From Streptomyces sp. TP-A0874 (GTDB taxonomy: Bacteria; Actinomycetota; Actinomycetes; Streptomycetales; Streptomycetaceae), in assembly GCF_001748085.1 (NCBI RefSeq), contig NZ_BBZK01000003.1, positions 124,001 to 188,000 of the forward strand: DNA of 64,000 nucleotides, written 5' to 3'. The position numbers and the translations under genes were made by a program. A model generated the notes under the pieces. That model made no database searches. It saw nothing but the letters and a program-made list of their open reading frames with translations, and was not told where the DNA came from. Of the stretch, positions 1 to 64,000 are shown in pieces. Positions within the stretch are counted from its first letter, which is position 1. Each line of letters starts with the position of its first letter.

Positions 1-1
1 G

Positions 2-1455
2 CCGTTCGCCCGCGCCCTGACGCTGAGCGCGGTCGACTTCGACCTGCTGACCCGCAGCCGGCCGGCGCTCGTCGGCCGACTGCTCAGGGAGACGGTGAAC
101 GCCGTCGCCGACGGGGTCCTCGACGTACTACCCAGTACGGCGTTCCCGCTGGACCGGGCCACCGAGGCCTTCCGGGTCATGGCCGCGGCCGAGCACATCG
201 GCAAGCTGGTCGTGACGGTCGACGACGAGCCGCCGGGCCGCGTCGTGGTGCGGCCCGGCACGGTGCCGTTCGCCCGCCGCGACGGGGCGTACGTCATCAG
301 CGGCGGCTTGACCGGCATCGGCCTGGCCACGGCCCGCCGGCTCGCCGAGCGGGGCGCCGGCGCACTGGTGCTCAACGGGCGCGGTGAACCCTCGGAGCCG
401 GCCCGGCGAGTGATCGAGGAGGTACGCGCCCTGGGCGCGAGCGTCCAGGTGGTGCTCGGCGACGTGGCGCGGCCCGGCACGGCGGAGCAGCTGGTGGCAG
501 CGGCGAAGAAGGACGGGCGGCCGCTCCGCGGCGTGGTCCACTCCGCGGCCGCCCTGGACGACGCCGCCGTCCTGCAACAGGACCGACGGCGACTGGGCCG
601 TGCGTGGTGGCCCAAGGCGGTCGGTGCCTGGCGGCTGCACGCCGCCACGGAGGGCGAGGACCTCGACTGGTGGGTCGGCTACTCGTCCACCGCCTCCCTG
701 CTGGGCTCAGCCGGTCAGGCGAACTACGCCGCCGCCTGCGCCTACCTCGACGGGCTCGCCCTGTGGCGCCGGGAGCGGGGACTGCCCGCGCTGAGCGTCG
801 ACTGGGGACCGTGGGAGTCGGTCGGCGGCGGTCAGGGACTCGCCGACCGCGGCTACCGGATGATCTCGCCGGACACGGGTTTCGCCGCCCTGGAGGAGTT
901 GATCAGCCAGGGCCGGTGCAGCACCGGAGTGCTGCACTTCGACATCGACACGTGGTTCGCCGACTTCCCCGCAGCCGCGGCTTCACCGCTGTACGCCGGA
1001 TTCCGGGCCTCGGAGGGTGGCGGGGGCGCACCGGCGCCGGGGCTCCCCGCGGCGCTCGCCGCCGCGTCGGACGGTCCCGCCCGCCGCCGGCTGCTCGAGG
1101 CGGAACTGACCGAGCAACTGCGCACCGTGCTGCGGCTGGGCCCGGCCCCGGTGGATCCCGCGGCGCCGCTGAGCACCTTCGGCATCGACTCACTGGGCGC
1201 CCTGGAACTCCGCAACCGCCTGGAGAAGGCGCTCGGCATCACCCTGCCCGCGACGCTGGTGTGGGCCCACCCCACCCTCGCGGCCCTCGCCGGAAACCTC
1301 GGAGAGCGGCTCGGGTTCGTACTCGACCCGCCGACCGGGGACCCCGCCCCGGAGCCGGACCCGGACCTCACCGACGGAGACCAGGAACTACTCGCCCAGA
1401 TACTGCGGACGGTCGACGAGGGCGCCGCGGAGCGCACACCCGAGGAGCCTGCCCG

Positions 1456-1459
<4 letters not shown>
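2..1459 (+). CDS. Type I polyketide synthase, C-terminal part (ER end-KR-ACP), 5' truncated
   Basis: The gene enters from the left edge; 485 residues are visible in a frame open from base 2. Residues 1-75 are the end of an NADPH enoylreductase. About 90-290 is a ketoreductase with a GGLTGIG nucleotide-binding loop, an LDD motif (B-type KR) and the catalytic Ser and Tyr around 226-243 (YSS, ANYAAA). The carrier domain lies near 360-450, with phosphopantetheine Ser in GIDSLGA near 393. The C-terminal 35 acidic residues look like a docking tail. An ER implies a reducing module, but its KS, AT and DH are outside the window. The stop overlaps the next start as ATGA, so translation is probably coupled. 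An internal ATG at 95 is not the real start because the upstream residues belong to the ER fold. Confidence 0.93.
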
Positions 1460-6932
<5,473 letters not shown>

Positions 6933-6936
<4 letters not shown>

Positions 6937-9900
6937 ACGTACCCCCACAGACCCCCGCCGCGGCGACCTCGGCTCCGGAGTCCCGGGGTGGCGCGCCGGA
7001 GCCGGCCGACGAGGAGTTCGACGGCATCGCCGTCATCGGCATGGCCGGCCGGTTCCCCGGTGCCCGCGACATAGGTGAGTTCTGGGCCAACCTGCGCTCC
7101 GGCAAGGAGAGCATCGTCGACGTCTCGGAGGAGCAGCTCGTCGGGGAGGGCGTCCCCGACGAGCTGCTTGGAGACCCGCACTACGTCAGGCGCGCGGCAC
7201 CCGTGGACGGGGTCGACGAGTTCGACGCGGAGTTCTTCGACCTCACTCCGCGGGCGGCACGCACCATGGACCCGCAGCAGCGGCTCCTCCTCCAGCTGAG
7301 CTGGCACGCCCTGGAGGACGCCGGGTACAACCCGCTGGGCTGCGACCGGTCGGTCGGCGTCTTCGCCACCGCGTCGGTCAGCTCCTACCTGCTGTACAAC
7401 CTGCTCTCCCGACAGGACACCAGAGCCCTGCTCGGCGCCGGGCTCAGCCTCGAACTCGTCCAACTCGTCGGCGGCAACGACCCGAACTTCGTCGCCACCC
7501 GCGTCGCCCACGCCTTGGACCTGAGGGGGCCTGCGGTCGGCGTCCAGACGGCCTGCTCCAGCGGCCTGGTGGCGGTGCACACGGCCTGCCAGAGCCTGCT
7601 GTCCGGGGAGTGCGACATGGCCCTTGCCGGCGGGGTGTCGATACGCGTCCCGCACAGGGCGGGATACCTGTACGACCCGGGCGCGATCATGTCGCCGGAC
7701 GGCAGTTGCCGTCCGTTCGACGAGCGGGCGGCCGGAACGGTCTTCGGTAGCGGCGGCGGGGCGCTTCTCCTCAAGCCCCTGGGCGACGCGCTCGCCGACG
7801 GCGACCCGGTCCACGCGGTCATCCGGGGATCGGCGATCAACAACGACGGCTCGCAGAAGATGGGCTTCACCGCTCCCAGCATCGACGGGCAGGCGCAGGT
7901 CGTCGCTGAGGCGCTCGCGGTCGCCGGGACGGCACCCGGAAGTATCGGTTACATCGAGGCGCACGGCACCGGCACCGCGCTCGGTGACCCCATCGAAGTG
8001 GCGGCGCTGGCCACCGCGTTCGACGGGGTCGGGCCGGGGCGGCACATCGCTCTCGGCTCGGTGAAGTCGAACATCGGGCACCTGGAGGTGGCCGCGGGCA
8101 TCGCCGGCCTGATCAAGACGGTGCTCTCCCTGAAGCAGCGGGAGCTGGCGCCGACCCTGCACTACTCCCGCCCCAACCCGGAACTCGCCCTGGAGAAGAC
8201 GCCGTTCTACATCGCTGACCAGCTGTCCCCCTGGACCGGTCCCGGTCCGCTGCGGGCCGGCGTCAGCGCCCTGGGAGTGGGGGGAACGAACGCCCACGTC
8301 GTCCTGGAGGAGGCGCCGCCGGTCCCGGCGGAACCCTCCCGCACCGGTCCCGCCGTGCTGTTGCTCAGCGCCCGGACCCCCGAACAGTTGTCCGAATCGG
8401 GCCGCCTGCTGGCGGACCGGCTCGACGGCGACAGCCCGCCGGCGCTCGTCGACGTCGCCGCGACCCTCGCCACGGGCCGGCATCCGCAGCAGCACCGCCG
8501 CGCGGTGGTGGCCAGCAGCCCCGAGACCGCGGCAGCCGCTCTGCGGACCGCCGGGCACCCGTCGCGACACGAGGGACGGGCCCTGCTGGAGACACCCGGA
8601 GTCGTCCTGCTCATGCCTGGGCAGGGAGCCCAGTACCCGGGTATGACCAAAGGGCTCCACCGCGCCGACAGCACTTACCGGCGCCACTTCGACTGGGCCG
8701 CCGAGGGCTTGTCCGACCTCCTCGGCCTCGACGTCCGAGCGGCCGTCCTGGACGGCGACGAGGACGCGCTGCGCCGCACCGACCTCGCCCAGGCCGCGCT
8801 GTTCTCGGTGGAGTACGCGCTGGCCAGCCGGCTCGCGGAGCACGGCATCCATCCCACCGCGCTCGCCGGCCACAGCGTCGGCGAATACACCGCCGCCCTG
8901 CTGGCCGGTGTGTTCTCGCCGGAGGACGCGTTGCGGGTGGTGGCCGCCCGCGGTGCGCTGATGCACGCCGCACCCCCTGGCGCGATGCTCACCGTCGGCC
9001 TCCCGGAGCAGGCCGCCCGCGAGGCCGTCGCCGGGACCGGTCTGGAGGTCGCGGCCGTCAACGAACCCGGCCACACGGTGGTGGCCGGCCCGGAGGCGGC
9101 CGCCGGAGAGCTGACGGAGCGACTCGCGGCTCGGGGAGTGTCCGTACGGCGCCTGCACACCGCGCACGCCTTCCACACCGCCGCCCTGGACCCGGCGGCC
9201 GGTCGGTTCGCCGACCGCATGGCCGAAGTCGCCCTGCACGTGCCCCGGATCCCTCTGCTGTCCGCCACCACCGGCGACTGGATGACCGACGACGAGGCCC
9301 GCGACCCAGGCCGGTGGGCACGGCAGATCCGGGTCCCGGTCCGGTTCTCCGACCTGCTCGCCACGCTGCTGGGCGAACCCCGACAGGTCCTGGTGGAATG
9401 CGGGCCGGGCCGCGCCCTCACCACCTTCGCCCGGCGTAACCCCGGTTGGGGCGACGGGCACCGGGCGCTGCGCCTGGTGCGCCATCCGCGGGAGGAACGC
9501 GACGACCACGAGACGTACCTGCTGGGGCTCGGCGCCCTGTGGACCGCGGGGGTGGACCCGGATTGGCAGGGCCCGGAGGGTGGCCCCGCGGGGCGGCGCG
9601 TGTCGCTGCCCGGCTACCCCTTCCGGCGCGACCGCCACTGGATCACCCCGATCTCCACCGACCTCCCCACCGGCTCGTGGGAGGCGGCAGCCTCCCACGA
9701 CCGGTCGGCGGCGCCCGCCGACCCGCCGGCCGAAGCCGGTGGGACCCCCGTCGACCGCGCCGTACGGCTGATCAGCACCATCTGGACCGAGACACTCGGC
9801 GTCCCTGACGTCGGGGAGCACGACAACTTCTTCGACCTCGGCGGTGACTCCGTCGTCGCCGTGCAGGTGGCCTCCCGGGCCTCGCGCGGTGGTCTGTCGA

Positions 9901-11399
9901 TGACGCCCCAGGACATGTTCCGGCACCAGACCGTGCGGGCCCTGGCGACCGCCCTGGCGGAGACCAGCGGCGGGGAGGACGACGCCGTCGGCACCGCCTC
10001 GACGGACACCCCGCCGCTCACCCCGACCCAGCAGTGGATCGCCGAACACCCGGGCGGGCGCCTGGCGGAGTTCACGGTGCCGCTGCTGCTCGACATCGGG
10101 CCGGACGTGGCCGCCGAGGTGGTCCGGGAGGCGGTCGGAGCCGTCGTCGCACACCACGAGGCGCTCCGCCTCCGCCTGGAGCGCCGCGACGGCCTGTGGC
10201 AGCAGCGCATCGAGCCCGCAGGCGACTTCGACGTCCCCACCATCCCGCTCCCCGGCGGGCTCGCCGCGGTCGGCGCGACCATCGCCGACCTGGGCCGGGA
10301 CCTGCTGGGGCGGTCGGGGCCGCTGCTGAGGGCAGCCATCCTGGAGCCGGTTTCCGAGGGGCCGCGCCGGCTGGCCCTGGTGATGCACCACTTCTGTGTG
10401 GACAACGCCTCCGAACGGATCCTGCTCGAAGACCTCGCCACCGCATGCGGCCAGCTCATGGAAGGCCGGCCGGTCCGGCTGCCCGAGGTGGCCACCGAGT
10501 GGTCTGCCTGGGCGCGGTGGGTAGCCGGTCTGGCGGCCGCGCCCGAGGTGCTCGCCGAGCGCGGCGAGTGGCTGGAGCTGCTGCGAGCGGACGCCGCCGT
10601 CGGCCTGCCCACTCGGTCCACGTCGCGGGAGGGGGCCACCCGCGACGTCCGCCTCGCCTCGACCGAGCTCGACCAGGAGACGGTCGAGGCGCTGACCCGG
10701 CTCCAGCGCGAGCGACGCGCCCGCATGGAGGAGTTCCTGTTGGCCGCCGTGGCGGTGGCCGTCACCGAGGCGACCGGCGAGGAACGCGCGCTGCTGGATG
10801 TGGAGGGGCACGGGCGGGCAGCGCTGCCCGCCGGCATGGACCTCAGCCGCACCATGGGTACCTGCACCACGCTCCATCCGGTCACCGTGGAGACCGGGCG
10901 CAGGGGGATGACCGGCGCCGTCGACTCCGCCCGGCGAGCGATCCGGTCGACGCCCCGCGAGGGGCTGGGGTACGGCGTGCTGCGGACGCTGCACGCGCCG
11001 TCCGCACGGCTGCTGGACGGCCTGCCGCGACCGGACCTGCTGGTGACCTACCTCGGCACCGTCACCTACGACGCGGTCGCCGAACTCGCCGGCGGGCCGC
11101 TGCGGGCCTCGACCGCGGCGGAGCTGTCAGCGCTCGCCGTGCCGGGCTGTCTGCTGCACGGCACGGAACTGCGGGCCTACGTCCACCACGGCCGGCTCCA
11201 CCTGGACTGGTGGTTCGACGCCGGCCGGTACGCGCCCGAGGTGGTGGCAGCCGCGCTCGACCGGGCGGCGAGCGCACTGAGCACCCTCTCCCAGGACGCC
11301 GCGGCCGCCCCGGACGCCGCCCCCGGCAGTACCCGCTGGGCGGACGTCAACCAGGACGAATTCCGGATGCTGTTCGGCGAGCAGCACCGCGACATGTGA
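6933..11399 (+). CDS. Non-reducing PKS module with C-terminal epimerisation-like domain (KS-AT-T-E*)
   Basis: 1488 residues from GTG, with GGAGGA just upstream and the start overlapping the previous TGA. KS covers about 30-455, with Cys near 208 (TACSSG). AT is about 555-830, with GHSVGE and HAFH near 745, which predicts malonyl-CoA. There is no KR, DH or ER, so the beta-keto group should survive. The carrier Ser is in GGDSVVAV near 970. From about 1020 to the end the chain resembles an NRPS condensation/epimerisation domain. It has HHFCVDN where active domains have HHxxxDG, EGHGR as in epimerisation motif E4, then YGVLR and a TYLG motif. The last residues (DEFRMLFGEQ) could act as a communication tail to the next protein, whose C domain begins directly. 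Whether the terminal domain is catalytic, a docking platform or a relic cannot be told. Confidence 0.9.
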
Positions 11400-11412
11400 G
11401 GACGGACCATCC

Positions 11413-14400
11413 ATGACTGCCCATGATGTCGAGGACATCTACGTACTCTCCCCGATGCAGGAAGGGCTCCTGTTCTACACCCTGCAGAACCCGCGCAGCT
11501 CGATGTACGCGCAACAACTCGCCCACACCTACGTCGGTGACCTGGACGAGGAGGCGCTGCGATCTGCCTGGCAGGTGGTGGTCGGCAGGCACCCGGTGCT
11601 GCGCAGCTCCTTCGTCTGGGAACGCCTCGACAAGCCACTGCAGATGGTCCACCGGGAAGCACCGGTGGAGTTCGAGACGCTCGACTGGAGCGGGCTCTCC
11701 GCCGAGGAACTGGTGGAGCGCGAACGGCGTCTGCTGCGGGACGACCGCGAGCGCGGCTTCGACCTGGCCGCCCCGCCGCTGATGCGCTTCTACCTGGCGC
11801 GGCTGGACGACCGGCGGCACCGTTTCGTGGTCAGCGTTCACCACCTCGTCCTGGACGGCTGGTCCACCGGGGTCGTCCTCAAGGAGGTCGCCGCCGCCTA
11901 CACCGCCATGCGCGAGGGCAAGCCCGTCGACCTGCCCTCGGCGCGGCCCTTCCGGGCCTATGTGGACTGGTTGCGCGCGAAGGACCCGGACAGCGCGGAG
12001 GCCTACTGGCGGCGCGAGCTCAAGGGGGTCACCGGGCCGACCCCGCTCCCCGTGGCGGACGCCGCGCACCGCGCGGGGCTCGGCGAGCAGCAGGTCGCGG
12101 CCGTCGAACTCGGCGCACGGGAGAGCTCGCGCCTGACCGACCTGCTCCGGGAGCGCCGCCTGACGCTCAACACCCTGGTGCAGGCGGCGTGGGCGCTGCT
12201 GCTCTCCCGCTACGCCGGTACGCCCGAGGCGGTCTTCGGCACCGTCTCCTCCGGCCGTCCTCCCGAGCTTGAGGGCTCCGAGGAGATGGTCGGCCTCTTC
12301 GTCAACACGCTGCCCATCCGGGTCCGGGTCGACCCCGCAGCACACGTGGGCGAGTGGCTCGACGAGGTGCAGGCGAAGTCGGTCGCGGCCCGCGCGCACG
12401 AGCACGTACCGCTCACCCGCATCCAGGAATGGAGCGACGTACCGCACGGCACGGAGCTCTTCGAGAGCGTCCAGGTGGTGCAGAACGCGCTCGACCTGTC
12501 GTTGCTGTGGGAGCGGTTCGCGGACCTGGAGGTTGCCGACCCCGTCTACTTCACCCGGACCAGCTTCCCGCTCACGCTGACCGTGGTGCCCGGTGACCGC
12601 ATCCTGCTGCGGGCGATGTACGACGCCTCGTGGCTGCCGGACACGATGGCCGGCCGGCTGCTCGGACACCTGAAAACCCTCCTGGGCGAGCTGGCGGGCG
12701 ACCCCGGGCGACGGTTGGCCGACCTGCCGATGCTCACCCCGGAGGAGTGGACCGCACTGGTCGGCCCGGGCGGCGGGCGAGCGGACGAGGCCCCGTGGCC
12801 GGTCGGGCAGGAGTGCGCGGAGCACGGGGCACACCGGCCGGACGCCGTCGCGGTGACACACGGCGCGCGCTCGCTCAGCTGGGGGCAACTGGACACCGGG
12901 GTGGAGCGGTTGGCCGCCCGGCTGCGGGAGCGGGGCGCCGCGGAGAACACCGTGGTCGCACTCTGCCTGCGGGATCCCGTCGACGCTCTGACCGCCCTCC
13001 TCGCCGTATGGCGCGCCGGGGCCGCCCCGGCGCCCCTGGACCCGGCGCGCCCGGCCGCCGACCTGCTCCACCTGGCCGAGGCCGCACGCCCCGGCCTGAT
13101 GGTGGCCGATCCCGAGACCGCCGAGGCCCTCGCCGACACCGGCCACGAACTGCTGCTGCTCGACCCGGAGGCTGGCGCCCTCCCGGCGCCCGTCGACTCC
13201 CCGGTGCGGCCCCCCGCCCCGGTGGAGACGGCGCTCGCCTACGTCGCCTTCACCTCCGGCGCCGAGGACGGACCGAAAGCGGTGCCGCTCGACCACCGTT
13301 CCCTGACCGCGACGGGCGGCGTGCACCGGGAAGAGCTCCACCTCAGGCCGGACGACACCGTCCTGCTCCACGCCCCCGCCGACTCCTACCTGTACCTGCT
13401 CACCGTGCTGGCCGGACTGCGCGCCGGGGCCCGGTTCGTCCTGCCCACCGGTTCGGCCGCGGAGTCCTCCTCGGCCGTCACCGCGGCGATCGAGGCCCAG
13501 GTGGCCGAGTACGGCGTCAGCTGCGCCGTCCTCACCCCCACGCTGCTCGGCGCCCTGGACCCCGAGGGCCCGGCTGGGGCCCTGCGTACCGTGATCGTCA
13601 CCGGGGAACACTGCCCGGCGCCCGTGGCCGCCGCCTGGGCCCGGGACACCGGCCGGCGGGTGTTCTCGCTGTACGGATCAGCCGAGACGGCCGGTGCGGC
13701 GGTGCTCGGCCGGGTCACCCCGGAGGGCGCCACCGAGGGGCGGCCGGTCGGCGGGCGCCGCGCCTACGTCCTCGGCGCGGGCGGCAGCCCGCTGCCGTGC
13801 GGCGTCGCCGGGGAACTCCACCTGGCCGGCCCCGGTCTCTCCCCCGGCTACCTCGACCGTCCGGCGTTGACCGTCGAGCGCTACCGACCCGACCCCTTCT
13901 TCCAGGACGCTCCGGAGAGGATGTACCGCACCGGGGACCTGGCCCGGTGGACCGAGTCAGGCGGACTGGAGGTGCTCGGCCGGGTCGGCGAGAGGCTGAC
14001 TGTCGCCGGTCGCGCGGTGGATCCGGCGGCCGTGGCGGAACTCCTCCGCACCCACCCGGCGGTGGCCGCCTGCACGGTCGGTGGGGACGACGACGGCCTC
14101 ACGGCGTACGTCGTACCGGACCACGAGGGATCCTCCGGAGCGGACGCCGACGAGCAGGTGCACCAGTGGCGCCAGCTCTACGAGCACACCTACGCCGACC
14201 AGAACGGCACGGGCGAGGCCGAGTTCAACACCGTGGGCTGGAACAGCAGCTTCACCGGTGGCGCTATCCCCGAGGACGAGATGCGTGAGTGGCGCACCGC
14301 GACTCTGGAGCAGTTGCGCGGACTGCGGGCCTCCAGCGTCCTTGAGATCGGCTGCGGCACGGGCATGTTCCTGCTGCCGCTGGCCCGGGAGTGCGAGGAG

Positions 14401-16614
14401 TACTGGGCCACCGACCTGTCACCCGCGGCCCTCGACTACGTGCGCGAGCAACTCCGGGCGCCCGCCTACGCGGACAGCCGGGTCACCCTGCGGGAGCAGC
14501 AGGCGGACGACCTCACCGGGATCCCCTCCGGCCGCTTCGACCTGGTCGTCATCAACTCCGTCGTCCAGTACTTCCCGGACGAGGCGTACCTGCGGCGGGT
14601 GCTCGACGGGGCCGTCCGCGCGCTGCGGCCGGGCGGTCGGATCTTCGTCGGCGACGTCCGGAACCTCGACACCCTCCGCGCCATGCACCTGTCGATGCAG
14701 CTCGCCGACCGTCCGGCCGACCACCCGGCACCGGAACTGTGGCTCGCCGCGCGTTCCCGCGCCCGGCTGGAGGAGGAGCTCGTACTCAGCCCCGGGTTCT
14801 TCCGCGGTTACGCCGCGCAGCTGGCCCCCGGCGCGGTCGCGCGGGTCGCCGCCAAGCGCGGACGGGCCCGCAACGAACTGACCTGCTACCGGTACGACGT
14901 GCTCATCGAACCGGCCGGGGGCGAGTCGGGCCGGGCCGGCCGGGTGCTCGACTGGGCCTCGGACATCGGGGAGCCCGACGCGTTGGCGGGGCTGCTGGCG
15001 GAGGAGCCGGACACCCTGCTGATCGGCGGTGTCCCCGACGCCCGGGTGCGGGACATGGTCGCCGCCGTGGAACTGCTGGACCGCGACGCAGCCCCGGCGA
15101 CCGCGGGCGGCCTGGCCGAACGGGTCTCCCGGGAGGCCGGTGTGGACCCGGAAGCCCTCCACGAGGCCGCCGAACGCGCCGGCTATCAGGTGGACCTGCT
15201 GCTGGGCGAGGCGCCCGCCACCCTGGACGCCCTCTTCGTGCGGAACGGCTCGCCTGCCGCAGCCCCCGAGGCCCGGGCCGGCCAGTGGCGTGCCCACGCC
15301 GAGGGCCTGCCGCCGGTGGAGGGGCGGGTGGCCAACGACCCGTTGGCCCAACGCCATGACACCAGGCTCCTCGGCGAACTGCAGACCCTGGCCGAACGGC
15401 GACTGCCGTCCCACGCGGTACCGGGCGACTACCTGGTCGTCGCCGACCTGCCGCTCACCCGCGACGGGCGGACCGCTCGGGGGCCGCTCGGCTCCCTGCG
15501 TGGCTCGGGCCGGGGCCCGGGGCGGGAGATCACCGCCCCGCGGGACACCACGGAACTGGTGGTGGCCCGGGTCTGGGAGGAGGTGCTCGGGATCCGACCC
15601 GTCGGTGTCACCGACGACTTCTTCTCGCTCGGCGGGCACTCACTCGTGGCGATGCGGGTGATCTCCCGCCTACAGCGGCATTTCAACCGCGACATCGACC
15701 TGGCCGTGCTCCTGAACCAGCCCACGGTGGCCGAACTGGCGGCCGTCCTGAGAGCGGAGGCCGAAGGCCCGGGGCGCTCGTCCGTGGTGACCCTGCAAGC
15801 CGCCGGTGAGGAACCGCCGCTGTTCCTCGTCCACCCCTCCGGGGGCAACCTGCTCGTCTACCAGTTCCTCGCGGAACGACTCGGCGCGGACACCCCGGTC
15901 CACATGCTGGAGACGCCCGCACTGCACCGCTTCGGCACGGTCGAGGAACTGGCCGCCCACTACGCGGAGGCCATCCGGCAGTTCGTTCCGCACGGCCCCT
16001 ACAGGCTCGGCGGCCTCTCCTTCGGCGGACTGGTGGCCTTCGAAGTCGCCCGGCAGCTCACCGAGGCGGGTGAGAAGGTCGAGGCGGTGACGATGTTCGA
16101 ATCCTCGCTGGCCGGCGCCGTGCCCAAGGACGTCACGCCGGAGGACCTGCTCGCCTACCGCACCGCGCACTTCGCCCACGTCTTCGAGCTGGTCTTCGGC
16201 AAGGAGATCCCGCTCACCGAGGAGGAACTGCGCGGTCTCGCCCCCGACGAGCAGTTGGAGATGCTCTACCAGCGGGTCGACGCGTCCCTCGGGGGCGGCC
16301 TCGGCATGGGCATCCTGCGGAGCACCGTCGAGGACGTACAGCGGGTCCGGGACATGATCCGCGCCTACCGGCCCGGTGACTACAGCGGTCCGGTGCACCT
16401 GTTCATCGGTCTCGAACCCATGCCGCCGCACCTCAACGACCCCGAGTTCTACCGGAGCGACCGGACGCTCGGCTGGGACGAGCACCTTCCGGACCTGCGG
16501 ATCGTGGACACCCCCGGGAACCACCTCACGCTGCTCAACCCACCGCACGTCGACACCCTCGCCGAGCGGATGCGGGAGATCACCGGCTCCGCACGGACCC
16601 GGGAGGCGCGATGA
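11413..16614 (+). CDS. NRPS C-A(degenerate)-NMT-PCP-TE, chain-terminating
   Basis: 1733 residues. The C domain (1-430) starts with [11 protein letters not shown] and carries an intact HHLVLDG near 143, so it can join the polyketide acyl chain to an amino acid. The A domain (from about 455) looks dead. A3 reads [11 protein letters not shown] instead of TSGSTGxPKGV, A8 reads [11 protein letters not shown] instead of GRxDxQVKIRG, and the A10 Lys is replaced (DGRTAR); only A7 (YRTGDL) is normal. An N-methyltransferase is inserted late in the A domain (about 910-1150) with VLEIGCGTG near 976, NSVVQYFP and GDVR, all typical of NRPS N-MTs. PCP Ser is in GGHSLVAM near 1407. The thioesterase (about 1460-1725) has GLSFGG near 1534. 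The likely role is N-methylated amino acid incorporation and release. The intact free A domain at 19410 is the best candidate to charge this PCP. Confidence 0.93.
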
Positions 16615-17426
16615 CCTTGCGCACCCACATAGCGGCCGAGCGGTCCGCCCGCTGGTTCCGGTGTTTCCGGCCCAGACCACAGGCCGCCGTCCTGCTCTAC
16701 GCGCTGCCGTTCGCCGGCGGCGGAGCGGCCTTCTACCGCGCCTGGGCCGATCGGCTGCCCGCCTCGGTGGAGCTCCGCGCCGTCCAGTTGCCCGGGCGGC
16801 AGGACAGGATGGCCGAGCCGCCGGCGGTCGACTGCGCGGCGCTCTGCCGCTCCCTCGCGTCCGCGCTGCGGGACGATCTGTCGGACCGGCCCTTCGCGCT
16901 GTTCGGGCACAGCATGGGAGCGCTGCTCTCCTTCGAGCTGGCTCGCGAACTGCGCCGCCTCGGCGAGAGAGCGCCGGTGGCGCTCGGCGTCTCCGGCTGG
17001 TCGTCGCCGCGCGACCGCCTCCCGCACGGTCGGTACACCACCCTGAGCGACGCGGAGTTCCTCACCGTGGTGCGACGTCTCGGCGGAATGCCGCAGGACG
17101 TGCTGGACGAGCCGGACCTGCTGAGCCTGGTGCTGCCCACGCTCCGTGCCGACTTCCAGGTGGTGGAGGGCTACAGCTACCGGGAGGAGCCGCCGCTCGA
17201 CCTGCCGATGTCGGTGTTCGGCGGCGTGTCCGACCCCTTCACGGAGCGTCAGGGGCTGGAGGGATGGCAGCAGGAGACCACCGGTCCGGTGACCGTCCGC
17301 CACTACCCCGGACGCCACTTCTACCTGACGGAGCACGCCGACGCCGTCGCCGGCGCGTTCCTGGCCGACCTCAGGGCCGCGCTCGCCGGCTCGAACCCGG
17401 CCCCGACCGAAGGAGGCCCGCGATGA
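16611..17426 (+). CDS. Type II (editing) thioesterase
   Basis: 271 residues, alpha/beta hydrolase. The nucleophile elbow is GHSMG near 103; the acid lies in the SDPF segment and the His in GRHFYL near the C terminus. Length and the opening [14 protein letters not shown] segment are typical of stand-alone thioesterases of PKS/NRPS clusters, which clear misprimed or stalled acyl groups from carrier domains. The ATG overlaps the NRPS stop (ATGA) and its own stop overlaps the next ATG, so it belongs to the same translationally coupled operon. Confidence 0.93.
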
Positions 17427-19000
17427 GCGACGACCTCGGCCCCGTCACCACCGCCGACCGTATCGAGGACTTCAAGCGGCGCCAGCGGGAAGCGGCGGAA
17501 GCCTCCTCCCCGGCGGCCGTCGAGAGGCAGCACGCCCGCGGGAAGCTGACCGCGCGGGAACGGATCACCGAACTCCTGGACGAGGGGTCCTTCGTCGAGT
17601 TCGACGCCCTGGCCCGGCACCGCTGCCACGGATTCGGCATGGAACAGCGGCGCCCGTACGGCGACGGCGTCATCACCGGCCACGGCACGGTGGGCGGGCG
17701 GAAGGTCTTCGTCTTCGCCCAGGACTTCACCGTGTTCGGGGGGAGTCTGGGCGAGGTGTACGGCGAGAAGATCGTCAAGGTGATGGACCTCGCCATCCGC
17801 ACCGGGTGCCCGATCATCGGCATCAACGACTCCGGCGGCGCCCGGATCCAGGAAGGCGTCGTCTCCCTCGCCTACTACGCGGAACTCGTCCGGCGCCATG
17901 TCGAGGCGTCGGGCGTCATCCCGCAGATCTCCCTGATGATGGGGCCGTGCGCGGGCGGAGCGGTGTACTCCCCGGCCATCACGGACTTCGTCGTCATGAC
18001 GGACCGCACCTCCCACATGTTCGTCACCGGACCGGACGTGCTGGAGACGGTCACGGGACAGGTGGTCAGCCACGAGGAGCTGGGCGGCGCCCACACCCAC
18101 AACACGGTGTCCGGCAACGCCCACTACCTGGCCGCCGACGAGAAGGAGGCCTTCGAGTACGTCCGGGACCTGCTCTCCTACCTGCCGTCCAACAACCTCG
18201 ACGACCCGCCGGTGTACGCCCCGGAGACCGATCCGCGGCAGGAGGCGGAGGCGCTGACGCTGGACGCCATCGTCCCCGACGACCCCAACCAGCCCTACGA
18301 CATGCACGAGGTCGTCTCACGCGTGGTGGACGGCGGCGAACTGCTGGAGGTGCAGCCGCTCTACGCCCCCAACATCATCTGCGGCCTGGCCCGGATCGAC
18401 GGCCGCACCGTCGGGGTGGTCGCCAACCAGCCGCTGCGGATGGCCGGCGTGCTGGACATCAACGCCAGTGAGAAGGCGGCGCGTTTCGTCCGTTTCTGCG
18501 ACGCCTTCAGCATCCCGATCCTGACCTTCGTCGACGTGCCGGGGTTCATGCCGGGCACCGAGCAGGAACGCATGGGCATCATCCGGCGCGGCGCCAAGCT
18601 GGTCTACGCGTACGCGGAGGCCAGTGTGCCGACCGTGACGGTGGTGACCCGCAAGGCGTTCGGCGGCGGATACGGGGTGATGGGCTCCAAACACCTGGGC
18701 ATCGACGTCAACTTCGCCTGGCCCACCGCGCAGATCGCCGTCATGGGCGGGGAGGGCGCCGTCCGGGTGTTGTACCGCCGCGCCATCGAGGGGGCCGAGG
18801 ACCCGGATGCGGAGAGCACCCGGCTGCGCCGGGAGTACGAGAAGGAGCTCTGCAACCCGTACATGGCCGCCGAACGCGGATACGTGGACGCGGTCATCCT
18901 CCCGTCCCAGACGCGTGAACAGGTGAAGGCCGCCCTGAGCACCCTGCGCACCAAACGGGTGACCGGACTTCCGAAGAAGCACGGAAACCTGCCGCTGTGA
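17423..19000 (+). CDS. Acyl-CoA carboxylase beta (carboxyltransferase) subunit
   Basis: 525 residues, AAGGAGG at 17409 before the ATG. It has the biotin-dependent carboxyltransferase fold: N-terminal half with GGARIQEG and [14 protein letters not shown]-terminal half with GFMPGTEQE and [15 protein letters not shown]. The enzyme transfers CO2 from biotin to an acyl-CoA to make a malonyl-type extender. At the position where propionyl-specific PccB proteins have Asp (GGAYDVMG) and acetyl-specific ones Ile, this protein has Gly (GGGYGVMG). From what is known of the family, a small residue there widens the acyl pocket, so a larger alkylmalonyl-CoA is possible; methylmalonyl-CoA is the conservative alternative. 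With the epsilon and alpha subunits nearby, the cluster carries its own complete carboxylase. Confidence 0.93.
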
Positions 19001-19311
19001 CCGCCGGAGGAGACATCGGCGGCGATCGGACCGGAGGGCCGCCGGTGCGGGCCCCCGGGGGCGCCGAGCCGTCACCGGTGGTGCCCCCGAACCACCTCGC
19101 CTCGGTGAACGTCGTGCGCGGCGACCCCACCCCAGAGGAACTGGCCGCCGTGATGGCGTGCCTGGTGGTGGCGTCCGCCGGTCGTCCCGCAGCCGACCGC
19201 GGGGTCGTGGCCGAGGCGTCCGGATGGACCCGCGCCGCACGTACGGGGCTGCTGCGGTCCACGCTGCTGCCCATGCGGGGCTGGCGCGGGGCCTCCGGCC
19301 CGGGACGTTGA
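18997..19311 (+). CDS. Acyl-CoA carboxylase epsilon subunit
   Basis: 104 residues from a GTG that overlaps the beta-subunit stop. The central [16 protein letters not shown] segment (about 31-46) is the hallmark of the small epsilon subunits of actinobacterial acyl-CoA carboxylases, which stimulate the alpha-beta complex. A Trp-containing C terminus (GWRGASG) also fits. The first 25 residues are Gly/Pro-rich linker. Its place directly behind the beta gene is the normal arrangement. Confidence 0.85.
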
Positions 19312-19409
19312 CCGCGCCCCGGCCGCTGCGCGGAGGACAGCCGGTGGACGGCCGCAGAACAACGACTCGATCCGGCTCCCCGGGAGCCGGAGGAAGGAAC
19401 TTCCCGATC

Positions 19410-20945
19410 ATGTCGGATGCGATGCCGGAGAGGGCGACCGGCTTCCGTCGCCTGGACGAACTGTTCCGCCAACAGGTCGCCGAACACCCCGACGCGGTGG
19501 CGGTGGTCGACGCGGGCCGGTCGGTGAGCTACCGCGAGCTCTGGGAGGCCGCCGGCGGTGTCGCGGAAGAACTCGCCGGCGCGGGGGTGGAACCCGGCGG
19601 CCTGGTCGGACTGAAGCTCGGGCGGGGCTGGCGAGTGGTCGCGGGGATTCTGGGCATCTGGCGCCACGGCTCCGGTTACGTCCCCATCGACCCGCGCTAT
19701 CCGCAGGCCCGCCAGGAGTACATCGTCGCGGACGTCGGGCTCCGGCACACGGTCGTCGAGGGGGAGGGCGGCGGACTGCTGGTCACCGCGGGGGGCGGTG
19801 CGGCCGGGCCGGCGGCGCCCGTCCCGGACGACACCGCCTATGTGATCCACACATCGGGTTCGACCGGCGATCCCAAGGGGGTCGTCATCCGCCACAGCCA
19901 TGTGCTGGCCCTCCTGGAGGCGTGCTCGAAGACGTACGAGGTGGGGGCGGACGACGTGTGGTCGTTCTTCCACTCGCACAGCTTCGACTTCAGCGTCTGG
20001 GAGATCTGGGGGGCCCTGCTGTCGGGTGGCAGGGTCGCGGTGGTCCCGCAGGAGGCGGCCACCGACTCCCGGCGCTTCGCCACCTTCCTGGCCGAACAGC
20101 GGGTCACCGTGCTCAGCCAGGTCCCCTCCGTCTTCGGCTTCCTGGTGCGCGCGCTCTCGGCCGACCCCGTGCCCCTGCCGGACCTGCGGTACGTGGTCTT
20201 CGGGGGAGAGGCGATCACTCCGCGGACCTTGCTGAACTGGTACCGGCTCGGTGTCGCGCCCCGGGCGGAACTGTTCAACATGTACGGCATCACGGAGATC
20301 ACCGTGCACGCCACGGTGGCCAGGCTCACTCCGGAGGCGCTGCGGGCCCCCTCCGTGGGGACCCCCATCGGGGAGCCGCTGCCCCATCTCAGCATCGCGC
20401 TGATGGAGGACGGGCGCCCGGTGCCGCCCGGCGTCCCCGGGGAGATGCACATCGCGGGGCCGAGTGTGGCGGAGGGGTACCTGGGGCGGCCCGAGCTCAC
20501 CTCCCGGCGGTTCGTCCGCCACCAGGCGCTGGGCGAGGACCGGCTCTGGTACCGCAGCGGGGACTACGCGATCGAACGGTCCGACGGCGGCTTCGAATAC
20601 CTGGGGCGGCGCGACGACCAGGTGAAGATCCGCGGGTTCCGGATCGAACTCGGCGAGATCGAGGCGGTCCTCGCCGACCAGCCGGAGGTGCGCGAGTGCG
20701 CCGTGGTGGTGACCGACTCGCCCAACGGCGATCCGGTGCTGGTCGGTTGCTTCCTCCCCGAGGCCTCCGCCGACGCGATGGGGAGTGGGGAGTTGGCGAG
20801 CACGCTCGGCCACCGGCTGGCGGGCCTTCTGCCCCGGCACCTGGTCCCCGCCCGACTGCTCCAGGTCGCCCGACTGCCGCTGACCCTGTCGGGGAAGCTC
20901 GACCGCGCTGCCCTCGCCCGCCGGGCTTCCGAAAGCGGTCACTGA
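19410..20945 (+). CDS. Free-standing NRPS adenylation domain, threonine-like code
   Basis: 511 residues with no carrier or condensation domain. All core motifs are intact: A3 HTSGSTGDPKGV, A5 NMYGITE, A7 YRSGDY, A8 GRRDDQVKIRGFRIELGEIE and A10 LSGKLDR with its catalytic Lys. Hand alignment to the GrsA-Phe pocket gives the code DFWSVGMVHK, close to the classical threonine code DFWNIGMVHK. It should therefore activate L-Thr or a close analogue (hydroxylated or dehydrated). It follows GGAGGAAGGA at 19389-19398. Because the A domain inside the NRPS at 11413 has lost its ATP-binding and catalytic motifs, this protein is proposed to acylate that PCP in trans. Loading an upstream carrier outside the window is the alternative. 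No MbtH-like partner is present here. Confidence 0.9.
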   Translation: MSDAMPERATGFRRLDELFRQQVAEHPDAVAVVDAGRSVSYRELWEAAGGVAEELAGAGVEPGGLVGLKLGRGWRVVAGILGIWRHGSGYVPIDPRYPQARQEYIVADVGLRHTVVEGEGGGLLVTAGGGAAGPAAPVPDDTAYVIHTSGSTGDPKGVVIRHSHVLALLEACSKTYEVGADDVWSFFHSHSFDFSVWEIWGALLSGGRVAVVPQEAATDSRRFATFLAEQRVTVLSQVPSVFGFLVRALSADPVPLPDLRYVVFGGEAITPRTLLNWYRLGVAPRAELFNMYGITEITVHATVARLTPEALRAPSVGTPIGEPLPHLSIALMEDGRPVPPGVPGEMHIAGPSVAEGYLGRPELTSRRFVRHQALGEDRLWYRSGDYAIERSDGGFEYLGRRDDQVKIRGFRIELGEIEAVLADQPEVRECAVVVTDSPNGDPVLVGCFLPEASADAMGSGELASTLGHRLAGLLPRHLVPARLLQVARLPLTLSGKLDRAALARRASESGH

Positions 20946-21000
20946 AGCGAGTGTGTGAACGACGATCCGCCCCGTTCGGGGCCGAGGATGGGGAGCCATC

Positions 21001-22773
21001 GTGCGCAAGGTACTCATCGCCAACCGTGGCGAGATCGCGGTCCGGGTGGCCCGGGCCTGCCGGGACGCCGGCATCGCGAGCGTGGCCGTGTACGCGGACC
21101 CGGACCGGGACGCCGTCCACGTCCGTGCCGCGGACGAGTCGTTCGCTCTCGGCGGCGGCACCCCCGCCGACAGCTACCTCGACATCGACAAGGTGTTGCG
21201 GGCCGCGAGCGACTCCGGGGCGGATGCGATCCACCCCGGCTACGGGTTCCTGTCGGAGAACGCCGACTTCGCCGAGGCCGTCCTCGACGCCGGGTTGACC
21301 TGGATCGGGCCGCCGCCACAGGCCATCAGGGACCTGGGCGACAAGGTCGCCGCCCGGCGTCTCGCGCAGCGCGCCGGCGCTCCGCTGGTGGCGGGCACCC
21401 CGGACCCGGTCTCCGGCGCGGCGGAGGCGGTGGCCTTCGCCGAGGAGCACGGGTTGCCGATCGCCATCAAGGCCGCCTTCGGCGGCGGGGGGCGGGGGCT
21501 GAAGGTCGCTCACACCCTGGAGGAGGTCCCCGAACTGTACGAGTCCGCGGTCCGCGAGGCGGTGGCCTCCTTCGGGCGCGGCGAGTGCTTCGTGGAGCGG
21601 TACCTGACCAGACCGCGGCATGTGGAGACGCAGTGCCTGGCCGACGCCCACGGCAACGTGGTCGTGGTCTCCACCCGGGACTGCTCCCTGCAGCGGCGCC
21701 ACCAGAAGCTGGTGGAGGAGGCGCCGGCCCCCTTCCTCACCGCCGCGCAGACCGCCGAGTTGTACCGGGCCTCGAAGGCCGTCCTCCGGGAGGCCGGCTA
21801 CGTCGGCGCCGGCACCGTCGAGTTCCTCGTCGCGGTGGACGGCACGATCTCCTTCCTGGAGGTCAACACCCGGTTGCAGGTGGAGCATCCGGTCACCGAG
21901 GAGGTCACCGGCATCGATCTGGTGCGTGAGCAGTTCCGCATCGCCGACGGCGCGGAACTCGGCTATGACGACCCGGTCCACCGCGGTCACTCCTTCGAGT
22001 TCCGGATCAACGGTGAGGATCCGGGCCGCGGCTTCCTGCCGGCCCCCGGTACGGTCACCCGGTTCTCCCCGCCGACCGGTCCGGGCGTGCGGCTGGACAG
22101 TGGTGTCGAGTCCGGCAGCGTCATCGGCCCGGCCTGGGACTCGCTGCTGGCCAAGCTGGTGGTGACCGGCCGGACCCGTACCGAGGCCTTGCAACGCGCC
22201 GCCCGCGCCTTGGAGGAGTTCACCGTCGAGGGCATGGCGACCGCGCTCCCGTTCCATCGCGCGGTGGTGCGGGATCCGGCGTTCGCCCCCGAACTCAACG
22301 GATCTGACGCGCCGTTCACGGTGCACACCCGTTGGATCGAGACCGAGTTCGCCAACGACATCGAGCCGTTCACCGCCCCGGCGGAGACGGAGGCGGGGGA
22401 GGGGCCGGGACGCGAGACGGTCGTCGTCGAGGTGGCCGGCAAGCGCCTTGAGGTCTCACTGCCCGCCAGCTTCGGGGCGTCGTCGGGCCGCGGCGGGCCG
22501 CCGGCCGACGCCCGGAGGAAGCGCCGCTCGGTTCGCCGCTCCGGCTCCGGCGCGGGCGGCGACATCCTCTCCTCGCCGATGCAGGGAACCATCGTCAAGG
22601 TCCTCGTCGAGGACGGCCAGGAGGTCGAGGAGGGTGACCTGGTGGTCGTCCTGGAGGCGATGAAGATGGAGCAGCCGCTGAACGCCCACCGGAGCGGCAC
22701 GGTCAAGGGCCTGAGCGCCCGAGCCGGCGCATCGGTCGCGTCGGGAGCGGCGATCTGCGAGATCAGGGACTGA
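21001..22773 (+). CDS. Acyl-CoA carboxylase alpha subunit (biotin carboxylase + biotin carrier)
   Basis: 590 residues starting at GTG with [19 protein letters not shown], the invariant opening of biotin carboxylases. ATP-grasp features include the glycine-rich loop FGGGGRG and [15 protein letters not shown]. The C-terminal biotinyl domain (about 515-590) has the acceptor Lys in EAMKME. It carboxylates biotin with ATP and bicarbonate, and the beta subunit at 17423 then moves the carboxyl to acyl-CoA. Between the two domains is a variable linker of Arg/Lys/Gly. It is separated from the beta and epsilon genes by the free A domain, an unusual order, but it still reads in the same direction. Confidence 0.94.
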
Positions 22774-22803
22774 GCCACGGCGATCTCGGCGGTTACCGAC
22801 TTT

Positions 22804-22818
22804 TGGATGTCGCTTCCA
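22804..22818. promoter_or_regulatory. Candidate TetR operator upstream of the exporter gene
   Basis: The interrupted palindrome TGGATGTCGCTTCCA sits between the cluster genes and the MFS gene. A close relative, TGGAAGTGACTTCCA, lies behind the tetR gene at 25199-25213 (13 of 15 bases identical after reverse complementing one copy). The site falls in the expected promoter spacer before the exporter, so the TetR protein at 24535 probably represses the exporter from here. Confidence 0.55.
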
Positions 22819-22892
22819 AATGGCATCCTGTCTAAATGGTTAGTGAGTATCAAGAATGGCCTCAGGGCCCGACCGTCGGCGAGGAGGCGGAC

Positions 22893-24458
22893 ATGGACCG
22901 CGGCGATGCCGTGAAGGCGCCTTACCCGAAGCGCTGGTGGGCACTGAGTGCCCTGGTGCTGAGCCTGCTGGTCATCGGGTTGGACATCACGATCCTGAAC
23001 GTGGCCCTACCGACCCTCGCCACGGACCTGGGAGCCACCAACCAGGATCTGCAGTGGATCGCCGACTCGTACACGCTCGTCTTCGCGGGGCTGCTGCTGC
23101 CGGCCGGGGTGCTGGGCGACCGCTTCGGTCGTAAGAAGCTGATCATCATCGGCCTGCTGGTGTTCGGCGCCGCCTCGGCGCTCTGCGCCTGGTCGCCGGG
23201 GGCCGCCGAACTCATCTGGGCCCGCGGTCTGCTGGGCGTCGGTGCGGCGATCGTCACACCGCTGAGCCTGTCGATCCTGCCCGCGATGTTCCCGAAGGAG
23301 GAGCGCGGCAAGGCGATCGCCATCTGGTCGACGGGCACGGTCATCGGCCTGCCGCTGGGGCCGATCCTCGGCGGTTACCTGCTTGAGCACTACTGGTGGG
23401 GTTCGGTCTTCCTGATCAACGTGCCGGTGCTCGTCGTGGGGGTGCTCTGCGCGGCGGTTCTGCTGCCGGAGTCCCGAGACGAGACCAGGCCGCGCGTCGA
23501 CCTGGTCGGCGGGGTGCTGTCCACCGTCGGTCTGTGCAGCCTGCTCTACGGGATCATCGAGGGTGCCGACCGGGGCTGGGGTGACGGTGTCATCCTTGGT
23601 TCCATCACGGTCGGTCTGCTGTTCCTGGTGGCGTTCGTCCTCTGGGAGCAGCGTGCCCGGGAGGCCCTGATCGACCTCGCGCTCTTCTGGAACCGGAACT
23701 TCTCCGTCGCCACCATCGTTCTGACCGTTCTCTCCTTCGTCCTGTACGGGATCCTGTTCGTCACCCCGCAGTACCTGCAGGTGGTGCTGGGCACGTCCGC
23801 GCTCGGCACCGGGGTGAGACTCCTCCCGCTGGTGCTGGCCTACATGGTGGGCGCGGGCGTCAGCGACGCCCTGGTGAAGTTGGTCGGGGTGCGCTGGGTG
23901 CTGGTGGGCGGGCTCGGGGTCCTCGGCGTCGGTATGGCGGTCATGGCGGGCATCTCGTCGGACAGCGGATACACCTACGCGGCCCTGTCGTTCGTCGTCC
24001 TGGGGCTGGGGCTCGGCATCTCGCTCCCGCCGTCGGTGGACCTCGTGATGGACGCCCTGCCGGCGGACCAGACCGGGCGGGGCACCGCGCTGACCACCGC
24101 GCTGCGGCAGGTGGGCGGCGCCCTGGGCATCGCCGTCCTGGGCAGCATGCTCGCCTCGACCTACTCGAGCGGGGTCAGGGAGGTGGTGAGCGGGATGCCG
24201 GCCGAGGTCCGCGGCCCGGTGGAGGACTCGGTGGCCGCGGCCGCCGCCGTCGCCGACAAAATGGGGGCCGCGGGCGAACCGCTGCGGAGTGTCGCTTACA
24301 AGGCCTTCACAGATGGCATGGAATCTCTTTCGCTAGCCTGTAGTACTATGGCTTTCCTTGGAGCCTTGACGGTCTTCGTGTTGCTATCCGAGAAAAGCGG
24401 CAGCGAGGCCGAAGCCAGCCGAGCGGAGGAGGTCGCTCCGGTGGATTCAGGCACCTAG
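22893..24458 (+). CDS. MFS multidrug-type exporter (DHA2 / EmrB-QacA family, 14 TM)
   Basis: 521 residues. The first helix carries LLVIGLDITILNVALPTL, the signature of 14-helix drug:H+ antiporters. Motif A GDRFGRKK follows helix 2 and motif C-like GPILGG lies in helix 5. GAGGAGG at 22881-22887 supports the ATG at 22893; an in-frame ATG at 22836 would add 19 residues but lacks a ribosome site. The likely job is self-resistance and export of the cluster product. It is followed by a strong hairpin and then tetR. Confidence 0.9.
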   Translation: MDRGDAVKAPYPKRWWALSALVLSLLVIGLDITILNVALPTLATDLGATNQDLQWIADSYTLVFAGLLLPAGVLGDRFGRKKLIIIGLLVFGAASALCAWSPGAAELIWARGLLGVGAAIVTPLSLSILPAMFPKEERGKAIAIWSTGTVIGLPLGPILGGYLLEHYWWGSVFLINVPVLVVGVLCAAVLLPESRDETRPRVDLVGGVLSTVGLCSLLYGIIEGADRGWGDGVILGSITVGLLFLVAFVLWEQRAREALIDLALFWNRNFSVATIVLTVLSFVLYGILFVTPQYLQVVLGTSALGTGVRLLPLVLAYMVGAGVSDALVKLVGVRWVLVGGLGVLGVGMAVMAGISSDSGYTYAALSFVVLGLGLGISLPPSVDLVMDALPADQTGRGTALTTALRQVGGALGIAVLGSMLASTYSSGVREVVSGMPAEVRGPVEDSVAAAAAVADKMGAAGEPLRSVAYKAFTDGMESLSLACSTMAFLGALTVFVLLSEKSGSEAEASRAEEVAPVDSGT

Positions 24459-24477
24459 CTTGAACAAATGAGACTCT

Positions 24478-24507
24478 GATCGGCCGCGCTTACGAGCGCG
24501 GCCGATC
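24478..24507 (+). terminator. Hairpin terminator after the exporter gene
   Basis: A 13-bp perfect stem (GATCGGCCGCGCT and its complement) with a TACG loop lies 20 bases after the exporter stop and 28 bases before tetR. There is no T-run, as is common in high-GC actinomycetes. Confidence 0.7.
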
Positions 24508-24534
24508 AAGTTCTGACACGAGAGGTTTGCTGTC

Positions 24535-25137
24535 ATGTCGTCAGCCCCTGGTCTGCGCGAACGCAAGAGAATGCGGGTCCGCATGACTATCAGGCAGGAG
24601 GCTCTCCGGCTGTTTACGGAAAGGGGCTACGACAAGACCACGGTCGAGCAGATCGCCGAAGCGGCAGAAGTCGCGAATACCACGTTCTTTCGATACTTTC
24701 CATCCAAGGAGCATGTCGTCTTCGCTGATGAATACGATGTGCCGCTGAGAGAGGCGATCACTTCCCGCCCGGAGGACGAGCCCCTCCTGGTAGCGGTCCG
24801 CAACGGCATTACCGAGTTCTGTCGGACGAGCCTCGTCGCGGACCAAGAGGAATTGCTGACGCGCCTGCAGTTGATCGACCGGGTGCCCGCCCTCCGTTCC
24901 AGGCTCCCGCAGCACCAGCGCGACGAGTCGGACTTCATGGCGGACTTCCTCGCGCGCAGGATGGGGTGCGAGCCGGACGACCTGGTGGTCCGGGTGCTGG
25001 TGGGCGTGCTGGGCTCGATGGTGGCGGAGGTGCTGCTGGCCTGGGCGAGGGCGGGTGGGGAGCAGCCGCTCGAAGACCTGTTCGCGAAGCTCTTCGATGA
25101 GATGTCCCAGGTCTTCTCCGAGGTTGGCGCCGGGTGA
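24535..25137 (+). CDS. TetR-family regulator of the cluster exporter
   Basis: 200 residues. The N-terminal helix-turn-helix region contains RLFTERGYDKTTVEQIAEAAEVANTTFFRYFPSKEHVV cut over 30-67, the normal TetR recognition layout. The remaining helices form the ligand domain. GAGAGG precedes the ATG at a good distance. Its first 300 bases are less GC-rich than the PKS genes. Location beside the exporter and two near-identical palindromes (22804, 25199) suggest it represses the exporter and is relieved by the product or an intermediate. Confidence 0.88.
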   Translation: MSSAPGLRERKRMRVRMTIRQEALRLFTERGYDKTTVEQIAEAAEVANTTFFRYFPSKEHVVFADEYDVPLREAITSRPEDEPLLVAVRNGITEFCRTSLVADQEELLTRLQLIDRVPALRSRLPQHQRDESDFMADFLARRMGCEPDDLVVRVLVGVLGSMVAEVLLAWARAGGEQPLEDLFAKLFDEMSQVFSEVGAG

Positions 25138-25192
25138 CCACAGCCGGGCCTCCCCTCGGAGGCCGTGTGGATCCAGAAATTCGGTATCGAGT

Positions 25193-25222
25193 TTGACATG
25201 GAAGTGACTTCCAAAATACCCT
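25193..25222 (+). promoter_or_regulatory. Promoter with embedded TetR operator, no obvious gene behind it
   Basis: TTGACA (25193-25198), an 18-base spacer containing the palindrome TGGAAGTGACTTCCA (25199-25213), then TACCCT (25217-25222). Transcription would run rightwards from about 25230 into a strong hairpin at 25324-25360. Only a 27-codon GTG frame (starting at 25255) lies between. The 25138-25382 gap otherwise holds no gene. Confidence 0.5.
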
Positions 25223-25323
25223 CAATCCTGTAACTGGGGGCCGCTCTTCCGGGGGTGAACGCCTGGTCCGCGTGGCTTCCCCCGGGCGCGCCATCAGGCG
25301 TCCTGCCTGCCGGAAGCGGTCCC

Positions 25324-25360
25324 GTCCGCCCTGCCTGAGGGGTCCTCAGGCAGGGCGGAC
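25324..25360. terminator. Bidirectional hairpin terminator
   Basis: A perfect 17-bp stem with a 3-base loop (GGT), centred in CCTGCCTGAGG/CCTCAGGCAGG. It lies just downstream of the leftward MATE gene and also downstream of the rightward promoter at 25193, so it can stop transcription from both sides. Confidence 0.8.
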
Positions 25361-25382
25361 GTTTCTCCGGCGGAGCGGCCGC

Positions 25383-26741
25383 TCAGGCCGGGGACGCGGC
25401 CGGTGCCGCGGAGCCCAGTCGGCCGCTGTTGACGTGGAAGGCGATCGACTGCCCCGCGACCAGCAGCAGGTTGGCGCAGGCGAGCGCGGTCCACAGCCCC
25501 GGCAGTCCGCCGGCCGACCCGGCGGGTACCGCCACCAGCGCGAGCGCCCCGTAGCAGCAGGTGAAGGAGAGCAGGCTCGGCAGCGTCCGCTTGATGCCGA
25601 TGAGCCCGAATCCGGAGACGGCCTGCAGGGCGTCCGCGACCACCACCGTCAGTACCAGCGGCAGCAGTGCCACCGCCCGCCCGCGGACCTCGGAGTCGGA
25701 GGTGAAGACGGTGAAGACCTCGCTCCGCAGCAGCACCGCGGTGGTGCCCAGCACGGCCACCGCGCTCAGCGCGACGGCGGCTCCGGCCAGCACCGAACGC
25801 CGAACCGCCACCACGTCCCCCTCCTCGGCCGCGGCGGCCACCGGGGGGACGGTCGCCTGACCGACCGCCACCGCCGCGGTGAAGATCAGGTTGCTCAGCG
25901 AGACGCAGATGCTCTGGACCGCGGCCTCCGCGGTCCCGATCCGGGCCGCCGCGAACGCCAGCACCCCCAGGACGGCGAACTTGACGAGCACCGTCCCCGC
26001 CAGCGGGATGCCGACCCTGGCCAGCCGCAGGGCCTCCGGGAGGTTCGGTCGGCCGAGCCGGAGCGAGTGCCCGGCCAGGACGGTCCTCCTCCGCAGCGCC
26101 GACTGGGCGAGCACCGCGCTCACCAGGCAGGAGGCGAGCATCGCCACACCGGCTCCGGTGAGCCCCAGTCGGGGCGCCGGTCCGAGCCCGGCCACCAGCA
26201 CGGGGGACAGCCCCACCGCCACCGCCGTGCCGGACAGCCCCGCCCGCATGACGAGTCTGCCGCGCCCCAGGCCGATGAGGACCGCGCCGGCCGCGGAGGA
26301 CCAGGCGGAGGCGACCACCGCTAGGGCCAGCAGGATGGGCAGCGCGCCCAGTTGGCTCCGCGTCGACTCGGGGACACCGCCGAGCGCGGCGACCAGCGGC
26401 ACCGAGGCCACGGCCGCGCCGCCCAGCCCCCCGACGACGACGGCGAGCCACATCCCGTTCCGCACTGCGGGCAGTATCCCTTCGGGACCCCCCGCCGCCT
26501 TGCCGCTCACGAAGGGGATGAGGCCGCGCAGCGCGCCGGAGACGGTGGCGGTGGCGGGGCTGAAGACGGCGAGCGTCACGGTGAGCGCCGCCAGTGAGTC
26601 CGTCGAGTGGTGGCCGAGCAGAGCGGTGTCGACCAGGGAACCGGTGGAAGCCGCGATCATGGTCAGGTAGAGCGGCAGGGCGGACTGGGCGATCTCCCCG
26701 AAACGGCTCTTCAGCGCCGCCGCCTTCCGGCTCTCGGACAT
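25383..26741 (-). CDS. MATE-family efflux protein
   Basis: 452 residues with about twelve hydrophobic helices in two similar halves (one beginning ALPLYLTMIAASTGSLVDTALLG, the other RVGIPLAGTVLVKFAVLGV). This is the MATE / polysaccharide-flippase superfamily pattern for Na+ or H+ coupled export of cationic or hydrophobic compounds. The ATG at 26741 is chosen because upstream residues are Arg-rich and unlike the family; GGCGGAG precedes it. Transcribed away from the PKS cluster; it may be a second exporter for the product or unrelated. Confidence 0.82.
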   Translation of the reverse strand: MSESRKAAALKSRFGEIAQSALPLYLTMIAASTGSLVDTALLGHHSTDSLAALTVTLAVFSPATATVSGALRGLIPFVSGKAAGGPEGILPAVRNGMWLAVVVGGLGGAAVASVPLVAALGGVPESTRSQLGALPILLALAVVASAWSSAAGAVLIGLGRGRLVMRAGLSGTAVAVGLSPVLVAGLGPAPRLGLTGAGVAMLASCLVSAVLAQSALRRRTVLAGHSLRLGRPNLPEALRLARVGIPLAGTVLVKFAVLGVLAFAAARIGTAEAAVQSICVSLSNLIFTAAVAVGQATVPPVAAAAEEGDVVAVRRSVLAGAAVALSAVAVLGTTAVLLRSEVFTVFTSDSEVRGRAVALLPLVLTVVVADALQAVSGFGLIGIKRTLPSLLSFTCCYGALALVAVPAGSAGGLPGLWTALACANLLLVAGQSIAFHVNSGRLGSAAPAASPA

Positions 26742-26897
26742 CCACTCCGCCTCTCCCCGGTGCCCGACACGGCGCGCCAGGCGCCTCCCGAACAGCGTAG
26801 GCACCGGGCCGGCCGGGGGTGGTGCCCTCAGGAAACCCGGCCGCTCCCTGCCGAGTGCGGCCGGCGCCGCGGGCGTACCGGTGTGTCCGGCGGACGG

Positions 26898-28046
26898 TCA
26901 GGAGCGGGCGTCCGGCTCGGTGGCCGCCCGCTCCGGTGGGCGGTCCGGTTCCGCGGTGCGGGTCAGGGCCAGCAGCGCGATGTCGTCCTCCTGCCGGCCC
27001 CCGGTGTACCGCCGCAGATCGGCGACGAGGGCGCTCAGCAGCCCGCCCGGGCCCGGCGGAGCGGGGCGCGACAGCACGGGGGCGGGATCGTAGAAGGCGC
27101 CGCGCGGGTCGCGGGCCTCGGTGAGGCCGTCGGTGAAGAGCAGCAGGGTGGCGCCGGCCGGCAGGTCGAACCGGTCGACGGGGATCTCGGGGGCGTTCGG
27201 CACGGAAAGGTCGGCCAGGCCGAGCGGCAGCGACGGCGACCCCGGCTCCAGGCACCGCACCCGGCCGCCCTCGACCAGGAGCGGCGGAGGATGCCCCAGG
27301 TTCGCCATCCGCACCGTGCAGCAGTCGGGCGGGATCTCGGCGATGACGGCCGTGGCGAACGTCTCGGCCCCCCGCGGGCCACCCAGGTCGGCGTTCATCC
27401 GCCGCATCTTCTGCTCCAGCTGGTCCACCACGCGGGGCAGCTCGGGCACCCGGATGGCGGCTTCGAAGAAGGCCCCGAGCAGTCCGTTGACGATTCGCAC
27501 GGCCCCCACCCCGTGGCCGCGGACGTCCGCCAGCATCAGCCGGGCGCCGTACGGACCCTCCTGGACGGCGTAGAGGTCCCCGCCGATGGCGGCCTCCCTC
27601 TCGGCGGCCTGGTACCGGGCAGCCACGAGCAGCGGCCCGATGTGGTCGGGCGGAGTCGGGAGGACGGCCCGCTGGACGGTCTCCGCGACCTCGCGGGCGG
27701 TCTTCAGCTGCCGCCGGTCGTGCGCGATGATCCGGTTGATCCCGGCGGCCAGGGCGGTCAGGAGGATCATGCTGGTCAGCGCGACGTTGTGGGTGATGTC
27801 GTACGGGCCGCCGTAGACGGTGACCAGGAGCAGCCCGGCGAGCATCACGGCCGCCCCGGTGGCGATGGTGCCGGCCAGGGAGAGCAGCGGGGCGGCGACC
27901 ACCGGGGCGGCCGCGAGCAGGGGGAACACGCTGACGCTGTTCGACGAGGCGACCGCGATGAGGATCGCGCAGCAGATAACCCCCGGGGGCAGCAGTCGGC
28001 GCCACCTCGCCGAGGAGCTGTGCCCAGACTCACTGTCGCGCTTCAT
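26898..28046 (-). CDS. Membrane-anchored PP2C-type SpoIIE phosphatase
   Basis: 382 residues. The N-terminal third has hydrophobic helices (VICCAILIAVASS, LLAAAPVVAAPLLSLAG, VMLAGLLLVTVYG, NVALTSMILLTALAAGI). The rest is a SpoIIE/RsbU phosphatase: GGDLYAV and ADVRGHGVGA give metal-binding Asp residues, then MANLGHPPPLL, LLFTDGLTE and RQEDDIALLAL. Such proteins dephosphorylate anti-anti-sigma factors in partner-switching circuits. The ATG at 28046 follows AGAGGGACGG. No kinase or STAS-domain partner lies beside it, so its circuit is elsewhere. Confidence 0.87.
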   Translation of the reverse strand: MKRDSESGHSSSARWRRLLPPGVICCAILIAVASSNSVSVFPLLAAAPVVAAPLLSLAGTIATGAAVMLAGLLLVTVYGGPYDITHNVALTSMILLTALAAGINRIIAHDRRQLKTAREVAETVQRAVLPTPPDHIGPLLVAARYQAAEREAAIGGDLYAVQEGPYGARLMLADVRGHGVGAVRIVNGLLGAFFEAAIRVPELPRVVDQLEQKMRRMNADLGGPRGAETFATAVIAEIPPDCCTVRMANLGHPPPLLVEGGRVRCLEPGSPSLPLGLADLSVPNAPEIPVDRFDLPAGATLLLFTDGLTEARDPRGAFYDPAPVLSRPAPPGPGGLLSALVADLRRYTGGRQEDDIALLALTRTAEPDRPPERAATEPDARS

Positions 28047-28281
28047 CCGTCCCTCTGGAGATGTACGGGAGCTGGATCCCAGTCTCGTCCGCCTCCTCGG
28101 CGACGGCGACCGCACAGCCTGCCGCCGGGGGCGCGCCGATCCGTCGAGGGACAGCGGGTGCCCGGGCGCGGTCACCGCCGTACGCACGACAGAGGGGGGA
28201 CGGCTGCCCACCACGGTGGTCCGCCACATGCGAAAGGGCGCCCTCGGATACCGAGAACGCCCAGGTCAGCCACTTGATCGC

Positions 28282-28358
28282 TGGTGCGCCGCCAGGGACT
28301 CGAACCCCGGACCCGCTGATTAAGAGTCAGCTGCTCTAACCAACTGAGCTAGCGGCGC
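28282..28358 (-). tRNA. tRNA-Lys (anticodon CUU), CCA encoded
   Basis: On the minus strand the 7-bp acceptor stem GCGCCGC/GCGGCGC, D-arm (TAGCTCAGTTGGTTAGAGC), anticodon loop CUCUUAA with CUU at 34-36, and T-loop TTCGAGT all fold correctly. The mature body is 28285-28358 (74 bases) and the CCA tail is encoded at 28282-28284. An identical body occurs at 45974. Confidence 0.96.
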
Positions 28359-28453
28359 CTACTGACCAGGAAATCATACCCGCTCCCCGAGGGTGCTTCC
28401 GACCACGACCGCAGGTCTTCCGGGGCCCCGGCCCCGGCGCTGGGCCCCGGCCC

Positions 28454-29212
28454 TCAGATGGCCAGGGAGAGCAGCAGCGGCGTCGCTCTCCGGTTGAGGG
28501 TGTCGGCGGCCTGCCGCAGCCGGTGGGCGTGTCGGACGGGCAGTGACAGGGCTATGCTCCCGACGGACTTCCCGGCCGTGATGGGCACCGCGGCGCAGAC
28601 CGTGCCGACCGCGTACTCCTGCAGGTCGAGGACCGGCACCGTGGGCGGCTGGTTCTCCAGTTTGCTCAGCAGCACCTTCTCGTCCGTGATCGTCCGGGAG
28701 GTGAACCGGGCGGTCCGGTGCCGGGCCAGATGGTCCCGGCGCGCGTCGTGGTCCAACTGGCTGAGCAGGCACTTTCCCGCGGCGCTGGCGTGTGCGGCGT
28801 AACGGAAGTCCACCCACTCGTTGACCTTCGGGGCGCTGGGCCCGTCCGCGTACTGGGTGATCCTGAACTCGCCGTCGACGTAGTGGCTGATGTAGACCGC
28901 CGCTCCCACCGTGTCGCGCAGCTCCCGGAGGGTCTTCTGGAGTTTGTCCTTCAGCGCCCGCCGGTGGTTCGCGCCGGAGCCGAGGAGCAGCAGGGTCTCG
29001 CCCACCACGTAGCCGTCATCGGCGGTCCGGGCGATGTACCCCTCGCGGCTGAGCATCGGCAGGATCCGGGCGAGCTGCTCCTCCGGCAGGCCGGTCTCCT
29101 GGGCGATCCGCTCCGCCCGGACCCCGTCGCCGTGCCGGGCCACCGTTTCCAGTACGCGGAGCGCCCGCTGCACGGAGCGGGACGGCGCGATCGGCTCCGG
29201 GTTCTGCGCCAC
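28454..29212 (-). CDS. IclR-family regulator of the neighbouring transport/catabolic locus
   Basis: 252 residues. A winged HTH (about 10-70: SRSVQRALRVLETVARHGDGVRAERIAQETGLP split over this span) precedes an IclR ligand domain with SAAGKCLLSQL. The start is a GTG with AAGGGGG just upstream; longer frames run into Arg/Pro-rich non-coding sequence. It lies immediately downstream of the leftward importer operon and is a natural candidate for its local regulator. Confidence 0.87.
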   Translation of the reverse strand: MAQNPEPIAPSRSVQRALRVLETVARHGDGVRAERIAQETGLPEEQLARILPMLSREGYIARTADDGYVVGETLLLLGSGANHRRALKDKLQKTLRELRDTVGAAVYISHYVDGEFRITQYADGPSAPKVNEWVDFRYAAHASAAGKCLLSQLDHDARRDHLARHRTARFTSRTITDEKVLLSKLENQPPTVPVLDLQEYAVGTVCAAVPITAGKSVGSIALSLPVRHAHRLRQAADTLNRRATPLLLSLAI

Positions 29213-29365
29213 GGTTGTCCCCCTTGCAGGTATGACCGTTTGCGTGGTTCGCCACGCTCGCGCGTGGCGGGCGCTCCGGTGGGCCCGACGCGCGCTCGGG
29301 GCTCGGCTGGAAGTCCACGATAACGGCCAAGGGCCCTTTGGTGAGAGAGAGTTGAACAGAACAGC

Positions 29366-29398
29366 TGCGCGCCCCGGTCGGCTCGACCGGGGCGCGCA
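29366..29398. terminator. Terminator of the importer operon
   Basis: A perfect 15-bp stem (TGCGCGCCCCGGTCG and complement) with a GCT loop sits about 85 bases beyond the stop of the ATP-binding subunit and before the IclR promoter region. Confidence 0.78.
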
Positions 29399-29481
29399 GG
29401 ATTGGCATATGCCGGAATCCGCCTCGCCGGCACCGGGGGGTCCGGCGCTCGGCGCCCACCGGAGGGCGCAGTGGGCGGCGC

Positions 29482-30300
29482 TCAGAGGACGGCGCTGAGG
29501 AACTCGCGGGTCCGCTGGTGCTCGGGGTCGGTGAAGATCTTCTCCGGCGGCCCGGACTCGATGACCCGGCCGGCGTCGAACATCAGCACGTCGTCGGAGA
29601 TGTCCCGGGCGAAATTCATCTCGTGGGTCACACACAGCATGGTGATGTCGGTGGTGTGGGCGATGTCCCGGAGGACGTCCAGCACCCCGGCGACCAGCTC
29701 CGGGTCGAGCGCGGAGGTCACCTCGTCCAGGAGCAGCACCTGCGGGCGCATCGCCAGCGCCCTGGCGATCGCCACCCGCTGCTGCTGGCCGCCGGAGAGC
29801 TGCGTCGGGTAGGCGTCGCAGCGGTCGCCGAGGTCCACCAGCTCCAGCAGCTCCCGGGCGCGCTCCTCCGCCTCGTCCTTGCTCAGGCCGAGGACGTGCA
29901 CCGGCGCCTCGGTGATGTTGCGCAGCACGTTCATGTTGGGGAAGAGGTTGAACTGCTGGAAGACCATCCCGATCTTCTTGCGCACCTCGCGGGTGTGCCG
30001 CTCGCCGGCCGGGCTGAGCTTGCCGCCCTTCTCCTCGTGGGTGAGGTACTGGCCGTCCACCCGGATGGTTCCCTCGTCGGGCTTGAGGAGGGTCATCAGC
30101 AGCCGCAGGATGGTGGTCTTCCCCGATCCGGACGGGCCGATGAGGGTGACGTGCTTCCCGGAGGAGACGGTGAAGTCCAGGTTGTCCAGGACGACGTTGC
30201 TGCCGAAGCGCTTGGTCACGCCGTCGAACCGGATCAGCTCGCTGCCGTCGACGGTCGGGTTGCTGTGCTCGGTCGATGGGGTGTTGCTGTCAGCGGACAA
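29482..30300 (-). CDS. ehuA: ABC importer ATP-binding subunit, EhuA-like
   Basis: 272 residues. Walker A GPSGSGKTT, Q-loop FQQFNLFP, signature LSGGQQQR, Walker B VLLLDEVTSALDP and switch His in CVTHEM are all intact. It carries the insertion with KLSPAGERHTREVRKKIG seen in EhuA-type polar amino-acid / ectoine importers. The start overlaps the end of the permease gene by 11 bases. It energises uptake together with the two permeases and the lipoprotein upstream. Substrate is inferred from family resemblance only: ectoine/hydroxyectoine or a related small zwitterion or amide. Confidence 0.85.
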   Translation of the reverse strand: MSADSNTPSTEHSNPTVDGSELIRFDGVTKRFGSNVVLDNLDFTVSSGKHVTLIGPSGSGKTTILRLLMTLLKPDEGTIRVDGQYLTHEEKGGKLSPAGERHTREVRKKIGMVFQQFNLFPNMNVLRNITEAPVHVLGLSKDEAEERARELLELVDLGDRCDAYPTQLSGGQQQRVAIARALAMRPQVLLLDEVTSALDPELVAGVLDVLRDIAHTTDITMLCVTHEMNFARDISDDVLMFDAGRVIESGPPEKIFTDPEHQRTREFLSAVL

Positions 30301-30940
30301 GACGACGCTCCAGGGCTCGCATGAGGAGGGAAGCCGGGTAGGCGATGAGGATGAAGGCGATGCCGACCACCGTGATGGGCTCGGTCATCACGAAGGTCTG
30401 GGAGCCGAACTGCCGGGCTTCGCCCAACATCTCCAGAACACCGATGGTGGCGATCATCGGGGAGTCCTTCAGCATCGCGATGACGTAGTTGCCGAGCGCC
30501 GGGACCACCCGCCGGATCGCCTGCGGCAGGATCACCGCGCTCCAGGTGCGGACCCGCGGCAGGCTGAGGGCGGTGGCCGCCTCCCACTGGCCCCGCGGCA
30601 CGCCGTCGATACCGGCGCGGTAGACCTCCGCGGTGTACGTCGAGTAGTGCAGCCCGAGACCGATCACGCCCGTGGTCAACGGGGAGAACGTGAGGTTCCA
30701 CTCCGGCAGCACATAGAACAGGAAGAAGAGCTGGACCAGCAGCGGGGTGTTGCGCACGAACTCGGTGAAGGCGGTCACCGGCCAGCGCACCACCTTCAGC
30801 TCGGAGCGCTGGGCCAGCGCCCAGACCAGGCCGAGCGAGAAGGCGACCAGCGAGCCGAGCAGCAGGGCCTCCAGCGTGACCAGCACGCCGTCCCAGAACC
30901 GCGGCATGAAATCGCCGACGGCGGACCAATCCCAGTTCAT
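30290..30940 (-). CDS. ehuD: ABC importer permease, EhuD-like
   Basis: 216 residues beginning MNWDWSAVGDFMPRFWDG, an opening I associate with EhuD proteins. There are about five membrane helices and the EAA-type cytoplasmic loop QWEAATALSLPRVRTWSAVILPQA that contacts the ATPase. The ATG overlaps the preceding stop. It pairs with the other permease as a heterodimer. Confidence 0.83.
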   Translation of the reverse strand: MNWDWSAVGDFMPRFWDGVLVTLEALLLGSLVAFSLGLVWALAQRSELKVVRWPVTAFTEFVRNTPLLVQLFFLFYVLPEWNLTFSPLTTGVIGLGLHYSTYTAEVYRAGIDGVPRGQWEAATALSLPRVRTWSAVILPQAIRRVVPALGNYVIAMLKDSPMIATIGVLEMLGEARQFGSQTFVMTEPITVVGIAFILIAYPASLLMRALERRLVR

Positions 30941-31686
30941 CAGTTACCTCCAGAGCGGGAGAAGTCGCCCGACGTCTCGGTCTGCTGCCGGAGGCTGAGC
31001 TTCTGCAACGGGCCCTCGCCCCTCGCCGGTGCCTGCCCGATCCCGGCCTTGGCGTGCCGCTCCACGACACGCATGCCACGGGTCAGGGCGAAGGCGAGGA
31101 CGAAGTACATCAGCAGGATGATCGTGTAGACCGGCGCGCTCTGCCCGGTCGCGTTGCGGACCAGCGAGGCGCCGAAGGCGATGTCCCCGACACCCATGAT
31201 CGAAACCAGTGCGGTGCCCTTGAGCAACTCGATCAGCAGGTTGTTGAAGGGCGGGACCATTTCCGGCCAGGCCTGCGGCAGAACGATCTTCCGTAGCTGC
31301 TGGAACGGGGTGAAGCTGAGCGCGATGCCCGCTTCCCGCTGTGCCGGAGCCACCGCCGCGACGGCGCCGCGGACGATCTCCGAACCGTAGGCGCCGTAGG
31401 ACAGGCCCAGCGCCAGCACCGCGGCCCAGGTCGGCACCAACTGCCAGCCGAAGGCGACCGGAAGGACGAAGAACAGCCAGAACATCAGGACCAGCGCGGA
31501 GGTTCCGCGGAAGATCTCCATGTAGAGGCCGGAGAGGAAGCGCACGACCTTCAGACGGTGGGTGCGGGCGATGCCCACGCTGAACGCCACGAAGGCCCCG
31601 AGCGCGGCGCTGTAGACGGTGAGCTGGACGGTGACCCAGAGCCCCTGGAACAGGAGCCCCCACAGGCCTGCTGTGATCTCACTCAT
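30940..31686 (-). CDS. ehuC: ABC importer permease, EhuC-like
   Basis: 248 residues, His/Glu/Gln-type amino-acid permease with FRGTSALVLMFWLFFVLP and the loop QREAGIALSFTPFQQLRKIVLPQA. The ATG at 31686 forms an ATGA overlap with the binding-protein stop; a GTG nine bases earlier is less likely. The C-terminal 40 residues are hydrophilic and extend beyond the usual end. It overlaps the start of the next permease. Confidence 0.82.
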   Translation of the reverse strand: MSEITAGLWGLLFQGLWVTVQLTVYSAALGAFVAFSVGIARTHRLKVVRFLSGLYMEIFRGTSALVLMFWLFFVLPVAFGWQLVPTWAAVLALGLSYGAYGSEIVRGAVAAVAPAQREAGIALSFTPFQQLRKIVLPQAWPEMVPPFNNLLIELLKGTALVSIMGVGDIAFGASLVRNATGQSAPVYTIILLMYFVLAFALTRGMRVVERHAKAGIGQAPARGEGPLQKLSLRQQTETSGDFSRSGGN

Positions 31687-32561
31687 GGCCTGCACTTCTC
31701 CTCTGCGGTGATCTCCGTCATCTGCTCCTCGCCGAAGCCGAAGGGACGCATGATGCGGAGCAGCTCGCCGCTCTTCTTCATCTTGTGCAGCTCACGGTTG
31801 AAGGCGTCCCGCAGGTTGGTCTCCGCCGGCCGGAACGCGAACCCGCCGACGTCGATGACGGGCTCGCCGTCCACCAGCGGGGTGACCTCGGGGGTGGCCT
31901 CGACCTTGCGGCTCTTGGACTGCTGCACCACGTTGCGCACGGTGACCGCGGTGCCGACGAAGACGTCCACCCGGCCCTGCTCGACGTTGAGGAGACCGGC
32001 CAGCTGGTCCGGCAGGGTCGTGATGTTCTTGACCCCGGCCTCCTTGGCGTACGCGATCTCGGCGTATCCGACGCCGGTGGCCATCTTGGCCCCGCTCTCC
32101 GCGATGTCCTTGTACGTCCGCAGGTTCAGCGGATTCCCCTTGGGCACGATGAAGGCATCGAGCATCTGGTACTCGGGGTCGGCGAAGATGACCTGCTGGC
32201 AACGCTCGGGATTGATGTACATCCCGGCGGCGACCACGTCGAACTGCTGGGAGTTCAGCCCGGAGATCAGCGAGCTGAACTCGGTGGGGAAAGGCTGGAG
32301 GTTGGGAACGCCCAGCCGTTCGAAGATGCGCTTGGCGATCGTGGGCGCCGATCCGGTCATCTTGCCGTCCCGGCCGATGTAGCTGTACGGCTGCTCGCCG
32401 GCGAGCCCGAGCCGTACCGTGCGCTGCGCCCGCAGGCGCTCCAGTAGATCTCCCCCGCTTCCCGTCTCCGCGGTGGACACCCGGCTACAGCCGACGGCGC
32501 CCATCGCACCAAGAGCCGCCGCACCCGCGAGCAGCGAGCGGCGGCGCACCCCTCTTCCCAT
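31683..32561 (-). CDS. ehuB: Substrate-binding lipoprotein of the ABC importer, EhuB-like
   Basis: 292 residues. The signal is Tat-like (RRRSLLAGAAALGAMGAVGC) with a lipobox Cys, so the protein is expected on the outer face of the membrane. The mature part is a family-3 solute-binding protein with PYSYIGRDGKMTGSAP, FDVVAAGMYINPERC and GRVDVFVGTAVT, matching EhuB-type proteins. It is the first gene of a leftward operon ehuB-C-D-A and is divergent from the DUF3830 gene. The ligand is not proven. Confidence 0.83.
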   Translation of the reverse strand: MGRGVRRRSLLAGAAALGAMGAVGCSRVSTAETGSGGDLLERLRAQRTVRLGLAGEQPYSYIGRDGKMTGSAPTIAKRIFERLGVPNLQPFPTEFSSLISGLNSQQFDVVAAGMYINPERCQQVIFADPEYQMLDAFIVPKGNPLNLRTYKDIAESGAKMATGVGYAEIAYAKEAGVKNITTLPDQLAGLLNVEQGRVDVFVGTAVTVRNVVQQSKSRKVEATPEVTPLVDGEPVIDVGGFAFRPAETNLRDAFNRELHKMKKSGELLRIMRPFGFGEEQMTEITAEEKCRP

Positions 32562-32628
32562 GTCGTCGTTCCCCTGTGGTGGAGCCATGGGCGCGCGGCT
32601 ACCCGCCCGAGCCACAGGTATGCCGATC

Positions 32629-32696
32629 GTTTCCGGCCCTTGACGAGAGTGTTGCCCTATTGACCGCTACGTCACTATTGACCTGTGTACGGAAAC
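32629..32696. promoter_or_regulatory. Divergent control region between ehuB and the DUF3830 gene
   Basis: Contains GTTTCCG (32629-32635) facing its complement CGGAAAC (32690-32696), and the 9-base direct repeat CTATTGACC at 32657-32665 and 32675-32683 (18-base period). CGGAAAC recurs at 35806-35812 before the racemase-like gene. These are candidate sites for the IclR protein and RNA polymerase. Confidence 0.4.
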
Positions 32697-32716
32697 AGCG
32701 AACAGGAGAGGTGAAC

Positions 32717-33232
32717 ATGGCCGACCAGTCACCACCGGAGCGCTTCATCCGGGTCTCGCTCGACAAGCGGGGTGTGAGCTGCACCGCGAAACTGCTCTTC
32801 GAGCGTGCGCCGATCACCTGCGAAGCCGTGTGGAACGCGCTTCCGCTGGGCGGTGATGTCTACCACGCCAAGTACGCGCGCAACGAGATCTACACCCTGG
32901 TGTCTCCGTTCGCGCCCGAGGAGCCGCCGCTGGAGAACCCCACGATCACTCCGATTCCGGGAGATCTCTGCTATTTCACCTTCTCCGACACCCAACTCGG
33001 CACCGCCTCCTACGGTTACGAGTCGGACGCCGCCCACCAGGGCCGGAACACCGTCGTCGATCTGGCACTCTTCTACGAGCGGAACAACCTGCTGATCAAC
33101 GGCGACGCCGGTTGGGTCCCGGGGATCGTCTGGGGCACCGTCGTCGACGGCCTCGACCGGATGGCCGAGGCCTGTCAGGACCTCTGGCGGGCCGGAGCGC
33201 TGGGGGAGAGCCTCAACTTCCGGCGGGAGTGA
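32717..33232 (+). CDS. DUF3830-family protein
   Basis: 171 residues, cytoplasmic, no signal or membrane segment. The pattern FERAPITCEAVWNALP, then PGDLCYF and GYESDAA fits DUF3830, a small cyclophilin-like beta-barrel family usually found beside amino-acid importers and racemase-like enzymes. AGGAGAGG lies at a good distance from the ATG. The 3' end overlaps the convergent amidase gene by 20 bases. The biochemical role is unknown; the context suggests binding or processing of the imported compound. Confidence 0.75.
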   Translation: MADQSPPERFIRVSLDKRGVSCTAKLLFERAPITCEAVWNALPLGGDVYHAKYARNEIYTLVSPFAPEEPPLENPTITPIPGDLCYFTFSDTQLGTASYGYESDAAHQGRNTVVDLALFYERNNLLINGDAGWVPGIVWGTVVDGLDRMAEACQDLWRAGALGESLNFRRE

Positions 33233-34700
33233 CCGGGCGCCGACCCGCCCTGTGCGCGGCGCCCGTCACCAGCGGGGGGCGGGGGACCGAGTCCGCCACC
33301 CCCGCCTCGAAGAGGGCGTGCGCCGCGCGCAGCACCAGCGAGTCCGAGTGGCGGGGTCCGACCAGCTGCACACCGATCGGCAGCCCCGGGCCGTCGGGCC
33401 CGCCGCCCGCCATTCCACAGGGGACGGTCGCCGCGGGCTGCTGGGTCAGGTTGAACGGATAGCTGAACGGCGTCCAGCCGGTCCACCTGGTGTCGCCGGA
33501 ACCGGCGGGCACCTCCACCCCGGCCTCGAAGGCGGTGGACGGCATCGTCGGCGTGACCAGCAGGTCGTAGTCGTCGTGGAAGGCGCCCATCGCCTGGCCC
33601 AGGGCCATCCGGCGGTCCACCGCGGCCAGGTAGTCCAGCGCGCTGTAGGCGGCCCCGAGCTCGCAGATCTCGCGCAGCCCCGGATCGAGCAGCTGCCGCC
33701 GAGCGCCATCCAGGTGCTGGACGACGCGGGCCGCTCCGCTGAACCACAGGGTGTGGAAGGACTCCAGCAGGTCGGTGCCGATCGGCGGATCCGCCTCCAC
33801 CACCTGGGCGCCCAGCCCGGCGAGCAGTCCGGCGGCCCGCCGGACCGCGGCGGCGACCGCCGGATCGACCGCCACCCGCCCGCCGAAGGAGACACTGCAG
33901 GCGATCCGGAGCCCGGCCACCCCGCCGCCGATGCCCTCCCGGAAACCGCCGGCCGGCGGCGCGAGTTGCGACCAGTCCCGGTGGTCGGGTCCGCAGACCA
34001 CGTCCATCATCAGCGCCGCGTCCAGGGCGTCCCGGGTCATCGGGCCCACGTGCGCCAGGGTTCCGAACGGGCTGGCCGGATAGTGCGGCACCCGTCCGTA
34101 GGTGGGCTTCAGGGCGAAGATCCCGCTGAACGAGCCGGGGATGCGCACCGAGCCGCCACCGTCGGTGCCCAGGCTCAGCGGCCCGGCGCCCAGCGCCACC
34201 GCCGCGGCGCTGCCACCGCTCGAACCGCCGGCGGTACGGCTCGGGTCGTAGGGGTTGCCGGTCACCCCGTGCCGAGGGCTGTCGGTGACCCCCTTCCATC
34301 CGAACTCCGGAGTGGTGGTCTTGCCGAGGAAGACCGCCCCGGCCTCCCGCAGCCGGGCCACCGCGGGCGCGTCCTCGTCCCACGGCCCGTCCGCCGAGAC
34401 GGTGAGCGAACCGCGCAGCGTCGGCCCGCCGCGCTGGAGCAGTATGTCCTTCACCGACACCGGCACCCCGTCGACCGGGCCGGCCGGCCGCCCGCGGTGC
34501 CACCGCCGCTCCGACTCCTCGGCCTGGGCCAGCGCCTGGTCGGCGTCGATCCGCACGAAGGCGTTGACGGCCGGATCGATCCGCTCGGTCCGCTCCAGCA
34601 CCGACCGGACCGCCTCGACGGGGGAGAAGCTGCCGGCGGCGTAGCCGGCCAGGAGCTGTGTCGCCGTGAGATCACTGAGCTCGGTCAAGTGGCCCTCCAT
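33213..34700 (-). CDS. Amidase-signature hydrolase
   Basis: 495 residues. The Ser-cis-Ser-Lys triad is visible: Lys near 84 (VSVKDI), the cis Ser in GGSSGGSAAA near 160 and the nucleophile in TDGGGSVRIP near 184. It hydrolyses a carboxamide to acid and ammonia; similar sequences include AtzF/GatA-like enzymes. Start choice is uncertain: ATG 34700 has no ribosome site, TTG 34688 follows GGAGGG and begins with the family's ELSDLTATQLL, and GTG 34733 overlaps the upstream stop. It is probably co-transcribed with the dehydrogenase upstream. Confidence 0.87.
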   Translation of the reverse strand: MEGHLTELSDLTATQLLAGYAAGSFSPVEAVRSVLERTERIDPAVNAFVRIDADQALAQAEESERRWHRGRPAGPVDGVPVSVKDILLQRGGPTLRGSLTVSADGPWDEDAPAVARLREAGAVFLGKTTTPEFGWKGVTDSPRHGVTGNPYDPSRTAGGSSGGSAAAVALGAGPLSLGTDGGGSVRIPGSFSGIFALKPTYGRVPHYPASPFGTLAHVGPMTRDALDAALMMDVVCGPDHRDWSQLAPPAGGFREGIGGGVAGLRIACSVSFGGRVAVDPAVAAAVRRAAGLLAGLGAQVVEADPPIGTDLLESFHTLWFSGAARVVQHLDGARRQLLDPGLREICELGAAYSALDYLAAVDRRMALGQAMGAFHDDYDLLVTPTMPSTAFEAGVEVPAGSGDTRWTGWTPFSYPFNLTQQPAATVPCGMAGGGPDGPGLPIGVQLVGPRHSDSLVLRAAHALFEAGVADSVPRPPLVTGAAHRAGRRPVTPAGS

Positions 34701-34729
34701 CGAAGTCGTCGGGGCGGGTCGGCCCCGGC

Positions 34730-35692
34730 TCACTGCACCGGTACGTATCCGAGCCTCTTGTCGACCACGTTGAGCAGTGGTTCGCCCGCCGCCCACCGGT
34801 CGAAATTGTCCAGGAACTGTTCCTCGAGGTCATCCCTCCAGCCGACCGTGTCCCCGCTCATGTGCGGGGAGACCAGCACTCCGGGCACCTCCCAGAGCGG
34901 GTCGTCCGGGGCGAGCGGCTCCTGCTCGAAGACGTCCAGCGCGGCGCCGGCGAGCGCCCCCCGGCGCAAGGCCTCGACCAGGTCCGCCTCGACCACCAGC
35001 GGACCGCGCCCGATGTTGACGAACCGGGCCGAGGGCCGCATCCGGGCGAAGGCTGCGGCGTCGAACATGCCGCGGTTCTCCTCGGTCAGCGGGGCGGCGC
35101 AGACCACCCAGTCGGCGGTCGGAAGCAGCTTCGGCAGGGCCGCCCCACCGTGCACCCGGCCGAACTCGGCGTCCCCGGTCCGCTCGGTGCGCCCCACGAG
35201 GTCGACCGCCACACCGAGCGCGGCCAGGGTTCTGCCGATCGCCCGGCCGATCGGGCCGGAGCCGACCACCACGGCCCGGGAGCCGCCCAGCCGCATGGTC
35301 TCCCGGTGCAGCCAGCGGCGCTGCCGCTGGAGCGCCCAGCTGCCGGGGAAGTCCTTCGCCATCGCGATCACCAGTCCGGCGACGTATTCGGCGATGGGTT
35401 GGTCGAAGACCCCGCGGGCGTTGGTCAGCACGGTCTCTGAGGAGACCAGCTCGGGGCAGAGCAGCCGGTCCACACCGGCGCTGGCGGTGTGCACCCAGCG
35501 CGGCCGGGGGCCTGCCCCGGGCCACGCGGAGCGGACCGCGTCCGAGGTGAAGTCCCAGACCAGCAGGGCGTCCGCGGTGGGGAGGAGGTCCGGGAGCGAG
35601 GAGTCGTCGGCGTGGCGCACCTCGACCCGGCCCGCGAGTCTGGCGAGGCGCGGAGCGGGGCTGCCGAAGACGAGGAGGGTGCTGTCAGACAT
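34730..35692 (-). CDS. D-isomer specific 2-hydroxyacid dehydrogenase
   Basis: 320 residues. The NAD-binding core has GSGPIGRAIG. The catalytic Arg is in NIGRGPLV, the Glu in LDVFEQEPL and the His in SPHMSG, the full set for D-2-hydroxyacid dehydrogenases. It would interconvert a 2-hydroxy acid and a 2-keto acid. It is first in a leftward pair with the amidase and divergent from the racemase-like genes, so a shared pathway is likely. Confidence 0.88.
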   Translation of the reverse strand: MSDSTLLVFGSPAPRLARLAGRVEVRHADDSSLPDLLPTADALLVWDFTSDAVRSAWPGAGPRPRWVHTASAGVDRLLCPELVSSETVLTNARGVFDQPIAEYVAGLVIAMAKDFPGSWALQRQRRWLHRETMRLGGSRAVVVGSGPIGRAIGRTLAALGVAVDLVGRTERTGDAEFGRVHGGAALPKLLPTADWVVCAAPLTEENRGMFDAAAFARMRPSARFVNIGRGPLVVEADLVEALRRGALAGAALDVFEQEPLAPDDPLWEVPGVLVSPHMSGDTVGWRDDLEEQFLDNFDRWAAGEPLLNVVDKRLGYVPVQ

Positions 35693-35788
35693 GGGCGGGG
35701 CAACCGTTTCGAACGTAGGGTCGCTCGGCTCATACGGCGAGTTTGAGCGCGGTCCGGAGATGAGATCAGCGCGGTCGGAGAGGAAGGA

Positions 35789-35818
35789 TTGACCACGCTA
35801 GGGAGCGGAAACTACCTT
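35789..35818 (+). promoter_or_regulatory. Candidate promoter for the racemase-like gene pair
   Basis: TTGACC (35789-35794), 18-base spacer, TACCTT (35813-35818). The spacer ends with CGGAAAC, the heptamer also found twice before ehuB. The gap 35693-35923 is less GC-rich than its surroundings and looks non-coding. Confidence 0.4.
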
Positions 35819-35923
35819 CGTCAATACGGGTATCTGTCCGGCTATCCGTCCCGGCGTCCCGGCATGTTCCGGCTTGCGTTTCTCCGTGGCCTCGGCCAGC
35901 CCTCCGTTGTATTGGGGCTTGAA

Positions 35924-36916
35924 ATGGACGTCTCCTTCCTGGGCGGTCCACACCCGCAACGCGGTGTGGGCGTAGTTGCACCGTTTGATTTCGCACTCGA
36001 CCGCGAGCTCTGGCGATGGGTGCCTGACGAGGTGTCTCTCCACCTCACCCGAACACCTTTCGTGCCGGTCGAGGTGAGCCTGGACCTCGCCCGGCTGGTC
36101 AGTGAACACGAGACGCTCGGGGCGGCCACCCAGGCGCTGACCGCGGTCGCGCCGGAGGTCGTCGCCTACGCCTGCGCCTCGGGGAGTTTCGTCGGCGGGA
36201 TCGCCGGCGAACGGGCCATGTGCGCGGCCATGGAGCAGTCCGGCGAGATGCCGGCCCTCACCACCTCGGGGGCCCTGCTCGAAGCGCTCCGGGAGATCGG
36301 CGCGGAGCGCATCGCCCTGGTGACCCCGTACACCTCCTCGGTGACCAGGTCGCTCCACGCCTACCTCGACGAGGGCGGTATCTCCGTTACCGGTTGCGCC
36401 TTCCTGGGGCTGACCCGGCACATCTGGAAAGTGCCGTACCGCGATGTCGTCGAGATGGCGCGCCGGGCGGTGGTCGACTCGGTCGACGCCCTCTTCATCA
36501 GCTGTACCAACCTGCCGACCTACGACGTCATCCCGCAGCTCGAGGCGGAGCTGCGGATGCCGGTCCTGTCGGCCAATCAGGTGACGATGTGGGCGGCGCT
36601 GCGCCGGATCGGGGAGCGGGCCGTGGGCCCTTATCAGGCGCTGCTCGATCCGGTGGCCAGACGCGGGCCGGCATCGATGTCGGCTCTGCCGCCGCCGCCG
36701 TCCCAGTCGCCGGAACCGCCGGTTCCCACGGTGGAGGCGCTGCCGCCGCTGCCGATCGCGGACGAGTCCGGGATGAGGTACCAGTCCGGAGACCGCGGTG
36801 AGCCGGAGGCGGCGTTAGCCGGGGCCGGAACCCCCGGCGGATCCGAGGCGGAGGCCGTGGAAGGCGGCGATCTTCCGCCCTACCCCGAGGAGTCGGGCGG
36901 CTCGGCGGGCAGCTGA
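35924..36916 (+). CDS. Maleate isomerase / Asp-Glu racemase superfamily protein (EutA-like), two catalytic Cys
   Basis: 330 residues. The opening RGVGVVAPFDFALDRELW and the two Cys-bearing loops (YACASGSF and ISCTNLPT) match the maleate cis-trans isomerase / arylmalonate decarboxylase / Asp-Glu racemase superfamily. Both acid-base Cys are present, so a racemase or isomerase activity is plausible. After about residue 245 comes a tail of about 85 residues, rich in Pro, Ser, Glu and Gly, that is not part of the fold. The ATG at 35924 is chosen because upstream sequence does not resemble the family. EutA-type proteins accompany Ehu importers in ectoine utilisation in other bacteria. Confidence 0.8.
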   Translation: MDVSFLGGPHPQRGVGVVAPFDFALDRELWRWVPDEVSLHLTRTPFVPVEVSLDLARLVSEHETLGAATQALTAVAPEVVAYACASGSFVGGIAGERAMCAAMEQSGEMPALTTSGALLEALREIGAERIALVTPYTSSVTRSLHAYLDEGGISVTGCAFLGLTRHIWKVPYRDVVEMARRAVVDSVDALFISCTNLPTYDVIPQLEAELRMPVLSANQVTMWAALRRIGERAVGPYQALLDPVARRGPASMSALPPPPSQSPEPPVPTVEALPPLPIADESGMRYQSGDRGEPEAALAGAGTPGGSEAEAVEGGDLPPYPEESGGSAGS

Positions 36917-37045
36917 CCGGCCAGGGAAACCGGCGGCCCGGCGGCACGGTCCGGCGGTTCCCGGCTCCTCCCCCCATTCGAAAGACGCGTCGGAACGCCG
37001 ACGCCGCACGGACCCGAGCAGTCGTGAGCAGCGCGAGAGGTGGAG

Positions 37046-37837
37046 ATGGCGGACCACACACCGAAGACGGATGCGGCGGCGGGCGCGGAGCAGCCGGACG
37101 CCGTCGGGTTCCTCTACCCCGGACACTCGGCGGAGGACGACTACCCGCGGATCGCGGGCATGCTCGCCGAGGCCGGCCCGGAGGTACGGCTGCCCCTGGT
37201 GCACACGGACATCGGCGAGGACGCCCACCGGGTCGACGCGCTGCTGGAGATGGGCTCGGCGGACCGGCTCGCCGCGCGGGTCGAGGAGGTCAGGGCGCTC
37301 GGGGCGCGGGCCGTCGTCTGGGCCTGCACCAGCGCCAGCTTCGTCTTCGGCCCGGAGGGCGCGCGGCAGCAGGTGCGGGAGCTGTCCCGGACCGCGGGGC
37401 TGCCGGCCTCGAGCACCTCCTTCGCCTTCGCGCACGCCCTCCAGTCCCTCGGGGTCGACCGGGTGGCGATCGCGGCCACCTACCCGGAGGACGTCGCCGA
37501 ACTCTTCCGGGCCTTCCTCAAGTCCTTCGGCACCGAGGTCGTGGCCCTGCGCGGCAGCGGCATCATCACGGCCGCCGAAGTGGGCACCTGGGGCTGGGAG
37601 GAGGTGCTCGCCCTGGCGCGCGGCGGCGACCATCCCGAGGCGCGGGCCGTACTCCTTCCGGACACCGCGCTGCACACCGCCGCCTACCTCACCCGGCTCG
37701 AGGCCGAGCTCGGCAAGCCCGTCCTCACCGCCAACCAGGTGACCGTGTGGGAGGGGCTGCGGCTGCTGGACCGCCCGGCGCGCTGCCCTGAGCTGGGCAC
37801 CCTGTTCTCGCCCGGCGCCACGCCGAACCGGGAATAA
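37046..37837 (+). CDS. Second maleate isomerase / racemase-like protein, one catalytic Cys
   Basis: 263 residues. Same superfamily: [14 protein letters not shown] start, first loop [14 protein letters not shown] with its Cys, and the sequence ends with [12 protein letters not shown], as in the upstream paralogue. In the second loop the Cys is replaced: LLPDTALHT stands where the neighbour has ISCTNLPT. Loss of one Cys changes racemase chemistry to decarboxylase-like or lyase-like chemistry in known relatives, though there the other Cys is the one lost. GAGAGG lies six bases before the ATG. Likely co-transcribed with the previous gene. Confidence 0.8.
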
Positions 37838-37899
37838 AACGGAAGACCTCTCCGGTTGGCCGGGTCGGCAGTCAAGACAACCAGGGAGGCAGCCGCACC

Positions 37900-39060
37900 A
37901 TGGCCGACCAGCACCACGTACGTGGCCAGGCGGGCGGAACCGCTCCGGTTCCGCTCTCCGTACTCGACCTCGCCGTGGTCGGCAGCGGGGCCACCGCCAG
38001 CCAGGCGCTCCGCACCTCGGTCGAACTCGCGCAGCTCGCGGAGCGGCGCGGCTTCCACCGGTACTGGGTCGCCGAACACCACTCGATGCCCGGTATCGCC
38101 AGCTCCTCACCGGCGGTGATCCTCTCCCACCTGGCCGCCCACACCGAACGGATCCGACTCGGTTCGGGCGGGGTGATGCTGCCCAACCACGCGCCGCTGG
38201 TGATCGCCGAGCAGTTCGGCACCCTTGAGGCGCTGGCGCCGGGCCGGATCGACCTCGGGCTCGGCCGGGCCCCGGGCACCGACGGGGCCACCGCCGCCGC
38301 GCTGCGCCGCACCGACCGCCTCCGGGAGGGCGCGGACGACTTCCCCGACCAGCTCGCCGAGCTGACCGGCTTCCTCGACGACGACTTCCCCGAGGGCCAC
38401 CCCTACCACCGGATCCACGCCGTGCCCGGACCGGTCCAGGCCAGGGTGGCGGGCGGGGTGCAGTCCACCGACCGGCCGCAGATCTGGCTGCTGGGCTCCA
38501 GTGGCTTCAGCGCCAGGCTGGCCGGCCTGCTCGGCCTCCCCTTCTCCTTCGCACACCATTTCTCGGCCGCCAACACCGTTCCGGCCCTGGAGCTCTACCG
38601 GGAGTCCTTCCGTCCATCCGGGGTGATCGAGGAACCGTACGCGTCGATCGGGGTCTCGGCGCTGGCCGCCAGGGAGGAGCGGGAGGCGCGCCGCGAGGTG
38701 CTCGCGGGCGCGCTGTCGATGCTCCGGCTCCGCACCGGCCGGCCGGGCCTGGTGCCGACCCCGGACGAGGCCGCGGCCTACCCGTGGAGCCCCCGGGAAC
38801 GCGAGTTCGTCGACGGCTGGCTCGCCAACATCGTCCACGGCACCCCGGAGGCGGTGCGCGAGGGCCTCGACGCGCTGGTCGCCCGGACCGGCGCCGACGA
38901 GCTGCTGATCACCGCCAACGCGCACGGTGCGCGCGCCAGGGTCGACTCCTACGAGCTGATCGCGGACGCCTACGGACTGCCGGGCGGGGAGCCGGGCGCC
39001 TCCGGGGGCCTCGACGCCAGCAGCGCGGGGATCCGCTCGGCCGGCATGGGCCGGGCGTAG
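37900..39060 (+). CDS. Luciferase-like (LLM) flavin-dependent oxidoreductase
   Basis: 386 residues. It has the bacterial luciferase-type TIM barrel: [44 protein letters not shown] split over 70-105, then [14 protein letters not shown]. Such enzymes use FMNH2 or F420. GGGAGG precedes the ATG. The last 30 residues overlap the convergent GGDEF-EAL gene. The substrate is unknown; position behind the racemase-like genes may indicate membership of the same catabolic unit. Confidence 0.85.
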
Positions 39061-40847
39061 AACCAGCCCTGGCCGGTGTCACAGCCGATCCTCCGCAGCC
39101 GCTCCGCCTGCTCGGCGCTCTCCACGCCCTCGGCGGTGACGGTGAGGCCCAGCCGGTGGGCGAGGTTCACCAGCGCCTCGACGATGGTCTGGTCGGCCGG
39201 GCTGGGGTGCTTCTCGTCCCGGAAGCCGCGGACGAAGGAGCCGTCCAGCTTCAGGGTGGAGACCGGCAGCCGGCTCAGGTAGGCGAGGTTGGAGTAGCCG
39301 GTGCCGAAGTCGTCGATGGCGATGGCGACGCCCATGTCGCTGAGCGCCTGGAGCGCCTGGAGCGGTTGGCCGGTCGAGCCCATCACCGCCGACTCGGTCA
39401 GCTCCAGCTGGAGCAGCTCCGGCGGCAGCCCGGTCTCCGCCAGGATCTCGGCCACATCGGCCACCAGATCGGAGTCCCAGACCTGCCGGACGGCCACGTT
39501 GACGCTGACGAAGACCGGGGCCTGCGGATGGTCGAGCTGCCAGCGGCGGGCCTGTTGGCAGGAGGTCTCCAACACCCAGCGCCCGAGCTGGACGATCGAG
39601 CCGTTCTCCTCCGCCAGCCCGATGAACCGGTTCGGCGGCAGCACCCCGAAGCGCGGGTGCCGCCAGCGGACGAGGGCTTCCACACCGCGGACCGCGCCGC
39701 AGCCCAGCCCCACCAGCGGTTGGTAGTCGAGGGTGAACTCCCCGCGGTCGACCGCCGGCCGCAAGGTGCTGGTGAGGGCCTGACGGGTCATCCGGTGGGC
39801 GTTGCGGTCCGGGTCGAAGAGGGCCCACCGCCCCTTCCCGTCGGCTTTCGCCCAGTAGAGCGTGGTGTCGGCGGCCTGCAGCAGCGCGGTCGCGGTGGCC
39901 CCGCCGGCGGTCCGCTCCACGATCCCGATGCTCGCCGAGATCGACAGCCGCTGCCCTGCGACGTCGAAGGGCCGCTGGAGTGAGGCGAGGATGGAGTCGG
40001 CGAGTTCGGAGAGCTGCTCGGTCCCGGTCGAGTCCGCCACCAGCACCGCGAACTCGTCACCGCTCAGCCGGGCCACCAGTAGCTCACCCCGGCGCCCCTG
40101 CTCCGCCTGGTCGGCGCAGTGCGTGAGCCGTTCGGCGACCAGCCGGAGCAGTTGGTCGCCGGCCCGGTGGCCGAGGGTGTCGTTGACCGCCTTGAAACCG
40201 TCCAGGTCGAGGTGGCAGATACCGATCCGCCCGGTGCCCCCGCCGGCCCGCCCCGAGGCATCGGTCGTCTCGGCCGCGGACTCCAGAGCGCTGGTGAGCC
40301 GCTCGATGAAGAGCGCCCGGTTGGGGAGCCGGGTCAGCGGATCGTGCATCCGCAGGTGCCGCAGACGTGCCTCGAGAGCGCGCCGGTCGCTGATGTCGGA
40401 AACGGCCAGCAGCAGGCTGCCGGTGTCCGGCAGCGGCGAGAGGGTGACCTCGGCCCACAGGGACCGGCCGTCGCCCTGCTTGAGGCGGCGGGTGCAACGC
40501 ATCCGGTCGCTGCGGCCGAGCAGCACCTCCCGGTACGCGCTCCGGAGCTGGGAGTCGGCCTCCAGGTCGACGAGGTCGGCGGCGGGGGAGTCGGCGAGCC
40601 CGGCGGGGTCTGCGCCGAGCAGCGTGCCGAGTGCGTCGTTCGCCGTGACGACCAGGCCGTCGCGGCCGACCACGGCCATGGCGAGCTGGGCGGCGTTGAA
40701 CGCCGCCTGGCAGTCCCGCGCGTGGGTGCCCGGGTGGGCGGAGCGCGGTCCGCCGGGAGGGTGGATCGGGGCGGATCCGTCACTCTCCGTGAGAGTCGGT
40801 AGTGCGGGGCCGGGGCCATCGCCCGGCTGGTCGGGGGGTCCGCTCAC
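38970..40847 (-). CDS. PAS-GGDEF-EAL cyclic-di-GMP enzyme
   Basis: 625 residues. A PAS sensor (about 45-165, [21 protein letters not shown]) is followed by a diguanylate cyclase domain with active-site SGDEF (about 265) and an EAL phosphodiesterase domain with EALVRW, the metal-binding [10 protein letters not shown] and KLDGSFVRG. Both catalytic motifs look intact, so it may make or break c-di-GMP, which controls development in streptomycetes. The GTG at 40847 follows GGGAG; longer frames begin in low-quality sequence. No membrane helix is visible, so it is probably cytosolic. The 3' end overlaps the LLM gene by 91 bases. Confidence 0.87.
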
Positions 40848-41197
40848 CGATAGCTCCCGCTGGGCGCTCGTCCTGGTACAGAAGTCATGGAGTGTTCCGG
40901 TTGCGGCGGAGGGTCGCCGGGCGCCCGGCTCCGCGCTGGAAATGTGCCGATCATAGAGGCTGACGGGCCCGTCCTTCCAGCAACCCGGCCGTGCGCCGTC
41001 GGATGTCCTCCGACTGCCTGATCGTTCCTGCACGGCTGTGTACGAGCCTGATGAGCTGGCGATCGCTTCTCGCTTATTCATCACAGAGAGTAATAAGTCT
41101 GCCCCTCACCTGCATGGCGCAACGGCTCAGGGCGCTTTACGTCGAAATGTCACAAAGTGGTGAAAGTGTCCTGATTCCCTGCGCCCGGGAGGTGGAT
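40848..41197. other. 350-base intergenic region, divergent promoters
   Basis: Lies between the leftward c-di-GMP gene and the rightward metalloprotease gene. It is markedly richer in A/T (around 41060-41110 and 41140-41175) than its surroundings, as expected for promoters. No convincing gene, repeat or hairpin was seen. Confidence 0.5.
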
Positions 41198-42481
41198 GTG
41201 GTCCGTCCGCAGACACCCGAGGGTGTGGGGAAGGCCGGCGGGGCGCGGCTGCGCAAGCCGGCGGCCGTGCTGACCTCCTTCGCGGCCATGCTGGCGACCT
41301 CGCTGGTGGCAGGGCCGGTCTCGGCCGCCGCCGCATCCGGGCCGTGCGATCTGGTGCGGACCGAAGCCCACCACTCCGAGGGGCTGGACACCTGGAACGA
41401 CGACTATCCGCGGCCGACCCGGACGCTCGACGCCGTGCTGGTGTTCCTGTCCTTCCCCGACTCCGAACCGCGGGTCTCCCCTCGCGAGCTGACCGCCGAC
41501 TACTTCCCGGAGACCAGCCGCTTCTTCGAGCGCGCCTCGTACGGCAAGTTCCACCTCCGCCACCACGCGATGTCCAGCTGGCTGGAGATGCCCTCCGACT
41601 CCACCTCGTACCGGATAGAGCGGGACTGGGACGACGGGAAGCGGGCCGACTACCTGGGCGACGCGCTCGCCGCGGCCGACCCCTCGGTCGACTTCTCCCG
41701 CTACGACATCGTGTACATGATCGCTGACCCGGACGCGCCGGGCGTGGACTCCGACGCGACGAAGGTCGTCAACTTCGACCGGCCGATCCGGATCGACGGT
41801 GCGGACCTCCACCGGGTGGTGACCGTCTTCGAGCAGCGCCCGCCGGACCGGAACGTGCTCGCCCACGAGACCGGCCACGCCTTCGACCTGCCAGATCTCT
41901 ACCACCGGCCGGAGGACGCGAAGGGCGACTGGGACACCTACGTCGGGGACTGGGACCTCATGGGCAGTCAGTTCGGTCTCTCGCCCGAACCCTTCGGCTG
42001 GCACAAGTGGAAGCTCGGCTGGCTGGACCGGAGTCAGGTCGGCTGTGTCCGCAGCGGGGAGAGCGGGACCTACGGCCTGGTGCCGCTGGCCGCCCCCGCC
42101 GACGCCGGCCGGCTGCCCGGCTCGGCCGGGGTGCCGCCCGCGGGCCGGAACGACCGGCGGCTGCTGGTGGTGCGCACCGGGCTGGAGAGCGCCCTCGGCA
42201 TCGAGGTCCGCCAGGCGGTCGGCAACGACAGCTCCAGCTGCACCGAGGGGGTGCTGGTGTACCGGGTGCACAGCGGGCTGGCCTCCACCGACGGGCCCAT
42301 CGAAGTGCTCGACGGCCACCCGGGGACCGGTGCCTGCGCCGACTTCTCCGTCTATCCGGAGCTCGCGGACGCCCCCCTGCAGGTGGGGGAGGAGTTGACC
42401 GACCCGGAGAGCGGTGTGTCGGTCAGGGTGCTCGCGGAGGGGGCTGACGGGCGCTGGACGGTGCAGGTCGACCGAGGCTGA
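41198..42481 (+). CDS. Secreted M6-type zinc metalloprotease
   Basis: 427 residues. A basic start followed by a hydrophobic core (VLTSFAAMLATSLVAGPVSA) is a Sec signal peptide with an AxA-type cleavage site. The zinc motif is HETGHAFDLPDLYH, as in immune-inhibitor-A / M6 peptidases, followed by the conserved DWDLMG. The GTG at 41198 follows GGGAGG. The C-terminal 130 residues look like a beta-rich accessory domain. It is exported and likely degrades extracellular protein. Confidence 0.83.
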   Translation: MVRPQTPEGVGKAGGARLRKPAAVLTSFAAMLATSLVAGPVSAAAASGPCDLVRTEAHHSEGLDTWNDDYPRPTRTLDAVLVFLSFPDSEPRVSPRELTADYFPETSRFFERASYGKFHLRHHAMSSWLEMPSDSTSYRIERDWDDGKRADYLGDALAAADPSVDFSRYDIVYMIADPDAPGVDSDATKVVNFDRPIRIDGADLHRVVTVFEQRPPDRNVLAHETGHAFDLPDLYHRPEDAKGDWDTYVGDWDLMGSQFGLSPEPFGWHKWKLGWLDRSQVGCVRSGESGTYGLVPLAAPADAGRLPGSAGVPPAGRNDRRLLVVRTGLESALGIEVRQAVGNDSSSCTEGVLVYRVHSGLASTDGPIEVLDGHPGTGACADFSVYPELADAPLQVGEELTDPESGVSVRVLAEGADGRWTVQVDRG

Positions 42482-42539
42482 CGGCCGGGCCGGGGGCGCA
42501 GCACACGGCGTCAGGCCGGGGTGTTGCGGTCGAGCTGGT

Positions 42540-42577
42540 TTGCACGATAATCGGCTGAGTGCATACGATGCACTCCA
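42540..42577 (+). promoter_or_regulatory. tetR promoter with overlapping palindromic operator
   Basis: TTGCAC (42540-42545) and TACGAT (42564-42569) with an 18-base spacer. The perfect palindrome GAGTGCAT-ACG-ATGCACTC (42557-42575) covers the -10 box. Transcription would begin at about 42576-42577, on the ATG itself, so the message is probably leaderless and autorepressed. Confidence 0.6.
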
Positions 42578-43179
42578 TGAGCGGAAGTGCACCCGAGGGA
42601 GCCCTGGCGAAGCGCCGCCGGGAATCCACCGCACGTGAGATCAATCGGTGCGCGCAGACGCTCGCTGACGAGCGCGGTCTCGACGGCTTCACGATGGAGG
42701 ACCTGGCCGAGGCGGTCGGGGTGTCGCGGCGGACGTTGTTCAACTACGTTCCCAGCAAGATCGACGCGGTGCTCGGCAGCGATCTGCCATCGGAACCGGA
42801 GTCCGAACCGTTCACCACGTTCCGGCTGGGCGGCCCGTCCGGTCACCTGGTCTCCGACATCCGTGAGGTCGGTGCCAGTGTGCTGCGGCTCAACGAGCAC
42901 GACTCCGAGGAGGTCGCCCGGTTGCGGCGGCTGCTCCGCAGCGACCCGCGTCTTGCGAAGGCCGTGCACGACCGTCTGGAGAAGGTCGTGAAGCTGCTCG
43001 CCGAGGCGATCGTCGAGCGTGAGGGCAGCGACTTCGAGCCCTTCGCGGCCCGGGTCCTGGCGCACGTGACGCTGTGCATCTTCGGCATGTCGGTCGACGA
43101 GTTCATCGCCGATTCGTCGGTGTCGGCGGCCGATCACTACCTGCGGGTCTTCGACACGGCGGTCGACTTGTTCGGCTGA
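42577..43179 (+). CDS. TetR-family regulator of the adjacent MmpL transporter
   Basis: 200 residues. HTH over about 20-65 (REINRCAQTLADERGLDGF, then MEDLAEAVGVSRRTLFNYVPSK). The ATG at 42577 is preferred over a GTG at 42559 because the intervening bases form the operator palindrome. It lies 113 bases before the transporter gene on the same strand, the usual repressor-pump arrangement. Confidence 0.86.
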   Translation: MSGSAPEGALAKRRRESTAREINRCAQTLADERGLDGFTMEDLAEAVGVSRRTLFNYVPSKIDAVLGSDLPSEPESEPFTTFRLGGPSGHLVSDIREVGASVLRLNEHDSEEVARLRRLLRSDPRLAKAVHDRLEKVVKLLAEAIVEREGSDFEPFAARVLAHVTLCIFGMSVDEFIADSSVSAADHYLRVFDTAVDLFG

Positions 43180-43292
43180 TCCTGCTTCGGCCCGGCTCTT
43201 GCCCCCCAACGCCCGTTCGGCCCGCGCTTCCGAGCGGATGTTCCACGACCCTCGCGCATGTGCTCTTCGACTTTGAAGGAGTTCGCTGAACC

Positions 43293-45659
43293 ATGGCAAC
43301 CCTGCTTTACCGCCTCGGTAAGACCGCGTACAGGCGGTGGCCGGTGTTCTTGGTGGGCTGGCTGATAGCACTGATCGGCGTCGGAGCCGTTGCGGCCGGG
43401 TTCTCCAAACCGATGTCGGACCAGTTCACGATGCCGGGCATCGAGTCCGTCGAAGCCGCCGACGTGCAGAAGGAGCTGTTCCCCGACGCACAGGCCGTCG
43501 ACGCGGCCACGGCGTCGATCGTCGTCGCCGCCCCCAAGGGCAAGGCGCTGACGGACGAGCCGTACGCCGCCGCCGTCGAGACCCTGGTGCAGCAGTTGCG
43601 CACCCTCGACAAGGTGCCCGACGACGTGGTGGGTCCGGTCGAGGCGGCCGCGGGCATGGACGGGATGGCCGTCGCGGGCGTCGACGAAGCCGAGCAGGCC
43701 GCCAAGGCCGCCGGGCAGCCCTTCGACCGCGACGAGGCGCTGGCCGCGGCCCGGGCCCAGCTCGCCGGCGTCTCGCCGCTCTCGGACGACAGCCGGGTGG
43801 GCACCATCGACTTCGCGTTCGAGGTCGCCGAGCTCACCGACGTGACGCCCGAGATGCAGGACGAGGTCCTGGGGCTCATGGACACCGCCCGGGATTCCGG
43901 CCTGGAGGTCGAGGCGTCCGGCACGGGCATGCAGACCTTTGACGCCGAGGGCACCTCGGCGGAGATGATCGGTGTCGCGCTGGCCCTGGTCATCCTCGCT
44001 CTGACCTTCGGTTCGCTCGTCGCGGCGGGCATGCCGATCCTGACCGCCGGTCTCGGCGTCGGGCTGGGCGTCGTCGGCATCACCGCGATCACCGCGTTCG
44101 CTGACGTGCCGTCCTCGACGACCGCCCTGGCCTCGATGCTCGGCCTGGCGGTCGGCATCGACTACGCGCTGTTCATCCTGGCCCGTTTCCGCAGCGAGAT
44201 GGACCACACCGACGACCGTGAGGAGGCGATGGGCGTCGCCGTCGGCACCGCCGGCTCGGCGGTCGTGTTCGCCGGCCTGACCGTCATCATCGCGCTCGTC
44301 GCGCTGACCGTCGTCGGTATCCCGTTCCTGACCGCCATGGGCCTCGGTGCGGCGGCCACCGTCACCGTCGCGGTGCTGGTGGCGCTGACGCTGCTGCCGG
44401 CGATCATGGGCCTGCTCAAGTCGAAGGCGTTCGGCGGCCAGTTCCGCCGTTACACGCCGCGCCGGGAGTCCAACGGCCGGGTGCTCAACAACGGCGTCCG
44501 CTGGGCCCGGTTCATCGGCAAGGCCCCCCTCGCCTGGATCCTGCTGGTCGTCGTCGGACTCGGCGCCCTGGCCGTCCCGCTCAAGAACCTCCATCTCGCG
44601 CTTCCCTCGGACAGCACCGCCTCCACCGAGACCTCCAAGCGGAAGGCCGCCGATCTGGTCACCGAGGCGTTCGGCCCGGGGCGGCTGGCACCGATGGTGG
44701 TCATCGTGGACGCGCGTGGGGTGGAAGGCGACCAGGAGCGGCAGGCCGCCTACCAGAAGGTCACGGAGTGGGCCGCCGGCCAGGACGGCGTGGCGAACGC
44801 GATGCTCGCCTCGTCCAACGAGAACGGCGCGATGGTCATGCTGCAGCCCACCCACGGGCCCGAAGACGCCCAGACGGAGAACCTGCTCGACGCGCTGCGT
44901 GACGGAGAGGCCGGCATCGAGGCCGAGACCGGCACCGAGCTCGGCGTCACCGGGATGACCGCGGTGCAGACCGACATCTCGGCCAAGCTCGCCGGCGCCC
45001 TCGCGCCCTATCTGGCGATCGTGATCGGATTGGCGTTCGTCCTGCTGATCCTGGTGTTCCGCTCCATCCTGGTGCCGCTGACGGCGACCCTCGGCTTCCT
45101 GCTGTCGGTGCTGGCCACGCTCGGTGCGACGGTCGCGGTCTTCCAGGACGGCCTGTTCGGCCTCTTCCCGGAGCAGCCGATCATCAGCTTCATGCCGATC
45201 TTCCTCATCGGGATCGTGTTCGGCCTGGCGATGGACTACCAGGTGTTCCTCGTGACCCGCATCCGCGAGGCTTACGTCCACGGCGCGGACTTCCGCGAGG
45301 CCGTCGTCGACGGCTTCCGCAACAGCGCCCGGGTCGTCACGGCCGCCGCGCTCATCATGACCTCGGTCTTCGCCGGCTTCATCTTCATGGACGAGCCGAT
45401 CATCCAGTCGATGGGCTTCGCGCTGGCGGTCGCGGTCGTCTTCGACGCCTTCGTGGTCCGCATGCTGCTGGTCCCCGCGCTGATGTACCTGATAGGCGAG
45501 AAGGCCTGGTGGCTGCCGAGGTGGCTGGACAGGCTCCTGCCGAACGTCGATATCGAGGGTGAGAACCTGCACCGTCCCCACCTGGAGACGCGGTACAGGG
45601 ACGAGGTCCTCAGCGAGCAGCTCGACGACCGCTCCGAGGAGGTCGGGGCGCGCGCCTGA
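43293..45659 (+). CDS. MMPL-family (RND superfamily) transporter
   Basis: 788 residues, two homologous halves. Each half has one helix, a large extracytoplasmic domain and a bundle of helices. Proton-relay motifs GIDYALFILARFR in the first half and AMDYQVFLVTRIRE in the second are intact. MmpL proteins export lipids, pigments or drugs. AAGGAG lies before the ATG. Probably repressed by the upstream TetR and induced by a toxic or lipid substrate. Confidence 0.9.
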   Translation: MATLLYRLGKTAYRRWPVFLVGWLIALIGVGAVAAGFSKPMSDQFTMPGIESVEAADVQKELFPDAQAVDAATASIVVAAPKGKALTDEPYAAAVETLVQQLRTLDKVPDDVVGPVEAAAGMDGMAVAGVDEAEQAAKAAGQPFDRDEALAAARAQLAGVSPLSDDSRVGTIDFAFEVAELTDVTPEMQDEVLGLMDTARDSGLEVEASGTGMQTFDAEGTSAEMIGVALALVILALTFGSLVAAGMPILTAGLGVGLGVVGITAITAFADVPSSTTALASMLGLAVGIDYALFILARFRSEMDHTDDREEAMGVAVGTAGSAVVFAGLTVIIALVALTVVGIPFLTAMGLGAAATVTVAVLVALTLLPAIMGLLKSKAFGGQFRRYTPRRESNGRVLNNGVRWARFIGKAPLAWILLVVVGLGALAVPLKNLHLALPSDSTASTETSKRKAADLVTEAFGPGRLAPMVVIVDARGVEGDQERQAAYQKVTEWAAGQDGVANAMLASSNENGAMVMLQPTHGPEDAQTENLLDALRDGEAGIEAETGTELGVTGMTAVQTDISAKLAGALAPYLAIVIGLAFVLLILVFRSILVPLTATLGFLLSVLATLGATVAVFQDGLFGLFPEQPIISFMPIFLIGIVFGLAMDYQVFLVTRIREAYVHGADFREAVVDGFRNSARVVTAAALIMTSVFAGFIFMDEPIIQSMGFALAVAVVFDAFVVRMLLVPALMYLIGEKAWWLPRWLDRLLPNVDIEGENLHRPHLETRYRDEVLSEQLDDRSEEVGARA

Positions 45660-45664
45660 CGCGC

Positions 45665-45707
45665 CGGCTGCGGGGTTTCTCGGGCGGCACCGGAAGCCCC
45701 GCAGCCG
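45665..45707 (+). terminator. Hairpin terminator after the MmpL gene
   Basis: An 11-bp perfect stem (CGGCTGCGGGG and complement) with a 21-base loop starts six bases beyond the mmpL stop. Beyond it, the gap up to 45973 contains only the inverted repeat at 45912-45966. Confidence 0.6.
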
Positions 45708-45911
45708 ATTCCGTCAGCTTCGGGTGCGAGCGCTTCGTCACCCGATTTCGCGGTGACCCGTTCCGCGGGCTCGGTGTCGCGCGGACCAGGCGCGGGAGGA
45801 GATCTCTTCGCCCGAGGTCTGCGTCGACGGGGGCGATCAGCTCCACGCCGACAAGCCCGGCCGTGCGACCGCTTGCGCCCGAGTCCGGCGCTCCACACGG
45901 GCCAGCACGCA

Positions 45912-45966
45912 CACAAGGGCTTGAACCCCCGCCGATGATCTTCCAGCGAAGGTTCAAGCCCTTGTG
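45912..45966. repeat. 16-bp perfect inverted repeat beside tRNA-Lys
   Basis: CACAAGGGCTTGAACC and its exact complement, separated by 23 bases, start 8 bases from the 3' end of the tRNA. It may be the tRNA terminator or the remnant of an integration site. No integrase is present nearby. Confidence 0.75.
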
Positions 45967-45973
45967 CTAAGAG

Positions 45974-46047
45974 TGCGCCGCCAGGGACTCGAACCCCGGA
46001 CCCGCTGATTAAGAGTCAGCTGCTCTAACCAACTGAGCTAGCGGCGC
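45974..46047 (-). tRNA. tRNA-Lys (anticodon CUU), CCA not encoded
   Basis: The 74-base body is identical to the gene at 28285-28358 and folds the same way. After the discriminator A the minus strand reads CTC, so CCA must be added enzymatically, unlike the first copy. Confidence 0.96.
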
Positions 46048-46115
46048 CCGATGGGTAAAACACTAGCACCCGTCGTGTTCCGAGTGAAAATCGATACCGC
46101 TCGGGCGAGCACCGA

Positions 46116-46760
46116 TCAGCCCGAGCAGGGAGCGGCCGTCGCCTCCCGCGCCGCGTCGCCGCGCCGCTCGGCCCGGGCGGTGCGCACACAGGCCCACAGT
46201 AGGACGCCGGTGCCCGGCAGCCAGGGCCAGCGCACGTCGGGGGCCACCAGCCAGCGGGCCGAGGAGGCTCCCGCCGGGGCGTCGGCCGGCGCGGGACGCT
46301 TCCCGCCCCGGTCCGGCGCGGGAAGCGGTGCGGGCACCGTCACGTTGTCGCCCCTGCCGTGACAGAGCAGCGGGGGCACCTCCCGGCCCCACTCCTCCCA
46401 GCTCAGCAGCGCCGGCAGCCGGTGTGCGGTGCCGGGCGCGGCGAAGAGCAGCACCCGGCCCCGGTGGGCCGCCACCGGCCCGGATCCCGGGCCGTTGTTC
46501 CACAACTGGTCCAGCATCCGGCGGCCGAACACGGCCGGCACGCTCACCACGTCGAAGGCGGAGCCGCAGGGCAGGGTGACGGGCGTGGACGGACATGCCT
46601 GCCACAGCGCGTGCACGCTCCGGGGGAAGAGGGCGGCCGAGGCCAGCCAGTCCGCTCCGGCCGCGGTGATCTCCGTCGCGCTCCGGGGGGCCGGATCGCG
46701 GAGAAGTCCGAAGAGGTCGGTGCGCTCTGGAGGTCGCTGTGGGTTCGTCATGCCGTCCAT
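46116..46760 (-). CDS. Actinobacterial conserved protein, primase/polymerase-N-like
   Basis: 214 residues. The middle resembles a family often labelled bifunctional DNA primase/polymerase N-terminal in streptomycetes: PCGSAFDVVSVPAVFGRRMLDQLW, then LLFAAPGTAHRLPALL and RWLVAPD. No polymerase catalytic Asp pair is visible, so no activity is assigned. The C terminus holds a Trp/Leu-rich segment (WPWLPGTGVLLWACVR). The ATG at 46760 follows GGTGGG; a second ATG at 46751 is possible. A shorter relative with the same VPPGTA/WLVPP pattern is at 56814. Confidence 0.6.
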   Translation of the reverse strand: MDGMTNPQRPPERTDLFGLLRDPAPRSATEITAAGADWLASAALFPRSVHALWQACPSTPVTLPCGSAFDVVSVPAVFGRRMLDQLWNNGPGSGPVAAHRGRVLLFAAPGTAHRLPALLSWEEWGREVPPLLCHGRGDNVTVPAPLPAPDRGGKRPAPADAPAGASSARWLVAPDVRWPWLPGTGVLLWACVRTARAERRGDAAREATAAPCSG

Positions 46761-46861
46761 AACTACCCACCGGGTGCGCCCGTTTCGTCGTGTTAGGCGA
46801 AATGGGGACATCGGCGGGCGTTGTGCGGTACCTTGCCCGCCCGACCTGCATATGCCCCTGG

Positions 46862-47218
46862 TCAGTGGCGGTCGCGCAGCTGCTCCCGGCCGAACTCGAT
46901 CATCTTCCTTGCGTAGTCCTCGCTCCACCCGGCCCGCTCCGCGACGGCCTGCTCCGAGAGGCGGTCGAAGCGCTTCGGGTCGGCGAGCTGGGCCGCGGCG
47001 ACGGCCTGGAACTCGGTGGCCCGGTCCGCGGCGATCCGGAAGGCCACCGCGAGTTCGCTGGCGCGGGCAAGCAACTCGCGCGGGTCCTCGACGGACTCCA
47101 GACCGAAGAAGTGTTCCGGGTCGGTGACGGCCTCCGGGGGCTCGAAGAGCAGTGCCGCGGGTTTCAGCCGCCGCGGCCCGTGGCGCTGGGGATCGGGAGC
47201 CGACTGCGGCTCGGACAT
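46862..47218 (-). CDS. Conserved small hypothetical protein
   Basis: 118 residues, acidic and helical, no membrane segment. A clear ribosome site (CGGAGG) precedes the ATG and codon use is typical, so it is probably a real gene. The C-terminal segment ERAGWSEDYARKMIEFGREQL could be a helix-turn-helix-like hairpin. I do not recognise a function. It is divergent from the leucine-rich-repeat gene. Confidence 0.65.
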   Translation of the reverse strand: MSEPQSAPDPQRHGPRRLKPAALLFEPPEAVTDPEHFFGLESVEDPRELLARASELAVAFRIAADRATEFQAVAAAQLADPKRFDRLSEQAVAERAGWSEDYARKMIEFGREQLRDRH

Positions 47219-47491
47219 GTGCGTGCCTCCGGCTTTCCGGGGTCGGTGGGGAGGTCCCGAGGATTCGGTGCCTTATTCCATTGTCCCTCTCCGGGCAAGA
47301 CCGCTGCCGGGAACGCGGGCCGGCCGCTCGCCGAGCAGCCCGCCGGCCCAGCGGCCCCCTGCCGGGCGAGGTGCACGAGCACCGCCTGGTACTTCCCAAG
47401 CCTGGGAAGACCGAGACGAGCAGATGGGGCCGGAGACGGAGCACGCCGGCGACAGCCCTCTCGCCCGCCGCCCAGAAGACCACCGACGACA

Positions 47492-48247
47492 ATGGAGGCC
47501 GGAACTGCCGACGAGGGGGCACTAGCTGTGCGGCACGCGCTGAACTTATGGCGTCAAGAGCTCGAAGAGGTTCCCGAGTCGGTCTGGCAACGAACCGAGC
47601 TCCGCGTGTTGATCCTCGCGGAGAACGGGCTCACCACCCTCTCACCGGAGGTCGGGAAACTGGACCGGCTGAGCACACTGGATCTGGGCCACAACGCGCT
47701 CACCTCCGTGCCGGACGAACTGGGGGATCTGTCAGGGCTCACCGACTGCCTCTACCTGCACGACAACCGCCTGTCTCGGCTTCCGCGGACCCTGGGACAA
47801 CTGACCCGACTGCGTTACCTCAACATCGGCGAGAACCCCGTCGCCGCCTTGCCCGAAGCCATCGGAGAGATGAGCGGCCTCATCGAGTTGAGAGCACAGC
47901 ACAACCGGCTGACCGCGTTGCCCGAGTCGATCGGCCGGCTCCGCAACCTGCGCGAGCTCTGGCTGCGCGGAAACGCCATCGAGAACCTGCCGCCATCGGC
48001 TGCCGAACTCCGGGAACTGCGTCACCTCGACCTTCGGGAGAACGCGGTCGCCGAGCTTCCCGAGGCCCTGGCTGGCCTTCCGCTACTGCGCCAGATCGAC
48101 CTGCGGAGCAATCGACTCAGCCGCTTGCCGGACTGGCTCGCCCGGATGCCGTCGCTGGAGAAGCTGGATCTGCGGTGGAACGAGATCGATCCCTCCCAGC
48201 CAGTGCTGGCCGAACTGGAGCGGCAGGGATGCGTGGTCTTGATGTGA
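47492..48247 (+). CDS. Leucine-rich repeat protein
   Basis: 251 residues made of nine consecutive 22-24 residue repeats of the type LxxLxLxxNxLxxLPxxxxxL, covering about residues 30-245. No signal peptide or membrane helix, so it is cytosolic. LRR solenoids bind proteins; in actinomycetes such stand-alone LRR proteins have no assigned role. The start is uncertain: ATG 47492 or GTG 47528, the latter preceded by GAGGGGG. Its GC content is a little lower than that of the neighbours, consistent with acquisition. Confidence 0.8.
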   Translation: MEAGTADEGALAVRHALNLWRQELEEVPESVWQRTELRVLILAENGLTTLSPEVGKLDRLSTLDLGHNALTSVPDELGDLSGLTDCLYLHDNRLSRLPRTLGQLTRLRYLNIGENPVAALPEAIGEMSGLIELRAQHNRLTALPESIGRLRNLRELWLRGNAIENLPPSAAELRELRHLDLRENAVAELPEALAGLPLLRQIDLRSNRLSRLPDWLARMPSLEKLDLRWNEIDPSQPVLAELERQGCVVLM

Positions 48248-48719
48248 AACCGTTCCGACGCGCACAGCGGCAGCTCTTCGAGGAGCACCAGGTACTGGAG
48301 CCGGGCCACGGCCACCGGAGCGCCGGGCGGGCGCCCGGCGGCAATCGAGACCAACTGCTGAGCGCCCTTGGCTGTGCCGAGGGCCCCAGCCCGGCACCTG
48401 CCCACAGCCCAGGCCCCGGTCCGCTGGATCGAGGGGAACGGTTACCGGTCGGCCGGGTATCCCCGGGAGATCAACCTGGAGTGGCCGGAGAACCGCGAGG
48501 ACTGGGTGACGGAACTCCAGGTCCGGTCGTCCGGGCCTGACCGCCGGGGGTTCCTATGGCTTCCCTGCGAATGTCGGGGAACCCCCTCGCCGCACCGAAC
48601 CGTCAGCCGAGTACGTCCAGGACGAGGACGACGGGCCGTCACAGGCGAAAGCAAGCTCCAGAGGCAGCTCCTGCCTGCACGGAGAACCAGACGAAACGGC
48701 CGGAGTCCCGTTGTACGGG
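48248..48719. other. 472-base gap with hairpin and possible gene fragment
   Basis: A 9-bp hairpin (CGCCGGGCG-GG-CGCCCGGCG, 48321-48340) may terminate the LRR transcript. On the + strand, 48420-48540 reads like a coding fragment (RWIEGNGYRSAGYPREINLEW onward, cut here) but has no start or plausible end. It may be the remnant of a gene. Nothing else is supported. Confidence 0.3.
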
Positions 48720-50129
48720 TCACGGCCGCCAGGAGACCCTGTGCCGCTGCCAGTGGTCCAGCGTGGCGAACATCGCCTCCCAGCCGTCCGGGAACTTCAC
48801 CGTCACGCCCAGCTGCACCGGCTCGGTCGAGGGGTGCTCGTCCAGCAGCTCCGCGACCCCCGCCCGGCAGACCACCACGCAGGCGTGCCGGTGGCGGGAG
48901 GTGAGTACGCACAGCCGGCCGGTCTCCAGATGGAAGGCGGTGGCGTCCGGCCGGCCGGAGAGCGGGTGCAGCACGACGGTGACGTCGAACTCGCGTCCCT
49001 GGAGCCGGTTGGCGGTGTCCACCGCCACCGCCCTCACTCCCAGTTCGGCCAGCGCGGACCGCACCGCGGCGGCCTGGTCCCGGTGGGCGGTGCCGACCGC
49101 GATCCGCTCCTCGGTCAGTGGTGTGGGCTCCGGTCCGCGCTCGTCGACCGTCGTGGTGCCCCGGTCCAGCAGCCTGCGCACCACCGCCGCCACCGCCCGT
49201 ACCGCCTCCGGGTCGGTGCGGGGGGTGTGCCGGGGCGGCAGCTCCAGCAGCCCCCAGCCGGACTCCGCGGCCAGGTCCAGTACGCGGTCCGGCGCGGATC
49301 CGTCCGAAGCATCGCGGAAGGCCAGTCTCCGGTCGCCGTGTTCGGTGCCGCTGCGGAACCGGGTGAACGGGTAGAAGGCGTCCGACACCAGCGGCGCGGC
49401 GGAGGCCGGCAGCCGCCAGGACACCGGCAGCCGGTGCTGCGGCAGGGCCGGGTTGTGGGCGAGCAGGGTGCTCACCGCGCTCGCCGACGGATCGTAGGAC
49501 AGGCCGGCCCACTGCTCGGCCCCCACCACGCTGAACGGGTCGAGCTGCCCCGGGTCACCGACGAACAGCGCCCGCTCGAAGAGCCCCGCGACGGCCAGCA
49601 GCGCGTCCGAGCGCATCTGGTACGCCTCGTCGACGATCGCCTGGTCCCACGGTTCGACATCCCTGGTGTGCGCCCACTTCGCCGCGGTCGAGACGACGAT
49701 GTCCAGCCCGCGCAGCTCGGTGGCCTTGGCCGAGGTGCGCACCGAGGGCAGCTCGCTGAGCAGCGGATCGAAGGGCCGGGGATCGCTGCTGTGCAACCGC
49801 CCCACCGAGAGGTCCGGGTCGGCGTCGGCCAGCCGCGTCACCAGGTCGTCCACCTGGGCGTTGGTCTGCGCCACCACCATGAGCGGACGGCCGGCGCCGG
49901 CGAGTTCGCGGGCGGCGCGGACCACCAGCGTCGACTTGCCGGCCCCGGGGGGCGAGTCGACTACGACGCCGCGGGCGGTGCCGTGCAGCGTGTCGCGGAG
50001 GATCGCCGCGGTCGCCTCGGCCGCGGCCTGCCCCGGGTCCACCCGCCCCGGTCGGTCGGCGGCGGGCCGGGCAGCGGAGGGCCCTTCGGGCGACTGCTCG
50101 GTTCCGAGCCGGGGATCGTCCTCGGTCAC
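48720..50129 (-). CDS. SF1 Upf1/Dna2-like helicase subunit
   Basis: 469 residues. Walker A SPPGAGKST near 58, Walker B variant VDEAYQM near 164, motif III GDPGQLDPF, motif IV-like SWRLP, motif V TANRLQGREFDV and motif VI LTSRHRHACVV. This order is typical of the Upf1/Dna2 branch of SF1. The protein is short and lacks the N-terminal beta-barrel regulatory region of that branch. GTG overlaps the stop of the gene upstream (GTGA). It forms a three-gene leftward unit with a protein of unknown function and a RecB-like nuclease, so it should translocate on DNA or RNA in a repair or defence complex. Confidence 0.82.
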   Translation of the reverse strand: MTEDDPRLGTEQSPEGPSAARPAADRPGRVDPGQAAAEATAAILRDTLHGTARGVVVDSPPGAGKSTLVVRAARELAGAGRPLMVVAQTNAQVDDLVTRLADADPDLSVGRLHSSDPRPFDPLLSELPSVRTSAKATELRGLDIVVSTAAKWAHTRDVEPWDQAIVDEAYQMRSDALLAVAGLFERALFVGDPGQLDPFSVVGAEQWAGLSYDPSASAVSTLLAHNPALPQHRLPVSWRLPASAAPLVSDAFYPFTRFRSGTEHGDRRLAFRDASDGSAPDRVLDLAAESGWGLLELPPRHTPRTDPEAVRAVAAVVRRLLDRGTTTVDERGPEPTPLTEERIAVGTAHRDQAAAVRSALAELGVRAVAVDTANRLQGREFDVTVVLHPLSGRPDATAFHLETGRLCVLTSRHRHACVVVCRAGVAELLDEHPSTEPVQLGVTVKFPDGWEAMFATLDHWQRHRVSWRP

Positions 50130-51715
50130 AGGAAGTCCTCCGCGGTGACGGGGTCGGGGGAGGTCGCCGGGGCGCCGGTCAACGCGGTGTCCTCCGGCGG
50201 CCCGCCGTGGGTCCAGGGGGTCTGCTCCGGCTCCGGGAGCCGTGGACCACCCCGCGGAGCGTGCTCGAAGAGGGTCCAGCACACCTCCTCGCCGACCTCC
50301 GGCACCGAGCCGGGCTCCGGCACCTTGCCGCGGCCCATCCCGCCGGTCAGCCGGACCACGACTGCCCCGGGCCGCTGGTCGACCAGTTCCCCGGGCTGCG
50401 TCCTGCCGTCGGGCAGCGCCCGGAACACCTTGGCATCCCCGGAGAGCTGCGGCCGGTCCTCGGTGCGGATGGTGAGCAGTGGCCGGGGCATCGGTCGGCT
50501 GCTCGCCGAGTAGGCCATCTCCACCTCCACCACCCGGCCCGCGAAGGCCTCTCCGGCGAGCCGGTGCCCCGCCATGACCAGCGGGTCGTCCAGCGCCTCC
50601 TGCGCCTCCAGCCGGGCCTGGGCGGTCTCCCGGCCCAGCAGCTTCCGGGCGGCGGTCACCGCGTCGTCCCACTTCGGCTGGGGCGGCTCACCCGCCCGCA
50701 ACCGATCGCGGTGGTGGGTGTAGGACCAGCGGTCCAGCTCCCAGCGCTCGACGACATGGCCGGCCTCCGGCAGCGCCCGCAACAGGTCGACGCCGCGCCA
50801 CACCGCCTCCCAGGTGGGTCGTAGCTGTCCGGCCACCGCCCGGCGGATCTCCGCCTCGGCCGCGCGCAGTGCGGTGCCCGCGGCCCGATCGCCCTGCTGG
50901 AGGAGGGCGCGAGCGGCGTCGTAACGCCCCATCGCCGGGGCCAGCACCCGGTTGTCGAAGACCGGGTCGGTGGCCGGCCCGGCCGGCGGGCAGCACAGCA
51001 ACCCGTCCTCGCCGCGCTCGCACTCCGCGAGCAGCGCCGCCTCGGCGCCCGACAGCCCCTCCGGCGGGTCGATCCAGCCCAGCAGCGCCCCCAGGTGCTC
51101 GTCCTCCGGGCTGCTCTGGCCGGTGGTCCAGTGTCGGCCGAGGAGTTCGGTGACCGCGAGCAGCAGCGAGGACCCGGGCACGCGGGAGCGCTCACCGTAG
51201 TGCGTCAGCCAGCGGCCGAGGCGGGGCACCCCGGCCGGAGCGGGATAGGCCGCCTCCGGATCCTCCTCCGCGGTCCGCCGGAACCTGGTCGACCGGCCCA
51301 GCAGCCGTAGGAACTCCACACCGGCACGGCCAGGCACCAGCAGTTGCGGGGCGTCGGAACACAGCTCCACCTCGACCGGCACCTTCTCACCGGTCTCCGG
51401 ATCGGTCTCCTTGCGCTGCCGGGTCTCGACCTCCTCCGCGTACCCCTCAAGGTGCGGCAGGACGGCATCCGCCAACTCGGCGAGGAACGCGGACCGCAGA
51501 TCGCGGTCGCGCGGCTGCGCCACGACCAGCAGCCGGGGCCGCTCCCGGTCGGTGCCGACGAGTGCGCCCAGCGGTGCGGCGGCCTCTCCCGCGGTGGCCA
51601 AGGGCACCAGCACCAGGGGGCGGTCGGACAGATGGCGGTGGCGCACGGTCGCAGCCGGCTGCGCCCGACCGGTGGCCACGGCCTCCATCCGGGCGAGGGT
51701 CTGGATCAGCGACAC
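50126..51715 (-). CDS. Unknown middle subunit of a nuclease-helicase operon
   Basis: 529 residues, no membrane segment. Not recognised as a named family. The N-terminal 250 residues are mixed alpha/beta and contain a charged insert (EVETRQRKETDPETGEKV). The middle is helical. The C-terminal 130 residues (GRVVEVEMAYSASSRPMPRP onward) are beta-rich and could be the OB/stalk barrel that Upf1-like helicases normally carry within the same chain. The GTG at 51715 follows GGAGG at good spacing. It lies 91 bases from the nuclease gene and overlaps the helicase start, which argues for one complex. Confidence 0.65.
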   Translation of the reverse strand: MSLIQTLARMEAVATGRAQPAATVRHRHLSDRPLVLVPLATAGEAAAPLGALVGTDRERPRLLVVAQPRDRDLRSAFLAELADAVLPHLEGYAEEVETRQRKETDPETGEKVPVEVELCSDAPQLLVPGRAGVEFLRLLGRSTRFRRTAEEDPEAAYPAPAGVPRLGRWLTHYGERSRVPGSSLLLAVTELLGRHWTTGQSSPEDEHLGALLGWIDPPEGLSGAEAALLAECERGEDGLLCCPPAGPATDPVFDNRVLAPAMGRYDAARALLQQGDRAAGTALRAAEAEIRRAVAGQLRPTWEAVWRGVDLLRALPEAGHVVERWELDRWSYTHHRDRLRAGEPPQPKWDDAVTAARKLLGRETAQARLEAQEALDDPLVMAGHRLAGEAFAGRVVEVEMAYSASSRPMPRPLLTIRTEDRPQLSGDAKVFRALPDGRTQPGELVDQRPGAVVVRLTGGMGRGKVPEPGSVPEVGEEVCWTLFEHAPRGGPRLPEPEQTPWTHGGPPEDTALTGAPATSPDPVTAEDFL

Positions 51716-51806
51716 GGCGCCTCCGGCACGGCCGGGCCCCGGCTCGACGGCCTGCTCGCGGGGTGCCCCGGGCCGCGGCGCGGCACCCCCGGGAGGGAGC
51801 GCGGGA

Positions 51807-53063
51807 TCAGCCGCATGCGGCGGCTCCTCCGGCTGCCCCGGCGGCGGCGAGCGCCTCGGCGCGGAGCGCGGCGGCTCGGCGGAGCGCCGCGACCGCCGGG
51901 TCTTCCGGGTCGCCCGCGAGGCCGTGCGCCGCCGCCAGCACCTCGCCGACCGTCCGCAGGCCGCCCAGCTCACTGCGGACGCCGCGCCCCAGCACCCGGA
52001 CCGAACCGGCCTCCCTGGCCCGGAGCCGGCAGTGGAAGGCGAGCTCGCAGGAGGCCAGGCAGTCGGGCACGTACGCGGCCTCGACCGCCTCCACCGCCTC
52101 GGTGAGTTCGCCGACCGGCCGCGGCGCGGTCCGGCCGTCCTCGGCCAGCCGCAGGGCGAAGGTGGTGCCCTCGGGGAGCGCGGCGGTGATCTCCTCCAGG
52201 TGGGTGAGCCGTTCGAGTTGGCGGCGGGTGACCGCGAGCTGTTTCCGGACGTCCAGCGGCGCGGCGGTCGGCAGGTTGGAGAAGTCCTTCGGGCAGACCA
52301 GCAGCGTGGTGTGCCGGACCCGGGCTTCCGGGATCTCCGCCGCCAGCCCCTCCAGGGCCAGCACGTAGACGGCCGACTGGCGGGCCGCCGCGCCCACTTT
52401 GGCGGCGTCGGCCGCGCCGTCCAGCACCGGGAAGGACTTGATCTCCACCACGGTGAGGCCGCCGTCCGGCTGCACCACCACCGCGTCCGGTTCCAGGTGG
52501 GCCGGGGAGCCGGCCACGCCCAGTTCCACCATGGGGTGGAACAGCAGGGACCAGCCTCCCGCGGCGACCGCCGAGGCCAGGGCCGCCCGGGTGCGGTCGG
52601 CCCGGCCCTCGCAGCCGGAAGCGGAGAGGTCCGGTACGTCGAACTCGACGTGCTCGGCGGCCGTGCCGGGAGCCAGGTGTTCGAGCAGCAGCCGGATCAG
52701 TTCGCTGCCCTCGTCGGCGCTGAGCCGCGCCTCGAAGGAGTTGCCGCGGACGAAGGCGAACTGCGACTGGCCGAAGGTGGCCGGTGAGCCCAGCGCCTCG
52801 GCCAGCGCGGACTTGTCCACCCCGGCACCGTCCAGCAGCGCGCGCCGCCGGCACCCCGGGTTGGCGGCCAACGCCGCCAGCGCCCGGGCGTCCCACGGCC
52901 GGGGCGCGGAGTCGGGGCCGCGGAGTTCAGCGAGCCGCCGCCGGAGCGCCGTCGTCTGCCGCGGAAGCGCCCGAAGTGACGGCCGTCCCGGAGCCCGGGA
53001 CGCGGCCGTCGGGCTGTGGTCGCCGGGCCGGTTGTGGAGTCGGCTGTCGGGGGATGCGTTCAC
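51807..53063 (-). CDS. RecB/Cas4-like nuclease with Fe-S cysteine pattern
   Basis: 418 residues with the chosen GTG start. The PD-(D/E)xK core is visible: Glu in GNSFEAR near 112, Asp in LEPDAVVV near 193 and VVEIKSF near 205-211. One Cys near 71 (NPGCRRR) and three near 335, 339 and 345 (CLASCELAFHC) reproduce the 1+3 cysteine arrangement of the iron-sulphur nucleases Cas4, AddB and Dna2. It is therefore a DNA exonuclease candidate. The start is uncertain; GTG codons at 53063 and 53105 both overlap the end of the PAP2 gene and neither has a good ribosome site. It is upstream of the unknown subunit and the helicase. Confidence 0.78.
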   Translation of the reverse strand: MNASPDSRLHNRPGDHSPTAASRAPGRPSLRALPRQTTALRRRLAELRGPDSAPRPWDARALAALAANPGCRRRALLDGAGVDKSALAEALGSPATFGQSQFAFVRGNSFEARLSADEGSELIRLLLEHLAPGTAAEHVEFDVPDLSASGCEGRADRTRAALASAVAAGGWSLLFHPMVELGVAGSPAHLEPDAVVVQPDGGLTVVEIKSFPVLDGAADAAKVGAAARQSAVYVLALEGLAAEIPEARVRHTTLLVCPKDFSNLPTAAPLDVRKQLAVTRRQLERLTHLEEITAALPEGTTFALRLAEDGRTAPRPVGELTEAVEAVEAAYVPDCLASCELAFHCRLRAREAGSVRVLGRGVRSELGGLRTVGEVLAAAHGLAGDPEDPAVAALRRAAALRAEALAAAGAAGGAAACG

Positions 53064-53925
53064 CCGCCGAAGTCTCGCATCCGTCACCGACAACGGCCGA
53101 ATCACCCACCGCCGCAGGCTCCCCGGGCCGGTCGGCCGGCCCGGCCGGGAGCCGCCGCGCGAAGCGGGCCGAGAGTTGGTCGACGAGGCGCAGCGCCGGC
53201 CGCACCAGCAGCCAGCCGGCCAGCATCACGGCGGCTCCGGCGACCGCGTCCAGCAGGTAGTGGTTGGCGGTGCCCATCACCACCACGCAGATCAACAGCG
53301 GGTAGGCCACGCCCACCGCCTTCGCCAGCGGGGTGCCGCGGTACCGCCAGAGCAGCACCCCGCACCACAGCGCCCAGCCGACGTGCAGACTGGGCATCGC
53401 GGCGTACTGGTTGGTCAGGCCGCCGAGCCCGCGCGGCGCGCTCGCCTCGGCGCCCCACCAGCCGTAGGAGCCGTACTGCGCCATGGTGTCGACGAAACCA
53501 TGGGCGGCGTCGAGGAGTCGGGGCGGGCAGGTCGGCAGGAAGGTGTAGCCGATCAGACCGATCATGGTCGAGAGCAACAGCCAACTGCGTTCCAGCCGGT
53601 AGCGGGTCGGCAGGCGCAGCCACAGCCAGACCAGGAACGCCGGTGTCACCACGTAGTGGAGCGAGGCGTAGACGAAGTCGGCCGGTATCCCGACGGCCGG
53701 GTGGTGGGTGAACAGCCGGTTGAGCGGGGTCTCGGCGTCGATGCCCAGCCACTGCTCGAAGCGGAGGATGGCCAGGCCGTGCTCGACCGCGGAGGCGACG
53801 TCGCCGCGCACCAGCAGCCGCACGCCCAGATAGCAGCCGTAGACCACGGCGATCAGCGGCAGTTCGGTCCACCAACGGAGCCGGCGGACAGCCGGCGCTC
53901 CGGCGGCGGTCGCGGTGTCGGGCAT
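52927..53925 (-). CDS. PAP2-superfamily membrane phosphatase / inositol transferase-like
   Basis: 332 residues, about six membrane helices. The PAP2 catalytic motifs are CPPRLLDAA, PSLHVGWALW and GTANHYLLDAVAG, close to the AUR1/inositolphosphotransferase type. It would act on lipid phosphates or prenyl phosphates at the outer membrane face. The 80-residue C-terminal tail is hydrophilic and overlaps the nuclease start. ATG 53925 is preceded by GGAG. Confidence 0.82.
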   Translation of the reverse strand: MPDTATAAGAPAVRRLRWWTELPLIAVVYGCYLGVRLLVRGDVASAVEHGLAILRFEQWLGIDAETPLNRLFTHHPAVGIPADFVYASLHYVVTPAFLVWLWLRLPTRYRLERSWLLLSTMIGLIGYTFLPTCPPRLLDAAHGFVDTMAQYGSYGWWGAEASAPRGLGGLTNQYAAMPSLHVGWALWCGVLLWRYRGTPLAKAVGVAYPLLICVVVMGTANHYLLDAVAGAAVMLAGWLLVRPALRLVDQLSARFARRLPAGPADRPGEPAAVGDSAVVGDGCETSAGERIPRQPTPQPARRPQPDGRVPGSGTAVTSGASAADDGAPAAAR

Positions 53926-54040
53926 CCGGACGCTCTCCAAATGTGTTCAGGCGGCCTGCGGGCGCGCGTCAACCGTACGGTGTGGGCGGAGCCCCGGGTG
54001 CATCGGCCCCGAGCGCGCGGCGCGCCGTCGCGCCCGGCCA

Positions 54041-54234
54041 CTGAGCGCTGTCCCGTCATCCCTGGCGGGCGTACGACGCCGGCAACGGCACCCCCGGCCA
54101 CCGCTGAGGGGCGCCCCACGCCGCGTCGTCGGAACACCCGATACGGCCGGTATCCGGGCTTCCCTCCGCCTTGCGACGTGTAACGCACCTGACGCCGTGC
54201 GCTGATCCGCCAGAGACCACGGGACAGCGCTCAG
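54041..54234. mobile_element. MITE-like element, 28-bp terminal inverted repeats
   Basis: CTGAGCGCTGTCCCGT (54041-54056) is exactly repeated in reverse at 54219-54234. The match extends imperfectly inward (25 of 28) to TGGCGG/CCGCCA. The 194-base unit has no transposase. The ends resemble IS5-type actinomycete elements, so it may be a non-autonomous remnant. It sits in the 53926-54447 gap, which contains no other supported feature except the phosphatase leader. Confidence 0.55.
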
Positions 54235-54447
54235 CCGTCAGCCGGGGTGGTGCACGGACCTCCGATCCAAGCCTTCCGCCCCTTCCCCTGTCGACGGGGT
54301 GGTTCAGCGCGCCGGACCATCGCTCGTGCACGGGCAAGGACGCCACTGGGGTCGATCAGGTTGACGGCCGGTCCGCTACGTGACGATGGATGCAGCAGTG
54401 CACATATTCTTCCGGGAAGATCTGGATTACTAGGGAAGGTCCTGCCC

Positions 54448-55053
54448 ATGGCACCGCGAATCCTGCTCGTCCGGCACGGACAGACCGAGTGGTCGCTGTC
54501 CGGGAGGCACACCGGCCGAACCGACGTACCGCTGCTCGAGGAGGGGCTGCGGGGGGCGCGGCTGGTGGGTGAGCGACTCCGCCGTCCGCCCTACGACGGC
54601 CTGGCCCGGGCGCTGGTGCGGACCAGCCCGCTCGCCCGGGCCGTCGACACCTGCGCCGCCGCCGGCTTCGCCGAACCCGCCGAGACATGGGACGCGTTGC
54701 GGGAGTGGGACTACGGGGCGTACGAGGGGCTGACCTCCGAGGCGATCCAGGTCGAACGCCCGGGCTGGACCATCTGGCGCGACGGGGTGCCCGAGGGGGA
54801 GGGGCGGGCGGAGGTGGCGACCCGTGCCGACGCGGTGCTGGAGTGGGCGCGCTCCACCGACCGGGACGTCCTGCTCTTCTCGCACGGCCACATCCTGCGG
54901 GTCCTCGGCGCCCGCTGGCTCGGCCGCGAGGTGTCGTTCGGGGCCCGGCTCAAGTTGGCTCCCTCGTCCCTCTCGGTGCTGGGCTGGGCCTACGGTGAGC
55001 CGGCGGTCGAGAGCTGGAACGACACCGGCCACCTCTCCGCGGCCGAGAGCTGA
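54448..55053 (+). CDS. Histidine phosphatase (phosphoglycerate-mutase-like)
   Basis: 201 residues. The phosphohistidine motif [10 protein letters not shown] is at 7-16, Arg in [12 protein letters not shown], Glu in [10 protein letters not shown] and the second His in FSHGHILR, the full set for the branch-2 histidine phosphatases. The substrate is a small phosphoester or sugar phosphate, not determined. GGAAGG precedes the ATG. Confidence 0.88.
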
Positions 55054-55169
55054 CGGGCCTCAAGCGGTGCCCGGACCCGGGCCGTCCCGAATCCGGAAGC
55101 CTGGCGGGGGCGGGCCGTGCCGGGACCACCCGGCGCGCGTCATCCCCCGGTGCTTTCAACCCGGACAGG

Positions 55170-56543
55170 TCACGCCGCCCGTTCGAGCTCGGCGTGCCGG
55201 GCGAGGAAGGAGCCGACCGAGACCGAGTCCCTGCGGTGGGGGGTGAGGGCCCGGGCCGTGCCGGCCAGTATCGAGCGGATCCGGGCCGACTGCACCTGGC
55301 GCAGCAGGTCCAGCACCCGCTCACCCGCGCTCGCGGCCTCCTCGGGCGCCCCGGCCCGGGCCAGGTCAGCCGCCAACTCCGCGGTGAACAGCGCGGTGTT
55401 CCGGGCGAAGTGCGGATCCTGCAGTGCCGCTGCCCGCCGGGCATGGTCGGCCGCCCGCCGCCACTCGCCCAGCGCCGCCCAGCACTGCGCCTCGAGCCCC
55501 TCCAGCTCGGCCTCCCCGTAGAAGGACATCCACTCCGGGTCGCCGTCGGAGGGGCCCCGCTCGAACAGGTCCCGGGCGCGTCCCAGGGCCTCCACACAAC
55601 CGGCGCGGTCGCCCAACCCGGCCCAGCCTCCGGCCTCGCGCAGGGCCAACAGCGAGAGCAGGCCCGCGGAGGGGAGCTGCTTCGCCGCCCGCTGGGCCGC
55701 CTCGGCGGCTCGCACCGCTTCCCGCGGCCGCCCCTCGTCCCGGGCGAGGAAGGCGGTGTTGCAGAAGGCGTGGGCCTCCAACGCCGCGTCGCCGGACGTC
55801 CGGGCGATGGCCAGCGCCTCGGCGTAGTGCGAGCGGGCGTCGGCGAAACGGCCCGAGTCGTGCGCCAGCCAGCCCACGGAGATGGCCAGTTCACCGGCCC
55901 CGGCGTGGATCCGGTCGCTGGTCGTCCGGCGCGGGGCCCCCGCTTCCAGCAGTGTGAAGGCGGTGCGCAGCGGTTGTTCCGCGCGGCGGTACAGGCCGTC
56001 GGCGCCGTGCTGGTCGTCGAGGAGCCGGATGCGACGCACGGCCTCCTCGACCGCCGACGCCTCGGACTCCCCGACGCGACGGGGCGGACGGGCTGGGCTC
56101 AGCCCCAGTGAGGCGGTGGCCATCGCGACCGAACCGCCGGTCATGAACGCGCGACGCAGCACGTCGCTCTCCTCGTGAGTGTCGGCAAGGGTGGGTGGTC
56201 GGGTTCCCGCAGCCGCGTCGGCGGGGGTGCGCCGTCTTCGGCCCCGCACGGTCTCTCGGGGAGAGAAGCCGAGGTCGCTGAGCGAACGCCCGGGGAACAT
56301 GTGCCGGAACACGCGCTCGTACGCGTAGTTGGGGCAGCGGATCTCTCCCGACTCGACCCGGCCGATGTACCGGGCGTCGCAGGAGACCTGCTCCCCGATG
56401 TCGCGGGCGGCCCGGCGGACCGCCGCCGCGAACTCACCGGGGGAGAGCGGACCGCGCAACTGCCTGAAGATCGTGTTCGGCCGGCGCGCGGGACTGCCGG
56501 CCCGGACCCGCGAAGACGACGAGGACGCTGTTGGCGACGCCAC
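55170..56543 (-). CDS. XRE-type regulator with TPR-like repeats and internal Tat-like motif
   Basis: 457 residues. The N-terminal segment RRPNTIFRQLRG followed by VSCDARYIGRVESGEIRCPNY is the HTH and its partner helix, as in streptomycete development-type regulators. RRAFMTGGSVAMATASLGL (about 130-150) resembles a twin-arginine signal, a peculiarity of these proteins. The C-terminal half is made of TPR-like helices (GRFADARSHYAEALAIA, AVRAAEAAQRA). GTG 56543 is preceded by AAGAAGG. Ligand and targets are unknown. Confidence 0.78.
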   Translation of the reverse strand: MASPTASSSSSRVRAGSPARRPNTIFRQLRGPLSPGEFAAAVRRAARDIGEQVSCDARYIGRVESGEIRCPNYAYERVFRHMFPGRSLSDLGFSPRETVRGRRRRTPADAAAGTRPPTLADTHEESDVLRRAFMTGGSVAMATASLGLSPARPPRRVGESEASAVEEAVRRIRLLDDQHGADGLYRRAEQPLRTAFTLLEAGAPRRTTSDRIHAGAGELAISVGWLAHDSGRFADARSHYAEALAIARTSGDAALEAHAFCNTAFLARDEGRPREAVRAAEAAQRAAKQLPSAGLLSLLALREAGGWAGLGDRAGCVEALGRARDLFERGPSDGDPEWMSFYGEAELEGLEAQCWAALGEWRRAADHARRAAALQDPHFARNTALFTAELAADLARAGAPEEAASAGERVLDLLRQVQSARIRSILAGTARALTPHRRDSVSVGSFLARHAELERAA

Positions 56544-56813
56544 GGCTGGCCTTCTTCCTGGCGGTGCTACCGCTCTGCGAGGCGGAGATCCTGCTGCCGG
56601 TCCCGAAACGCGTGAGAGACGCTGGAACGGCGAGAGGAACCGTACCGTTCGTGTTGGCTTGATCACTCAGAGTTTGGCTACAAACCGGATATCTCATCCC
56701 CGATCCGCCATGAAGCGCCATCCTTTCCAGCGGTGCGCCGCCGTAGCCGTTGACGAGTCGGCGGCGTTGAACCTTCTGCGGACGAAGGCGTTCTCAGCCG
56801 AGGAGGGTTTCCC

Positions 56814-57317
56814 TTGTTGGAGGCGGATGTGGACACGAACGACCCCCGGACGACGGTCCGTCGCCGCGGTGCCGTGGTGGCCCGGAGCGACGACTCCGAG
56901 GGCCCCTGCGACCTGGTCACCGTGCCGGCGCGCCAGGGGCTGGAGGCGGTGGACATCCTGCGCCGGCGGAACACCCCGCTCTCCCCGGAGCCCGGGGCCT
57001 CGCGCAGGCCGGCGGGCGACGGAGCCGCGACGGACGCGACCGTCCCGGTCGGCCCCGTACTGCACGACGGCGACTGCGACACCCTCGGCTTCCTGGTGCC
57101 GCCCGGCACCGCCGAGCAGTGGGACCTGCCCGGCAGCGCCTGCACCGAGACCTTCGGGCGGGGCGCGCGACTCGCCCCCGACGCGGCCCCGCCGGTCGAC
57201 GGCACCGGCTGGCTGGTGCCGCCGGAGGACGCCGAGACGGTGACCGATCCGGCAGCGCTCCGGGACGCCCTCGGGGAGGCCGCGCGGGTGATCGAGGCAG
57301 CCGACCGCTGCCGCTGA
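56814..57317 (+). CDS. Small conserved actinobacterial protein, relative of the 46116 gene
   Basis: 167 residues from TTG with GGAGGG upstream (GTG at 56829 is also possible). The core FLVPPGTAEQW and GWLVPPEDAETVTDPAALRDAL repeats the VPPGTA/WLVPP pattern of the streptomycete primase-polymerase-like family. No catalytic residues can be named. It lies divergently from the XRE-TPR gene and before the spermidine-synthase-like gene. Confidence 0.55.
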   Translation: MLEADVDTNDPRTTVRRRGAVVARSDDSEGPCDLVTVPARQGLEAVDILRRRNTPLSPEPGASRRPAGDGAATDATVPVGPVLHDGDCDTLGFLVPPGTAEQWDLPGSACTETFGRGARLAPDAAPPVDGTGWLVPPEDAETVTDPAALRDALGEAARVIEAADRCR

Positions 57318-57351
57318 ACCGTCCTGGTGGCCGGCCGGGGATACTGGTGCC

Positions 57352-58230
57352 ATGGCGAAGGGCGGACGGCGTGCCGAGCGCGGCCCGGGCCGAAGCGCCC
57401 GGGAACGGATCACCGAGCGGGTGGACCGCGGTCTCGCCGAGCTGGTCCCGGACCGGGACCGGCCGGGCGGCTGGACCCTGCTCATCGACGGCGCGCCGCA
57501 GTCCCACGTGGACCTCGACGACCCCACCCGCCTCGAGTTCGCCTACCAGCGCAGGCTCGGCCACATCGCGGACCTCGCCGCATCGCCCGGGCGACCGCTG
57601 AACGCACTCCACCTGGGCGGCGGGGCCTTCACGCTGGCCCGCTACATCGCCGCCACCCGGCCCCGCTCCACCCAGCGGGTCGTGGAGTTGGACGGGGCGC
57701 TGATCGATCTGGTGCGCCGAGCACTGCCGTTGGAGCGCGGCTGGCGGATCCGGGTGCACAGCGCCGACGCCCGGAACGCCCTGACGAGGGTGGCGGACGG
57801 TTGGGCCGATCTGGTCATCACCGACGTCTTCGACGGCGCCCGCACCCCCGCCCACCTCAGCAGCACCGAGTTCGCCGCCGAGGTCCGCCGGACGCTCCGG
57901 CCCGGCGGTCAGTACGCGCTGAACCTCACCGACGGCCCGCCGCTGGCCCATCTGCGCGGGCAGATCGCCACCCTCGCCAGCGTCTTCCCGGAGCTGTCCG
58001 TGGTGGCCGATCCGGCGGTACTGCGCGGCAGGCGCTTCGGGAACGCCGTGCTCCTGGCCGCCGACCGCCCACTGCCGCTCGCCGAGCTGACCCGGCGCGC
58101 CGCTGGCGACCCGCACCCCGGCCGGGTCGAACACGGCCGGGCGCTCGCCGACTTCACCGGCGGCGCCGCCGCCGTCCACGACTCCGGGGCCCGGCCTTCA
58201 CCACCGCCACCGCCCGGCACCTTCGGCTGA
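57352..58230 (+). CDS. Spermidine-synthase-like class I methyltransferase-fold protein
   Basis: 292 residues. The Rossmann motif LHLGGGAFTLARYI near 87-100, VVELDGALIDLVR and ITDVFDGARTP match polyamine aminopropyltransferase-like proteins. The cofactor would be S-adenosylmethionine or its decarboxylated form. No membrane helices, unlike many long actinomycete spermidine-synthase homologues, and the C-terminal 30 residues are Pro-rich. The substrate is uncertain. Confidence 0.75.
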   Translation: MAKGGRRAERGPGRSARERITERVDRGLAELVPDRDRPGGWTLLIDGAPQSHVDLDDPTRLEFAYQRRLGHIADLAASPGRPLNALHLGGGAFTLARYIAATRPRSTQRVVELDGALIDLVRRALPLERGWRIRVHSADARNALTRVADGWADLVITDVFDGARTPAHLSSTEFAAEVRRTLRPGGQYALNLTDGPPLAHLRGQIATLASVFPELSVVADPAVLRGRRFGNAVLLAADRPLPLAELTRRAAGDPHPGRVEHGRALADFTGGAAAVHDSGARPSPPPPPGTFG

Positions 58231-58243
58231 TCGGGATACGGCG

Positions 58244-58282
58244 GCGCGCCCCGGCAGTCCCCTTCTCCGGGCCGGGGCGCGC
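58244..58282. terminator. Bidirectional terminator between convergent genes
   Basis: An 11-bp stem GCGCGCCCCGG/CCGGGGCGCGC with a 17-base loop lies between the stop of the spermidine-synthase-like gene and that of bglC. Confidence 0.75.
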
Positions 58283-58294
58283 TAGGAACGCGGG

Positions 58295-59695
58295 CTACCC
58301 CTCCGCGGGCAGCCGACCGCCGCGGGCCACCTCGGCGTACCAGCGCGCGCTCGACTTCGGCGTGCGCTTCTGGGTGGCGTAGTCGACGTACACCGCGCCG
58401 AACCGCTTGCTGTAGCCGTACGCCCATTCGAAGTTGTCCAGCAGCGACCACAGGAAGTAGCCGCGGACATCGGCGCCGTCCGCGATCGCCCGCTGTACCG
58501 CTGCGAGGTGGCTGCGCAGGTAGGCGATCCGCTCCGGGTCGTGCACGGCGCCGTCGGCGTCGGGCTCGTCCTGGTAGGCGGCACCGTTCTCGCTGACCAG
58601 CAGTGGCAGCCCGGGAACCTCCCGGGTGAACCGCATCAGCAGGTCGTGCAGTCCGCTCGGGTCGACCGACCACTCCATCGAGGTGAGATCCCCGGGCGGC
58701 TGGTGGAAGGCGACGTTCTCCGCGCCGACCCACGGTGAGTGCTCGCTCGCCCCGTGGCCGTCCCTCCTGGGAGCCTCCCCCTCGGCGGTCGCCGAGACCA
58801 CCGTGGGCGTGTAGTAGTTGATGCCCAGGGCGTCGATCGGGTGCTTGATCACGGCCAGGTCGCCGTCCTGTACGTACGACCAGTCGGTGATCCCCGCAGT
58901 GTCGTCGAGGAGATCCGCCGGGTAGCTGCCGTGCAGCATCGGATCGCTGAAGACGCGGGTCGCCAGGGCGTCGATCCGCCGCTGCGCGTCGACGTCCCCG
59001 GCGGACTCGGTGAGCGGACGGACCACGGCGGCGTTCAGGCTGACCGAGATCTTCCCCCGGGGCGGCAGCGCCGTGCGGAGTGCCTGCGCTCCGAGGCCGT
59101 GCGCCAAGTTGAGGTGGTGCGCCGCGCGCAGCGCCGACTCCGGCTCGGTCCGGCCCGGGGCGTGCACCCCCGAGGCGTAGCCCAGGAAGGCGCTGCACCA
59201 CGGCTCGTTGAGCGTGGTCCACATCTCCACCCGGTCGCCGAGCGCCTCGCCGACGAGCGCCGCGTACTCGGCGAACCGGTAGGCGGTGTCCCGCTCCGGC
59301 CAGCCGCCGGCCGTCTCCAGTTCCTGGGGCAGGTCCCAGTGGTAGAGCGTCAGCAGCGGCTGGATCCCCTTGGCCAGCAGTTCGTCGACGAGCGCGCGGT
59401 AGAAGTCGAGGCCGCGCTGGACGGCCGGCCCGCGGCCGGTGGGCTGCACCCGCGGCCAGGAGACGGAGAAACGGTAGGAGCCCAGGCCCAGTTCGGACAT
59501 GAGGGCGACGTCCTCGCGCCACCGGTGGTAATGGTCCGTCGCCACGTCACCGGTGTCACCCCCGAGCACCTTCCCCGGGGTGTGGCTGAAGGTGTCCCAG
59601 ATGGACGGGGTGCGGCCGTCCTCCTGCGCCGCGCCTTCGATCTGGTAGGCGGCGGTCGCCGCGCCCCAGAGGAAATCAGACGGAAAAGCAGTCAT
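58295..59695 (-). CDS. bglC: GH1 beta-glucosidase (BglC-type)
   Basis: 466 residues, family 1 glycoside hydrolase. The opening [15 protein letters not shown] is classical. The acid/base Glu is in TLNEPW and the nucleophile Glu in SENGAAY, so it is active. No signal peptide: it splits cellobiose and cello-oligosaccharides inside the cell after uptake by CebEFG. The ATG at 59695 is preceded by GGGAG, which is part of a CebR box, so repressor and ribosome share the sequence. Confidence 0.92.
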
Positions 59696-59708
59696 GGAAG
59701 CGCTCCCA
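59695..59708. promoter_or_regulatory. CebR box overlapping the bglC start
   Basis: TGGGAGCGCTTCCA on the minus strand differs by one base from the TGGGAGCGCTCCCA consensus. Its last base is the A of the bglC ATG and its GGGAG serves as the ribosome site. Confidence 0.75.
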
Positions 59709-59796
59709 TTAGAAGTCGGGTGTGGTGGACGGGATCGGGACGAGGGAAGGTCGCGCTGAACCGCGGACCGGGGCGGCTGCGGGCCGGCAGGATCGG

Positions 59797-60648
59797 TCAA
59801 CCCTTGACCGCGCCCTGCATGATGCCGCCGACGATCTGCTTGCCGAACACCGTGAAGGCGAGCAGTAGGGGAAGCGTACCCAGCAGCGCCCCGGCCATGA
59901 TCACCGATTGGTCGGGGATGTAACCCCGCCCCAGTCCGGTGAGGGCGACCTGCACGGTCGGGTTGTCCTGCGTCAGCGCGATGATCGGCCAGAAGAAGTC
60001 GTTCCATGCCTGGACGAAGGTGAGCAGCCCCAGCACCGCCATGGCCGGTCTCGCGGCGGGGAAGACGACGTGCCAGACGACCCGCAGACTGCTCGCCCCG
60101 TCGACCCGCGCCGCCTCGATGATCTCGGTCGGCAGCGCCTCGGTGAGGTACTGCCGCATGAAGAACACGCCGAACGCGGTGACCAGGGTCGGCAGGACCA
60201 CCGCCTGGAGCTGGTTGGTCCACTCCAGCTTCGCGACGACCATGAACAGCGGCACCACCGACAACTGCGGCGGGATCATCATGGTGCCGATGGTCAGCAG
60301 CAGCAGAAGGTTGCGGAACCGGAAGCGCAGCTTGGCGAAGGCGAAGCCGGCGATGGTGGAGAAGAGCACCGTGCCGACGGTGATGGTGCCGGCGACCAGC
60401 AGCGTGTTCCACAGGGCGAGCCCCATGTTGGCGTCGCTCCAGGCCAGCTCCAGGTTGCGGAACAGGTTCCCGCCGAACCAGAAGGGCGGAGGGGTCTCGG
60501 CGAGCCGGGTGTTGGTCCGGGAGGCGGCGACGGCCGTCCACACCAGTGGGAAGAGCGACCCGGCGGTGAAGAGGATCAGCACCGCGTAGGCGAACTTCCC
60601 GGCGTGCAGCTGTCCGCCGGCGCGGTTGGCTCTCATGGCGCCCTTCAT
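59797..60648 (-). CDS. cebG: Cellobiose ABC transporter permease CebG
   Basis: 283 residues, six membrane helices, MalG-type EAA loop [23 protein letters not shown]. Forms the channel with CebF. The ATG overlaps the cebF stop (ATGA) with GGGGAGGAG upstream. The ATPase is not in this operon; in streptomycetes a shared MsiK serves many sugar importers. Confidence 0.87.
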
Positions 60649-61628
60649 CGGCTCCTCCCCAGCCGCCGGGTGATCAGCCAGTTGACCAGGCCGATCAGAA
60701 GCAGGATCAGGAACATCGACCAGGCGATGGCGGCGGCCCGGCCGAGGTGGAAGTTGAACCAGCCCTGCTCGTACATGTAGAGCCCCAGGGTCTGGAACTG
60801 GTGCGAGGCGCCGCCCTTCTCGCCGCCCGGGCCGCCGAAGAGCAGCGGCTCACCGAAGAGCTGGGTGGCGCCGATCGTCGACACCACGATGGTGAACAGG
60901 ATCGTCGGCCGCAGCGACGGGATGGTCACATGGAGGAACTGCTGCCAGCGGGAGGCGCCGTCCAGCGCGGCGGACTCGTAGAGGTCCTGCGGTACGGCCT
61001 GCATCGCCGCCAGGTAGATCAGGGTGTTGTAGCCCGTCCAGCGCCAGATCACGATCGAGGAGACCGCCAGCTGGGAGGCCCAGGTGCCGTTCTGCCAGTC
61101 GATGGTGTCGATCCCCGCCATGCCCAGCAGCCAGTTGACCATCCCGTAGTCGCGGCCGAAGAGCAGCACGAAGACGAGCGTCGCGGCGGCCACCGAGGTG
61201 GCGTAAGGGGTCAGCATCGCCACCCGGAAGAAGGCGGAGCCGCGCAGTCTGTAGTTGAGCAGATGGGCCAGGCCGAGGGCCATCAGCAGCTGCGGGACGG
61301 TGGAGATCACCCCGATGGTGAAGGTGTTGCGCAGGGCGTTCCAGAAGAACTCGTCCTCCAGCAGCCGGGTGTAGTTGTGCAGCCCGACCCACTCCATCGT
61401 GGTCGGGTCGTGCAACGACACGCTGTGCAGGGACGACCAGCCCGTGTAGAGCAGTGGGAAGAGGCCGAATGCGGTGAAGAAGAGGAAGAAGGGCGCTACG
61501 AAGGCGTACGGGCTCCACTTGACGTCGCGGCGGTAGCGGCGGCTGCGGCGCCGCGCCTCGCGGTCTGCGCGGAGGGCCGCGCCCCCCTGCCCGGCAGGGG
61601 GCGCGGCCGTACGGGACTCGACTGCCAT
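60645..61628 (-). CDS. cebF: Cellobiose ABC transporter permease CebF
   Basis: 327 residues. A basic 35-residue N-terminal region precedes six helices (first [20 protein letters not shown]). The EAA loop is [23 protein letters not shown]. MalF-type partner of CebG. It is separated by a four-base gap from cebE. Confidence 0.87.
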
Positions 61629-61632
61629 CGGG

Positions 61633-62949
61633 TCACTTGTCCAGCAGGTTCTCGATGTTCTTCAGCGCCGCCGACCAGCCCTCGGCGGGTGACTTGCCCT
61701 GCTGCTCGACCTGGAGAACGCCCACGTCGACGATGGCGGTCTGGATCGGCTGGTCCTTCGCACCCAGCAGCAGGGTCGGGGCGTTCTCGGCCGCCTCGAC
61801 GAAGATCTGGCCGATGGGGGCGTTGTCGAAGTACTCGTGCTTGGCGTCCTTGACTTCGGGTAGTTCGTAGGCCGCCTGGGAGCTGGGGAAGCTGCCCTGT
61901 TTGGCGAAGAGCTTGGCCTGCTGCTCCGGCGCGGTCAGCCAGGTGGCGAGCTTGATCGCCTCCTTCTTGTTCTTCGCGGCTTCCGGCACGGAGAGGAAGG
62001 AGCCGCCCCAGTTGGCCGGCTGCGGGGCCTGCGCGACGTCCCACTTGTCCGCGGCCTTCTCCCCGGCCTTCTCCTTGATGTAGCCGAGCATCCACGGCGG
62101 GCAGACGACACTGGCGAACCGCCCGTTGGCGTAGGCCTGGTCCCAGCTCTTGTCGAACTGCTTGAGCTTCGCGGTCATCTTCCCCTTGACGGCCTCCATC
62201 GCCAGGTCCCACGACGCCTTGACGGCCGGGCTGTCCTCGTAGATCAGCTCGCCGTCCGCGTCGTAGTAGCGCTCGGGGCTGCCGGAGATCGCGCCGTTGT
62301 AGACGCCGCCGGCGGAGTCCGTGAACACCGTGCCGGAGGGGGCCTTCTCCATGTACTTCCGGCCGGTGTCGATGTACTTCTCCCAGTCGCCCGCCCAGAG
62401 CTTGCCGACCTCATCCCGGTCGGTGGGCAGGCCGGCCTTCTCGAAGAGGTCCTTGCGGTAGCAGACGGCCATCGGCCCGATGTCGGTGCCGAGGCCGATG
62501 ACCCTGCCGTCCTCGGTGGTCCCCTGGGCGAGCTTCCAGTCGAGGAAGTCCCCGGTGTTGACGCCCTTCTCCTTGCCGAGGTCGACGAACTTGTCGCCGT
62601 GCAGGGCGGTGGTCTCCGCGATGTTGCCGACTTCGACGGCCTGGATGTCCTGGAGGCCGCTGCCGGCGCCCAGGTGGGTCAACAACTGCGTGTAGTACTG
62701 GTCGCTTCGCTCGATCGAGGTTTCCTTGATGGTGACGCCGGGGTTCAACTTCTCGTACTCGTCGTAGAGCCCGGCCTGCTTGTAGCCGAAGACCCCGAAG
62801 ACGCCGATCGTGATGACTTTCTTGCCGTCCTTGCCGGAGCTGGCGGAACCTCCGTCGTCTCCGTCGTCGGCGCAGCCGCCGAGCAGGCCGATGCCCAGGG
62901 CCGTGACCGCCGCGAGCGTCACCGCCCGCCGCGTCCGAGTAGTGCCCAT
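61633..62949 (-). CDS. cebE: Cello-oligosaccharide-binding lipoprotein CebE
   Basis: 438 residues. Lipoprotein signal with lipobox LLGGC near 24-28, then a family-1 sugar-binding fold. AGGAGG lies immediately before the ATG. It captures cellobiose or cellotriose outside the membrane. It is the first gene of the leftward cebEFG-bglC operon, with a CebR box 108 bases upstream. Confidence 0.87.
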   Translation of the reverse strand: MGTTRTRRAVTLAAVTALGIGLLGGCADDGDDGGSASSGKDGKKVITIGVFGVFGYKQAGLYDEYEKLNPGVTIKETSIERSDQYYTQLLTHLGAGSGLQDIQAVEVGNIAETTALHGDKFVDLGKEKGVNTGDFLDWKLAQGTTEDGRVIGLGTDIGPMAVCYRKDLFEKAGLPTDRDEVGKLWAGDWEKYIDTGRKYMEKAPSGTVFTDSAGGVYNGAISGSPERYYDADGELIYEDSPAVKASWDLAMEAVKGKMTAKLKQFDKSWDQAYANGRFASVVCPPWMLGYIKEKAGEKAADKWDVAQAPQPANWGGSFLSVPEAAKNKKEAIKLATWLTAPEQQAKLFAKQGSFPSSQAAYELPEVKDAKHEYFDNAPIGQIFVEAAENAPTLLLGAKDQPIQTAIVDVGVLQVEQQGKSPAEGWSAALKNIENLLDK

Positions 62950-63057
62950 CAGTCCTCCTAGCGCCCTGACGTTCGCTCCCGGCCGGGAATGCTCGTGGGG
63001 AAGCTTGTACTGAGGCTCGGGCGGGGAACGTACGGGATGTGTATGAGTCAGGTACCG

Positions 63058-63071
63058 TGGGAGCGCTCCCA
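63058..63071. promoter_or_regulatory. CebR box upstream of cebE
   Basis: The perfect 14-bp palindrome TGGGAGCGCTCCCA lies in the cebE-cebR divergent region (62950-63201) and equals the known CebR operator. Confidence 0.9.
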
Positions 63072-63201
63072 AAAGTGATGTGTTGAAGGGTTGCCGCTAC
63101 TCGGTGGAGTGTCAAGGCCGTCGGCATGACGAACTCGCCGCAACGGGAGTGATGTTGAATGGCGCGGAGGCGCCGGAATCGGCTTGTGGCTGGAGGCGGT
63201 C

Positions 63202-64000
63202 ATGTCGGCGATGGGAAAGCGTGGTGCGAGGCCCACCCTTGAGGAGGTCGCCGCGCGGGCCGGGGTGGGCCGCGGCACGGTCTCACGAGTGATCAACGAG
63301 TCACCCCGGGTCAGCGCCCGGACCAGGGAGGTCGTGCAGAACGCCATCGCCGAACTCGGCTACGTGCCCAACCGCGCGGCCCGTGCCCTGGCGGCCAACC
63401 GGACCGACGCCGTCGCGCTCGTGGTCCCGGAGGCCGAGACCCGCCTCTTCGCCGAGCCGTACTTCTCCGGCATCATCCGCGGGGTCGGCTCGGAGCTCGC
63501 CGATACCGAAATGCAACTTCTGCTCACCCTGATCCGCACCCCTAAGGAGCGGGACCGCTTCGCCTCCTACCTCGCCGCGCACCGGGTCGACGGCGTCCTC
63601 CTGGTCTCCGTGCACGCCGACGACCCGCTGCCCGACCTGCTGGAGCGGATCGGGATGCCGGCGGTGCTCAGCGGGCGTCGGGCCGCCGGCGAGTCGGTCT
63701 CCTACGTGGACTCCGACAACGTCGGCGGTGCCGGCGCCGCAGTCGAGCACCTGATCGAGCGGGGGCGGCGCGCGGTCGGCACGATCACCGGGCCGCTCGA
63801 CATGTACGTCGCCGAATGCCGCTTGGACGGCTATCGCCGGGCGCTCGCGGCCGGTGGCCGGGAGGTGGACGAACAGCTGGTGGCCGTGGGCGACTTCACC
63901 GAGGACGGCGGACGCCGCGCCATGCGGCAACTGCTCGACCGCAGGCCGGACCTGGACGCCGTGTTCTGCGCCTCCGACCTGATGGCCTCCGGTGCCCGCC
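63202..64000 (+). CDS. cebR: LacI-family repressor CebR, 3' truncated by the window
   Basis: 266 residues visible, open to the right edge. The HTH is PTLEEVAARAGVGRGTVSRVIN at about 11-32, cut here at VIN, followed by the minor-groove hinge (VPNRAARALAANRT). The periplasmic-binding-like domain begins with VALVVPEAE. GGAGGCGG lies before the ATG. It is divergent from cebE and is expected to bind the two boxes here, releasing them on cellobiose. Confidence 0.92.
   Translation, partial: MSAMGKRGARPTLEEVAARAGVGRGTVSRVINESPRVSARTREVVQNAIAELGYVPNRAARALAANRTDAVALVVPEAETRLFAEPYFSGIIRGVGSELADTEMQLLLTLIRTPKERDRFASYLAAHRVDGVLLVSVHADDPLPDLLERIGMPAVLSGRRAAGESVSYVDSDNVGGAGAAVEHLIERGRRAVGTITGPLDMYVAECRLDGYRRALAAGGREVDEQLVAVGDFTEDGGRRAMRQLLDRRPDLDAVFCASDLMASGAR

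What the first reader, a model, noticed from the sequence alone, without database searches (positions are those of the whole stretch)
11413..20945. Dead A domain in the NRPS apparently replaced by a free A domain in trans
The NRPS A domain has lost the P-loop ([11 protein letters not shown]), the A8 Asp/Lys ([11 protein letters not shown]) and the A10 Lys, while C, N-MT, PCP and TE remain intact. Five kilobases downstream an intact free A domain carries the code DFWSVGMVHK, near threonine. A decayed cis domain kept as a scaffold for the N-methyltransferase, with loading by a trans protein, would be an uncommon design.
Basis: partly seen in the sequence, partly recalled or inferred. Interest (0 to 1): 0.8.

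Follow-up and report, generated by a model that had tools for sequence, protein, structure and literature searches.

The report
Dead loading domain, likely trans-loaded module
In a bacterial antibiotic-type assembly line the built-in amino-acid loader of the last module has lost its catalytic residues but still carries a methylating domain, and a separate intact loader encoded nearby, probably for threonine, most likely does its job; this is a modest new variant of a known arrangement.

Summary
The terminal NRPS (11413-16614; C-A*-nMT-A_C-PCP-TE) has an A domain that lost P-loop residues, Asp235 (now Tyr), the A5 Thr, the A8 Asp/Gln/Lys/Arg and the A10 Lys (now Arg). The 19 related A-nMT didomains examined keep these, one being unreadable at A10. 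A* keeps 40 of 57 relative-invariant columns (0.70; controls 0.877-1.0); its nMT keeps 37 of 42 (0.88; controls 0.894-1.0). The frame is open. A motif-intact free A without a T domain (19410-20945) lies in the same gene run. Its code DFWSVGMVHK is in print for gamma-Cl-Thr; in the pocket region its best single-domain solved relative is the L-Thr enzyme Thr1. Trans-loading of the NRPS PCP with Thr, then N-methylation, is the best explanation, but pairing rests on elimination and no step is shown. No orthologous cluster was found. Complementation of a dead A in trans is already documented (albicidin; bripiodionen, also Lys-to-Arg with loss of an Asp, in a terminal PKS-NRPS module). What differs here is the nested nMT and a T-less trans loader. 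New variant of a known kind.

The parts
11413..16614 (+). Terminal NRPS gene, C-A*-nMT-A_C-PCP-TE, 1733 aa
   Evidence: ORF; Pfam; GC3 0.89-0.93 in each of seven segments
12790..14130 (+). Catalytically degenerate A domain core (A*), residues 460-906
   Evidence: Lost A3, Asp235, A5 Thr and A8 residues against 19 relatives
14200..14922 (+). nMT domain nested between A8 and A9 (residues about 930-1170), motif [10 protein letters not shown]
   Evidence: Pfam methyltransferases; 37 of 42 invariant columns kept; 5wmm_A is the best solved match of the A*-nMT region
15358..15528 (+). A_C remnant with A9-A10 (residues about 1316-1372); A10 Lys replaced by Arg (K1353R)
15562..15747 (+). PCP with LGGHSL, proposed acceptor of trans-loaded Thr
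15817..16611 (+). Thioesterase domain, GLSFGG
16611..17426 (+). Type II thioesterase gene, start overlapping the NRPS stop
17423..19000 (+). Acyl-CoA carboxylase carboxyltransferase subunit
   Evidence: PF01039, 647.9 bits; likely start
19410..20945 (+). Free-standing A domain without T, code DFWSVGMVHK, predicted L-Thr
   Evidence: code in PMC12283262
21001..22773 (+). Biotin carboxylase with biotin-carrier domain
22836..24458 (+). MFS transporter
24535..25137 (+). TetR-family regulator
6933..11399 (+). Last PKS module, KS-AT-T(LGGDS)-E-like, directly upstream of the NRPS; likely GTG start at 6933
   Evidence: Pfam and TIGR01720; motifs; start region
1456..6936 (+). PKS module KS-AT-DH-KR-ACP (three more PKS genes lie upstream; the third ends at 1459)

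Best explanation
The terminal NRPS module works as C-(A* as inert host of the nMT)-PCP-TE. Its own A domain cannot make an adenylate. The free A domain encoded in the same gene run activates L-threonine (or a near relative) and loads it directly, with no T domain of its own, onto the phosphopantetheine arm of the NRPS PCP. The nMT nested in A* then N-methylates the PCP-bound threonine. The C domain joins it to the chain delivered by the KS-AT-T-E-like PKS protein, and the TE releases the product. Shown by sequence: loss of the A* catalytic residues, presence of the nMT, PCP, TE and C motifs, an intact free A with a Thr-type code, and no free-standing carrier found in the cluster. Inferred: every catalytic step, the pairing of the free A with this PCP, the amino acid, and the scaffold role of A*.
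For: Several catalytic positions lost together in A*, kept in 19 of 19 relatives at A3-A8 (S or T at 617) and in 18 of 18 readable relatives at A10. A* keeps 40 of 57 invariant columns (0.70) against leave-one-out controls of 0.877-1.0. GC3 of 0.89-0.93 in each segment and no frame break. Free A intact with a Thr-type code; in the pocket region its best single-domain solved relative is 5n9w, which papers identify as the L-Thr-activating free-standing Thr1. Six PF00550 matches in the cluster: five PKS carriers and the NRPS PCP. Precedents for complementation in trans: BpdC/BpdD, albicidin, WS9326A.
Against: No orthologous cluster was found, so co-inheritance of dead A and free A could not be tested. 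No MbtH gene in the cluster; the one match in the genome is on contig 12. The genome has 37 PF00501 matches in all, some of which could load the PCP. The A-to-nMT identity ratio of NRPS A* (0.840) lies inside the control range 0.766-1.026, so overall divergence of A* is not exceptional. Its nMT (0.88) also lies slightly below its own control minimum of 0.894. In albicidin and bripiodionen the trans protein carries its own T; this one does not.
Confidence: 0.7

Rival explanations
1. The free A serves another carrier, for example the E-type T domain (LGGDS) of the PKS5 protein or a carrier of another cluster, and the NRPS PCP is loaded by an A domain from elsewhere in the genome.
For: PKS5 ends in a T-E pair of NRPS type; the genome has 37 PF00501 matches, several in short frames, and 30 PF00550 matches.
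Against: PKS5 has its own AT with GHSVGE and a KS with TACSSG, so its T should receive an extender unit. The free A is encoded in the same gene run as the NRPS, and no free-standing carrier was found in the cluster.
Confidence: 0.12
2. The NRPS module is skipped or used only for release: no amino acid is loaded, the TE releases the polyketide, and the nMT is idle.
For: A* is dead by motif.
Against: C, nMT, PCP and TE motifs are present and the nMT keeps 37 of 42 invariant columns, which an idle module would not be expected to keep. An intact free A lies nearby.
Confidence: 0.08
3. A* is still active despite the unusual motifs, for example with an acid other than an alpha-amino acid, since Asp235 is gone while the A3 Lys, A5 Glu and A7 Asp remain.
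For: A3 Lys, A5 Tyr-Gly and Glu, A6 Gly-Glu and A7 YRTGD are kept; the A10 change is Lys to Arg.
Against: P-loop residues, hinge Asp, A8 Lys and A10 Lys are lost together. In BpdC, with natural D552P and K792R, changing R792 to Ala left production unaffected.
Confidence: 0.07
4. The cluster is decaying and makes nothing.
For: No orthologous cluster found in the samples searched.
Against: The large ORFs of the cluster are open with high GC3, and within the NRPS the losses are concentrated in A*.
Confidence: 0.05

Closest known systems
Bripiodionen BpdC/BpdD (PMC10956176; abstract and parts 1-3 of 4 of the text read)
   Same: Terminal NRPS module of a PKS-NRPS line; in-line A dead with Lys-to-Arg and loss of an essential Asp; an intact A encoded in trans in the cluster.
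   Different: BpdD is an A-T didomain, so T-to-T transfer is proposed; BpdC is C-A-T with no nMT listed; a discrete Dieckmann cyclase replaces the TE; the substrate is Asn; an MbtH-like gene is in the cluster.
Albicidin inactive A with the alb04 A-T protein in trans (review PMC8949500, section 4.1 read)
   Same: Inactive A kept in the main line, complemented by a stand-alone protein.
   Different: The trans protein has an extra domain and a T domain; no nMT is mentioned in the section read.
WS9326A trans A domains Cal22Thr/Cal23Asn (PMC7539972, abstract and passages)
   Same: A Thr-specific A encoded downstream of the modular NRPS genes; need shown by knockout, substrate by in vitro assay.
   Different: The receiving module is listed as A-less rather than carrying a dead A; an MbtH-like protein is needed; PMC10956176 describes the WS9326A donors as A-T didomains.
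Thr1 of the 4-chlorothreonine pathway (5N9W/5N9X; passages of PMC6668435 and PMC11253843)
   Same: Free-standing L-Thr A domain; best single-domain solved relative of the free A in the pocket region.
   Different: Thr1 loads a free-standing carrier (Thr2) for halogenation; no free-standing carrier and no PhyH match lie in this cluster.
TioS A-nMT (PDB 5wmm; insertion site from a passage of PMC8795117; that 5wmm is TioS is recalled)
   Same: nMT nested between A8 and A9; best solved match to the A*-nMT region (366.8 bits).
   Different: Described as an interrupted A domain that N-methylates; here the A half has lost its catalytic residues.
Yersiniabactin HMWP1 Cy-MT-PCP-TE (recalled, not read)
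   Same: An MT-containing terminal module loaded from another protein.
   Different: No relic A domain there; the MT is a C-methyltransferase.

Membership tests
Trans-complemented inactive A domain, A-T type (albicidin/bripiodionen) | In-line A domain with catalytic losses | tested here: met
Trans-complemented inactive A domain, A-T type (albicidin/bripiodionen) | Intact stand-alone A in the same cluster | tested here: met
Trans-complemented inactive A domain, A-T type (albicidin/bripiodionen) | Stand-alone protein carries its own T domain | tested here: not met
   No PF00550 match in the free A ORF
Trans-complemented inactive A domain, A-T type (albicidin/bripiodionen) | Trans protein needed for product | not testable with these tools
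   Needs knockout or in vitro loading
Active interrupted A-nMT didomain (TioS type) | nMT inserted between A8 and A9 | tested here: met
Active interrupted A-nMT didomain (TioS type) | Catalytic core motifs of A intact | tested here: not met
Free-standing Thr A domain (Thr1 type) | Free-standing A with Thr-type code | tested here: met
Free-standing Thr A domain (Thr1 type) | Partner free-standing carrier nearby | tested here: not met
   only assembly-line carriers matched in the cluster
Free-standing Thr A domain (Thr1 type) | PhyH-type halogenase nearby (that the Thr halogenase belongs to this family is recalled) | tested here: not met
   The one PhyH match in the genome lies about 811 kb away on the same contig
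Free-standing Thr A domain (Thr1 type) | Adenylates L-Thr | not testable with these tools
   Needs ATP-PPi exchange

The most novel reading that the evidence does not exclude
An interrupted A-nMT domain has been converted into a pure methyltransferase platform: the adenylation core is kept only as structure, and a T-less free A charges the PCP directly with threonine, making a C-[A*]nMT-PCP-TE module. With the T-E-like end of the preceding PKS, the PKS-NRPS junction would carry NRPS remnants on both sides, reused for methylation and docking rather than for loading and epimerisation.
Probability: 0.5. Interest if true: 0.5.

Novelty: new variant of a known kind. Interest (0 to 1): 0.42.

Why it matters
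If true, it separates the adenylating and methylating jobs of an interrupted A domain in nature. It would show that the nMT needs only the folded A shell, and that a T-less A can charge a methylating terminal module. That is a usable design rule for changing the amino acid at an N-methylating module, and a warning for genome mining that reads specificity from the in-line A domain.

Tried and rejected
Searches for an orthologous cluster found none: a genome-contig scan with A*-nMT gave 3 weak hits; A* in 392 genomes of the genus (own included) at 1e-80 and in 374 of the class (own included) at 1e-72 matched the own genome only. The two samples overlap, and only 4 first-look candidates per genome were scored. 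The genome-contig scan used six exact eight-residue patterns from one sequence, so only close relatives could appear. A tblastn of the NRPS against plasmid records gave nothing at 60% identity or more.

Two genomes of the genus with a related free A (52% and 46%, 3 of 392 with the own one) are different loci: L029 has a T-less A beside a NAD_binding_4 gene and an MFS gene at a contig end; L030 has a free A beside a class III aminotransferase. Two with a KS-T-E-like protein (L048, L050) are different clusters.

Considered and rejected: general fast divergence of A* as proof of decay. The A-to-nMT identity ratio of A* (0.840) lies inside the control range 0.766-1.026, so the case rests on catalytic columns. 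The key-position table has its A5, A8 and A10 rows off by one residue; one search corrects A5 and A8, and its row labelled 'A10 G 1353' is in fact the A10 Lys column. The 19 controls are the best-scoring other loci returned, not a random sample, and some are close to each other (L010 and L011).

Chlorination of Thr was considered because the code is printed for gamma-Cl-Thr; no PhyH match lies in the cluster.

KtzN/KtzH of kutzneride (recalled as a T-less free A loading a module with a truncated A) was considered as a precedent. One paper search for both names found nothing; another listed one review that I did not open. It is not used as evidence.

Full report
Setting. The cluster is a run of + strand genes beginning 15.2 kb upstream of the window: PKS1 (KS-AT-KR-ACP, with about 540 residues before the KR without a Pfam match), PKS2 (KS-AT-KR-ACP), PKS3 (KS-AT-DH-ER and an ACP detected; its last part was not scanned with Pfam), PKS4 (KS-AT-DH-KR-ACP), PKS5 (KS-AT-T-E-like), the NRPS, a type II thioesterase, a carboxyltransferase, the free A domain, a biotin carboxylase with biotin-carrier domain, an MFS transporter and a TetR regulator. 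The NRPS stop overlaps the next start, and the likely start of the free A follows a GGAGGAAGGA stretch.

The dead domain. Pfam finds an AMP-binding match in the NRPS at residues 470-814 covering profile positions 3-384 of 384, methyltransferase matches around 955-1093 and a short AMP-binding_C remnant at 1319-1352. The comparison set is the 19 other loci returned, out of matches in 38 other genomes of the 100 searched. Against them A* differs at the P-loop (S617A, T618E, G619D, G623A), at Asp235 (D659Y), at A5 (T757A), at A8 (D859G, Q861R, K863T, R865A) and at A10 (K1353R). The relatives carry the standard residue 19 of 19 times (S or T at 617), except that one has a gap at A10, where 18 of 18 carry Lys. 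Of 57 columns invariant in the relatives' A core, A* keeps 40 (0.70); left out one at a time, the relatives keep 0.877 to 1.0. Of 42 nMT columns A*-nMT keeps 37 (0.88), four of the five changes being Y/F, L/M or L/I; the controls are 0.894 to 1.0, so the nMT is slightly below its control range. In the A_C and linker part it keeps 9 of 14; there one truncated relative scores 0.143 and the next lowest 0.875. Against a reading of general decay, the plain A-to-nMT identity ratio of A* is within the control range. GC3 is 0.89-0.93 in each of seven segments and there is no frame break, so the reading frame is maintained.

The free domain. It has A3 TSGSTGDPKG, A5 NMYGITE, A8 GRRDDQVKIRG and A10 SGK, passes the TIGR01733 cut-off (384.8 against 317.4 bits) and has no PP-binding match. 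The pocket code, read by eye from the columns, is DFWSVGMVHK. [quoted passage not shown]). In the pocket region the best solved relative by a single domain is 5n9w (263.0 bits), then CytC1 (223.7); linear gramicidin synthase is listed first (273.0) only with two domains summed, its better one scoring 154.8. 5N9W is Thr1, a free-standing L-Thr-activating enzyme that loads a free-standing carrier (passages of PMC6668435 and PMC11253843).

Who is the carrier? Thirty PF00550 matches were found in the genome; the six in the cluster are five PKS carriers and the NRPS PCP, with no free-standing carrier. Each PKS protein has an AT, so the NRPS PCP is the only cluster carrier without a working loader. 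That is the main argument for the pairing, and it is an argument by elimination. The genome has 37 AMP-binding matches in all. The one MbtH match is on contig 12, so whether the free A needs one is open.

Mechanism. The free A activates Thr and loads the NRPS PCP; the nMT nested in A* methylates it; C couples it to the polyketide; TE releases. All of these steps are inferred. A scaffold role for A* fits its open frame and full-length profile match, but no structure was predicted.

What is known. A review describes complementation of an inactive in-line A domain by a stand-alone A-T protein for albicidin, and names ramoplanin and enduracidin as similar (PMC8949500, section 4.1). In bripiodionen the terminal C-A-T protein BpdC has natural D552P and K792R changes, R792A has no effect, and the A-T protein BpdD is proposed to supply Asn (PMC10956176, parts 1-3 of 4). 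WS9326A uses a Thr-specific trans A with an A-less module (PMC7539972, abstract and passages). I did not find a dead A-nMT with a T-less trans A in print; the ten searches were and 71 of an open-licence library that lacks most subscription journals.

Verdict. Observation confirmed; interpretation likely but unproven; new variant of a known kind; interest 0.42.

Noticed in passing
window 6933-11399: The PKS module before the NRPS ends in an NRPS-type T (LGGDS) and an epimerisation-like domain with HHFCVDN and VEGHGR. Its AT has HAFH (recalled as malonyl-type), so there would be no alpha stereocentre to invert; it may be a docking remnant.
   Followed up: partly
L048:13198-18312 and L050:12649-18396: Two genomes of the genus have KS, a short AT match, T (LGGDS) and a C/E-like domain in one protein; regular expressions for HHxxxD and EGHG found nothing in them, so the E-like part looks dead there.
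   Followed up: partly
L029:11256-13733: A second T-less A domain (52% identical to the free A) beside a NAD_binding_4 gene at a contig end; by eye its code reads DVWSVAMVHK.
   Followed up: partly
window 19078-19311: A short ORF between carboxyltransferase and free A containing [13 protein letters not shown], by recall like an acyl-CoA carboxylase epsilon subunit; Pfam was run only on another frame of this stretch.
   Followed up: partly
window 17423-19000 and 21001-22773: Carboxyltransferase and biotin carboxylase/carrier genes inside the cluster, probably for extender supply.
   Followed up: no
L030:9150-12072: In another genome of the genus a free A domain (46% identical) sits next to a class III aminotransferase.
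   Followed up: partly
L001:2892-3686: A lytic polysaccharide monooxygenase gene just upstream of the cluster.
   Followed up: no
G000: The genome (5.1 Mb, 99.84% complete) is smaller than the same-genus genomes listed (5.3-12.4 Mb).
   Followed up: no
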